Assembly: GCF_032884065.1 (NCBI RefSeq)
Contig: NC_088863.1
Location: 44,827,687-44,891,686 of the forward strand
DNA: 64,000 nt
Reading direction: 5' to 3'
DNA from: Artemia franciscana
Taxonomy: Eukaryota; Arthropoda; Branchiopoda; Anostraca; Artemiidae
Below are positions 1-64,000 of this stretch, piece after piece. Position 1 is the first letter of the stretch. Every line of letters begins with the position of its first letter. The notes beneath the pieces are model-generated. The model saw only the letters and a program-made list of their open reading frames with translations. It did no database searches and had not been told where the DNA came from. A program made the translations under genes and the position numbers.

Positions 1-510
1 TTCTAATGTATTTGGTACTTCAAAAATATTCCCTTACCAATCGAAATGTCTTTGGTGAAAATTGTTGGCAGATTTGTATGTAGCCTAACGTTTCCGAAAT
101 TACCTTCAAAATTCTCTTGTTTAAAAAAACATTGCTGCAGACTTTTGTCTTTAAATCAGAGGTATGGCTAGGTTTTTTGGCCTCATCAAAGACTCTGCCA
201 CGGACAGCCCTTACTCTTCTATCTACACCACTGGTTTAAAGTTTTGTATTCTGTGTATTCCTTGTTCTAAGGATATAATTGCTATAATATTTTTTTCTTT
301 TTAACGGTTTTTGGGAAAAAGAACTGTAAATAATGAATAATTCGCGCTAAAAATAACCGAATAAACTTTTGTTGGAAATAGTTGCGACTACCACCGCCAA
401 GTTTTTTCAAAAGTCGGTTTGCTTATTTTTCCCGATCTGTTCTGAGAATACTTTTTGTTATATTAATTGCTCTTGTGACGTCTGTGTTGTAATGCAATGT
501 GTTTGGTCCT
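1..510. other. Non-coding AT-rich DNA, no recognised feature
   Basis: I see no credible coding exon, RNA gene or repeat boundary here. Reading frames are short and in low-complexity sequence. It lies left of the C-rich arm of the foldback element at about 512-780. Confidence 0.4.
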
Positions 511-511
511 A

Positions 512-1935
512 GTTGTTTACCACAACCCCCCTCCGCCCCCCCCCCGTAAAATACCCCGTCCCCCTCAGAAAATAAACTGGAAAATCCCCCCGAGGAAAAC
601 AACCCCCTCCTTAGGGAAATACTCCTCATAAAATACCATTGGAAAATACCCCTTGGATAATCCCCCTAACCTGGAAAGTATCTCCCACAGTAAATAGCTA
701 CATTTGAAACTCCCCGCAAAATAACCCCCGAAAAATATCCCCCCGTCTCCTCCCGAGGAAAACAATATTTTCCAAATTTGAGAATTTTATTTGAGTTTTT
801 TTTTAGTTTTGTTGAGAAGTGCTAAGAAAAGGGAAAAGGGGAATTTCCACTCCATAAGTATTTTATAAACTTAGAAAAAAAACCCGCAAATCTATTTTTC
901 TTGAAAAGACTTGCATATGAACTTCTGCAATTTTTAGCAGTGGCGGGCACTAAATCAAAAAGAAAAAGAAGAAGAAAAAATGCAGGCAAAAAATTTTAAA
1001 AATTAAGCTAAAAACATGTGGCACCAAAAAGTTTGAGAAGGTTTAGTTTTCCTTTTGAAAGTACAGTTTGCTTTGGGAACCAACAAATTCTTATTATATA
1101 AGTTTTTACGGATAAAAGTGTTGTCAAATTCTACGAGTTAGTTTGTCTTATCTTCCATGTGTAAAACTACTACAAATCCCAAATAATAAATAAATAAAAC
1201 CAAAAACGGACAACAGAATTAAAGAAATTACAAGAATAACATAGTCAAACTCAAAACGAGCAAAAATTAAAAAGAGGAGGGCTGACAACCCCCAAGTCCT
1301 CTCAAGGCCAGAACATAAATTTGCACTTTACTAAAAAAAAACCCATAGATTATCAGTTTAATATATATTTTCTGATATTTACTCCTTGAAGTCTTAATAC
1401 TTCTTTATTTATCAAAGTAAAAAAAGTGAGAACATTTAAAGTGTATTTTGGTTTCAGTAAAGTGCAAATTTTGTTCTAGTCTTCAGAAGGCGTGGGGGTT
1501 GTCAGACCTACTAATATTAATTTTTGCTCGTTTTGAGTTTGACTTGGTTATTTTTTGTAATTTCTGTTCGTTTTGGGTTTAATTTATTTATTGATTTTAT
1601 TTATTGATATAATTTATTACTCCGGTAGTTTTAGGTTTTGAAAATTATTTGAATTTATTTCTATTCGTTTTTGGCTTGATGGAGCTCTTTACTTTTCTTT
1701 GGGGGGATATTTTCCGATGTAGAATTTTCTGAGGAAGGATTTTTCACAGGGTGCTCTCCACGGTGGGTATTTTCTGTGGGGGGATTTCCTAGGGGTATTT
1801 CCGTGGAAGGTATTTTACAAGAGGTATTTTCGCGGGGGGGGGCGTATTTACCTGGGGCATTCCTTGGAGCATTTTTCACGGAGGGTGGGGGCTATTTTTG
1901 GGAGAGAGTTTTCTGGGAGGAGGGGTATTTTCAAA
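512..1935. repeat. Foldback-type element with C-rich/G-rich arms
   Basis: The left end (about 512-780) is a run of degenerate short units of the type GGAAAATACCCC read as C-rich on the + strand. The right end (about 1690-1935) is the same kind of unit in the opposite orientation (G-rich). Inside, about 1190-1335 and 1445-1590 form a second inverted pair: both contain the block AAACTCAAAACGAGCAAAAA or its complement, and the stretch reading CAGTAAAGTGCAAATTT. Long inverted repeats built of short tandem units are the hallmark of Foldback (FB) elements known from Drosophila. No coding region is visible, so this is presumably non-autonomous. Confidence 0.5.
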
Positions 1936-2354
1936 GGGAGTAAACGCTGACCATCTTGTGTTTCAGCGGTCTGTTTAAATGTTATTGTATTTATTGTGGC
2001 AAGTTTTGTAAAGCTTACCACATTTGGTACTAATAAATAAAATAGAAAATAAATAAGTCATCCATTGAATATTTATTAGAAACAGTGGTAGAATATCCCA
2101 ATAAGCAGAAGTCAAGGAGGGATTTCTTGGAAACAACAACGGAATGTCATGGTTCTCAACGTGAGTTTTGTCACAGAGCAGTGTACTCTAAGTTTAGTTA
2201 TTTCCTTTTTTTTTAATTAAACCCGATTGAACCTTGAACCTTGGAACTGTGGTCAGTGCGCAGAAAAATAAGAATAATTAACTGAGTATTTTGCTTGTGT
2301 TCAACAATGCAACCTCAGCACGGAGAAAAAAAGAAGAATTTAAAGCATAACTGC
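1936..2354. other. Intergenic, no recognised feature
   Basis: AT-rich DNA with no convincing reading frame. A small palindrome (GTGGCAAGTTTTGTAAAGCTTACCAC, about 1996-2021) may be the end of an unrecognised small element. Confidence 0.3.
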
Positions 2355-4800
2355 CTAAACAAGAGCTAAGAGCTCATATGACACTTTTGACGAGGCAAGA
2401 AGGGATAAGAGCCACGAGATCATATGGTATGAGCTCTAACAAAATTCTATGAATCAATAGATTGATTTAAAAGGAAAATAAGAGGCTTAATGCCGGTCAG
2501 GTTTTAAAATAAGAGCTCTGAGTCACGATGTCCTTCTAAATATCAAAATTCATTAAGATCCGATCACCCACTCCTATGTTATAAATATCTAATCTTTTCT
2601 AATTTTTCCTCTCCCTTTAGCCCCCCAGATGGTAGAATCTGGGAAAACGACTTTATAAAGTCAAATTGTGCAGCTCCCTGACACGCCTACCAAGTTTCAT
2701 AGTCCTAGCACGTCCAGAAGAGCCAAACTCGCAAAATCACTGAACCCCTCCCCCCAACTCCCCCAAAGAGAGCAAATCCAGTACGGTTCCGTCAATAACG
2801 TATTAAGGACATTTGCTTATTCTATCCACCAAGCTTCATCCCGATTCCTCCACTCCAACTATTTTCCAAGATTTCCCCCTCCAACTCCCCCCAAAGTCAA
2901 AAGATCTGGTCGGGATTTGAAATGAGGGCTCTGAGACATGAAATCCTTCGAAATATCAAATTTAATTAAGATCCGATCACCTATTCGTAAGATAAAAACA
3001 CCCCAATTTTCACGTTTTCCAAGAATTCCGGTTTCCCCCTCCAACTCCCCCCAATGTCACAAGATCTGGTCGGAATTTAAAATTAGAGCTTTAAAGCGCA
3101 AGATCCTTCTAAATATAAATTTCGTTAAGATCTGGTCACCCTTTCGTAAGTAACAAATACCTCAATTTTCAAAATTACGCCCCCTCGAAATTAAACAAAA
3201 GAGAGCAGATCCGGTCCGGTTATGTCAGTCACGTATCTTAGACAGATTTTTATTCTTCCCATCCAGTTTCATCCTGATCTCACCGCTTTAAGTGTTTTCT
3301 AAGATTTCATGTCCCCCCAACTGCCCCCCCTAATTATGCTTGATCCGGTTGAGATTTAAAATAAGAGATCTCATTCACGAGGTCCTTCTAAATATGAAGT
3401 TTCATGAAGATCCAATCACTCCTTCGTAAGTTAAAAATACATCATTTTTTGTAATTTTTGAGAATTAACCTCCCCCCCCCAATAGAGCAGATCCGTCCCA
3501 ATTATGTAAATCACGTATGTAAGATTTCTGATTATTTTTCCGACTAAGTTTCTTCCCGATCCCTCCAATCTAAGCGTTTTCCATGATTTTAGGTTCCACC
3601 ACCCCAAACTCCCCCCAATGTCACCAGATCCGGTCGGGATTTAAAATAAGAGCTTTGAGACACGATATCCTTCTAGATATCAAATTTCTTTGAGATCCTA
3701 TCACCCGTTCGTAAATTAAAAATACCTCTTTTTCTAATTTTTCAGAATTAGCCCCCCCAACTACTACAAAGAGAGCGGATCCGTTCTGGTTATATCAATT
3801 ATGTATCTAGCACTTGTGCTTATTTTTCCCACCAAGTTTTATCCTGATCCCTCCACTCTAAGTGTTTTCCAAGTTTTAGGTTTCCCCCTCCCAACTTCCC
3901 CCAGTGTCACCAGATCCGGTCAGGATTTAAAATGAGAGCTCTGAGACGCGATATCTTTCTAAATATCATATTTCATTCAGATCCGATTACCCGTTCGTAA
4001 GTTAAAAATATCTCATTTTTTTCTAATTTTTCAGAGCTACCCCCCCCCCCCCAACTATCCCAAAGAGAGCGGATCCGTTTCGGTTATGCCAATCATGTAT
4101 CTAGGACTTGTGTTTATTTTTCCCACTAAGTTTAATCCCGATCCCTCCACTCTAAGTGTTTTATAAGTTTTAGGTCTTCCCCTACCAACCCCCCCCCTAA
4201 TGTCACAAGATCTGTTTGGGATTTAAAATAAGAGCTCTGAAAAACGATATCTTTCTAAATATCAAGTTTCATTGAGATCCAATCACCCGTTCGTAAGTTA
4301 AAAATACCGCGTTTTTTCTAATTTTTCATAATTACCCCCCCCCCCCCCAACTACCCCAAAGAGAACGGATCCGTTCCGGTTATGTCAATCATGTATCTAG
4401 GACTTGTGCTTATTTTTCCCACTAGTTTCATCTCAATCCCTCCACTCTAAGTGTTTTCCAAGATTTTAGGTTTCCCCCTACCACCCCCCCCCCCCCCCCC
4501 AGTGTAACCAGATCCGATCGTGATTTAAATTAACAGCTCTGAGACACAATATCCTTCCAAACTTCAAATTTCATTAAGATCCCATCACCCGTTCGTAAGT
4601 TAAAAATACTTAGTTTTTTCTATTTTTCCGAATTAACGGGCCCCCCACTCCCCCCAGATGATCAAATCGGAAAACGCCTGCCAAATTTCATCGTCCTAGC
4701 TTACCTGGAAGTGCCTAAAGTAGCAAAACTGGGACCAACAGACAGACCGACAGAATTTGCGATCGCTATATGGCACTTGGTTAATACCAAGTGCCATAAA
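2355..4800 (-). mobile_element. M1 element with minisatellite core (reverse orientation)
   Basis: One end is the AAGAGCTAAGAGCTCATATG block at about 2360, which recurs near 52150 and, inverted, near 47940. The other end is a perfect hairpin, TGGCACTTGG...CCAAGTGCCA (about 4771-4796), next to GCGATCGC. Between them lie about seven to eight copies of a 285-300 bp unit, each with a C-run, a 'GAGAGCGGATCCG' block and 'CCCGTTCGTAAGTTAAAAATA'. The same architecture occurs at 40901-42820, 46808-47960 and 52140-53585. The apparent ORFs inside are repeat translations, not genes. It resembles non-autonomous Helitron/DINE-type elements with central tandem repeats, but the superfamily is unproven. Confidence 0.7.
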
Positions 4801-5392
4801 AAGGTAAATTTGAAAACCAAACAAGAATAAAAAGAAAACCGCCAAGTATATACAATGGCTACTCCAGGAAAAAAACCACGGAGGTAGAATATACAGTCAA
4901 TGAGCTACTCCTCTCAACACCAGAGAAACAACTAACAGTAAGATGATAAAAGCAGTTGAAAAAGAACTTATTTATTCCGTTCAGAAATAATCCTCATAGT
5001 TGTATCTAACACAGCTATTCTCTGGATTTAATTTATGTCCTTGATGATTTGATAAGGTGATTTTATAATTTATAATTACCACAATATGTTTGTTTTTTTT
5101 TGTAATACCATAATAAATTGAATCAAAATGAGTAATTTATATCCAAAAGGGAATTTACCATAAAAAACATGTACTACCGAATTCCGCATATCATATAATC
5201 CAATGGAAAACCTTATCGACACAAATGGGGAACTTGGAATTATTTAAAAAAAAAAAACAAAAAAAAAACGGAAACGCGTTAAATTTTTTGCTGTTTTTTT
5301 CCAGAGATGATTATATAGAATCAGTAAGGTAAAGTGCAACCACATTACCAACTCTAAAGAAAACACGCTAATGAAATAAAACACTAGATTCA
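4801..5392. other. Intergenic, no recognised feature
   Basis: AT-rich spacer between the M1 element and an F1 copy. A-rich runs occur near 5245-5270. No coding potential was seen. Confidence 0.3.
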
Positions 5393-6330
5393 AATTATCA
5401 AACAGTTAGTGGTTACGAACTGTAGTAAGGAGCAACCCGGCTCAATATTAACCAAAACTCTAAAAAATAGAATTTTGATATCAATAGCTACATCAAAAGA
5501 ATTGCATTTTAATTTTGATTTTAAATATATAAGTTCAATCAAGTTTAGTCTTACCCATCAAAAGTTACGAGCCTGAGAAAATTTGCCTTATTTTAGAAAA
5601 TAGGAGAAAACAACCCTTAAAAGTCATAGAATCTTAACGAAAATCACCACCAGATTCAGCGTATCAGAGAACCCAATTGTAGAAGTTTCAAGTTCCTATC
5701 TACAAAAATGTGGAATTTTGTATTTTTTGCCAGAAGGCAGATCACGGATGAGTGTTTATTTTTTTTGTTTGTTTGTTTTTTTCCCCAGGGGTAATCGTAT
5801 CGACCCAGTGGTCCTAGAATCTTACGAGAGGGCTCATTCTAACGGAAATAGAAAGTTCTAGTGCCCTTTTTAAGTGACCAAAAAATTGAAGGGCACCTAG
5901 GTCCCCTCCCACGCTAATTATTTTCCCAAAGTCACTGGATCAAAATTATGAGATAGCCATTTTATTCAGGGTACTTGAAAAACCTTATAACTATGTCTTT
6001 GGGGATGACTTACACCCCCACAGTCCCCGTGGGAGGGGCTACAAGTTATAAACTTTGACCCATGCTTACATATAGTAATGGTTATTAGGAAGTGCACAGA
6101 CGTTTTCAGGGGGATTTTTCGGTAGGGGGGGGTGAAAAGAGGGGGATATGTTGGGATAACCTTCCTAAAAGGAATTGATCATGAAGGAAGAGAATTTTAA
6201 TGAAGGGAGTGCAGGATTTCCTAGCATTATTTAGAAAAAAAAATGAAAAAATAAATGAAAGAAACAATGAATAAGTTTTTTCAACCGATTGTAAGGAGCA
6301 GAATTAAAACCACTTAAAACTTTGCGCTTT
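5393..6330 (+). mobile_element. F1 inverted-repeat element, 5' portion
   Basis: The copy starts with the F1 terminal block (TCAAACAGTTAGTGGTTACG, then AACTGTAGTAAGGAGC) and follows the family consensus through the 'CAGATCACGGATG', 'TTTTTCCCCAGGGG' and 'CCCCCACAGTCCCCGTGGG' landmarks. It stops near 6330, just after 'TTTTTTCAACCGATTGTAAGGAGC', so the two internal palindromes present in complete copies are missing. No protein is encoded. Confidence 0.75.
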
Positions 6331-6399
6331 AAGTTAGTTAGACAGATACTTTTTTGCCTCAAAAACATTCATGGTTGGAGGTTGGGCTCTAAACTTGAA

Positions 6400-6890
6400 A
6401 TAGAATTGCATTTGTTATTTTATGTCATTTTAAGTGTAGATTTTTTGAATTGCTAGGACCTTTAGGACCTTTCCATACCTCCCCCCACTTTCTCTCTGCT
6501 GCTCAACAGATTCAATGAAATGTAGCGAAAAGGGCACCCCCCACAAAGAGGAGTGGCTCGCCAGGTTTCAGTGTAATATCCTCTTGTTTAAAAACCTATA
6601 TTTAATACAGATTTAAGTGCTTTTAGCAAAATTGACCTTGTTACCAGTGTTCTGCAACAGGCCTATATTTCAGCTGTAACTTTATTTGACATCTTTGTCA
6701 TTTTAAACTGTGAGTTTTCTACGTGTTGGGAGCTTAGGACTTTCCTTGTTCCCCATTTCCCTCTCTTGCTCGATAGATTCAAACAATGCAATTAAAAAAG
6801 GTGCTCATAAGAAGCAGAGTGGCTCACCCGGGCCGTGTGTAATATTTCCATATTTTAAGTAAACCAATATTTAATACCTTGAAAACACAA
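6400..6890. repeat. Two diverged tandem copies of a ~275 bp unit
   Basis: Landmarks recur in order: 'TTTAGGACCTTTCC' / 'CTTAGGACTTTCC', then 'CAGATTCAATGAAATG' / 'TAGATTCAAACAATG', then 'GAGTGGCTCGCC' / 'GAGTGGCTCACC'. The offset is about 270-280 bp. No coding potential. The remaining sequence to 7030 is AT-rich and featureless. Confidence 0.55.
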
Positions 6891-8539
6891 TCTGTCATAT
6901 TGCGTTTAAATTACTGTTGCCACAAGCGTTTGTTTTGTATGTAGAAATTTTCTATTCAAATAAGTTCAAAAAAATATCTATTATTTTCTATAGAAAATTT
7001 AACTAGCTAAAAATTAGATTTTGGTAATAGAAAATACCAAGCGGGATGCGCCTAATACGACAGCATACGCTCCTCCTCCACCACAACCTATCCAATGCTT
7101 CTCTATTTACCTCCTCCCAAGAAGTTTGAATTTTCTTTAAATCCTTCCTCACAACATCATTCCACCCAATTCTGGGACAACATTATTTTTGCTTGCCCCT
7201 AGATGGATTACCGAAAAAAAAAACGGTCTTTGACAGTCTGTGAGCCTTTATTTGCAATTCAATAGAAAAAACATATTTTTTTAGCTGAAAGTAAGGAGTG
7301 ACATTAAAACTTAAAACGAACAGTAATTACTCCGTATATGAAAGGGGCTTTTCCTCCTCAACGCCCCGCTCTTTACGCTAAAGTTTGACTCTTTCTTTTA
7401 ACTCTACTTTTTAAAACAGTAAAAAAACTTTAGAGTAAAGAGCGGGGCGTTGAGGAGGAAAAGCCCCCTTCATATACGGAGCAATTTCTGTTCGTTTTAA
7501 GTTTTAGTGTCGTTTAAATTTTTTTTGGGCTAAATGGCTTTCTCATAATTTTAACCGGAAGATTTTGAGAAAAAAAGGAGCAGGGGAGGACGCCTAGCTG
7601 CCCACCAATTTTGTTTACTTAAAAATGTAACTAGAACTTTTAATTTTTACGAACTTTTTCAATAGTTAAAAAATACGTAATTTACGAATTACCTAACGAA
7701 CTTTTGTATTCTCATGTTTTTATTACATATGAGGGGATTCACCCCTCGTCAATACCTCGCTTTTTACACTTAGACTTGAATTTTGTCCCAATTTTTTAAG
7801 AATGACCCCTGAATCACAAAGGCTGTAGAATAAATAGTTGAAATTACTAAAAATACTTTAGCGTAAAGAGCGAGGTATTACGAGGAGGTAAACCCCTCAT
7901 ATGCGTAATAACTTCTGTTCGTTTTAAGTTTCAATGCTGCCCCTTACTTTCAGTTGAAAAAACTTTTCATATTTATTTTTTTTATTTTTTTTTTAAATAA
8001 TTCTAGAAAGTCCTGCGCCCTTTTCATTGAAATTCTCTTCCCCCATGACACATTCCTCCATGGAAAGATCCTCCCACGTAACCGTCGCTCAACTTCTCCC
8101 CCCCCCCCTCACTAAACAAAAAAATCCCCCTGAAAACGTCTGTACACTTCCCAATAGCCATTAGTATATTTAAAAAACGGTCAAAATTAGTAACGTGCCA
8201 CCCCTCCCACGGGACTGTGGGGGAGTAAGTCGTCCCCAAAGACATAGTTATTAGGTTTTTCGACTATGGTGAATAAAATGGATATATCAGAATTTTGATC
8301 TGGTGACTTTGGGAAAAAATGAGCGTGGGAGGGGGCCTAGGTGCCGTCCAATTTTTGGTCACTTAAAAAGGGCACTGGAACTTTAATTTCCATTAGAATG
8401 AGCCCTCTCGCGACACTCTAGGACGACTGAGTCAATACGATTACCCCTGAAAAAAAAAACAAATAAACACGCATCCGTGATCTGTCTTCTGGCAAAAAAT
8501 CACAAAATGCAAAATTCCATCGAATCTGATGGTGTAATT

Positions 8540-9256
8540 GTGTTGCGAGAGCAAAACTTTGATTTTGTCCCGTTTTTATTTCTATGCCGCCGATGTCGAC
8601 TTTTTCCCGGAAACTGGTAAGGGTCTAACCTGTGCGGTTTTTACGGAAAGTGTGGACCTCTGGCCGGGTTGATGAATATGTCATTACATTTTGGAAAGCT
8701 CCGCAGAGCTCTCGCCTGGAGCCAAAAAGAATGGTTTTTGCTTGTCCACGAGCCAGAGCCTATGGTGTGCGAAGTGAAGTGGAGTTATGTAGCCTATGTC
8801 AGAGAGGAGTATCTGAAGTTGTGCAGCCAAGCTTTTGTTTCATCCAGCCATGTTTCTGCTTTCGAGTGGAAAGCTCCGTTCTAGTAGGCAAGCAGGCAGG
8901 CACCACTTTCAAATTGAAGATGGACTAAAATCTATAAGTGTTAAATATATGCGGCAGTTACCCAGCCCCACAGCCAATATATCTTCTTTGAGTGATAAAT
9001 AGAAAAATTTACAGAAGCAAAAAAGCGGCATTTTCCCACGGGTCCGAAAGCGCTGCCATGATTTTCGCTCGGTTTATCATTTGTTTTTTCGGACTTGGGA
9101 TTGAGGTAGAGAAATGTTATCAGATATACCTCTTAAACTTTAAAATTTCTGTCATTGCTAAAGAAATTGGAGCTTATCCTTTGCTCTTTTCTAAGTGGTG
9201 ACGTTAGAAAGTTGGCCTACGGCAAAAAAAATCAACTTTTGAAGTAAGACAAATAT

Positions 9257-9303
<47 letters not shown>

Positions 9304-10194
9304 CGACGGCAATCGATAGCACTTGATGAGCTGATCAAAGTGTATGTCATACAAAATTTTTTGATACAAAAATTCCTTCATGAGATATACTAGTTTGACG
9401 GTTTCAAGGGGTTGACAACGTCAGTAGTAGGGTACACACTGAAACCAAAAATAAGCCGATACCAATTGTGAGACATGTAGGGGACTTGTAAGGAAAGGTC
9501 AGCTGTTAGCTCATAATCATCTTCGGTAGTAAGGGGTTTGCAAATTTTGCTATTTGGTGTACCTATTATTTGTTTCCAGTGTATTTGATGGTAAGACCGA
9601 GTTGGTTCCAGTGTTAAGACATCTAGGGGACTTGTAAGTAATAATCGTCTGTTAGGCTACAATCGTCTTTAGTGAAGAGGGGTTTGTAACTTTTGCTAGG
9701 TGATGTAGCCTACCCATACTCACTGTAACCTAGAATTAAGTGTCTACGCAACGGGTACAAGCGATAACGTATAACAACGAGGCAGTTTCGTAATAATTAA
9801 TAAAGTGTCATCTATGGTATTTTGATCCTGAAAAGTTACGGATAGCTTTATAATACCAACTAGATTATATAAGATATTGTTCCAAGTCTTGATCCGTCAG
9901 GATGTCTACTATTAAAAAGGATAAAGTTCAACTGGCTGCAAAGTCAATTTAGTCCCTTCTTTTGATATTCCTTTGTTATTGCTGTTTTTCAACGTTGAGG
10001 AATAGCCTTTGATCATGTGATTACTGATGGCGTTCTTCTTTGAACATAACGTTTTAAAAGCTTCGAGACGCTGACAACTTCAGCGTTTAACCGATAGCAA
10101 AAAAAACAAAGTGTTGCTCTCGCAACACTTCATTCGGCGAAGCCGGACAAAGGTTGCCGCAACACTTCACGTTGCTCAGGCAACGTAGGTCTAG
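8540..10194 (+). mobile_element. Non-autonomous Helentron/DINE-like element (1655 bp)
   Basis: The 5' end is GTGTTGCGAGAGCAAAACTT (8540 onward). Its reverse complement occurs near the 3' end at 10107-10128 (22 nt, one mismatch), giving subterminal inverted repeats. These are followed by a hairpin CGTTGC-TCAG-GCAACG (10170-10185) and the terminal CTAG (10191-10194), with T next. Those are the known marks of Helentron/DINE-type Helitrons. The insertion splits the F1 consensus between ...GTAATT and TTTTGTTAAG... A 43 nt T run (9259-9301) and two diverged tandem copies of about 180 bp (about 9420-9760) lie inside. The ORFs at 8632-8928 and 8992-9201 are not recognised, and I do not call them genes. 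Confidence 0.75.
9420..9760. repeat. Two tandem units (~180 bp) inside the Helentron-like element
   Basis: The landmarks 'TAGGGGACTTGTAAG', 'GTCAGCTGTTAG'/'CGTCTGTTAG' and 'GGGGTTTG' + 'TTTTGCTA' recur in the same order about 180 bp apart. Central tandem repeats are usual in DINE-type elements. Confidence 0.6.
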
Positions 10195-11639
10195 TTTTTG
10201 TTAAGATTGTGTTACTTTTAGAGGTTTTTTTCCCCTATTTTCTGAAATGAGGCAAATTTTCTCAGGCCCGTAGCTTTTGATGGGTAAGACTAAACTTGCT
10301 GAAACTTATATATATAAAATCAGCATTAAAATGTGATTCTTTTGATGGAATTATTGGTATCAAAATTCTGTTTTTTAGAGTTTCGGTTACTATCGAGCCG
10401 GGTCACCGTTACCATAAACTGTTTGATTACTGATTTATAGAAAGTAACAGGACCCCATTTTTCATTAAGCGTGTTGTTTGGTATACGGTCAGTGAACTGG
10501 GCACCTAAAATTATTCATGGAAAATCCCTGTGGAAAACATGTAACATATTGATCTCAGTCTTCCACAGCGTCCACGCTTTGTGCCACAATGGACCACTGT
10601 TAGAACTTTAGCTTCCAATATTACAGTCCTGGTTGGTAGACTCATCTCTCTATTTGTCCAAATTTTTTCGATTGCGGACCCCCCTGGTTTTGGCTTCGTT
10701 ACCTTTTAGATCTTTACTGCATCCACTATATTTACTAATAGTACTAGCCAGGTAAGTCCAGCTATCCACTTGATTGATCTTCACATTAGGCAACACCACC
10801 TCTTCATTTTTATTTAATCTTAGTATAATTGAAATAGACTTCTTAACATCAGTTTTCGAACTTATTCTTGCGCCCTAATCCTTCAAAAACATCCAAAAAT
10901 TCGTTCACTTTGCTAAAAGTTTATCTATGGCACCCAAATCGTGTGCTTAATCGAAGTCTTGGACAGTTTTACCTTTTCATTTGATCCCATGCTCCAGAGC
11001 TTCGAAGTCCGCCAGAATTATCCATACAAATGGGGATAGACACAAACCGCTTAACACCTGATTCAATTCCATGCCAGCTCCTAACTTAAAATCCCACCGT
11101 ACTTACAGCAATAATGTTCTCGTTCATAGCAATAATGATTCCTACGCATATACCAGGCATATTAAACAATAATAAAACTTTGACTAGAGCTGTTCTATTG
11201 GCAAAATCAAACGTCTCTTCATGATCTGTGAGACTGAAGACAGAAGATTTTAATGATTCAGGTGCATTTTCATCAGTCGGTTTTACAGGGGCATAATATT
11301 ACTATGACTGATACCCCGTACTTTTTAGTCATAAAATGAGCGACTAGGATTTTGTTAATAATGCCTTCCCAACCTAAACAAGACTCAGTAGCCTCGTAAT
11401 TCATCATGAGTCCTACTCCCTGCCTATGCAACCCATCTTCCTTGCCTGAGTATTCGTTTTCTATATAATCTAATTTCATGTTTTCTATGCCAAGGATTTG
11501 AGTTTCTGAAACTCTAAATAAGTACAGTTTCATGAGTCTGAGTTCATCAGTCAAAATGTCGATACAATAGTTGTTTTTTAACTTGTCAATTTCCAAGTTT
11601 CAACTTTCATATCTTTTAAATCACTGATATTATTATGGC

Positions 11640-12900
11640 CTCGTGGAAGGCAACGGTCCTTGAACTAGCACAAGACATGGACTAAAACTTCTCAAGTTTA
11701 CACGAAACGCTTAAGCTGGCTTAAAATTGGACAGCAAGAAGTCCCTGGGACCTCCATTTGAATGGAAGGACGGAGACGAAAACTTATTACGGAGCGGATA
11801 CCCCAAATAATCTCACAACACCCAAAAAGCTCCAGCCTTTTTAACACAGCCTATCCTAGTCAGGGTATTCGTCAGCATAGCTGGAAAGAATATTTTCTGG
11901 AAATGCTAAATCTCACACTAAGCAAAGATCTTGATGTCCATCATAAGCTCCTAGCAAAAAGAAAGGACCACCACCCCTAACGCCAGAGGCAAATGCCACT
12001 CCGAAATCCCACAAATCCAAAAAAAAAATACCCGGGCTAGTTAGTATACAAGCAGAATTGCTCAAAACAGAGTTTCTTTGAGTCATCGATCTGCACCAGT
12101 GGATACTAAAATCTTTGTAGAAAACAAAATACCACCCTGAGTTCTGGTCGAGATCTGTCACAGTCCCCTTGCACAAAAAAGAATCAAAATGTAATTACAA
12201 CAGCTACAGACCCATATTGCTTACTTGCCAACCCAATACAATCCTCACGAAAATACTCCTAGACTGCATAATAAACATGAAAAGATCTGTGATACCTGAG
12301 TATGAAGCTCAGTTCTGTCAGAATAGATGGACAATAGATGAAATCCTTGTCATCAAACAAATCATGGTGTGTTATTAGAAATTTTGCAAAAACTATATCT
12401 GGATGGTCTCTGGAATAACTTGGGCTACCATGGAATTCCCTCTGATATTGTCGATATTAAAACGAGTTTATATGAGAAGGCAAGAAGTATGATACAGTAC
12501 AGATTAGTGAAGAACTTACTAGAAAATTTTGTTCATCGACGGACGCTCTCCAAGGAAGCCTTCTCTTCACCCACTTTTCTACCTATTAGTAAATAGTATC
12601 CTGGCACTTGTCTCTAATAACACGAGAGTGTTATTACGATCCTTCTTGCTTATGCTGATGACACTAATTGTCTGAATGGAAAAATAAAGGAGTTACAAGC
12701 ATGTGCAAATACTATCGGCCACACAGTTGACATACTAAAATTCTTTGGAATGAAGATAAACGCCAGTAAGACCCAGTTTTCCTGAGAACTACAAAAAACA
12801 AGGAGGAACACCAAATATACTGTCCTGTTGCTTCTAAAGAAGAAGCTTCGAGTCGGTTAACCCAGCTGGATGGGAGTTAAGACAAGAAAAGGTAAAATTT
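11640..12900 (+). pseudogene. Degraded non-LTR reverse transcriptase fragment
   Basis: Forward-strand pieces in different frames match successive RT blocks. About 12165-12378 contains NSYRPI, then ILTKILLD...VIPEYEAQF; 12369-12596 contains LYLDGLWNNLGYHGIPSDIV. Near 12645-12690 the bases read LAYADDTNCLNG, an intact YADD catalytic box, in yet another frame. A frame at 11762-11980 resembles the linker before the RT. Frameshifts and stops rule out function. It lies tail-to-tail or head-to-head with the minus-strand RTE-like remnant. The clade cannot be assigned; an RTE or Jockey-like RT is possible. Confidence 0.65.
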
Positions 12901-13059
12901 ATGGTACAGAAAGCTTTAAATATACTAAGAAGTCCTTGATTAATTCACTGAAATACCATGGCAGTACAGTAAAAATGGGTAAGTCATGTCGAATAGATAT
13001 ATCAAAAAACAGTTATATCAAGTCAAATATCAATAAGTGTCTATATCAGCATTGATCCT

Positions 13060-14095
13060 TTAAAATATAGATTGACAAGGAAATGTAGACAAAAAATGTA
13101 ACACTCAATTAGAATAAATTTAGTGAACTCCATATTATAAAAGAATATATCTTATTGTCCCATTTAATACATTAGTAATCTAGATTCCTAGAGCTAAAAA
13201 TAAGAGAAGTTTCAGAGACAAAATTGTTGTTTGAAAATAATCAATAATGGTCATCTAACTATTTTTCCCGTTCCATTTTCTAAGAAAAATTGTTTGCGAT
13301 AAAACTTAGTGAACCAAAGAAAACAAAGCAATATTAACTTTGGTTTGCAAAAATGATGGATTAAAAGTTGACGAATGAAAAAATTAAAAAATACAATTAA
13401 AATTAATTAGAGAAAAAATTCGAACCGTATTTAAATTTAGATAATGCAGAAAATTTTTTTATTAAAACTTGATGGACAAAAAAGCAAATTGTATGAACAT
13501 TTAGATAGCAAGTAAAAACAAAAGACTTTTAAACAAATTTTACTAACAAAAATAGAATTATCGAAATTTAGTTATCAAATAAAGAGATATATTAAAACTT
13601 AATCAACAATAAAATAAATTGTATTAGAACCTACTCAAAAACAGTAGTTTTGTTGAATCAGTTTGAGAAAAAACCTTCAACAAACGAGTAGGATACGAAA
13701 ATAATCTTATTTTAAAATTTATATTGTGGAAAATTATTGCTAAATTTCATGTAGCACAAAAAGTTTGTTCCATTAAGACTTGGTGAAGCTTTTTTTCCAA
13801 AACTAAGTGAGCAAAATAAGTTTTACTATGATATAGTTAACAGGATAAAATATTGTTATTAAAACTCGGTTGGACAAAAAACAAGTTGTATTAGAATTTA
13901 GTTAGCGAAAAAACAACGAGAAACATGTTTATTGAAATTTAGTTACCGAAATTTTTTTTTTTAATTTGGTTAGTAAGAAAACTAGCATTAAGAATTTAGT
14001 CAACAGAAAAAAAAACTAAATGTATGAACACTTGGTGAATTACAAACAAATAAAGAGCTTGCGTCTAATATCACGCTAGAATCCGATTTGTTTAT
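13060..14095. repeat. AT-rich degenerate tandem array (~40-50 bp units)
   Basis: Units of the type 'ATTAAAACTTGGTGAACAAA' followed by 'AAATTGTATTAGAA' recur through the stretch at irregular spacing, with heavy divergence. No coding potential. It directly precedes the Helitron insertion. Confidence 0.5.
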
Positions 14096-14405
14096 TTGTA
14101 GTCAATGAGTAGTCTCAAACAATTGAATATAATGTTTGAAAGCGTTAGTACCACCAAATAAAAATGTAATTATATCTTTTTCGATTTTAGCAGATACACT
14201 AGGTCTAGCATGATTTTCTTACATACGAAACTTGGTTAATTTTTTTGAGTTGTCAAAATATTCATCTATTTATCTATATATATAAAAAAAAGTTGTCTGT
14301 GGATGTGTCTGTCAGGTGACGTCATGTTTGTGTGTTGACTGACGTCATGAAGTTAGTTGTCGTCATTTTTGTTATGACGGTGACGTCTTTAAAGATATTT
14401 AAGAC

Positions 14406-15017
14406 ATGCGTTCACGTAGAAATCTATTAATGTTTAACTTTAAAATGACTGATGAACTTACAATGGCAACAGCCGAGGAAGATGCTCAAAGAGTCTATGC
14501 CAAAAAACTTGCTGCTGATAGAGAAAGTCAGAAAAGAAAGCGTGCCGAGGAATCAAAAGAACAGCAAGGAAACAGGCTTGAGGCTGATAGAGAAAGAAAG
14601 AACAGAAAGCGTGCCGAGGAACTACCAGAGCAACGCGAAAGCAGACTTGCTGCTAAAAGAGAAAGTGAAAAAAGAAGGCGTGCCGAGGAACTACCAGAGC
14701 ACCATGAAACCAGACTTGCTGCTAAAAGAGAAAGTGAAAAAAGAAGGCGTGCCGAGGAATCACAAGAACAGCATGAAATCAGGCTTGCTGCTGATAGAGA
14801 AAGTAAGAAAAGAAAGCGTGCCGAGGAATCAGAGCAACCTGAAAGTTATCGCCTGGCATTCAGGTACAGCCCAGTCGATGATTATAGCTTGAGTAGATGT
14901 GTTCAAATCGGGACTATGTCTAAAATTTGTCCCTATTGCAAGGCCTTGAAATTCAATGGTGAAACAATGGGAATGTGTTGCGCCTCAGGAAAAGTTAAAC
15001 TTCCGTCCAAAAATTAA
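14406..15017 (+). pseudogene. Helitron N-terminal region with RxxxEESxEQ repeats and zinc-finger-like CxxC
   Basis: Residues about 25-150 are a highly charged repeat with a period near 23 residues (ES.KRKRAEES.EQ.E.RLAA.R), predicted to be helical or coiled coil. The C-terminal part has ICPYC...MGMCC, resembling the zinc-finger-like start of many Helitron proteins. The frame ends at 15017 just after a 41 bp segment copied from downstream (15354-15394), so the natural Rep/helicase continuation is lost. The overlapping frame at 14452-14892 is a shadow of the repeat. The first ATG (14406) is taken; 14449 is an alternative. Confidence 0.75.
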
Positions 15018-15045
15018 TTGATTGAAAAAGTATTTCCGAATATTC

Positions 15046-16033
15046 AAAAAAAAAGGGAAGTCGAAACCCTTTGGCAGCACATTAATATTGCTTGTGGGAG
15101 ATTTCAGGCAAATATTACCTATAATACCTAGATCAACTCCTGCAGACGAAATGAATGCTTGCCTGAAAAATTCTAATTTATGGGCACACGTAAAAATATT
15201 AAAATTAACTACAAATATGCGTGTCCGATTGCAAAACGGTGACTCTGGTCAAACATTTTCAGATCAATTGCTGGCAATTGGAAACGGAAAGCTCCCAGTA
15301 GACTCAATTTCAGGACGTATATAACTACATGCTGATTTCTGTAATTTAGTGACGTCCAAAAATGAATTGATTGAAAAAGTATTTCCGAATATTCTAAAAA
15401 ATTATAAAAATAATAAATGGCTAAGTGAAAGAGCGATTCTCGCACCCAAAAATATAGACGTCCACGAAATCAACAATATTGTTTTGACCAAGATTCGAGA
15501 CCAGGCAGTCCTTTACAAGTCAGTCGACACAGTTTTGGAACCAAATGAAGCGGTTAATTATCCATCTGAATTTTTAAATTCCGTGGATCTTTCAGGATTT
15601 CCACCACACGTGCTACAACTAAAAATAGGCGTACCAATAATACTTTTAAGAAATATCAACCCACCAAAGCTTTGCAATGGCACGCGACTTGCCGTAAAAA
15701 AAAACAATGGAAAACCTAATAGAGGCCACAATCTTGACAGGGCCTTTTGAGGGTGAGGCTGTTCTTATTCCTCGCATTCCCATGATTCCAACGGATCTGC
15801 CTTTTCAATTTAAAAGATTGCAATTCCCAATTCGATTAGCATTTGCAATCAGCATTAACAAAGCTCAAGGTCAATCATTAGAAAAATGTGGTATAGATTT
15901 TAATACTGATTGTTTTTCCCATAGACAATTGTACGTTGCATGTTCGAGGGTCGGTAAACCTGTCAATCTATTTATATGCAGCGACAATTGGACAGCGAAG
16001 AATGTTGTATATTCGCAAGTTTTACGCAGTTAA
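15046..16033 (+). pseudogene. Helitron PIF1-type helicase, C-terminal half, frameshifted
   Basis: Three overlapping frames together cover the later motifs of a PIF1/RecD-like helicase. 15022-15324 carries LILLVGDFRQILPIIP (motif III type) and LTTNMRV. 15349-15750 carries WLSERAILAPKN and GVPIILLRNINPPKLCNGTRL. 15707-16033 carries FAISINKAQGQSLEKCGID and LYVACSRV (motifs V and VI). Walker A and B are missing. A stop at about 15323 and a shift near 15705 (in AAAAAAAACAATGGAAAA) disable it. The role in an intact Helitron is unwinding during rolling-circle-like transposition. Confidence 0.85.
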
Positions 16034-16250
16034 TTTGTATTGTATCTATCTATCTATCTATCTATATAAAAACGAGTTGTGTGTATGCATGTTTGTTTGT
16101 TTGTAAAAAGAGCGTTTGCATATGACGTCATTATTAGTACATACGGCTTTGTATATGCACAGACAATGGGAAAGCCAAGAATGTTGTATATTCGCAATTT
16201 TTACGTAGTTTGAAACACATATATAAATCTATCTATATTCACAGATGGGA
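15971..16250 (+). repeat. Partial tandem duplication near the Helitron 3' end
   Basis: 'AAGAATGTTGTATATTCGCAA' followed by 'TTTTACG.AGTT' occurs at about 15998 and again at about 16178, each followed by a TATC/TCTATAT stretch (16043-16066 and about 16226-16238). The second copy is diverged. Confidence 0.65.
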
Positions 16251-16375
16251 CACAGGGACACAACTACAATGGCGCGTAACTAATATGGCGCGTAACGACT
16301 TACGCGCGCGGGGGGGCTCGAAGTGCCTCACCAACTAGGTGTTGGGGTGGCGCGAAGCGCCACCCCAACAGCTAG

Positions 16376-17450
16376 TAATATATATCTCCAAAGGTCACTG
16401 TCAAATTTTATATTGATGGTTTATTCTCGTTGTTGAATGGTTTTTATTTAGCTTAAGGTAAAAATAACCAGCTTACTCATAGGAACCTATCTAGACAATG
16501 TCATTATATTTTTTTCCGGCTTAACAATATTTTACATAAAATTATACTCTTAGTTTTAAACTATATACTTTATCTGTAACTAGTACATATTCAATGAATA
16601 ATCTCAAATAAAGAAATTCACTGAAGAAATATTGATTAATTCGAGTAAATAAAGCTATATACATAAGAGAGCAGAATATATCTTACGATTTTAATAGAAT
16701 GTATGAATTGTTAATAACAGTTGAATTTTGACTACGAGTAATCTCAAACAAGGATATGCAACCTAAAAAAGAATTAATCGATTCAAGTAAATTACATATA
16801 TTTTAAAATATATAGAATATATGTTATAATTGCTTCCAATTTGCTCTAACATGACGCATAAATCCTTTCAAAAGTCAGAAATGATCCACAATCTACTTAG
16901 GTGACTATCAGTAGTCAGATATAAGTAAACGTTACAAAAAAGTGTTCATAAAGTAAAATAAAAATGGTAAATTACACATGAGAGCTCAATATACCTTAAA
17001 AATGCACTTAATGGTTAAGAATAGCTCTGAATTGCTAAATTTTGGCCATGGGTAGTTCTAAAACATAGATATGTAACCTGAAATAAATGCTAATCAACTT
17101 ATTTAAATATAGAAAATTAAATATAAAAGTTGAATATAGATTAGGATTGTACCCTGTTCTATCTAAAATGGCACATAGGTTATATCAAACATAAAAAATC
17201 GGCCAACAACTTCGATATGCTTAAATACTGACTATGAGTAGTTTTCAACAAGGAAATGGAATACAAAAAGGCGTATTTTCACTTGAATAAGCCACATAAA
17301 TCATCCAAAATATAAAAATCTGATACAATAAATATTTCTCAATGAGAAACCAATTTAGTTCAGCATCAACATACATATGCCTTGAAAGTTTGAATTAAAT
17401 ACCCTTAGCTGTTCCCAGTATATTTCGGGTGTCGGACCCTGTTGTTTGCT
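16376..17450. repeat. AT-rich degenerate tandem array (~135-185 bp units)
   Basis: 'GACTA.GAGTA.TCTCAAACAAGGA.ATGCAACCTAAAAAA' type blocks recur near 16590, 16735, 17045 and 17230, and a related block occurs at 14099 before the Helitron. The Helitron therefore appears to have landed inside this array. No coding potential. Confidence 0.5.
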
Positions 17451-17452
17451 GG

Positions 17453-19160
17453 GTTTTCAAACAGTTCGTGGTAACGAACTGTATTAAGGAGCGACCCGGC
17501 TCAATAGTAACCGAAACTGTAAAAAATGGAATTTTTATACCAATAGTTACATAAAAAGATTGCATTTTAATGCTGATTTTAAATATATAATTTTCATCAA
17601 GATTAGTCTTACCAATCAAAAGTTACGAGCCTGAGAAAATCTGCCTCATTTTAGAAAATAGGGGAGAACGCCCCCTAAAAGTCATAGAATCTTAACGAAA
17701 ATCACACCATCAGATTCAACATATCAGAGAACCTTATTGTAGAAGTTTCAAGCTCTTATCTACAAAAATGTGGAATTTCGCATTTTTTGCCAGAATACAA
17801 ATCACAGATGCGTGTTTATTTGTCGGTTTTTTGTTTTTTTTTCCCCAGGGATGATCGTATCGACCCAGTGGTCCTAGAAAGTCGCGAGAGGGCTCATTAT
17901 AATGGAAATTAAAAATTCTAGTGCTCTTTTTAAGTGACCAAAAAAATTGGAGGGAACCTAGTTCCCCTCCCACGCTCATTGTTCCCCAAAGTCACCGGAT
18001 CAAAATTCTGAGATAGCCATTTTATTCATCATAGTCGAATAACCTAACTATGTCTTTGGGGACGACTTACTCCCCCACAGTCCCCGTGGGAGGGGTTGTA
18101 AGTTACAAGCTTTGACCTGTGTTTACATATAGTAATGGTTACTGGGAAGTGTACGGACGTTTTCAGGGGGATTCTTTTGGTTTGGGAGGGAGAGTTGAGG
18201 TTGGGGGTGGGGTTATGTGTGAACACCTTTCCACGAAAAAGCTTCTCATAGGGGAAGAGACTTTCAATGAAGGGGCGCAGGATTTTTTAGCATTATTTAA
18301 ACAAAAACAATGAAAAAATAAATATGAAAAGTTTTTTTCTACTGAAAGTGTTTTTCTAAAAAAGAAAGTTTTTTCTACTGCGCATATGAGGGGTTTACCC
18401 CCTCGTAATACCTTGCTCTTTACGCTAAAGTATTTTTAGTAATTTCAACTATTTATTCTACGGCCTTTGTGATCCAAGGGTTATTCTTAAGGAATTGGGA
18501 CATAATTTAAGCTTTAGTGTAAAGAGCGAGGTATCGACGAGGGTTGAACTCCCTCATGTACGCAATAAAAACATACGAATATAGAAATTCGTTACGTAAG
18601 TTAATTCGTAAATTACGCCCATTTTTTACTAATGAAAATGTTCATAAAAAAATTAAAAGTTCTAGTTGCCTTTTTAAGTAATCAAAAAATTGGAGGACAA
18701 CTAGGCTTCCTCCCTCTCTTCTTTTTTCTCAAAATCTTCCGATTAAAACTATGAGAAAGCCATTTAGCAAAAAAAAAATAATATGCAAATTCCGTTTTAA
18801 TTATTTATGTGCGGAGAGCCAAGATCAAAACATGCATTAATTAAAATATGTCCTGAAATTAAATAAAAAAAACAAGTTTTTTTTAAATGAAAGTAAGTAG
18901 CGACATTAAAACTTAAAACGAACAGAAATTACTCCGTATATGAAAGGGGCTTTTCCTCCTCAACGTCCCGCTCTTTACGCTAAAGTGTTTTCTGTTTTAA
19001 GAAGTAGAGCTAAGAGAAAGAGTCAAACTTTAATGTAAAGAGTGGGGCGTTGAGGAGGAAAAGCCCTTTTCATATACGGAGTAATTTCTGTTCGTTTTAA
19101 GTTTTAATGTCGCTCCTTTTTTCCATTTAAAAAAAAAACTTTTTTTATTTAATAACATAG
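17453..19160 (+). mobile_element. F1 inverted-repeat element, near full length
   Basis: Starts TTTCAAACAGTTCGTGGTAA and ends near 19160 after the terminal palindrome. It has the same order of landmarks as the complete copy at 36857-38573. The first internal palindrome is at about 18375-18560 and the second at about 18865-19150. No transposase is present. Predicted frames at 17395-18313 are non-coding. Confidence 0.8.
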
Positions 19161-20747
19161 TACTTAACCAAGAAAAAGTTTAATCTGTTAATGAAATAAC
19201 GATAATCAGGTAGAAATTTAAATATTTGGATATTTTTCAGATGAGGTGAAGGGAAAGAGTTGATAATTCATGAGCACCGTAAGGAAATTTACGAAAGAGA
19301 GAGGCACGGGAAACCAAAAACTTTCTTTTCATAGATGTTTAAATAAAACATTAGGTTTTAGGTTAGCCAATCGTTTTTTTTTTTTTTTATATTACGCAGT
19401 TAATGATAACGAGCTGTAAGTAAGCATCCCACGTGCTAATAGTAACTAAATCTCTAAAGAAGGGATGTTGATAGCAACATATACAATAAAAGAATCAGGA
19501 TTCTTATGGCAATTCCAAATTTATAAAATTTGTCAAGCTTAAAGCTACCCGCCAAAGCTACGGTCCTGAGAAATGGCGTCGAGAAACCAAAAAAGGGGAA
19601 AAGTAATGCCTAGTACCCCAAATATCTTCATACAAAAAAGGATAAGGGAGCAAAACAACAAAAAGGAGGAGTCAAAAAACGAGGCTAAATGTAACCCAAA
19701 GTGAATATGAACCTATCATTCACCATTCTTCTCATCTTGACAAAAGATAATCTTCAAGACAAAGAATTTCTTTACAATCGATCTCAGTTTTTCTTTGACT
19801 TATTTCAGGTATTTTTTGAAAAAATTCAATTTCAAGAAAAAATAGCAACATTCACTACGGTGCTTGCAAAAGGCTCCAAAAATAACCACTTTATTAAGAG
19901 TAATCACGTTACATCTACCAGCACTGAAGAACATAAGTCTTAGCCAATAGCCCCCTTCTTAAAGTAATTTTGCATTCAGTACTGCCAAAACAAATTGCTT
20001 AAAACACTTGTTGCGGATTTACCGAGTTGGTTGATAATGACCGATTATTTCCACAGGCGCCAAAAACGAGAGTATCCCCTGCACCACTATAAGCGTGTCT
20101 CCGTTTCTTGGGGAAACCATTTTATGGATATGAGCGTTGGCAGTGGAAAGCTATCATTATCTTCAGCCAGGCGTCAGTTGATAACAAAAAGATGCATCCT
20201 AAATACTTTCTAGATGAGAAGATGGATGAGGGGAAGGTATTCCCTATTAAAGCTAATGACTTTCTATCCTATTATAAAGCAAAATTTTGTCCAACAAAAT
20301 GAAAGATTAGCCAAAATATAAGGATTGTTGCATAGTTCTATTTTATGCATAACACTATAAATTCCACTATTTTTGTTGTGCATTTTGTCTAAATTACTGT
20401 TATTATTTTTAGTATTTAAATATTTTAACATACTAATGTCACGGTTTCATGTGTTTTTGGCGGCTTCTCCTACTACAAAAAAAAATACACCACATGACCT
20501 ATTTAATCATTAGCTGAAATCTAAAATTAATATTAACATAAACAATTGGTTTTTACCTTTCAAAATTTTTCCCTCAAATTTTTTTTTGTCGCCTTACAAA
20601 ATTTTACCTCTCCCATGAACATTTTTACACTTTTTAAGATATTCCATTCAACAGTTTTAATTTTTAAGAGTTTTTATATTTTTCTGACTCTCATTATTAA
20701 AATCGCTATTTCTGGTATTATATTAATCGCAATCCTCATGACTGGAT
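19161..20747. other. Non-coding or unrecognised sequence
   Basis: Frames at 19701-19943 (80 residues) and about 20108-20302 (64 residues) are open but show no recognised domain, no splice context I can support, and base composition like the surroundings. I do not call them genes. The rest is AT-rich. Confidence 0.3.
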
Positions 20748-21054
20748 ATTCGTGACTGGTAAGGTAAGGTAAAGGATACGGCATTAGACTTTACAGTCCG
20801 TACCGGCGGTGCTGATCTCCGTTTCTTGGCCCTTCAGCCAGGAAGTGCAATGGGGGGGTTGGGGGCCAGTCATCCTGTGCTTTCACACACCCTTCCTGTT
20901 TACCTTCCCCAGATTTCTCCAGGTACCCATTTAGAGCTGGGTCGACTCTGGCTAAGCTTACAGAGTCTCGCCACTGACCCCCGTCCCAAACTGAAGAATT
21001 GGGTACACTGGGATTCGAACCCGCGTCCTCTCAGACAAGGGAATTCGTGACTGG
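20748..21054 (-). mobile_element. tRNA-related SINE with 12 bp target duplications
   Basis: The 12-mer ATTCGTGACTGG occurs at 20748-20759 and 21043-21054 and brackets a 283 bp insert. On the minus strand the insert starts with CCTTGTCTGAGAGGACGCGG followed by GGTTCGAATCCC, a match to the pol III B box and the T-arm of a tRNA. It ends with a short TTTACCTTACC-type tail. The A-box half of the tRNA head is missing, so the copy is 5' truncated or has an unusual head. The 74-residue forward frame here is a shadow. Confidence 0.75.
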
Positions 21055-21534
21055 CTCACGATTAAACTAAAATACCTTCTATCTCATTTTTTTCGTTATT
21101 TAGCCCAATCGCGATTAATTTTGTACCGTCCAATAAGGCAACCTTCCTTTTGCTTATGCCTAGGTAAAGTTTTTATTCCCATCTATGAGATGTTATCCAG
21201 ACATTGATAAGTTCATAAGAATTCTAGCCTGTTGCCAGCGAAAGGGGATCTGGTAATTCAGACCCTCTGCCCCCCTCCAATCTTAAGTTTTGTTTCATTT
21301 CTGGTCACTTTATTCCAATTATGAAACAATTTTTTTAGTACCTTATCTCCCCCCCCGAAAGTTGTCATTAGTACGTTCAATTGTGTCCTCCTTAAAAAAA
21401 AATAAAGGTCTAATGGGAAATCTGTCAGATTACTGCTACTAGAATTAATAAGCAATAAATTGAGGGTTTCTTGAGACCACAAGTTGCTTTTTCCGCATTA
21501 AAAGTACTTCTCAAATTTTTCAATAAAATATGGT
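21055..21534. other. Intergenic, no recognised feature
   Basis: No coding or repeat structure I can support, apart from a C-rich stretch near 21345-21357. Confidence 0.3.
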
Positions 21535-21566
21535 GTGTCCACCATATTTCAGAACCGCTCATTTAA

Positions 21567-22122
21567 ATGGCTCATGATTCAATATCTTTCCTGCTTAGAA
21601 GCTATTATGATCCTGGCCAGCAGTCACCTAAGATCGTTGATGACAGACTTTATGTTGTTTTACTTGACATTGATTTATCAGTTCCTACTTCAAAATCTGA
21701 GTTTTTTTTTTTTGTTTTGGGTCGTCACCAGCCTTCAGAATCCAAAACACAGGCTGGCTCCATCACCATCTCTGCTTCCACATCGCAAAAGTACCTGAGA
21801 CTCCAATACGGTGTATCAATTCCTGCAAAAGAAGTGTTCACCATCAGTGCATTGGAGGAACAACTAGAAAAGCCCAATGAAAATGAAAAGTGAAGATACC
21901 CGTGGTTAGAAGACATGCGACACCAAACATGTGAGTGAGTCAGTGAAATCAACCTGGACAGCAAAAATCAAAACGTGTCAAAATTGAAAACGATAACGAT
22001 GATGATTTGATTTGTGAGATTTCAATATGGATAAGGTTATTGATGCCTACCATACCTTGGCTAAAAAACAAAGCTTCGGCGATATGCATTTCGTAATGAC
22101 TAAATACAAGCCGAGGTAAAAC
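21567..22122 (+). pseudogene. Unrecognised coding-like fragment, broken
   Basis: The frame 21567-21893 has a fairly protein-like composition (LYVVLLDIDLSVPTSKSE; GRHQPSESKTQAGSITISAS; LEEQLEKPNENEK). In another frame near 22028-22122 a short stretch reads MDKVIDAYHTLAKKQSFGDM, then HFVMTKYKPR and a stop. Together they suggest one decayed gene or mobile-element protein running into the CA repeat. I do not recognise the family and propose no function. It could equally be chance open frames. Confidence 0.3.
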
Positions 22123-22164
22123 GAAACAAAAAAAAAATTGAAAATGATAGCAATAATTATCAGT

Positions 22165-22861
22165 ACACATAAACACACACAGACACACAAACACACACAC
22201 GCACACACAAACACACAAACACACATGTACACACACACAGACACACAAACACACGCACACGAACACACACACACACACAAACAAACACACACATACATAT
22301 ACACACACAGACACACACACACACAAAAAAACACACACACACAAACACACACACACACACATACACACACAGAGACACACAAACACACGCACACAAACAC
22401 ACACACGCACACACAAACAAACACACACATACATATACACACACAGACACACACACACACACACACAAAAAACACACACACACAAGCACACACACATACA
22501 AACACAGACACACAAACACACGCACACGAAAACACACAGACACACACAAACAAACACACACATACATATACACACACAGACACACACACACACACAAAAA
22601 AACACACAAACACACACACACGAACACACACACACACACACACAAACAAACACACACATACATATACACACACAGACACACACAAAAAACACACAAACAC
22701 ACACACACACACATACACACATACAGAAACACAAACACACGCACACGCACACACACACACACACACAAATACACACACACACACAAACACACGCACACAT
22801 ACACACACACACACAGACACACAAACACACAAACACACGCACACACACACACACACACAAA

Positions 22862-22892
<31 letters not shown>

Positions 22893-23020
22893 GACACACA
22901 CACACAAAAAACACACACACACACACACACACAAACACACACATACACACACAGAGACACACAAACACAAAAAAAACACACACACACACACAACACACAC
23001 ACACAAACACACACACACAT
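22165..23020. repeat. Long (CA)n microsatellite with higher-order structure
   Basis: About 855 bp of CA-dominated sequence interrupted by AAACAC, CGCAC, CAGACAC and CATACATATACAC variants. A block 'AAACAAACACACACATACAT' followed by 'ATACACACACAGACACAC' recurs at about 22278, 22415, 22550 and 22645, giving a higher-order period of roughly 100-140 bp. The four 290-355 residue frames on both strands are translations of this repeat and not genes. Confidence 0.95.
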
Positions 23021-23029
23021 TTTGAGATA

Positions 23030-23652
23030 TAGGGGTCGGTGATATAAACTACAGAGGTGGATAATTTGATTTGAAATTGAAAGTTCTAGTTATATTTTTA
23101 AGAGTCATCAAATTGATCGGAGGATATCTACCCTAAGAGCTGGTGTAAAGATTTTAGCTTATGCCCCGGGGGCATATAAAGTTTTTACGGAAGATTTGAT
23201 CGTATAAATTCAGATGGCGCTCAAATGATTAGAAGCTGAAAGTTCTCAATCCCTTTCTAAGAGTAGAAAGGGATCAGATGGCAAATACCCCCCCCCCAAT
23301 CCTCTTGTTCCCGAATGCGTCCGATCAAATTTTGTACATAGCATTTTTGTTCAAAATAGACTGAAGATCGTATAGCAAAGTCAAGGGATAACAAATGCTC
23401 TCAGAACTCAGGGGCAGGTGTTGTAGTTTATACCCCAGGGGCATATAAGGTTTTTATGGAAAAGATGGTCGTATAAAATTTTGACGGGATTCTTTCGATT
23501 AAAATTCGGAATATCTAGCTTGTGAGGGGTCGATATAAAGCCCCAAAGCCTGGAGGCAAGTGTATGATCCGGGGCATATAAGGTTTTGTGTAAGGGATTG
23601 TCATATAAACTTCAGAGGTAGCTTATTTGATTGGAAACTGAGAGTTCTAGTT
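23030..23652 (+). repeat. M2 minisatellite (~270 bp units), left part
   Basis: The landmarks 'GGGGCATATAAGGTTTTTA', 'GGTCGTATAAA', 'TGATTGGAAA.TGAAAGTTCTAGTT' and a C-run recur (about 23170, 23441, 23571). The same unit resumes after the RT insertion at about 24990. Confidence 0.7.
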
Positions 23653-24985
23653 AATTAAACCACTGTATAAGAAAGGTGAGAAGAGTGAGTGTCGTAATTA
23701 TCGAGGCATTAGTCTGGTCTCTGTAGGTAGCAAATTACTTAGTAATATGATACTTTTTACACCGAGAGATGCTGTAGACAAAGTTTTAAGAGAAGAACAG
23801 TGCGGTTTTAGAATAGGTTTGAGGATGTGTCGACCAAATTTTCACTCTTAGGTTAACAATTGATAAGGGTCTTAGTTGTAAAACACAATTGGTCCTCAGT
23901 TTCATAGATCATGATGAGCAAGCGATCGATTCTGTTGATAGAAGAGCTTTAGCAAACGTCTATTCCTTTTATGGTATACCATACGAATACATTAAAGTGA
24001 TTAATGCTCTGTATGAGAATAACACTACTGCGGTTAAGGTAAGAAGTAAGGTTAGTACTTTGATTTTTAGTAAATCATGACTTCAGCAGGGTTGTGTTCT
24101 ATCTCCCTTTAAATGGATGATGTTGATGGACCTTGTCTTAAGAAGCACAGGAAAGGCAATGGCAGACCGTGGACTCGAATAGCGAGGACGAACTCTCCTG
24201 GGCTTAGATTATGCTGATGATTTAAGCATCCTAGATGAAAGTGTGAGCAAAATGAATGAACTTTTAGAGGTTTCTCGAGCTCAGGGTGCTAGAATAGGTT
24301 TGAAAATTCATGTTAAGAAGACTATGGTACTAAGGCTTGGAATAAGGGAAAATGAAAAATTTGATGTTGGGTAACAAAAAGATTGATCAGGTGGGCAGCT
24401 TCACTTTCCTTGGTAGTATTATCAGTAAAGACAATGAGAGCAGTGGCGGTGTTAAAAGTAGACCAGTATAGACTCGGGTTTTTTTACAAAGTTAAAATTT
24501 TTTAGGAAGAATAAAAAGATAAAAGATTAGAATATTGGAAGCTACAGTGATGACGGTGGTCAAATATGCTTCTGAAGAATGGGCGCTTCGGAAAGCGGAT
24601 GAAGATTTACTAGTTGTTTTCCAGAGAAATTGCCTATGGATTTTTCTGGGTACCCGGCTGACTAACCGTATTTCAAACAGTAGGCTGTACAAAAAATGTG
24701 GTTCAATCCCGCAATCTTGGGCTGTAGTGAAAGAAAGGTTGAGATGGTTAGAGCACGTTCTGCGGATGAAGGATGACAGATTGCCGAAGATTGTCCTTTT
24801 CGGCCAACCGTCTAGGGGTCCTCGTTTGGAGCGGGAAAATGTCAAAAAGAAAGACTTAAAAGGAGATAGGAACTTCCTGGGAGGGTGCAAAGAGAATGGC
24901 TTTAAATAGACTGGGATGGAGGAGAAGCTTACCTAGCCGTTTTGACCTTAGACGGATTGGTGCTGCGATAGCTTGTTAGTAGTAG
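23653..24985 (+). pseudogene. RTE-like reverse transcriptase, 5'-truncated and mutated
   Basis: The segment starts directly in the RT domain (PLYKKGEKSECRNYRGISLV, then EEQCGFR). 23889-24080 holds the palm block FIDHDEQAIDSVDRRALANV (the canonical 'FDSVDR' aspartate region) and YSFYGIPYEYIKVINALYEN. After a stop comes QQGCVLSPF-type sequence, then LDYADDLSILDESVSKMNEL, so the catalytic YADD is intact. 24535-24909 is the C-terminal domain (EEWALRKADEDLLVVFQRNC, IFLGTRLTNRISNSRLYKKC, LRWLEHVLRMKDDRLPKIVL). No endonuclease is present, as expected from 5' truncation at insertion. Several shifts and stops. It sits inside the M2 array, with units on both sides. Confidence 0.85.
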
Positions 24986-24989
24986 TACG

Positions 24990-25960
24990 AGTGGCTTAAA
25001 GATTAAATAACAAAAACTCAAGGGTCGACACATCCCCCAGAGCCTGGAGAAAGTCTTTAAATTATGCTTTGGGGTCATATAAGGTTTTAATGTAAATGGT
25101 GGTCGTATAAATTTCAGAGGTGGCTCATTTGATTGGAAATCTGGTTACTTTTTTAAGAGTCAAAAGTGATATGAGGGCGTTTATACTCCCTCAGACACAC
25201 CCTTCTTTCCCCCAAAAAATGCATTCAATCACAATTATAAGGAAGCTATCTTTGAAAATAGTCCAACGATCAGATAACATAGGCTTCGAGTTCAACATAC
25301 CCCCCCCCCCCCCAGAGCCAGGGGGAAGGGTTGTAGCTTATGCCTTACGGGCATAGAAGGCTTTTTTGGAGGGGGAAACTTTGTTTGAACTCGAATGACA
25401 AGAAAGTGAAAGTTCTAGTTCTCTTTTTGAGAGTCAAAAGTGATCAAATGGCAAATAGCCCCCCCCCCCACACACACACACCAAACCTCTTTTCTCCAAG
25501 TAGGTCTGATCAATTTTTTTTTTGAAAAATTCATTTGTCTAAAATTAACAAAAGGTCTTATATTAAAAACAGCCCCCCAGAACCCGGGCCAAGTGTTGAA
25601 AATTATACCCCGAGGGCATATAAGGTTTTTTTATGGAAGGAATTGCTGCATAAACTTCAATGGGGGCTCATTTTATCTGAAATATAAAGTTTTAGTTCCC
25701 TCTTTAAGAGTCCAATGGGACTCAAGGGCGACTAGTCGTCCTGCCCTATTTACCCCAAATCAATTTGATCAAATTTTTGAGATAGCCATTTTGCTAAAAA
25801 TAAGTCATAAGATCAGATAAAGAAAACTTCAGGGTAAACACTAGCTCCCAGAGCCAGGGAAAAGTGTAAGTTATGCCCGTGGGGCATATAAAGTATTTAT
25901 ACGAAGGGGGCATATAAAGTATTCTTTAGTTTGAAGTCATAGAAAGAGAAGGGAGAATCA
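24990..25960 (+). repeat. M2 minisatellite, right part
   Basis: 'CATATAAGGTTTT' recurs at about 25076, 25349 (mutated), 25613, 25883 and 25905. Each unit has a C-run plus 'CCAGAGCC.GGG' before it and 'TTTTTAAGAGTCAAAAGTGAT' after it. Spacing is close to 270 bp. Frames within it are repeat translations. Confidence 0.7.
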
Positions 25961-26567
25961 CCAAATTCAGTTGGATTAAGAATTTCTGTTTTGATTTCAA
26001 TTCCTCCTCTTGTTTATTATTCACAAGCGCTAAAATAACATCTTCCTTAGCCTATTCCATTGTAATTCCTGAAATATCTAAATTGCAAAATAGGAAAATT
26101 ATCGTGTCATTATTTTGTATTCAGTCATATTTTTCTTGTTCCTTTTCTTGTTTTCTTGTTCCTGGCTTTTTCTTTAGCCGTTTAAAGTCATTTGTCATCT
26201 TGTGTAATTTTGCACGTGTCATAAATACTAAAAGCAAATTTCTCCTTCTTCTTTATCCCTCACAGAATTAAACGCGCTAAACTAACACGTTCCTGCATTC
26301 TAATGTAAGTTTGCTTTGTCACCTAACCGCAGATTTCGTTGCGAAACATTTTTGTTTGAAATTAAATGTGATTTTTGCTGTTTCTTGCTCCATGCCTTTT
26401 TCTTTGGCTGTTTAGTGTCATGTGTCATCTATTCTTACTTAGTATGCGCCATGGATACTATAAACAATACGACCAGCCCTGGAGAAAATATGATGTGATT
26501 TTATGCTCTTTTAGCGTATCAATTAACCCCCCCAAAAAAAACAAAAATTAATAAAAGTAAAGGCCAT
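25961..26567. other. Intergenic, two diverged copies of a ~250 bp unit
   Basis: The phrases 'TCTTGTTCC..GCTTTTTCTTT..CGTTTAAAGTCAT' (about 26150) and 'TCTTGCTCCATGCCTTTTTCTTTGGCTGTTTAGTGTCAT' (about 26380) show a tandem duplication. No gene recognised. Confidence 0.4.
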
Positions 26568-26840
26568 ATTAAACTTAAGATCAGAAGAAATAGAAGCCTA
26601 TAATAACTCAAACTCAAAACGACCAGAAATTACTATTGAAGAATAAATGAAAACGAAAACAAACAGAAATTAAATAAACCATCATAGCAAAAAAATAGGT
26701 ACTAATATAATTGAAGAAATAAATCTTAAAACGAGTAAAGCTTAAATTGAATATGCAAATCAAGCTAAAAACGAACAAAAATATTTTGCTATTGAACTAT
26801 AAATGAAACCCAAAAGAAACAGAAATTAAATAAACAATCA
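26568..26840. repeat. Left arm of a 7 kb inverted repeat
   Basis: This arm is the diverged reverse complement of 33580-33845. Shared blocks include CATATTAAACTT.AGATCAGAAGAAATAGAA, ACTCAAACTCAAAACGACCA and AGTAAAGCTTAAATTGAATA. Smaller members of the same arm family occur at 1190-1590, 31075-31817, 46540-46720 and 57715-57910. Confidence 0.75.
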
Positions 26841-27159
26841 TATTAAAAATAAATAACAATAATAATAATTTATTTGTGACCCACTTGAAACAGCGGAGTA
26901 TAAAACAAACACACAGAAAAAAAAACTTCTGATAACACATTAAATTACTGTAGAAAACATTTTAGAAGACCATGAAAAGGGTTAATAGTAAAATGTATCA
27001 AGTCGGATAGTTTCTAGTGTAGCACTTCAAGTTTATTTAATAAATCAGGAGCCCCGAAATGTGTTACCATATCACTGTTCTTGTACCAGGGAGGAAGATA
27101 CAACAAAAATCGGAGGAAACGAAAATAAGATGACTTGAGAGTCTTTAAATCTTTTCTTT

Positions 27160-29629
27160 TTAAACAGGATACAATCCAGAAAGATAAAAAACCGAGTGAT
27201 CACAAAAGCAAGAATAAATTTGTGAAAGGGCTTTGCGGTTGTATTTCCCCCTGTTTGCAACAATTTTAGAATAACCCACTTGAAGTTTAACCTTAGCATC
27301 AGAAACAATTTTTTTACGAAAAGAGACTAAATTGTTAGTAAGGGTAATGCAAAACCACCTTAAAGAAGTCACGCACGGAATGCTAAATTCAGAACAGTTA
27401 AGTCTAGAAGATTGGTTAGGAGAAGGACCAAAATGAAGGAATTCACATTTATCAGGGTTAAGGGTTAGACCTACATTCGAGAAAGCAGTAGAGATAGAAC
27501 AAACAGAAGCCGAAAGCCCAGATTTAGTTCTACTAATGAGAAGAATATTGTCTGTATAAGCAAGATATGAGACATTTGAAATACCTAAAAGGTAAGTTGT
27601 TGGAAGACTATTTAAAAATATAAGCAATACAAATTTTGAAAATTGCTGGAGATAAAACTCCACCTTGTCTCACACCTTGTCTTACGGAGATCTTTAACAT
27701 AGAAGGATCAGAAGGAGAAGATTTAATATGAAGGAAAGAATGACCATATCAAAATTTTAATAAAGAAACAATAGAAACATTCACTCCACATTTAAGCAAA
27801 GAAAACAGGGCTTGGGAGTGAACTACAGAATCAAAAGCCTTAGATAGATCCAAAGAACAAAAATAAAGATCATATCCCTTCCCGGGAGCATCAGAAAGCA
27901 GAGTAGAAAGAACTTTATGGGCATGCTGACATCCCAGACCACGCTGAAAACCAAACTGGTTAACTCCAAAATTTATATTATCTGTTATAGAAGGGAGAAG
28001 TAAATACTCGAGGACTTTGCTTAAGGTACAAGAAAAAGTGATAGAGATAAGATGAACATGAAAATGGATCTTTCCCCCTTTTTAAAATAGAAGTAACTGT
28101 GCCACACAAGAAACTGTCCGGCACGACAGAACAACACAAACACATTTGAAAAAGTAGTTGTAAATGCGATATTAAAGGGGGGCAATCAGGTTTTAAATGA
28201 TTCACTGATATTCCATCGGTGTCAACTGACTTAGGCTTAAGCCTTTTAATAGCCAGGTAAATTGAATCAGCGGATATCGGTAATATATCCTGCTGAGATA
28301 AAGCAGACGGTAGTATACGTTTCAAAACAGCTGAATGAACTGCATAATTGATCCGGGAAAAAATAGCAGTATAATGCGACTCCCACGCTGACTTAGAAAT
28401 ATAATTGCCATGACCATCACTAATAATTTTACTAGAATTTAAAACTTTCTTCCAATCACTTGGATTAGATGGAAAATCAAGACCCCGAAATCGGACTGTA
28501 CGAAGGTATTTCTTATAAGCAGATTTAGAGCGATTTTTAATACTGAAAACAGTACCAGAAGCAGGTCTTCCGCATTCTGACCATATACGCAACCATAACT
28601 TTGCACGGTTCTCAAGCGACTTCAACTCTGAATCATTATTCCACACAGGTTGACGAGTCCCTAACCTAACTCGTTCACAAGGGACAGCACAAGACTCAGC
28701 GTTTTTCAAACACGGAATAATTTTAGAATAGTACAGGTTAATACCGGCAACCACATTTTTCACAGGCACCCGCATCTGGAGCAAATGAAACGGAATACGA
28801 ATAGAACGAAGTAGTGTAGCAAGCGTCACACTCTAGAGGGCGATATTTCCACGATTCCAATTATACTTGTCGAAACACCGTGAGGGCTTAGGAATAGAGG
28901 AATATGCAGGAACATCAGATAGGGAAAACGTAAATGACATCGGCATATGATCAATGTCTTGTTCATCCATAAGAACATGTACTTCAGAAATACTGAGACT
29001 TGGCGAACAGATTACATGGTCAATATTTGATACACTTCCTGAATGATGAATGTAAGTATAGGACTGATCCTTTTGCACAATTTTATAATCAGGAACTAAA
29101 TCTAACAAGCAGTCAGTTCTGGCCGAGTTATCTAAAATATTGCAGTTCAAGTCACCAACAATCAGATATGTAAGTTTGGAATCAGCGAATCGCTTCACAG
29201 CTGAGCATAACGAGGAGCAAGCTTTAGCGAACCGAGTCATAGAATCAATTCCACTTGCATTATGTGGCATATAAGTCTTAATTATAACAGTATTGCCTAA
29301 CTAGATGGCAAGAAAATTATCGTTCGAGCATAAGCAAGTGGTATTAGACCACTTAAAGTCCGCTTCACAAAACATGCAAGCCCTCCAGAGGGCCTGCCAA
29401 AAGTTGTGCGGGCATTTATAAGAAATAAATGATGTGATGTACTTCTTTGTAGGAAACTGGAACTGGTGGAAGAGAGCAGATGTTCTTGTAAGCAGACTAT
29501 ATCGTAGTCCTTTATGAACTCGTCGATCACAGAGGCTTTATCCTTAGTGCCATTAATATTAAAAGAGAGTAGGGATATCGAGCGAGTCATCACTTTGCAG
29601 CAGAAATCACTTTTTTGAGGACTTGACAT
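27160..29629 (-). pseudogene. Non-LTR ORF2: AP-type endonuclease plus reverse transcriptase, broken
   Basis: 29629-29297: endonuclease start (LLSFNINGTKDKASVIDEFI, IVCLQEHLL). A shift leads into 29270-28833, which carries LIVGDLNCNILDNSARTD and SNIDHVICSPSLSISEV, the GDxN and IDH endonuclease signatures. A single in-frame TAG (about 28835-28833) separates this from the RT lead region 28829-27978 (AIKRLKPKSVDTDGISVNHL, ILKRGKDPFSCSSY). Another shift near 28060 follows; 27960-27665 in other frames encodes the palm block SLDLSKAFDSV and GVRQGGVLSPAIF. 27663-27160 has AYTDNILLI in place of YADD: the first catalytic aspartate is replaced by threonine and the next D is followed by N. An intact protein would nick DNA and copy the RNA at the nick. 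Confidence 0.85.
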
Positions 29630-30826
29630 TATAGGCTAAACGACACATGTGGACCACCACAATTCACACATTTCGCAGGGATTTTACAGGGAGAGTCTTT
29701 CGTAGAGACATGAGGCCCTGAGCAGATTGCACACTTTGGATTTGAACTGAAACAGGCGTAATGGAAATGGCTGGGGGACCTACACTTGTGACAGCATCTG
29801 GGTGGGATCAGAAACTCTGAAACTTGAATAAGTTCATAGCTGATTTTTAGTCCTGTTTTTAGTAGCCGAGCCTTTGACAATAGATCTGTAAACTCAATCT
29901 TGAGAGCTGTAGAGGCACCAAGATGACTAGCTGATGCTATACCTGGCTCGCTGCGGAATTGGTCAACATCAAAGTCAAGAGGAATTCCTTTAGTAATTCC
30001 AAGTATTTTTTTTTTTTTTGCGACAATCTTAGTGGCAAGAGATGTTATCGTATTTTTAATCGAAGAGCAAAAGTCATTCACTGCAGATTTTTCTATATGA
30101 ACAATCAGTTGGTCTTTTTTTGTTTTTACACTACTAACACATTCATGACCAGTAACTCTATCCAGCATTTCTTTTCTTTTGATTGGATTGTCAAGTGAAG
30201 CAGGGATCTTGAAAACCACAACAGTCGCTAGGACATTTGGTTCAATAGGTTGAGGAAGGGGCGGAAAATGGTTATCATAAACTTCCGCACGAGACGCAAC
30301 AGCATTAAGGACTTTTTCCATTCGCGTGAGCTTCGAGGATAGATGTGAAAACATCAAGTCAGGATTCGAAGGAACTTCATTAGCTGACAAGATAACATAC
30401 GTAGGTACGGTTAAATCTTCAGAATCACATTTCGCCAACAACTCAAGAATATCACGTAAATGACTCTGTGTAGCCTTATTTCCAGCACGTCTTGGGAAAA
30501 TTTCTCCAGGCAAAACTTTGTTTAAAAAAAGCAGACTTTGCAGCCGCAACAGCAACTGCATCGAAAAATTCCAAGGCATGCCGAATAATAAGATCATCAT
30601 CAACACCATTATTTCGGCTAAACTGCAAAAAGTTCAAAACTAGCAAATAAACCAGTTCTCCGCTCGCCATTATTCCAGAGCTATTACATAATGTCCGTTT
30701 GAAAAATCCTTTCTCGAATGCATATCTACACACACAGTTATCACAGGCAAAAATTAGTCTTATCTTATCTAAGTCCGTATCCAAGCAGTTATTACAATTG
30801 TTATGATTTGGTTTAAGAACTTTCAC
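29629..30826 (-). pseudogene. Non-LTR ORF1 (gag-like, zinc knuckles), one frameshift
   Basis: The N-terminal part (30826-30476) has two CxxC pairs (CNNC and CDNC) that may form a zinc site. The frame then shifts by one near 30520-30530, at a run of seven A on the + strand, and continues in the 30609-29629 frame. The C-terminus has a canonical CX2CX4HX4C knuckle (CHKCRSPSHFHYAC), a second CAICSGPH block and a third CVNCGGPH cut short by the stop. By analogy with Jockey/R1/I-type ORF1 proteins it would bind element RNA. The stop codon overlaps the ORF2 start as TAATG at 29631-29627. Confidence 0.8.
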
Positions 30827-30840
30827 TAATAGATACTGCT

Positions 30841-31074
30841 AATTGAATGTTTTTCTTCATAACTTTGTACTTATTAAGTCACTAAATCCCAGGGGATTTA
30901 ATGTCAATAGCAGTTACATAAACAATCGGATTATAAGTGTCTCTAGGGAAAATCATCCCTTACTTTATTGAGAGGTTATTATCAAGAAATAATGTGTTCA
31001 CACAACAAACTCTGAATCATGACTGAAAAATATACAATAAAATAAAACAATAAAATATACACATATACGATAGG
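30841..31074. other. Short spacer, possible 5' UTR of the minus-strand non-LTR element
   Basis: AT-rich sequence upstream of ORF1 on the minus strand. The 5' boundary of the element is not visible to me. Confidence 0.3.
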
Positions 31075-31817
31075 TACTAACATAAAGGAATAAATAAATC
31101 TTAAAACGAGTGAAACTTAAATTGAATATGCAAATTAAGCTTGAAACGAACAAATCTCCCTACAAACAAGAGCTTGGGTTTTGTCTCCTTCTCTGACTGT
31201 AATCGTGACCTCCTGCGTCTTTGGCACTTTACTGAAAAATAAATGTTTTTGAACAGTCTTTGAAAGTACAAATAAAATTGAACTGAATATTTTAAATATA
31301 ATGATATTAATTTTTGATAGATGATCAGTTCATGATTCTATTTCACTGTAATTTTTATTTTCATTTTCAATAATGCAGTAACTAGAAAAGAAAATATTTT
31401 TTTATATAATCCATTTTCAATGAAGCGTCAATGGCGCAGTAGACTTTATACTTTTACTGTTAGGAAAGGAGGCAGTATCCAAAATCTTGTTTACAGTGGA
31501 ACTATATTTGCCTTGAAAATTCTTATTTTTGTATGTTTGTCTTTTAAATGCTGAAAGCTCATCTGTTCAAAATTTAATTTTATTATAGTTTTTAAGTGTA
31601 TTTTCAATGTTACATTAAGTACAAAAGGAAAATTTTTGTAAAATAATTCCTTTTCAGTGAAGCGCCAATGACGCAGTAGGTTTCAGATTTTTACAGTGAG
31701 ACAATGAGGCGAACTCAAACTCTTGTTTGTAGGGAGATTTGTTCGTTTCAAGCTTAATTTGTATATTCAATTTAAGTCTCACTGGTTTTAATATTTATTT
31801 ATTCATTTATATTAGTA
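31075..31817. repeat. Foldback element with ~98 bp arms
   Basis: 31075-31172 and 31720-31817 are inverted copies of each other with few mismatches. The core block AAATCTCCCTACAAACAAGA with GCTTGAAACGAAC is identical in both. The spacer is about 547 bp. In the spacer two direct copies of a 'GAAGCG.CAATG.CGCAGTAG' unit occur (31425, 31660), with a third at 34385 outside. No coding potential. Confidence 0.75.
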
Positions 31818-32450
31818 TCTGTTGTGTGTTTGTTTCCTCAGAGGTGCCATTTGGGGGCGGCCCTTTGCCGGCCATAATAATCCATTATGTCCAACTGATT
31901 TGAAATTACTGCACCCCTAGTAACCAAAGAGCCTAATTACCTGACGATCCTTGGGGTAATTACGCTATTTGCTTTTAATCATTGTAAACTTTGAAAGTAG
32001 GTTAGATACATAATAAAATTCTCGAGTTCTGTCAAATGCCCATTTCCTAGATGATTATACTAATATTATAAATTCTGAATTTTTACAGTAATTCCTCTAA
32101 GTTGACAGATTAAAATAGGTCAGTTCCTGTCAAATGTTTCGATGTTTATATCCTTGTTTTAGTGAATATAAGCCACCGTTTTAGATTACTCGAGTCAGCT
32201 CTTATTCTGTTTCTGTCCTCGTCTTTTGTACATTTACTGTGTCATATGTGTAAATAAACATTTTTATGCTCGACATCAAACTTATGTAAGTTAGAGACGC
32301 TTGACATCCTCTACTGGTTGAACCCCAGATTGTAAACCAACGCTACAATAAGACTCTAAAGACGAGAGCATAGAAAGAAGCAGAAGACTTTACATCATTA
32401 AGCCTATTAACTTTTTAGTTAGGTAAATATAAAGGTATTAATAGCCATTA
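31818..32450. other. Intergenic, no recognised feature
   Basis: AT-rich with no gene or repeat boundary I can support. Confidence 0.3.
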
Positions 32451-33096
32451 GCATTAGAACTCAAAAGATCACCAAGCATCTGAAACAATTTGTGACAACT
32501 TTGACGCTAGGAAAAAACTTCATCCAATCTGGAAATCGGACTATTACTTTGGGAGATGAAATGAAGTGAGAGCACTCCGAGACTTTCGACCGTCTACTAG
32601 CCGAATTTGACAGAAGGTTTACAGATAACTTGCCAGCGCTGAGCACACTCGAAGCCTTGGATCAAAGGTCGACAAAGTTTATGGCCACAGAGTTGCTCAA
32701 GCTCTTCTCTGCTCTTTACGACGAGCTGGATATCGACGACATTCTTCTCGAATCTCAAGCTGGTATTAACAAGCGTTTCTTGCTCAATGAGGAGAAAAAT
32801 CCGGAAAACTTCCTAAACATTGTCGATCATCTTCGGGCATTACCAGTGGCTTACTCAAAAGTAATTAAAGTACTTTGTATTGCTGCCACACTTCATGTGA
32901 CAACAGCGAGCAATGAGCGTTTGTTTTCTCGCTTAGAAATAGTGAAAAACTAACTGCAGTCTACAACAGGAGACGATTGTCTCAGTCACCTTCTTTTGAT
33001 ATTTGCAGAGAAGGATTTAGTAAAAAATTGGACCACAACCAGCTTGTTGATGATTTTGCAAAGATGAAACCTCGGCGGCTCCCCTTGTTACCTTGA
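32450..33096 (+). pseudogene. hAT-type transposase, C-terminal fragment
   Basis: The frame 32630-32953 reads as the end of a hAT/ZMYM-like transposase: LEALDQRSTKFMATELLKLF, IVDHLRALPVAYSKVIKVLC, then the dimerisation signature TTASNERLFSRLEIVKN, where S-N-E-R-x-F-S is the family hallmark. A one-base change then shifts the frame, and the expected 'DDCLSHLLLIFAEKDLV' helix follows in the next frame to about 33060. Upstream of 32630 the frame is closed. No terminal repeats are seen. The fragment lies within the 7 kb inverted repeat. Confidence 0.75.
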
Positions 33097-33579
33097 GTTT
33101 TGTAATATTTTTTTCTCTTGTTATGTTTTTCCTTTTTGTAAATATATTTGATCTGAAAGAATTCTGCTGAAGGAAAACCGAGATTTTGGTTGCAACCCTC
33201 AGCATGTTAATGAAGATTACTTTCATCGACGTATTGTTTACTTAAATAAAAAAGTTTCTCGCTGAGTAACGCCAACCTGTAGTCTGGTTGAATTTTCCAC
33301 TTTCAGTTTAATCACTTAACCTCGTTGATTATGATCTTCGATGTTAGAATTAATCTTAGAAGTCAGTGTGGCTGAGTTCCAAATTCGGTTACAGTACATT
33401 TCCAAGCAACACACGGGTGCTGAAAATGCGTTTTTACTTAGAATATTCGATCGATGTGCTGCCAAAACCCACATTTTTCCTTACGCGACACGAAGTGAGT
33501 CGGGGGGAGGCCCAAGATGGTGTTCATGCCCACCCCAAGATTTGGTCAAAATGGCGCCTCTGTGTTTGCTATAATTGCT
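33097..33579. other. Intergenic, no recognised feature
   Basis: Frames at 33341-33623 overlap one another and resemble nothing I know. I see no supported feature. Confidence 0.3.
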
Positions 33580-33845
33580 TATTAAATTTCTACTCATTTT
33601 GGGCTTCATTTATACTTCAATAGCAAAATGTTTTTTAGCAGCCTTATTTGTATATTCAATTTAAGCTTTACTCTTTTTAAGATTCCTTTTTTTTATTCAA
33701 TTATATTAATATCTTTTTTCCTGTAATGATTGTGTATTTAATTTCTGTTCGTTTTGGGTTTTTCTTCAATAGTAATTTTTGGTCGTTTTGATTTTGAGTC
33801 ACTCTAGGTTTCTATTTCTTCTGATCTCAAGTTTAATATGTTCAA
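33580..33845. repeat. Right arm of a 7 kb inverted repeat
   Basis: Reverse-complement partner of 26568-26840 over about 260 bp with small indels; shared blocks are listed with the left arm. Confidence 0.75.
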
Positions 33846-34550
33846 AGTTTATTTTATTTGTGCCTTTCGTTTATGTTATTGTACTGTATTCATGGCTGTA
33901 TATTTGGCGTTAAAGTACACTTAACTATCTATCTATCTATGACCTTTACTTTTCTATAAAAAATCCTCTTTTTCGATGTAAAAACAAAAAAAAAGTTTCC
34001 ATTCGTTTTTGATTGCCGAAGTTTCAAGTTTTTTATAATTCCTATTTCAAAATAGTTCCTTATTCCAAAATGAATTAACAATCTTGGCAAGAACTAATAA
34101 AATTAAACTGAATATTTGATGATATTAATTGCTGAAAGCTTACTAGCTCAAGATTTTATTTCACTCAAGGCCGTGTTTAAAGCTTTGCGCCTCAATGTTC
34201 ATGCGTTTTTGCTGCTTCGTTTTTGCAAAATTTTTAAGTAAATTCGCAAAACTTTAGGGATAGTTAAAGGCGCAGGGCCTGGTGGTTCTATAAGTAAATC
34301 CTAGCCTTATTTCACTGCAATTTTCATTTTATTTTCAATGTTAAAATAAGTATAAAAGAAAATAAATGTAGCATAATTCGCTTTAGTAAAGCGCCAAATA
34401 CGCAGTAGGTCTTATGTTTTTACCATTAGAGGCAACGGACAGCAGCCAAACTCTTGTTTGTAGTAAAGAATAAAGGTGTTTTAAAAAGTTTTGGAAAGAG
34501 CTAATAAAATTAAACTGAATTTCCGTGATAAATTTTTTTACAATATATTT
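33846..34550. other. Repeat-derived non-coding sequence
   Basis: Contains a short TATC run near 33930. A diverged third copy of the 'GCGCCAA..ACGCAGTAGGT...CTCTTGTTTGTAG' unit lies at about 34388-34465. No gene. Confidence 0.4.
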
Positions 34551-34554
34551 AATA

Positions 34555-34925
34555 GATTTTTTGGTGAGTGTTTGTGGGGGGGGGACATGGAGGGAGGGCA
34601 AGGGTCAGCTCCCATAGTTTTTGAAATAAAATCGTGTTAGTAAGCTGTTTGTTTGGGAGGAGTGTCGGGCCTTGAAGGGAGGGCCAGGGGTCAGCTCTCA
34701 TGATTTATAGTTGATACTTTTTTCGGGGGAAGGGATGCTTATCAGGCCATGGAGAACCAGCGGTCAGCTCCCACAATTTTTGGAATAAAAAACTGTTAAT
34801 AAGCTTTTTTTGTTTTGGAGGGTTGGGCCGAGCATTGAGGGCCAGGGTTCAGCTGCCTTAAGCTTTGGAGTAAAATATCGTCAATACGTTTTTTGAGTGG
34901 GGGTGGGGGTCGAGCAACTCTGATC
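34555..34925 (+). repeat. Tandem array, four ~88 bp units
   Basis: The phrase 'AGGGCCAGGGGTCAGCTC' recurs with changes at about 34600, 34690, 34750 (diverged) and 34840. It is followed by 'TTTGGAATAAAA...GTTAATAAGCTTTTT' and a G-rich block. Divergence between units is moderate. Confidence 0.65.
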
Positions 34926-35188
34926 TTTGAATTATTTTGAAAATCTTATTAGGTTGTTACTGATTTATACGACAATATAATTAAAGCAAGAAAAAAAACT
35001 GGGGAAACCTGAGAGAGAAGCTTTTTAGGAATCTAAGACGTCTTGCGACATTACGCATGATTTTGAATAAATCCAGACAGCTAAAGTAAAAAGTATGGTA
35101 AATATCTGAGGTAATGATTTTCCTCAAAGTTTTGATAATTTTTTATTTATTAAAGTAAAATAAGGGTAAAAATAAAAAAATCACTAAA
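34926..35188. other. Spacer, no recognised feature
   Basis: AT-rich; nothing supported. Confidence 0.3.
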
Positions 35189-35580
35189 TTGCAAATTATG
35201 TTCTTAATTGGAACCTGTCAGCGTATTTGGCATGTTGATCCTGAGTTAAAACCATTTGAAAAGCGGGAAAAGTTTTGGATTGTGATCGACCAAAATCAGG
35301 CACAGTGTGTAATATTGAAAATAATAGTGTGCAAAATAGTGGGCTTATGCGTGTGCATAAGAAGCACTCACGTGCGGTGCACTATACGGGTTTGGAAATT
35401 TCCTCGCAGTAAACGCAACCGGCAAAATGTTTTAAATTCTTCAAATTTTTATAAGATGTCAAGCAATAATTCGGTTGGCTTGATTAGTGAGTCTGTATGG
35501 GTTTCTCACTTTACTTCCATTTTTACTGTCAAAATAAAAAGGTTCATTATCATTTTGAAACCTTATTTTAGTTCTTCCAG
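35189..35580 (+). pseudogene. Fragment of the Jockey/CR1-like ORF2 (pre-RT region)
   Basis: The 136-residue frame aligns with the region before the RT in ORF2 of the 26.9-30.8 kb element. IGTCQRIWHVDPELKPFEKR corresponds to LGTRQPVWNNDSELKSLENR; NVLNSSNF and LISESVWVSHFTSIF correspond to KVLNSSKI and YISKSAWESHYTAIF. Frameshifts fall in the middle. It abuts the 3' end of the minus-strand RTE-like element. Only a fragment, inactive. Confidence 0.7.
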
Positions 35581-36851
35581 GGCCGGGTGTGGCACATAGG
35601 GCATCAAAAAAGCCTCGCCAGACGTCTCAGAGTGGAGAAGCAGCTGTGAAGTTTTCCCACTGTGGTTGTAGCGACAGCTAACCACTCTACAGATCTCGGT
35701 CATACAGTCGTCGGAGGGTGTGTTTTGGTCGCCCTCTTTTTCGGCCATCCTTGGGTTGCCACCCGTAGACGTTATTCAGAAGACGGTCTCTTGACATTTG
35801 GAGGACATGAACAAGATAGTTCCTTCTCTGTTTCAGAATATCAGTCAGTGGTGGTTGACCTGTTCGTCTGCGGACCACTACTTTCGTGACCCTGTCCTGC
35901 CACGAAATATTCAGGATTTTTCCAAGGCAGACATTTTCAAATGCTAGGGTACGTTTTTCCAGCTGGACATTCAGTTTCCAGCATTCACTTGCATATAGGA
36001 GAATGGACGTGACGCTGCGGTTCAACAGACGGAGCTTTAGACGCAAAGAATATTTTTTGCTTCGCCATACTGGTTTCAGTTTGTTGAGTACCGATGTTGC
36101 TTGTGCAATTCTCCTTTTTATCTTGTTGACAATTCCGCCATCATATTCGATCCAACTTCCAAGATATTTGAACTCCTGGACTTGTTCAATCGTTTTTATG
36201 TTACATTTGAGGATCAAAAGTGAGCTGGATGTGGCCATGCTCTTCGATGTACCAACCTTTACTATTAATCCCACTTTCTCAGCCTTGTCCGATATGGTTT
36301 CAAGTAGTAGCTGCAAACCTTGCTTCACCTCTTCTAGAAGTACTACGTCGTCTGTGAAGTCTAAGTCCTTGAGCTGCTGACCACTGACTTTTTCACCAAA
36401 GCCAGATGCTCGCCGTAGGACATAATCCGTTACAAGGACAAATTGGAACGGGTATAACCCACATCCTTGTTTCACCATAGAGAAACTCTAAAAGAATCGT
36501 GTCTCCCAGTATTCCGTTCTTACTCAACATTCGCTCAATTCATAGAGGGCCACTATTATATACACTGCTTTATTATGTACTCTATGAAATTTCAAATTCT
36601 TTCATAAAATATTACCACCGATGGAGTTGAACGACTTTTCGAAATCAATGAAGAGCAGATAAAGCTTTTTATTCCATTCTCTTGACTCTTCCACCATAAA
36701 TCTGAGGATAAAAATAAGGTCAGAACATGATCTACCGGGTCGGAACCCATGTTTGTCTTCCCTTAGAAGTGAGTCAAGAACTGCTTTCAAACGCTGCAAT
36801 ATGAATGTGGCCAAGAGTTTACTTGGCACTGAAGACACGTTGATCGTCCTC

Positions 36852-38578
36852 CAGTTTTCAAACAGTTCGTGGTAACGAACTGTAGTAAGGAGCGACCCGG
36901 CTCAATAGTAACCAAAACTCTAAAAAATGGAATTTTGATACCAATAGCTATATCAAAAGAATCGCATTTTTATGCTGGTTTTAAATATATAAGTTTCATC
37001 AAGTTTAGTCTTACCCATCAAAAGTTACGAGCCTGAGAAAATTTGTGTTATTTTAGAAAATAGGGGGAAACACCCCCTAAAAGTCATAGAATCTTAACGA
37101 AAATCACACCATCAGATTCAGCGTATCAGAGAACCCTATTGTAGAAGTTTCGAGGTCCTATCTACAAAAATGTGGAATTTTGCATTTTTTGCCAGAAGGC
37201 AGATCACGGATGCGTGTTTATTTGTTTTTTTGTTTTTTTGTTGTTTTTTTTTTTCCCCAGGGGTGATCGTATCGACCCAGTTGTCCTAGAATGTTGCAAG
37301 AGGGCTCATTCTAACGGAAATGAAAAGTTCTAGTGCCCTTTTTAAGTGACCAAAAAAATTGGAGGGCACCTAGGCCCCCTCCCACGCTAATTATTTTCCC
37401 AAAGTCAACGGATCAAAATTCTGAGATAGCCATTTTATTCAACGTAGTCGAAAAACCTTATAACTATGTCTTTGGGGACGACTTACTCCCCCACAGTCCC
37501 CGTGGGAGGGGCAACAAGCTACAAACTTTGACCTGTGCTTACATATAGTAATGGTTATTGGGAAGTATGCAGGCGTTTTCAGGAGGATTTTATTGGTTGG
37601 GGGGAGGGGTTGAGAAGAGGGGGATATGCTGGGGGAACTTTCCATCGAGAATTTGTCATGGGAGAAGAAAACTTCCATGGAGGGGGAGCAGGATTTACTA
37701 GCATTATTTAAAAAAAATTAAAAATAAATGTGAAAAAGCTTTTTCAGCTGGAAGTAAGGAACAGCAATAAAACTTAAAACAAACAGAAATTATTAACCAT
37801 ATAAGGGGCTCACCTCCTTATGATACCTAGCTCTTTACGCTAAAGTATTTTTAGTAATTTCAACTATTTATTCTACGGCTTTTGTGATTCAGGGGTCATT
37901 CTTAATGAATTGGGATAAAATTTAAGCTTTAGTGTAAAGAGTGAGGTACTGACGATGGAGCGAATCCCCTCATATATGTAATAAAAACATGAGAATACAA
38001 AAGTTCTTTACGTAAGCTAATTTATAAGTTACGTAAATGTTTTACCAATAAAAAGATTCGTAAAAAATTAAAAGTTCTAGTTGCCTTTTTAATTAACCAA
38101 AAAATCGGAGGGCAACTAGGCTTCGCCCCCGCTCTTTTTTTCTCAAAATCATTCGATCAAAATTATGAGAAAGCCATTTAGCCCCCCCCCAAAAAAATGC
38201 AAATTTCGTTTTGATTATTCCTCTGCGGAGAGCCAAAATCAAAACATGCATTGATTCAAAAACGTTCAGAAATTAAATAAAAAAAACGAGTTTTTTTAAC
38301 TGAAAGTAAGGAGCGACATTAAAACTTAAAACGCACAGAAATTACTTCGTATATGAAAAGGGCTGCTTCCTCATCAACGCCCCGCTCTTTACGCTAAAGT
38401 TTTTTACTGTTTTAAAAAGAAGAATTGAGAGAAAGAGTCAAACTTTAGTGTAAAGAGCGGGGCGTTGATGAGGAAGCAGCCTCTTTCATATACGAAGTAA
38501 TTTCTGTGCGTTTTAAGTTTTAATGTCGCTCCTTACTTTCAGTTAAAAAAACTCGTTTTTTTTTATTTAATCACAGTT
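36852..38578 (+). mobile_element. Complete F1 inverted-repeat element (1717 bp) with 5 bp target duplication
   Basis: CAGTT at 36852-36856 and 38574-38578 flanks the element (36857-38573). The left end is TTTCAAACAGTTCGTGGTAA with a small palindrome around CAGTTCGTGGTAACGAACTG. The right end carries the inverted AGTAAGGAGCGAC block, so AACTG-AGTAAGGAGCGAC acts as an imperfect terminal repeat. Two internal palindromes lie at about 37790-37985 and 38278-38563. No transposase is encoded, so it depends on proteins supplied elsewhere. A cut-and-paste superfamily is likely but unassigned. Confidence 0.85.
38278..38563. repeat. Terminal palindrome of the complete F1 element
   Basis: The arms are about 38278-38400 and 38441-38563 (about 123 nt each), with a 40 nt loop. 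For example, 38361-38380 and 38462-38481 are exact 20 nt reverse complements. The transcript or single strand could fold into a very long hairpin. Confidence 0.9.
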
Positions 38579-40399
38579 AAGAGCATCTCCCTTCTTAAAC
38601 AGTTTGACTGGAATACATCTAGTCCAATCACGTGGGACCTTTTCCATGCTCCAAACTGTTACTAGGAGAGCAGTCAATACACTTAAGCAGGCTCAAAGGG
38701 ATGTCCTTCAGCATCTCTGCAGTTATCCAATCGAATTCCGATGCACGGCCATCTTTAAGCTTTTTGATAGCTGCTTCTAACTCTACAGTGCTTGGAGGAT
38801 CAGTTCTTACGTCAATCTGTAAAAATATAATCTCAGCTAAAGTTTCTCGGTCATGGGAGGGGGGGGGGACAATTTAGTATTTTTTAAAAATGGGAAGCCA
38901 ATTTTTAGTCTACTTTCTTGGGATCTGAAGTTACTTTCCCGTTTTCATCTCTAACAAGCAACGACCGTTTCAATTTCTTCTAACTATCTCAATGGTTAAA
39001 CGGTAAACCATCCTGGAGTCACCTTTCTTTGCAGCATCTCTGGAAAGTGCTGCTTTCTCTTATATCTGGTCTCACTTGGCTCTTCTTGCACTCTTTTTGA
39101 CAGTTTTATCGTCTTCTTTTTAGCGTAGCTGCAGATAGTCTTTACCATCAGATGTTGACGCTTTCAGGTTATCTCTCTTTGTTTTCTTGTGCCGTTCAAT
39201 GAATTTCCATTTTTCTTCTGATATCCTTTCCTCTTTCTTTCTTTTCTTATGTTCAAGACTTGCCTTGGTGATATCATGGTAGGTATTCTTGATTATCAAC
39301 CAGATATCTTCATCATCGTGATGGTCATTTTCATCTGTTATTTTCAAGGCCTCAAATCTGTTTTTCAGAGAAATACAGAAATCCTTTTGTATGTCTCATA
39401 TTTTCAGATTGTCGGTGTCAAATTGCCCATGGGTACTGGTCATTTTCTCCTTTTGAGCTTTCAATTTAATTTGTATTCCAGCCATCATCAATATATGGTC
39501 TGAATTAACGCCAGCTCCACGTACGTCAAATAAGCTGTTTCTCCAACGTCTTGAAATTAGAAAGTGGTCAATTTGGTTTTTTGTCCGACCATCTGGGGAC
39601 ACCCCAGGAGTATTTGTGGATATGCTCAAACAACCTATGATCAAGTCGTAGCTCAGTGCGTAATCTACAAGAAGTGCTCCTTTTTCGTTGATAACTCCTA
39701 TACCATGTTGAGCCTTGGCTTCTGGGAAATACTGAGGGCCAGCACCAACTTTTACATTGAGGTCACCCACAACGCAGAGAATGTTATGTCTGGGTACATC
39801 GTTTATAATCGCTTGTAAAATTTCATAGAATTTGTCTTTTTATCTTCGTTGGCTTCATGTATGGGAATATAGCACGCAATGATGGTTAGTTTGGCGTGGT
39901 TTGAGATATATTGGACCACCAATAGACGTTCATTTATAGGGTTCCAGCTCACCTCTGCCTTCAACGCATTAGGTGACATCACAGCTCCTCTTCCAGCACG
40001 GTGTGTTACAGGATCTCCACTAAAAGCCAAAGTATATCCATCGTCAAGTTTCTATGGTTCACTTGCTGTCCATCTAACTTCACTTAGGACAAGTATATCC
40101 AGTCAATGCTGTTTCATTTCTTTGAGAAATTGATGGTTTATTGTTCTTAGGTTCGAAAATCCTATTTTGATGGTTTCTTTCGCAGTCAGAAATTGGGTCC
40201 GGGGGCGTGCTGGGGTCATCATCATGAAGCTTAAAGTATCCTAGGTTATTCTTAACGTTTCTGTTGCAGTTAGTTTTCCACAAGGAGGTCCCATTGTGTC
40301 TAGGTGTGGGTTGCAAACCCTCATCCCAACTCGCCTCCTTTTTCCACGCTTGGGACTGGCTACTATGCACACAATCGTATAAATAATAGGCGGGGGTTG

Positions 40400-40785
40400 A
40401 TTTTTCAAATGCTACTTTGTTGCTCGGTAGTCCTGGATAACTTTCTGTGGCACGGTTAGTTATACCTTATAAGAAGGACAAGGAACCAATTTCTTGCTCT
40501 TCATATCGCCCTATAAACATTTCTTGTAATCTTAGCGAAGTGCTTAAACGTCTTTTACTCACTTTTGTAAATTCTAACGTTAATTTTGTGACAAACCAAT
40601 ATGGGTTTCGGAAGGGTTTCCGTTCTCACCGCGAACACTGTCTTCTATTTTAGTCCAAGCTTCGAAAAGTGGTGATGGCCTGTATAAATATGCCTTTGAT
40701 TTGTCAAAAGCTTTTAATTTGGTTGTTCACACTCAAGCTATTTATTATCTGGTTTTAGATAGTATAATCTTTTTAATTTTCTAAT
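40400..40785 (+). pseudogene. Fragment of Jockey/CR1-like RT
   Basis: QMLLCCSVVLDNFL near 40405-40450, then VIPYKKDKEPISCSSYRPIN and ISCNLSEVLKRLLLTFVNSN (frame 40447-40653), NQYGFRKGF, and KYAFDLSKAFNLVVHTQA-type sequence near 40685-40740. This is the stretch missing or shifted in the 26.9-30.8 kb copy, so the two complement each other as relatives. Both ends are truncated; it is directly followed by an M1 element. Confidence 0.75.
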
Positions 40786-40900
40786 TTGCGAGTGGCAAGA
40801 GGGGGGGGCATCTAAGACAGATTAGACAGGGAGGGGGGTATCTTCATTCTTTTCTTAAACTATGCATTTCTAGTGTATAGAATAGTCTTCTGACTACTAT

Positions 40901-42825
40901 TTATGGCACTTGGTATGTACCAGGTGACATATAGCGATCGCAATTTCTGTCGGTCTGTTGGTCTGTCTGTTTGTCCCGATTTTGCTAGTTTGGCCACTTC
41001 CAGATAAGCTAGGAAGATGAAATTTGGCGTATCTGAGACCAGACCACGTTCAATGGAAATAGTCGTTTCTCCAATTTGACTATCGGGGGGGGGGGGGTGT
41101 GGAGTGGGGGACGGTTCATTCGGAAAAATTAGAAAAAATTTGGTATTTTTAACTTACGAACGGGTGATCGGATCTTAATGAAATTCAATATTTAGAAGGA
41201 TATTGTGTCTCAGTGCTCTTATTTTAAACCCTGAACAGATCTGGTGACATCGGGGGGAGTTGGAGGGGGAAACCTAAAATCTTAGAAAACACTTAGAGTT
41301 GAGGGATCGGGATGAAACTTAGCGGGAAAAATAAGCACAAGTCATATATATATGATTAACATAACCTGAACGGATTTGCTCTCTTTGGGGGCGTTGGGGG
41401 GAGGATTAATTCATATTTTTTTTTTAAATGAGGTATTTTTAACTTACGAAGGAGCGATCAGGTCTAAATGAAATTTGATATTTAGAAGGACCTTGTAACT
41501 GAGATCTCTAATTTTAAACTCCAACCGGATCCAATGTCATAAGGGGGAGTTGGGGGGGGGGGAATCGGAAAACTTGGTAAACGCGTACAGTGGAGAGATT
41601 GGGATGAAACTTGATGGGAAAAATAAGCACAATTCCTAGATACGTGATTCATATAACTGGAACGGATCCGCTCTCTTTGGGGGAATTGGGGGGGGGGGTT
41701 AATTTTAAAAACATTGAAAAAATAAGGTATTTTTAACTTACGAACGAGTGATCAGATCATAATGAAATTTAATATTTAGAAGGATCTTGTGCTTCAGAGC
41801 TCTTATTTTAAATTCCGACCAGGTCTGGGGACACTGGGGGAGTTGGAGGGGGAAACCGGAAATCTTGGAAAACCTGAAAATTGAGGTATCTGTATCTTAC
41901 GAATGGGTGATCGGATCTTAATGAAACTTGATATATAGAAATATCTTATTTCTCAGATACTCCATTTTCAATTCGAATTGGATCCGGAGACTCAGGGAGG
42001 TGGAGGGGGAAACAGAAATCTTGGAAACTGGAAATCTTGGAAAACGCTTAGAGTGGGGTGATCGGGATGAAAGTTGATGGGAAGAACAAGAACAAGTTCT
42101 AGATACGTGATTGACATAACTGGACCGGATCCGCTGTCTTTGGGGGAGTTGGGGATTTCCAATGCTTTGGTGAGTGCTGTGCTTCTGGACATGCTAGGAC
42201 GATTTAAGTTGCTAGGGGAGGCAGGGACCTGCTCAAATTGCCTTGATAACAGTCGTTTCCCTGATTCGACCATCTGGGATGCTGGAGTGGGAGGAAAAAC
42301 GAAAAAAATGAGGTTTTTTTAAACTTACGAATGGTGGATGGGATCGTAATGAAATTTGATATTTAGAAGGACCTTGTGTCTCAGAGCTCTTGTTTTAAAT
42401 CCTGGTCATACCCGGTGGTATTTGAGGGAGTTGGAGAGGGAAACAGGAAATCTTGGAAAACGCTTAGAGTGGAGAGATTGGGATGAAACCTGGTGGGAAG
42501 AAATAACACAAGTCCTAGATACGTGATTGACATAACCAGACTGAATCTGCTCTCTTTGGGGGAGTTAGCGGGGGGTTTGTTAATTCAGAAAAATTAGAAA
42601 AAATTGAGGTATTTTTAACTTACGAACGGGTGACCGGATCTTATTTAAATTTCATATTTAGAAGGAGCTCATGTTTCAAACCTCTTATTTTAAATCCTGA
42701 CCAGATCTGGTGACACTAGGGGGAGTTGGAGGGGGGAACCAGAAATCTTGGAAATCGCTTAGAGTGGAAAGATCGAGATGAAACTTGATGGGTAGAATAA
42801 GCAAATGTCGTAGATTAAAAAATTG
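40901..42825 (+). mobile_element. M1 element with minisatellite core (forward), right end lost
   Basis: It begins with the imperfect hairpin GGCACTTGGTATGTACCAGGTGAC and GCGATCGC. Then come the 'GCTAGGA.GATGAAATTTGGC' block and about six to seven units with 'AACTTACGAACGGGTGATCG' at 41151, 41441, 41735, about 41895 (a short unit), 42322 and 42617 (period about 290-295). The AGAGCTCATATG end is missing; the sequence breaks off near 42825 where the hAT region starts. Confidence 0.75.
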
Positions 42826-42993
42826 AAGTACTTAAGGGCAATTAAGTACTCAAGTACTTTCTTCATGGCACAGAAAAGTTATACCGGCATGACGTAGGGT
42901 GATGTGACGAATTGAACTGCCTATATATTAGTGGATGACTGGATTTTAGTCTTTGAGAAAAGAAGCTCCGAAATTTCATAAAAGGACGCTATC

Positions 42994-45045
42994 ATGGCGG
43001 AACTACCATATATATTGAACGGAAAGTTTTTTGTGATAAATGGGAAAATTCAGAAGGATGGTGCAATATCTGCCACATGCTTAAACTGCCCAAACAAAGT
43101 TATGAAGGGTCAAATGGATGCAACATCGAATTTCCACAAACTTCTCAAGGTGAGTTTGCCCATCCTTCTGTTTACCAGGAGTTTGCTGAGCTGAACAAGA
43201 ACAGTAAGAACAAAATTTAATCAATTATCAAAGAGGCTAGTGAACTTGTAGGCTTACTTTCGGGATCGTCTGAAGCTGAAGATAATGAAGATAATATTGG
43301 TCCTGATTATAGCTCACCTTCTAAAAAAGTTAAGGGAGATTTCTTTGGTGCAAGACCATTGAAACTGACACAGTTAAAAGTGATTTCTTTGGTACTGAAC
43401 TATATTGAGGATGAAATGCTACTCCTGTACACTGTTGAGAAGCCGTCATTTAAAAATATGATAACAGGTCTTGTGCCTTATGCAAATGTTTCAGGAAGAA
43501 AAGCTTTAGCTGAGCAAATTGAAGCTAAGTTTGTTGAATTACAGAAAGATATGGTTCGTGATTTTGAACTCACCGACTACATGTTGTTGACAACAGGTCT
43601 GCCAACAACAAAAGCTACTTGGGAAAGACTGAACACTTGCTCAACGAGGATTTGACCGGAATTCTTATGCCCTTGCTTGTTCCCGGTTCAATGGGTCACA
43701 CACTTATGACAGAATTGCTTAACAACTGAATGGCGTATTTACCAGGTACAAAATTGCAGGTGATAAAAAGGTACAAGGGGTTTTGACCGATAATGCCTCT
43801 AACTTTAGTAAGGCATTCAGGGAATATTCGATGGTTTCCAATGAAGATGTTCAAGTCAGTGATGAAGAAAATGAAGATGATGCAGGCCAGAAGGGCTCAT
43901 TCTCTTTTACCAACGTTGGAGAGATACTCGATTCTCATGACGACCCCGAATATTTCCAACTTCCTCCACACTTCAGGTGTGTCAGCCACACACTTAATCT
44001 GCTTGCATCCATCGATGCTGGTAAAGTTCTCTGGGATATTGATATTGCCTGTTAGAGGCAGTGCCACGCCGGTTTTTAGAAGTGTATTGCTCTCTGGGAT
44101 GCCATGAATAAGATTTCAAAAACTACTGATGCTGTGAAAGAGGTATATGCAAATCAGCTTATAAGACCTCTGGTAACCAGGTGAAACTCGAAGTATGACA
44201 GTGTCAAACGTTTGATGGATTGTCACAAAATTGGAAACCTTGCCGACGTATCTGATGCTTTGCAAAAACCAAGGCTAACTTCTTGAGATGTGGAAATTCT
44301 TGAAGAATACATGAAAACTATGTAGCCAGTAGCAGTGGCATTGGACAGGCTTCAGGGGGAGGAAAAATGCTATTTCGGTGCTATTTATCCTAAAGTTATA
44401 TTTCTAGAAAGAAAGCTCAAAAAGCTGAAAGATGTAGCAGAAGTAAGCCAGCCTTTGCTACATGCTTTACTTGCGGATCTCGAAAAAAGATTCCCCACGA
44501 TCCTGGACGAGAGAGTTCTACATGCAAGAGACTATGTTTCTGCCACGGCAAGTCATCCTTATTTCAAATTGAAGTGATTCCCTGATAACCAGAAGGATGT
44601 AGCAGTTGAACTCTTGGTGGACGAAGCGAGAAAGGTCGAAGATTTCAGAGGTACTTACGAGGCTGATAAAGGTAGTTTTTTGTCTGGAGATAAATACTTT
44701 GATCTTGGTGATATAGAAAATACCTGTGATAATTCTGGTAACCGTGACCGTGAAGCCAATTCTGTGAAGGTGGAGGTTTTGTCATATTTGAATGAGAGGC
44801 AAAAGGAACTATCAGTGCTCAAAGTATACCCAAGGGTAATAAAAGTTTTCAGGAATTACAATTGTATCATTCCTTCGTCTGCACCTGCAGAACGAATGTT
44901 TTTGGTAGGTGGTGGAATTTTTACCCGAAAAAGAAACATGCTCGGAGATGGTATGTTTGAAAAGTATGATGAAGCTGTAATGAACGTCCTTTGCAAAATC
45001 TTTTCTTTTTGTATCTTAACTGAAGTAAAATTCAATTTTTTGTGA
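42994..45045 (+). pseudogene. hAT transposase (BED-finger type), multiply frameshifted
   Basis: 42994-43194 is the N-terminus with a BED-like CLNCPNKV...NFHKLLK; a one-base loss near 43147 shifts the frame, after which HPSVYQEFAELNKN follows. 43359-43655 carries LKLTQLKVISLVLNYIEDEM, then KPSFKNMITGLVPYANVSGR and TTGLPTTKATWERLN. 43783-44055 has VLTDNASNFSKAFREY (the catalytic-core 'TDNASN' block), an acidic insert, and FRCVSHTLNLLASIDAGKVL. 44335-44577 and 44614-45045 finish with YNCIIPSSAPAERMFLVGGG and RKRNMLGDGMF, the hAT dimerisation signature. At least four stops or shifts make it dead. About 600 residues in total, normal for the family. Confidence 0.88.
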
Positions 45046-45169
45046 AACCAGCTGATTTTTTCATGAAAACTGTCGGTTTTTCTGAAATGCGGTCGATTTC
45101 TCGTCAGAATCTTGCCTATCTTGTCTACTTGGAAAGGAAACGGATATTAAAGAAGTGTTTTGCGTGTAA

Positions 45170-45372
45170 TTTACTGTAAGTAAAAATTAGTACTTGAGTA
45201 CTTAAATGCTAAAGTAATATCGAAATACTTGAGTACTTAAGTACTGAAGTACTTTTTCAAAAGTACTTATTACTTAAGTATGTTTTTATAGAAGTACTTA
45301 ATACTTGTACCTAAGTAAAAAATTATCCGAGTACTTGGTACTTGTACTTAAGTAAAAAAAGAGGTACTTGGC
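45170..45372. repeat. Subterminal AAGTACTT repeats of the hAT element
   Basis: At least a dozen copies of (A)AGTACTT, TACTTAAGTA or GAGTACTT in about 200 bp, all palindromic or near-palindromic. Fewer copies occur at the left side (42832-42880). Confidence 0.8.
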
Positions 45373-45381
45373 ACAACACTG

Positions 45382-46155
45382 CTGTGAACTAATTATGCAA
45401 TTATTGTAATTAATAAGCTATAGGAGGAAAAATTAACAGAAAAGAAAATATTTCAAAAAGTAAGGAGAGGGTGAAGGAGAAGGAAAGAGAAAGACAGAGG
45501 AAGAGAAAGAAAGAGCGAGTTTGCCCAAATTTTAAAACATGAATAGCGTTGAAACTTTTTATCGAATATGTATGTCGCAAATCTACTCTTATATTGCCTT
45601 CTGATAGCCAAGAAATAAAAAGCTCAGCACCATAATGGTCGACGTTAGTAGTTGTAAAAATAGATGATCTTAATCTTAGTATTAAAAATTCGTCAGTAAT
45701 GGACTTGGTTTTTATTCACAATTCTGAGACAGTTCTAACCAGATCTGAATAAATCTCTGTTTGTCAAAGAGATAAAATCTACAAGCCTATTAGAGGGAAT
45801 AGGGTTTAAATTCTCCGGCAAAAGCCATCATCCGTAATTGGATTGAATTCAAAGATGCTATCAGCTCCTTGTTCACACCACCGTCGCTATTTCCACTATT
45901 AAACACGATTAGATGTGCCTCTATTAAGGGGAATTTGAATGATTCTTTGATGAAAGCCTCCAGTCATTACTTTATTCGAAAGCTTAGTATCAGGCGCAGA
46001 CAGTGTTGTCACTTGTAATGTTACGACATTACGTTCGGTAATGTTACTCCTACTGAAAGGTCCTATTAATCAAGGCTATATCACCCTTTCACTGTCCAGC
46101 AGTTTTAATTAGAAATAATTCTGTGCAAAATCCTGATTGCGCAAATTTGCCTTTG
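45382..46155. other. Intergenic, no recognised feature
   Basis: Includes a purine-rich GA stretch near 45465-45520. No coding potential. Confidence 0.35.
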
Positions 46156-46300
46156 ACTTCCGAGCATTTCGTAGTAACGAACTGTAAGAAAGGAGCGACT
46201 CGGCCCAATAGCAACCAAAACTCTAAAAAATAAGTTTTGATAACATTTAATACATCAGAATAATTGACTTTTCATGTTAATTAAAAAAATGTTTTTCCAT
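46156..46300 (+). mobile_element. F1 element, short 5' fragment
   Basis: TTTCGTAGTAACGAACTGTA, AAGGAGCGACTCGGC and AACCAAAACTCTAAAAAATA match the F1 left end; similarity fades by about 46300. Confidence 0.7.
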
Positions 46301-46807
46301 AAAGTAATTTTTTAAAGAAACGTAAAAGAACTTCATTAAACCTGTTTTTGCAAAAATAAGCAAAAACAGAAGAAAAAAATCTACCAAGCGTAAAACTACC
46401 AATAATTTGACCTTCACTGAAAAAAGTAAATCTTATTTTTTTTTCACTTTTGTAACTTTAATAAGTAGGAAATTATTAAGATTTTAAGGAATAAATATCA
46501 GCACATGTTTAGTAAACTGACAACGCACAGTCATTTGTACTTTTTTTTCAGTAGAGTGCCAATTATGTACTGGCCTTGAGAAGGCGTTGAGGTTATCAGT
46601 CCTACTCATGTTAATTTCTGCTTGTTTTGTGTATGACTCGGTTATTTATTGTAATTTTTTTTGTTTTGTGTTTCATTAGGTTTAATGGAGCTCTTTACTT
46701 TTTTTGAAAAACTTGTTTTGTGGAAGCTTCTTTCTAATTAATTTCTGTTCGTTGTATATTGAAATAGTCTTTTTCAGGGAAAAATAAACTATTTTTTTTC
46801 AATCTTT
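46301..46807. repeat. Single arm of the foldback family plus spacer
   Basis: 46545-46720 matches the arm family seen at 1445-1590 (GTAGAGTGCCAATT, GGCGTTGAGGTTATCAG, TTAATTTCTGCTTGTTTTGT, ATGGAGCTCTTTACTTTT). No inverted partner was found nearby. The remainder is AT-rich. Confidence 0.5.
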
Positions 46808-47965
46808 TCGGTTTTTATGGCACTTAGTAAATACGAAATGCCATATAGCGATCGCAAATTCCGTCGGTCTGTCGATCCCGGTTTTGCTAGTTTAGGCACT
46901 TCCAGATAAGCTAGGACAACGAAATTTGGCAGACATACCAAGGACCAGGCCAGATTCAATTATAAATAGTTGTTTCCCTGATTTGACCATCTTGGGGGGG
47001 AGTGGGGGACGGCTAATTCGGAAGAGTTAGAAAAATTGTGGTATTTTTAACTTACGAACGAGTGATCGGATCTTAATGAAATTTGACATTTAGAAGGATA
47101 TCGTGTCTCATACTCTTATTTTAGGTTCCAACCGGATCTGGTGACAATGGGGGAGCTGGAGGGGGGAACTTAAAATCTTGGAAAACGCTGAGAGTGATCG
47201 GGATGAAACTTGATGAGAAAATAAGCACAAGTCCTAGACACGTAATTGATACAACCGGAATGGATTCGCTCTCTTTGGGGGAGCTGGAGGGAGGGTTAAG
47301 TCTGAAAAACTAGAAAAAATGAAGTATTTTTAACTTACGAAGGAGTGCCGGATCTTAATGAAATCTCATATTTAGAAGAATCTCGTAACTCATATCTCAT
47401 ATTTTAATTTCCGACTGGATCTAGTGTCATTGGGGGGGGAGTTGGGGGGACTGGAAATCCTGGAAAATGCTTAGAGGGGAGAGATCGGGATGAAACTTGG
47501 TGGAAAGAATAAGCACAAGCCCTAGATACGTGATTGACATAACTGGACTGAATCTGCTCTCTTTGAAGGAGTTGGAAGGGTATTATTTCTGAAAAATTAG
47601 AAAAATTGAGGTATTCTTAACTTACGAACAGGTGACCGAATCTTAATGAATTTGATATTTATAAGGATGCCGTGTCTCAAATCTCTTATTTCGAATCCCC
47701 ACCAGATCCGGTGACATGTGGGGGAGTTGGAGGGGGGAATCTAAAATCTTGGAAAACGCTTAGAGTGGAGGATTGGGATAAAAACCTGGTGGTAAAAAAC
47801 AAACAAAAGTCTTAGATAAACGATTAACACAACCGGAACAAATTCACTCTCTTTGGGGGAGTTGGGGGAGGGTTTTTAGAATTTTGCTAGAGCTCATGCC
47901 ATATGAGCTGTTGGCTCTTCCGACTTGTCACAAGTGCCATACGAGCTGTTAGCTCTTGTTTCTTT
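46808..47965 (+). mobile_element. M1 element, both ends present (~1.15 kb)
   Basis: The left end has the decayed hairpin GGCACTTAGTAAATACGAAATGCC and GCGATCGC. Three to four core units follow ('AACTTACGAACGAGTGATCGG' at 47049, 47332 and 47617). The right end is GAGCTCATGCCATATGAGCT...GAGCTGTTAGCTCTTG. This is the shortest copy with both ends and defines the element. Confidence 0.75.
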
Positions 47966-48830
47966 AAGATTTCATATTTTGGCCTGCTATTTCCATGCTA
48001 GGGAATCTTTTTCAGCAATTTTTAACAACAAACGACCTTTTTAAAATTTTGACACAAATAGTAGTGTTTATATAGTTCTATGCCTCCTCTAGTTGACCTG
48101 CAAAACAAAACTTAATTCCATTCCCAACAAGTTATGTCTAGCCTGAATACACTTGCACTCTTTTGATATGGTTCAATTTTAAAAGCAGAGATAGTAATGA
48201 AAGTAGCCCCTAAAGTTTGAACTAAATACCCTCAGGCTTTCTTGGGATACTGCTGGGAACCACCATACTCATACGGTGCGTTTTTATTTAATATTAGAGC
48301 AACATTTAATTTTTAAGCATAATAGGAGAAATTACATAATTGTGAGGAGCGGGGAGTTGGCCTACCCAATATCCCCAGAGATATCATTGCAAGACCGTTC
48401 AGCCAAGCTAAACAAAATGGCTGTCTAAAATTTTGATTGTGGGTATTTGGAAAATTATGGGCTTCTTTAAGACTCATTTTTGACCCTTAAAAAAGGCACA
48501 AAAACTTTCAAGTTCCAATGAAATTAAATCCTATAAAATATCAACGATATTACTAGCTATGATAGATCAGCACTGCCTATGATATTGCTAATATGTCCTT
48601 CTAATACCTCAATGCATATATTTTTTTTTCGTTTAATTGAAACTCCCCCTAAACATTCCTGAAAAGTTTCAGCTTAATGCCCTAAGTGTCATTCGTTACA
48701 GTTAATGTAGAAGTAGTTTTAAAAGTATACACATTGGGTCTTCTGGCAAGTTCAAAATCTGCCACAATTTACCCTGAAAGGTCTAGCTTAATAATTTAAG
48801 CTGTTATCATGATATTTTGCCTGTCTTTGT
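47966..48830. other. Intergenic, no recognised gene
   Basis: Short matches to the sequence at 58540-58700 (blocks 'AAAATGGCT.TCTAAAATTTTGAT' and 'GAAAAGTTTCAGCTTAATGCC') suggest an old dispersed repeat. No coding potential. Confidence 0.4.
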
Positions 48831-48839
48831 CTGATTGGG

Positions 48840-49310
48840 TCTCGGACTCTCTGTGTGTGTATTTGTTTTCTCTGTTTCTCTCTCTCTCTCTCTCTATCTC
48901 TATCTCTCCGTTCCTGTGCATCTGAGTGTCTGTTTGTCTGCTTCTGTGTCTTTCCTTGTGTTTTTGTGCGTCTGACTTTGTGTGTTTGTGTTTTTTTCTC
49001 CTTTTCTCCGTGCCTTTATATCTAACTTCATGTTTGCCTGTCTCTGTATGGGTCTTTGTTTTTCTATCTCTCTATGCGCTTGCGTGTGTGCATATGCGTC
49101 CTAAGTGTGTATTTGTCTGTCTCTGTGTCTGTATTTTTCTGCTTGTTTGTCTGATTTTCTGTGTCTGTATTTTTCTGCTTGTTTGTCTGATTTTCTGTGT
49201 CTTGAAACTGTGTCTGTGTGTCTGACTGTGTGTTTGCCTGTCTCTGTATCTATCTTTGTGTGTTTGTGTATCTGATCTCGTGTGTTTGTGTTTGGGTGTG
49301 CATGTTGCCT
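48840..49310. repeat. Imperfect TCTG/TG/TC microsatellite region
   Basis: A CT- and TG-rich region starting with (TC)n near 48872-48896. It includes a 36 bp tandem duplication ('CTGTGTCTGTATTTTTCTGC' plus 'TTGTTTGTCTGATTTT' starting at 49123 and 49159). Open frames on both strands are low-complexity translations. Confidence 0.8.
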
Positions 49311-50466
<1,156 letters not shown>

Positions 50467-50988
50467 AGATCCCTTGAGAAGCAATATGATACTTTATTGA
50501 GTAGAACCAAGTCGTTGGAGAATCATCAAACTGTAATAAACTGTTTTTGTGACATGTTAGATTTAAAGAACGCAAATACAAGTAGTGCTTCTATGTTGAA
50601 CTTGCTCAATATAGCATATATGGATAGTGTTTCTGGGTCAAGACTTTTATCTTATGATAGCCCTTTATTACCAAAAGAATCACCAAAGGTCTCGTCGCCA
50701 CTTGAAAGGACGGCTACGCCACCAGGACGTGTGCCACAATTCCCTAGTTCGCATAGTGATCTGAGCAAGATGTATTTTGCGAATCAGTTACTTTCGAATC
50801 AAACGATTGCAAGTCAGAATTTGCAACATTTGAGAGCTTTATCTTTTGGAAGAGACACATTTCCAACAGGATTTTCACCCACTGCAACCCAGTTATTACA
50901 TGCTCAAATCCCGTCGGGATTTTCAATATCACCTAGTTCTGCCAAGGATAGTCCCGTTTCACACCAAGGTTCAGTTTGCACAGAGCCT
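50467..50988 (+). CDS. Putative exon of an NK6-class homeobox gene (N-terminal, Ser/Pro-rich)
   Basis: The frame is open from the stop at 50464 to a strong splice donor, CCT|GTAAGTATT, at 50988/50989. The first in-frame ATG is at 50554 (MLDLKNANTSSASMLNLLNI); others are at 50596 and 50620. The protein is rich in Ser, Pro, Leu and Gln (SPLLPKESPKVSSPLERTAT; SISPSSAKDSPVSHQ), as expected for the poorly conserved N-terminus of a homeodomain transcription factor. No domain is recognisable in this exon. Linking it to the 56.7 kb exon rests on strand, order, composition and a donor in phase 0. Phase 0 does not fit the best acceptor at 56705/56706, so another acceptor or a missing exon is needed. 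It could also belong to a separate gene. Confidence 0.5.
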
Positions 50989-51129
50989 GTAAGTATTGCA
51001 GATTAAATTGATATTTTCTTATTAGTAGATGAGACTCTATCTGAAACAGATTATTCTTTTTTCAGTATTGAATTGATAGGGGTTTAAGCCTAAGATTCTT
51101 TTAAAGATATCATTTGGGCGCTAAGCTTG

Positions 51130-51425
51130 GCTTTAACCAGTTCCCGTGCAACTGAACCCATTTAACTAAAACATGCAACTCAACCCCTGAGAAAATCAAC
51201 CCCCAGTCAGTGTCATCCCATGCAGCTGGACCCTTGTTTAACTTAATCTCATGCAAATGAACCTGTTTAACTGAAACCTCGCTCAACTCAACCTCCTGTT
51301 TAACTCATCCCCCTTTCAACTCCACACCCACACAATTCAACCTTCATTTAACTCAATCTACGAGCAATTCAAACCTCAGTTAACCCAACCATGTTTGGAA
51401 CAATCCCCATTCAAAAAGGCCCCAT
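51130..51425. repeat. Degenerate short tandem array (C-rich, AACTCAACC-type)
   Basis: Units such as 'CTGTTTAACTCA', 'CAACTCAACC', 'CAATTCAACC' and 'TTTAACTGAAACC' recur every 15-25 bp. The G-rich counterpart is at 53890-54105. The spacer 51425-52140 has no supported feature. Confidence 0.65.
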
Positions 51426-52139
51426 TCAGATCAACCTTTCTCAAAAAAACAATATAATTAGAAAATGTAAATCTGCCCGTTCTGTTGGAATTCATAAAAG
51501 TTGACTTGAGTTAAATGGTTTTGATTGATTGGTTAAATCTTTTGCAAGCGTTTGTTTTATATTTCTTTACTCCCTTTTCTGCTCCTTCCTCCCTTTTAAA
51601 AAGTAACAATTTATCAAAACTTTATTGCTGAAACAACTGACATAAAAATGCCTTAAAGCATCAAAGTGTGATTCTAGTGTAATTTCTGGAGTATAAAGGC
51701 TTTTTACCATAAAAAGGTATACACCTTAAATCTCCATGATCGAAAACTTGCTAATTGATATTTGACATACCCTCTCGGATACTCCCCCTCCCAACCTCAT
51801 TTGCCAGTGAAAAGTAAGAAAAAAGTTTTGAAAAAACTACCCAGGGAAAAAATAATTCAAATACAAAGCTGATTCTTTAATGATAGATGCTAATTTCTTT
51901 CATGTTAATGCTAAGATTAATTCCGAAATATTCTTTGGGGAATTTCAAAGAAGAACGAATTTTATTTTTCTTTCCTTTTTCTCCATCACTTGTGGCTCAC
52001 TGAAACGTCGCAGAGCCGTTAAAATAGGTAACCATCAAAAGTTCTCAGAATTAGGGTTTCATTCTCCCCACTCCATTAAGGAGTGCATATACTGTTTACT
52101 GGTTTTAGTGTTACATAGCCGATTATACCCGAAAGTTCC
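51426..52139. other. Intronic spacer, no recognised feature
   Basis: A 110-residue frame at 51880-52212 runs into the M1 end and shows no domain. Nothing is supported. Confidence 0.3.
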
Positions 52140-53585
52140 AAATAAACAAGAGCTAAGAGCTGATATGCCACTTATGACGAGGTCGGAAGAGCCAAGAGCT
52201 CATATGGTATGAGTTCTAGCAAAAATCTAAGAATCAATAGATTGATTTAAAAGGAAAATCAGAGGCTTAATGCCGGTCGGGATTTAAAATTAGAGCCCTG
52301 AGTCCCGAGGTCCTTCTAAATATCACAATTCATTAAGATCCGTTCACCAGCTCTTAAGTTAAAAATATCTCAATTTCTTTTTGATTTTTCCTCTCCCTTC
52401 AGCCCCCCAGATGGTCAAATTGGGAAAAAAGGCTTTTTCAAGTCAATTTGCGCAGCTCCCTGACACGCCCACCAATTTTCGTCGTCCTAGCATGTCCAGA
52501 AGCACCAAATTCGCCAAAGCACTGAACTCCATCCCCTAACTCCCCCAAAGAGAGCAGATCCAGTCCGGTTACGTCAATCACGAATCTACGACATTTATAA
52601 GCGTTTTCCCAGATTTCCGGTTCCTCCCTCCAACCCCCCCAATGTCAACAGATCTGGTCGGAATTTGAAATAAGAGCTCTGAGACATGAGTTCCTTCTAA
52701 GGTTCAAATTTTATTAAGATCCAGTCACCCGTTCTTAAGTCAAAAATACCTCAATTTTTCTAATTTTTCCAAACTAACAACCCCCAGCTCCCCCAAGGAG
52801 AACGGATTCCAATTATGTCAATCACGTATCTATAACTTGTCCTTATTCTTCCCATCAAGTTTCATTTAGATCTCTCCACTCTAAGGGTTTTCCAAGATTT
52901 CCGGTTTCCAAGATTTCTGGTTTCCCCCCTCAAAATACCCCAATGTCACTGGATCGGGCCGGGATTCAAAATGAGAGTTCTAAAGCACAAGATCCTTCTA
53001 AATATCAAATTTCAATATGTTATGATCAGCTGTTCGTAAGTTACAAATACCTCATTTTTTCTAATTTTTCCGAATTACTCCCCCTCCCCCTCAACTGCAC
53101 CAAAGAGAGCGGATCCGGTCCGGTTATGTCAGTCACTTATCTTGGACTTGTGCGTATTCTTCCCACCAAGTTTCATCCTGATCTCTCCGCTTTAAGCGTT
53201 TTCCAAGATTTCCGGTCCCCCCTCCAATGACACTGGATCCGGTTGGAATTCAAAATAATAGTTTTGAGACACGATATCCTTCCAAACATCAAATTTCATT
53301 AAGGTCCAATCACATGTTCGTAAGTTAAAAATACCTCCTTTTTTCTAATTTTTCCAATTTAACCGTTCCCCGACCCCCCTCCCAGATGGTCGAATTGGGG
53401 AAACGAAAATTTCTAATTTAATTTGGTCTGGTTCCTGATACACCTGCCAAATTTCATCGTCCTAGCTTACCTGGAAGTGCCTGAAGTAGCAAAACCGGGA
53501 CAAACAGATCGAGAGACAGACCGACCGAAAGAATTTGCGATCGCTATATGTCACTTGGTAGATACCAAGTGCCATAAAAAGCCAG
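52140..53585 (-). mobile_element. M1 element with minisatellite core (reverse orientation)
   Basis: The AAGAGCTAAGAGCTGATATG end at about 52148 and the hairpin TCACTTGGTAGATACCAAGTGCC at 53556-53581 bound the element. Between them are about four units ('TTCGTAAGTTAAAAATACCTC' type blocks). Frames inside are repeat translations. Confidence 0.75.
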
Positions 53586-53720
53586 GTAATCCAGGTATCC
53601 AGGTAAGCTAGGACGATGAAATTTGGCAGGTGTATCAGGAACCAGACCAAATTAAATTAGAAATTTTCGTTTCCCCAATTCGACCATCTGGGAGGGGGGT
53701 CGGGGGACGGTTAAATTGGA
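53423..53720. repeat. Head-to-head inverted M1 ends
   Basis: The terminal ~140 bp of M1 (about 53345-53480) is repeated as an inverted copy at about 53590-53720, with the GATCGC/hairpin segment between. The forward frame from 53423 and the reverse frame from 53650 start with the same residues (MVWFLIHLPNFIVLAYL), which proves the palindrome. Confidence 0.85.
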
Positions 53721-53889
53721 TCCTATTAAAACTTAAGCCAAACCAGAGAGAATTTTTAGTTTTGGAGCCCTGTCCCAGACTCAACGATCCTCCCTCCTCC
53801 CCATTAATACCTTTAAAACAAGCACATTATAAATTTTGATCGTTGACCGAAGCGAGAAGCAAATTTTTGGCTTCTTCTCAGCGCTAGTT

Positions 53890-54105
53890 CACTCTTATTC
53901 TTAGGCCTTGGAATGAGCTGAGTCAAACAGGGCTTGATTTAAACGGGGCTGTGGTACATGAGAGCTAAGTTAAGCTAGGATTGAGTTAAACGGAGGTTTC
54001 GGTGGAATGAGGGTTGAGTTAAACGGGTGTTCAGCTAAACAGGGTTTCAGTTAAACGATTGGTTTCTGTTGCATGGGGTTCAGTGAAACGGGGGTTCTGT
54101 TACAC
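53890..54105. repeat. Degenerate short tandem array (G-rich partner)
   Basis: Units such as 'GAGTTAAACGG.GGTT' and 'CAGTTAAACG' recur every 17-25 bp. They are the reverse complement in type of the array at 51130-51425, so the pair flanks the M1 element. Confidence 0.65.
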
Positions 54106-54355
54106 ACACACACTCTTAACCACCTGCTCTTATTCAGCAAGTCAAAAGTTTTCTTTAATTTCCACCATATTTTGAAAAAGGGAAACATTTACGCCAGTAA
54201 AACCAGATATATAGTTAATATATCCTATGCAAGAGCATATTTCCTTTTGTCAAAATTTCGGAGTGTGGAGTTAAAGCCCCAGATATTTGACTTGGAGATC
54301 TTATAGAAATCATCGGGGAAATGACCCTTCTCTAGGAAAAAAAACTCACTCATTT

Positions 54356-55560
<1,205 letters not shown>

Positions 55561-56705
55561 TAACTTCCAAACAGGGCCTATAGCAAAGGGCTTTTAACGA
55601 CATAGGGATTTTTTCAAGTAACAAAACGGACCATGCCAAACTAAAGTGCCGATTTCTAATACATTCCAAAATAGGTGTTGAGATGAATGGTGATTAAACT
55701 TTTCATTGTGCTATATATTTATATCCAAATTAAAGAAATACCAACAGAAACCATGTTGTGTGTAACGATACCGCTTCCTTCTCAAATCCTTCTCCTCTTC
55801 TTATGCACATTAACGTTTGGGTTCTTTCCTCAATATTTCTGAAATGAATGCTCTAACGTAGGAGCAATGGGAATGAAATAAAAGCATCTTTCACAATGGC
55901 TCAAGAATGGAACGGCTTTGGGATGTGTTTTTGCTTAAAAAATAAAATTTTCACTTCAATTGTTTTGAAAGACGATTGGTAAATACAAAAATTGTAATGA
56001 CGCAATAACTCAATCAGTTTACTAAAAAATGCTTTGAGTAGTGGATTATAGAGCTTTAGCGTAAAGGGTTTAGATCAAAGGGGCAGTATCCTTGTATTCA
56101 GGATAATCTTTATTTGTTCAGTATTTTAATGTTATAACTTTATATGCTTTTTTGTTTTATATTCTATTGGGATATATATACTTTTTAGTTATCCTAGCAC
56201 AAGGGTTGAAACTCCAAGGAAAAAATAGGTAACTGTAAGATCCTGATTGTAGAATCACAGATTCAAAATTCATGGGGAACGTGCAAATTATTTTGTTGGT
56301 GGTTTATTGCTTGAAAAAACAACAGAAAACTTTTAATATCTAGATTCGTGCCAAAACAGTATTTCAAATTATCTGTTAAATTTTAGTGAGATAGGGATCA
56401 CGCAGGATCAAGCTCTTAACACCTTCCCCCCTGCAAAAATGTCGCAAGATTGTTACGATTTCTTTTACAGTTGATTACAGTTTTACAAACTTAGTGTAGT
56501 TTTTTTTTTATCTGGTTTCCTTCACAAGGTTGTCCCTTCCTCTCCCCTAAACACAATCATATGCACTTATATGGTAGCCTTGGAGGATCTTCCTAGTTAT
56601 AATAGATTTGTTCTTCTCCACCTGTGTGGGTGTAGGATTTTAAGAATCATAAAGTCCAAAGTTGTAATGTTTAGAATTATTAATAGTAGCTTGTTCTTAA
56701 ATTAG
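55561..56705. other. Intronic sequence, no recognised feature
   Basis: One small F1-like trace ('GAGCTTTAGCGTAAAGGG', about 56050). The last bases before 56706 give a weak acceptor context (TTCTTAAATTAG). Confidence 0.4.
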
Positions 56706-56959
56706 GCAACAAGTACTTCTGGAGAAGTCTTCGTTGCCAAGTCTAGTCACGACACATCCAAGCAACAATCCTCACAGCATTGATTACTTGTTGAACCGTC
56801 CTCTTCCCCGGCTGTCAGCTGCGCCACATCAAAATTCCTCACCTACTGGATCCCTTCCCTTGGGTTTCCCCGTGGGACTTGGTGCGTATTGGTCAACTGC
56901 CGGGTTTCAAGGATTGCAGCAACTTGGCTTACAAGCATGGCGAGAAAGACTGGCTGGAG
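56706..56959 (+). CDS. Nkx6: Nkx6/HGTX-like homeobox gene exon (eh1 motif and pre-homeodomain region)
   Basis: The coding frame (codons in register with 56734) reads ...LVTTHPSNNPHSIDYLLNRP, then PLPRLSAAPHQNS, then FPVGLGAYWSTAGFQGLQQL and GLQAWRERLAG, ending at donor GGAG|GTAAGACG (56959/56960, phase 1). PHSIDYLLNRP corresponds to the PHGIxDILSRP motif of NK6 proteins, an eh1-like Groucho-binding repressor motif. YW...GLQGL...AWRERL corresponds to the conserved block just before the NK6 homeodomain. These matches are from memory of the family, not a search. The homeodomain would be in the next exon and is not in the window. The acceptor may be 56705, 56724 or 56727; the last two keep phase with the 50988 donor. 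NK6 proteins act in the nucleus in motor-neuron and endocrine patterning in animals. Confidence 0.65.
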
Positions 56960-57700
56960 GTAAGACGCAACCCTTTAAATATATAGATATGCATGGTGTT
57001 GTAAAATTATTACCCGAATTAACCATTCACCGGAGTATTCTCTTCTGGTGGCTTAGTACGATGAATTTTCAGAAGTAGCTTATTTTTTGGAAAAAATACG
57101 TATATAATAATTCTTTTACATATATTTGAAGTATTTTTCTGCAGCTTTTTAAACTAAATCATAAATTGAACCAGTTTGTCCAATATTTATTGAATGAATT
57201 ATTTTTGTGCAAGCCTAACTCATTGTATTCATCTCAACTCATAATTACGACAGATAATGACTTTGAAAACGGTATATAGATTATATATATTTTTTAGAGA
57301 GCTGCTTAAAATCCTATTCCTTTTAGAAATACAGGCTATTCGTAGAGTATACTAAATATATGCACCTAGACACATAAAGCCCAGAATGTACAGTTACTGA
57401 ATAAAAAATGTTTATGCTACCTGTTTCAATATCTAAATAAGTTTGTAATAGACAGTGTAAAAATTCACCCATTGTATTTGTACCTGAACTAAAGCGCAAG
57501 ACTTCTGCACGGTTTAGGGATAAGAGAATTCGAGTAGTCCATGCTACTACGGCTACGCAGCATATTGTAGTGACTGATGCTTGAGTATGAGATTAGGCTA
57601 CTCCTATGTCTTCTTTTAAAAAATATTTTAAACAAATGTCCGAAAAAGTAAATGTGCAAAGAAAAATAAAGAGCAATATCAAAACTTGGGATGAATTAAA
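56960..57700. other. Putative intron, no recognised feature
   Basis: AT-rich; no homeodomain exon (no W-F-Q-N-R-R encoding frame) could be found here. Confidence 0.4.
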
Positions 57701-57714
57701 ACAGAGTTCTATAA

Positions 57715-57915
57715 CAATTCAAACTTATAACGACTAGAATTTATTATCAAAAATAAATGAAACCTAAAACGAACATAAATTTCAAATACATAATCACATC
57801 AAACATAAACATAACAGACATTAATCTGGACGAATAAATAACACATGAAACATATAAAATTTAAAGTCAATACTCAAATCAGATTTTAAAGTGAACAGCA
57901 ATTACTACAAATAAA
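57715..57915. repeat. Single arm of the foldback family
   Basis: 'AACGACTAGAATTTATTATC', 'AAATGAAACCTAAAACGAAC' and 'GAATAAATAACACATGAAAC' follow the order of the 26568-26840 arm. No inverted partner is in range. Confidence 0.5.
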
Positions 57916-57959
57916 TTCGGCTACCCACTCCTCCTAACTGTAAATCTTCTAAAGTCTAT

Positions 57960-58190
57960 TGAGTTATCAGCAGTCACAGTCATAATCGTACCTGTAGAAG
58001 TAGTAGTAGTAGTAGTCACATTTGCAGCAGCAATTAGTCGCAATCACAAGTGTTTGCAGTTTGAAGTAATCACAGTCGTAAGTAGTCGCAGTCACTGTTG
58101 CAAGTTGTCGCAGTCGCAAATAGTGGCAAATAGTCACGATCACAGTCATAAGTAGTCACAATAGTAATAGTAGCAGTAAAGGTTTTAAGT
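57960..58190. repeat. Degenerate AGTCGCAGTCAC-type short repeat
   Basis: Blocks such as 'AGTCGCAGTCAC', 'AGTCACAGTCATAA' and 'GTAGTAGTAGTAG' recur in about 230 bp. Confidence 0.75.
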
Positions 58191-58299
58191 TAACACTTTT
58201 AGCCATCCCTAAAATGTTACTAATACCCCCTTTTGATAAAATATCTGCACGTGTCTTTTGATTTAGTTCGACGTACCCTTCAACATTCCCTGAATTTTA

Positions 58300-58720
58300 A
58301 CCTTACTCTTAGCCTTTTGGACCCACCCAAGATCAAACATTACCCTCTTTCCCAATAATAAATGTCACATGCAAGCAATGGGCAAATTGCACAATTTACA
58401 GCCCTGTCTCCAGATGCTATGGGTTAGCCCTTTGGCAACCAGCATACACAAAGTATGTTTCGATTTTATTCAACATTTCACTCAAAATTTCCTGAAAGTT
58501 TTACCTTAATACCTTAAGCTTCTTTGGAGACCAATGATCAAACATCCCCCCCACAATAAGAAAAGCCCTTATTTAAACAATTGGCAAATTGCGTCGCTTA
58601 CATCCCTTGACTCAGGAACTATAAGGGGTAAATTTCTACCCTAGAGGCAATGTTATTTGACCAATTTGAACAGAATGGCTATCTCAAATTTTGATCGGAC
58701 GTCTTTGAATAGAAGAGCAG
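58300..58720. repeat. Two diverged tandem copies of a ~200 bp unit
   Basis: 'AGATCAAACATTACCC...GGCAAATTGCACAATTTACAGCCC' (from about 58331) and 'TGATCAAACATCCCCC...GGCAAATTGCGTCGCTTACATCCC' (from about 58539) match in order. No gene. Confidence 0.55.
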
Positions 58721-59209
58721 ATGAAAATGGCTAAGGAGGGAAGTTCGTTGCCCCTTGGCCACTCTTAACTTATTTGTATAGAGGACGCTAGAATTTTCAG
58801 TTTTTAATCGAATGAACTCCCTCCAAAACTTCTTCGGCTATCTCTTCCATATGAAGTGGTTCTGGGAAGAAATTGACCAAAGCGGGTCCCTTGTATTTGG
58901 ACCACCCCTGTATTCTTATCCTTAAAGTTGTATTGTCTATTAGGCACCTCCTAGTCACCGCCGGATATCCATCGGATATTACTTTTCCAACTTAAAAAAG
59001 AAATTCAATGTAAACAAATTATCAAAATATAATCGAATTAAACATAATCAGACATAATTAAAAATGATCATATGGTCTTCGTTCAATTCAAAAATTTAAG
59101 CATACTTTGCAAGTTTCAAACCAGACTTAAGTTTTGAAACTACATTTAACTTATCAATGTTGCAAGTACATGAAGATCGCTCTTATAAAAGCAACAAGCA
59201 TGTCCGCAG
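58721..59209. other. Intergenic/intronic, no recognised feature
   Basis: No supported gene or repeat boundary. Confidence 0.3.
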
Positions 59210-60780
59210 GAATATTTTAGCAAACTGTAGTAAGGAGCGTGACTGCTCAATAGTAAGCGAAACTCTAAAAAACGGAATTTCGATACCAATATGTACATCA
59301 GAGGAATTGGATTTTTGCGCTGATTTTAAGTGCATAATTTTCATCAATTTTTGTATTACCAATCAAAGGTTACGATCCTGAGAAAATTTTTCTTATTATC
59401 GAAAAAAGGGAAAACACCCCCTAAAAGTTATTTAATGATGAAAATCACACCGTCGGATTCAGCGTATAAGAAAATCCTGCTGTAGAAGTTTCAAGCTCTT
59501 ATCTGCAAAAATGTGGAATTTTGTATTTTTTGCCAGAAGAAAGACTAAGGATGAGTGTTTATTTGTTTATTTGTTTTTTTTGGGGGCGAATCCTCTCATA
59601 TACGTAATAAAAATATACAAATATAGAAGTTTATTGGATAAGTTAATTTGTAAGTTACGTATATTTATTACTAATAAAAACGTTCTTAAAATAAAATTAA
59701 AAGTTCTAGTGGACTTTTTAAGTAGCCCAAAAAATTGGAGGGCAACTAGGCCCCCTAGTTGCCCTCCATTTAGGCCTGGTCCATTTTTCTCAAAACCATC
59801 CGATCAAAACTTTGAGGAAGCCATTTAGCCAAAATTAATAAAATTAATATGCAAACTTCGTTTTAATTATTCATGTACGGTGAGCCTAAATCAAAATCTG
59901 CATTAATTTAAAAACATTCAGAAATTAAATAGAAAAAAAACAAGTTTTTCAACTAAAACTAAGGAGCAGCATTAAAACTTAAAACGAACAGAAATTTTAT
60001 GCATATGAGGAGTTTTGCCCATCCTCAATACCTCACTCTTCGCGCTAAAGTATTTTTCAGCAGTTTCAAAAAAACTATTTATTCTAATTAAACGGCCTTT
60101 GTGATTCAGGGGTCATTCTTAAAGAATTGAAACAAAATAAAACTTTAGTGTAGAGAGCGAGGTATTAACGAGGGGACGAACCCCCTCATATGCGTAATAA
60201 TAATATACGAATATAGAAGTGCGTTACATAAGTTTATTTTGCGAGTTACGTATATTTATTACTAATAAAAATGCTCGTAAATAAAAAAAAATGTAGTGAC
60301 TTTTTTAAGTGACCAAAATTGGAAGGCAACTAGACTCCCTCCCCCGCCCCTTTTTTCTCAAAACCGTCCGGTCAAAACCTTGACAAAATTTGCACAATTA
60401 ATGTGCAAATTTTGTCTTAATTATTCACGTGCGTTGAGCCAACATTAAAATCTGCATTAATTCAAAAACGTTCAGAAATTAAATATAAAAAAACAAGTTT
60501 TTTTAACTGAAAGTAAGGAGCGACAATTAAACTTAAAACGAACAGAAATTATTTCTAATATGAAAGGGGCTGTCTCCTCCTCAATGCCCCGCTCTTTACG
60601 CTAAAGTTTGACTCTTTCTCACAGCTCCACTTTTAAAGCAATAAAACAATTTAGCGTAAAGATCGGGGCATTGAGGAGGGGACAGTCCCTTTCATATGCA
60701 GAATAACTTCTGTTCGTTTTAAGTTTTTATGCTGCTCCTTCCTTTCAGTTAAAAAAATCTTGTTTTTTTTATTTAATAAA
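59210..60780 (+). mobile_element. F1 element with internal deletion and duplicated module
   Basis: The left end (AACTGTAGTAAGGAGCG) is at about 59223. At about 59580 the consensus jumps from the T-rich stretch straight to 'GGGGCGAATCCTCTCATA', deleting about 0.4 kb or more. The first palindrome lies at about 59985-60200 and a second at about 60483-60770. The segment 'GTACGTATA..TTACTAATAAAA' plus 'GGAGGGCAACTAG' occurs twice (59640-59880 and 60230-60440), an internal duplication. Inside, 59735-59770 is a small perfect palindrome around 'GGCCCCCTAGTTGCC'. Confidence 0.75.
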
Positions 60781-62130
60781 GAAACGGCTTTTTCTCTTGA
60801 AAGAAAGATCCAGCTTTGAGATTATCCTAGTAAGGAAACCATTTCCACGGGTGGAGACAGGATTTTTCTTTCCAACTTACCATGGGTGGTGAAACTTAGG
60901 AAACTACCTTAAAATTAAAAGGAATGAAAATTTAAAAACTGTAGTGCGACAGTAATTCCACCTACCTTAGGTATAGTTTCGTCTCTTTGGCTGCATTTTG
61001 TTAAAAAGTCTTAAAGAAAGGGGACCATAGTAAGAAAAAGAATTTTATTTAATTATTTAAATGAAAAAGCACTGCGACATTCTAGAAAGTCTTTGATTTA
61101 AGGAGGGGGTATCCTCCTTCCCTTATAAACCCCTGAGTAGCGTTTTTTCTAAAATGGTTTTCTCTTTTTCGAAACTCTTAAATTACTTTGTGTTATTGAA
61201 GAAGGTCTTATAGGCACATTTTCAAATTAAGGAATACTGTCTTGGTCGTTTATATTGCTGTTATATCTTTTCACATCTTATTTTGCTGCTACAGTAGTCT
61301 TATCACCGACATAAAATTGGCAATAATGTCGGTAATAAACTAAAGCTATGAATGGGTACAATAAATCCTGATGTCGGATGTTCTTTATCCAGCACTGTGT
61401 CTATTAAACCCCATTTAACGTTTTTAACATTTATTTAAATTGTTACACCCTTTAATAAACATGAAATACTATAAATTCTGTTTTAGCTGGGGAATTACTA
61501 CTCAAAATTATGATTTACAGGTGGAACATTGTGGCCTACATCCTTGGTTTCAATTCTTTTATCAGTTAATTAAAGTGGAATAGGATGGTTATCAGTTGGA
61601 ACATCTGCTTGCTTCCCTATTATGGCTAACTTATTTATACAGTTATTGACAAAAAATTAAGAAGACACGGTTTATGATTTACCAAAGATTAAACCGTTCA
61701 TATTATCTTGTGTGTATCACAATGTTCGCAGCATAGAGATATATTCGGTTCTTATTTTGTAGTTCATCACTAATTCTCTTGTTGCATACGGATTATGCGG
61801 ATGGTGTCATATTTGTTTTTTAAAGTAATAATATATGCGTATGTAGCTTCGTTGGTAGTTCATTAATTCATACTATATAAAATAAACCAAAGATTTCTAT
61901 AAGGTCAGCTAACCTGTAAGCAGAGATAATAAAGTTAATTAATTACACTATTTTATCGGAAATACATGCATAAAAATAAAACAAACAAGAGGGAGAAGCA
62001 AAGAGAAGAAAAGGAGCAGAGAAGGAAACAAAATAATTCAGAATTTTCATCAAAAATAGTTTTTAATTCTTAGGAATGCTTCTTAATAAAACAGGAATGC
62101 TTTCTTATAAGATGAATGCTTTCTTAATAA
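60781..62130. other. Intergenic/intronic, no recognised feature
   Basis: No coding frame over 60 codons and no repeat family recognised in about 1.35 kb; this is the longest feature-free stretch of the window. Confidence 0.4.
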
Positions 62131-62525
62131 AATTAAATAAAAAAAACATGTTATTTTAACTCAAAGTAAGGAGCGCCATTAAAACTTAAAACAAACAGAA
62201 ATTATTCCGTATATGAAAGGGGCTGTCCCCTTCTCAACGCCCCGCTCTTTACGCTAAAATTTTTTATTGTTTTAAAAAGTAGACTCTTGAGAAAGAGTCA
62301 AACTTTAGCGTAAAAAGCAGGGCGTTGAGGACAGGCAGCCTCTTTCATATATGGAATAATTTCTGTTTGTTTTAAGTTTTATTGTCTCTCCTTACTTTCA
62401 GTTAAAAAAAACTTGCTTTTTATCTAATTTCTAAACGTTTTTGAATTAATGCAGGTTTTGATTTTGGCTTACCTTACATGAATGATTAAAACGGAATTTG
62501 CATATTAATTTTACCTTTTTTGACA
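62130..62525. mobile_element. Isolated F1 terminal palindrome
   Basis: Arms at about 62130-62258 and 62300-62425, then about 100 bp of inverted F1 interior (62425-62525). The copy-specific variants CAAACAG/CTGTTTG and ATTATTCC/GGAATAAT are shared by both arms. Confidence 0.75.
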
Positions 62526-62559
62526 ATAGTTAGTAGTTGTGACATTGTCTCCATGTATA

Positions 62560-62747
62560 CGAATTAAAAAAAAAAAAAACTAATTTTTTTAGCTGGAAGT
62601 AAGGAGCGACATTAAAACTTAAAACGAACAGAAATTACTCCGTATATGAAATGAGTTGTCCCCTCCGCAATCCCTCGCTCTTTACGCTAAAGCTTTTAAC
62701 TGTTTTAAAAAGTAGAATTGTGGCAGAGTCAAACTTGCAACGCTCCT
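62560..62747. mobile_element. Miniature F1 derivative
   Basis: Left: AGCTGGAAGTAAGGAGCGAC, the palindrome-side end. Right: CGCTCCTTACTACAG, the complement of the F1 left end. The 188 bp piece therefore keeps both kinds of terminal block and only half a palindrome, as expected of a MITE made by internal deletion. Confidence 0.65.
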
Positions 62748-62754
62748 TACTACA

Positions 62755-63829
62755 GGCTATTTCTGAGCAAATGTTTTAAAACCCGTTTATTGGGGTCGCT
62801 ACATGGATGACGTAATTCACTTTGGAATTACGGGGAAAGTGAACTTCGGGGTTTCTTAGAGCATCTTAATACTTATGATAGAAATTTGCTCTTTACCCTA
62901 GAAATTGAAAGTAAATTACCGTATTTAGATGTTTTAATTATTCGTAATACTGATAAACTGAAATTTACTATCTACAAAAAAACAACACAAAACAATAGAT
63001 ATCTTCATTTTATCATCCCCCATAAGTTAAAAGAGCAGTTGTAACTTCTCTCATTGATCGTGCCCTGAATATTTGCTCCCATTCGTATATTAATACAAAA
63101 ATAAATTTGATCAGAGATATTCTTTTTTGTAATGGTTACTCCATTCCTTTTATCAATAATATATTTAATAGTAGAATTTAAAGTCATTCCTGTAAAATAG
63201 AGGATATATCCCAATGTGAGGCTTCTGATAAACCCTTAAATATTATCTATCTTCCGTATTTTCCAAAAATCACAACAAAATTAAAAAATGTTCGCACAAA
63301 AAATAATCTGTATGTAATTTTCACTAATAACTTTAAAATAAGAAATTTCTTAAACTCCAGTAAAGATAAGACCCCAGTTACTCGCCAAAGAGGGGCTTAT
63401 CAAATTCCCTGTGATTGTGACAACTACTATGGTGGCAGGACCCATCAGAATCTAGAAAAACGGCTACACTAGCATAAAGAAGACATTGACAAAGCATTAC
63501 TTTCTAATAGTTTTAATAACTCCTTTGATTTTGCTCTAGCCTGGCATATATTTAATAAGCCTTCCAACACAATACTTTTTGAAAAATCTTCTCTCCTTAA
63601 TAAGGCTTTGGGGATAAAACAGGTGGTTCGGGAAATAATCGAAATTAGTCTCAAGATAAATAATAATATCTCTTTAAATAGGGACTTAGGAGAGCGTTCA
63701 CTAGATTCTTTATACTCAAATTTAATTAAAAATGATCTAACAAAATATTTTACTAAATCAATTTATAATAATATTGAAAGAGTTGACAAAAAGGCCTTTG
63801 AGGCAAGGTGCCAAAAAAAGGAAAACTAG
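62755..63829 (+). pseudogene. Penelope-like element: RT end plus GIY-YIG endonuclease, 5'-truncated
   Basis: It begins inside the RT palm: VYWGRYMDDVIHFGITGKVN (62785-62845), with YMDD intact. After shifts come thumb-type blocks (HFIIPHKLKEQL-like, SLIDRALNICSHSYIN, LIRDILFCNGYSIPFINNI, and IIYLPYFPKITTKLKNVRT near 63240-63300). Then comes the endonuclease: GAYQIPCDCDNYYGGRTHQN (about 63397-63456), where GAY and YYG stand for GIY and YIG, with the CDC pair known from Penelope enzymes. The C-terminus is open at 63608-63829 (LGIKQVVREIIEISLKINNN, SLDSLYSNLIKNDLTKYF). Several frameshifts and a stop after KRLH make it inactive. The minus-strand frames here are shadows. Confidence 0.88.
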
Positions 63830-64000
63830 CCATGAGAACTTGTATTTAAATATTTTTGTTCTGTTTGATTTGAATGAATTTATCGTCTCGCATCATTTTA
63901 TTTAGCAGTCCTGTTTGAACTACGTTGAACTAAGGATGCTAGGGCTGTTTCAAAAAGTTTTTTAAAAACATTTTTAGTTATAATTCTCCCATTTTGATGT
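63830..64000. other. 3' flank of the Penelope-like element
   Basis: AT-rich; may hold the element's 3' UTR. No boundary is visible before the window ends. Confidence 0.3.

Follow-up and report, generated by a model that had tools for sequence, protein, structure and literature searches.

Mirrored arm changes and inverted loops in the 3' palindrome of a Helitron-like element of Artemia franciscana suggest template switching in transposing lineages

In Artemia franciscana, the F1 palindrome forms the 3' end of a ~1.7-kb element, and its two arms seem to be rewritten mainly in the propagating lineage and hardly at all in resident copies. The rewriting is probably due to template switching at the 3' hairpin of this Helitron-like element, in a single-stranded or replicating form and in transposing lineages. 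The element was recognized in a 64,000-nucleotide stretch of contig NC_088863.1, here called the window, and the genome-wide pattern counts given below cover 1.27 Gb in 6,468 contigs.

The features of the element and its other copies in the window are collected in Table 1. When sampled loci were compared with 10 kb of the window, 16 other copies reached both ends of the element at 91–96% identity; in these, homology begins at 36858 and ends at ~38571. The element starts with TCAAACAGTTCG, forms a 5' hairpin with a stem of only 8 bp and carries 13-bp subterminal inverted repeats. At the 3' end, the arms of the palindrome measure 124 nt each, are 98% complementary and enclose a 37-nt spacer; folded as a single strand, the palindrome reaches –147.8 kcal/mol, compared with –30.75 kcal/mol (s.d. 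3.75) for 200 shuffled sequences. The element also contains an older, diverged relative of the terminal palindrome (window 37715-37984) and repeated 118-bp segments (37318 and 38065), as though a shorter ancestor had acquired its present 3' end through duplication. At another locus (L011:4795-5331), a second palindrome, partly truncated and lacking a body, immediately follows that of an element. The published annotation assigns 8.81% of the A. franciscana genome to rolling-circle transposons (Helitrons), according to the part of that report available to us (PMC11492255). Further repeats in the window include tandem arrays at 3033-4635 and 47027-47855 with units of 296 and 287 bp; their consensus units look related by eye, on opposite strands, and the arrays probably belong to one satellite-like family. 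An imperfect AC dinucleotide array of ~855 bp (22165-23019) probably accounts for the strong base skew at 22–24 kb.

Table 1. Positions of the element, its parts and further copies in the window
Feature	Position	Strand	Remarks
Putatively non-autonomous Helitron-like element, complete	36858..38570	+	Starts TCAAACAG, 3' end TTTAA; T at 38571
Small 5' hairpin ACAGTTCG-TGGTAA-CGAACTGT	36862..36883	+	Direct reading
5' subterminal repeat AGTAAGGAGCGAC	36884..36896	+	Inverse of 38525-38537; direct reading
Older diverged internal palindrome, left half (control)	37790..37853	+	64 aligned pairs with other half, 75% complementary
Older internal palindrome, right half (control)	37916..37984	-	Aligned pairs and arm matches
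3'-terminal palindrome including ATTAAAT/ATTTAAT edges	38272..38571	.	Arm alignment, motif check, folding
Body-proximal arm	38279..38402	+	Arm alignment
37-nt loop, standard orientation in this copy	38403..38439	+	
Terminal arm	38440..38563	-	Arm alignment
3' subterminal repeat GTCGCTCCTTACT	38525..38537	-	Within terminal arm; direct reading
Second complete copy, standard loop	17457..19152	+	
Diverged copy, loop inverted	59900..60776	+	Also in genome-wide inverted list (C1:44888155)
5'-truncated copy, loop inverted	62133..62506	-	
Palindrome with shortened right arm, own matched variants	7256..7512	+	
Damaged palindrome, left inner arm absent, TTGCTCC/GGAGCAA matched	55283..55560	.	

An initial annotation of the window had noted that the two arms of each palindrome match each other better than they match other copies. 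The motifs that it quoted and their mirror partners are all in place: CGCACAG at 38332-38338 and CTGTGCG at 38504-38510 are exact complements, as are 38361-38380 and 38462-38481, and the copies at 18.9, 62.1, 60.5 and 55.4 kb carry variants of their own, each with a mirror partner (the 55-kb copy is damaged). From 304 arm matches we kept 87 near-complete pairs, and 86 copies after L011_5063, which has no body, was dropped; L079_64 was assigned the standard orientation by eye, and the sampled copies had mostly been picked for similarity to two window palindromes. Mean distances bear the observation out. Own arms differ by 5.7%, against 8.6–9.6% between copies (87 paired palindromes), and with two subfamilies held fixed (84 of the 86 copies) own arms differ by 3.84%; random reassignment of right arms to copies raises the figure to 5.31%, and the lowest of 2000 such shuffles gave 4.95%. 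Arm by arm, the observation needs qualifying: the own partner is nearest, or tied nearest, for only 29 of 174 arms, and the 54 cherries of an arm tree comprise 11 of own arms, 28 of same-side arms and 15 of opposite-side arms. Taken as the sole test, the arm tree speaks against the prediction that arms of one copy are sisters, without being decisive. In both tests the signal is obscured by mutations confined to one arm and by copies that are close relatives. Left and right arms do not fall into two lineages. Within the two subfamilies, same-side distances (4.6 and 5.7%) are hardly below opposite-side distances (4.9 and 5.8%), and the arms therefore do not have separate histories.

The origin of changes is more informative when read from a tree that is independent of the arms. 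Alleles present in many copies mostly occur in both arms (left, right and both: 39, 42 and 39; 41, 41 and 41; 40, 41 and 39), whereas one-copy alleles mostly occur in one (non-CpG: 45 left, 46 right, 6 both). Genome-wide, the CGCACAG allele is mirrored (C/C) in 2,158 copies and mixed (C/A) in 80, which agrees with copying between the arms. A tree was built from the element body only, for the 39 copies whose body reached 850 bp or more, and the arm changes were placed on its branches by parsimony, with columns 0–11 (A/T runs) omitted from the counts. Mirrored changes numbered 22, above every one of 1000 site permutations (mean 2.7, maximum 9). The older internal palindrome of these copies served as a control on this tree: 1 of its 166 changes (93 + 73) is mirrored, or 2 if any base counts, and the permutation mean of 2.9 exceeds the single change observed; with only 75% complementarity, its halves may have diverged too far for any switching. 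The excess of mirrored changes bears on the idea that subfamilies simply passed their variants on by descent, with parallel CpG decay and no copying between arms. Most mirrored variants are indeed subfamily variants, and CpG sites do yield some mirrored pairs. Descent transmits mirrored states, however, but does not create them; the changes arise at many sites and branches, far above the permutation level and also without CpG columns, and the two arms do not form lineages of their own. We regard pure descent as extremely unlikely.

The mirrored changes are unevenly spread over the tree. On internal branches, 16 left-arm and 16 right-arm changes include 10 that are the same event, so that 10 of 22 distinct changes are mirrored; on terminal branches, 73 left-arm and 91 right-arm changes include 12 shared ones, and 12 of 152 are mirrored (Fisher p = 3.3e-5). 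The difference persists when CpG columns are excluded (9 of 21 against 8 of 113, p = 1.2e-4) and when the outlier W_60487 is dropped (9 of 21 against 10 of 135, p = 1.0e-4), although the internal counts are small (22) and come from a poorly resolved tree. A further run without four copies (9 of 16 against 3 of 117) is not relied on, because those copies hold most of the mirrored terminal changes. We likewise set aside a difference in substitution rate on terminal branches, lower in the arms (0.66 and 0.83 per site) than in the body (1.32 per site), since similarity of the palindrome had guided the choice of copies. On the body tree, some mirrored changes occur twice, as if subfamilies had swapped sequence. 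Together with the 1 of 166 in the control, the contrast between internal and terminal branches indicates that the arms are rewritten in the propagating lineage.

The same contrast weighs against ordinary chromosomal gene conversion or template switching acting on resident copies at a steady rate, unlinked to transposition. Such a process is documented in chromosomal inverted repeats, as far as the accessible part of one study goes (PMC8604942), and the 12 mirrored terminal changes exceed the ~2.3 expected by chance, which leaves room for some correction of resident copies or for tree error. If the process ran steadily with time, however, mirrored changes should be at least as frequent on the long terminal branches as on the short internal ones. 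The opposite holds, with terminal branches five times longer on average (0.042 against 0.008), and we consider conversion of resident copies quite improbable as the main source. Since mirrored change is tied to the much shorter internal branches, switching most likely takes place in the transposition cycle, during which a rolling-circle element exists as a single strand with a 3' end able to fold. A rare allele gives a similar view of resident copies. A 27-base pattern places it on 157 arms, the first 100 of which contain 2 mirrored pairs; with a 17-base pattern for each arm, 6 copies in the whole genome carry it on both sides. As the patterns differ in length, the ratio of the two counts is rough, and truncated copies that lack a partner arm may account for some of the 157. 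Resident copies thus appear to undergo very little correction. The allele is the A-to-T change of L080 (non-CpG), considered as a private mirrored change that would prove conversion in a resident copy; this use was rejected, as the allele is recurrent rather than private and its recurrence may be due to chance.

Even in the propagating lineage, arm correction is not obligatory. Window position 38359 is an exception to mirroring, with 34 left, 12 right and 7 both (arms named by loop orientation); its mismatch is an A/G in 23 of 76 standard-orientation copies and has therefore gone uncorrected through many transpositions. Other recurring mismatches are those at 38382 (13 of 76 standard copies) and 38393 (7 of 76). 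The proposal that one arm is regularly copied from the other, for instance by hairpin-templated repair during transposition or replication, is thus upheld in part: mirroring is concentrated on internal branches, whereas the mismatches inherited by many copies, and the 140 of 152 terminal-branch changes that are unmirrored, show that the copying is not regular, and the molecular step is inferred. The initial annotation did not notice the inverted loops, the two-bodied palindromes or the place of the palindrome at one end of a larger element.

Selection for a perfect hairpin could also concentrate mirrored changes on internal branches, if the hairpin served as transposition terminator and one-arm mutants multiplied only after a matching change, supplied by rare conversion or a second mutation. 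The 3' hairpin of Helraiser signals termination, and deleting it lowers efficiency, as stated in the portion of the report at hand (PMC4778049). Against selection, one-arm intermediates are nearly absent at some subfamily sites (41 left, 41 right and 41 both at one), mirrored changes include A<->C transversions, which lack a wobble intermediate, and the mismatch at 38359 has been inherited by many copies. Moreover, selection alone makes neither of two further products described below, the loop inversions and the two-bodied palindromes. Selection is conceivable as the explanation, though unlikely.

When copies were oriented by their loops and the body was then located, 10 of the 86 sampled ones proved to carry a loop that is inverted with respect to the body. 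Exact patterns found 853 inverted and 6,868 standard places genome-wide. The two patterns tolerate slightly different lengths, with a few more short loops lost from the standard count, and the same two-bodied palindrome can match both, so that 853 of 7,721 is approximate; one palindrome is in fact present in both lists. Among the inverted matches listed, several different subfamily arms were recognized by eye, and mirrored variants are common to the inverted copies L036 and L042 and the standard copy L040. Inversion has therefore happened repeatedly. The arm mismatches follow the loop. At 38359 the order is A/G in 23 and G/A in 4 standard copies, compared with 1 and 4 inverted copies (p = 0.009, from 5 inverted copies); at 38393 it is G/A in 7 and A/G in 1 standard copies, compared with 0 and 3 (p = 0.02, from 3 inverted copies). 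The inverted segment therefore takes in at least part of the arms. The outer A/T runs, considered for placing the breakpoints, proved too noisy. In the available part of a survey of bird microinversions, no link to stem-loops was found at two hotspots (PMC3123225), so loop inversion at hairpins appears to be no general rule.

Long palindromes are hard to sequence, and an assembly artefact might make arms alike or reverse loops. PacBio long reads, 10x linked reads and Hi-C all went into the published assembly, according to the accessible portion of its description (PMC11492255). An artefact should mirror private changes too, yet 140 of the 152 changes on terminal branches are unmirrored, and the loop inversions recur with subfamily-specific arms. 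We find this source hardly credible.

In some places the palindrome has body sequence on either side. The body motif CGTTCAGAAATTAA occurs on both sides of a palindrome at 70 places genome-wide, and a motif ~20 bp further out does so at 74; among the matches listed in the range common to both, 20 of 43 places with the nearer motif are also in the further-out list. None of the 86 sampled copies is a clear two-bodied palindrome. Three two-bodied palindromes lie ~9 kb apart on one chromosome (C4:927820, 936780 and 945747), and the same three appear among the mixed C/A copies; the element seems to have been copied as part of a local duplication. Exact head-to-tail junctions are found at 211 places genome-wide, and one junction was read directly at L020; such junctions could also arise when a new copy lands on the T that follows an old one.

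The ends of the element were described from 27 copies that passed a filter: the start had to resemble CAAACAG, and the end to resemble TTAA with T or C after it. Copies without such ends were dropped. The filter set the CAAACAG-like 5' ends, with the preceding T not part of it, and T precedes CAAACAG (or CAAACTG) in all 27, giving a 5'-TC. TC is preceded by A in 20 copies, by T in 6 and by G in 1. The 3' end is TTTAA in 25 of the 27, under a filter on TTAA-like ends; in 19 rows read without an end filter, T follows TTTAA or its variants in all 19 and no CTRR end occurs. By eye and without a score, no target-site duplication is visible in the flanks of the 27 copies. Rejoining the flanks of the nested insertion L019 gives, by eye, an empty site of five T. 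If the first T is taken as host sequence, the element has a T on both sides, as for insertion within TT, but that first T is preceded by A in 20 of 27. The flanks of L019:4891-6604 and L028:3532-5247 resemble, by eye, one T-run site within other family copies, revealing the empty site and hinting at a preferred target inside the element.

We call the element Helitron-like and putatively non-autonomous. As far as the available text on Helraiser goes (PMC4778049), it shares with canonical Helitrons the 5'-TC, the lack of a visible target duplication, a 3' hairpin and head-to-tail junctions; insertion between A and T may be shared too, as most copies have A in front and T behind. It is not filed as a canonical Helitron because the CTRR end is absent, its 3' end being TTAA. 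Its 124-bp stem runs to the very end, whereas Helraiser has a 19-bp palindrome 11 nt inside. With Helentron-associated HINE/DINE-1 elements it shares, on the parts of that study accessible here (PMC4067079), subterminal inverted repeats of 12–13 bp, a small 5' inverted repeat, a 3' palindrome and T-rich insertion sites. It is not filed as a HINE because its 3' palindrome is far longer (arms of 124 nt, compared with 5–10 bp in mite HINEs); it also has mostly A (20 of 27) before the flanking T. LIMP palindromes of an algal mitochondrial genome are likewise repeated, with a short fixed loop in both orientations, but comprise 19 copies with arms of pentanucleotide repeats and no transposon end; the portion of the report consulted (PMC4524435) does not deal with arm homogenization.

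Our preferred reading, template switching in the transposition cycle, would account for these products as follows. In a single strand, or in a strand under copying, the 124-nt arms would fold back. A polymerase meeting the long hairpin could switch template to the other arm and would usually switch back. A switch with return would homogenize the arms, giving a mirrored change, or would invert the loop together with inner arm sequence; a switch without return would send the polymerase back along the body and place body on both sides. After insertion, the copy would decay by ordinary one-arm mutation. Products of all three kinds, homogenized arms, inverted loops and two-bodied palindromes, are present. 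That the molecular step is template switching and that it happens in the transposition intermediate are both inferred; neither such an intermediate nor an autonomous partner was seen in the sequences analysed.

Parvovirus-type terminal hairpins occur in flip and flop orientations and yield tail-to-tail dimers, and rolling-hairpin (parvovirus-like) replication is marked by about equal flip and flop and by hairpins at both ends. The 3' hairpin of the element could, by analogy, be a replication primer, its folded end priming the second strand in a rolling-hairpin-like cycle of a cellular Helitron-like element. If so, flip and flop of the loop, arm correction and tail-to-tail dimers would be normal products rather than accidents. 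The element differs from parvoviruses in having a long hairpin at one end only, the 5' end forming just the 8-bp stem; about one copy in nine is inverted (10 of 86 sampled; 853 against 6,868 genome-wide), and the 211 exact head-to-tail junctions outnumber the 70–74 two-bodied palindromes. We regard priming by the hairpin as quite unlikely.

Template switching itself has precedents. Arm homogenization and spacer inversion by this route are known in yeast genes (Abraham and Hazkani-Covo 2021, PMC8604942), and in RNA genes compensatory changes occur with loop inversions, the inversions being rare (PMC8794818). To judge from the accessible parts of both reports, those cases and ours have in common identical arms with an inverted spacer, made by one process of polymerase strand switching. 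They concern short stems in genes and RNAs, whereas here a 124-bp stem forms a transposon end in thousands of copies, with mirroring concentrated in the propagating lineage. In the literature searched, which leaves most subscription papers outside, no report describes Helitron-type ends with homogenized arms or inverted loops. For short inverted repeats the mechanism is established, and the transposon-linked case looks like a new form of it.

How long stems keep their pairing is an old question, usually answered by compensatory selection. With thousands of hairpin copies whose bodies provide pedigrees, mirrored changes, one-arm changes, inversions and failed returns can be counted in one genome, and events at the time of transposition can be separated from those in resident copies. 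The element thereby provides indirect evidence, from sequence only, on the single-stranded phase of rolling-circle transposition.
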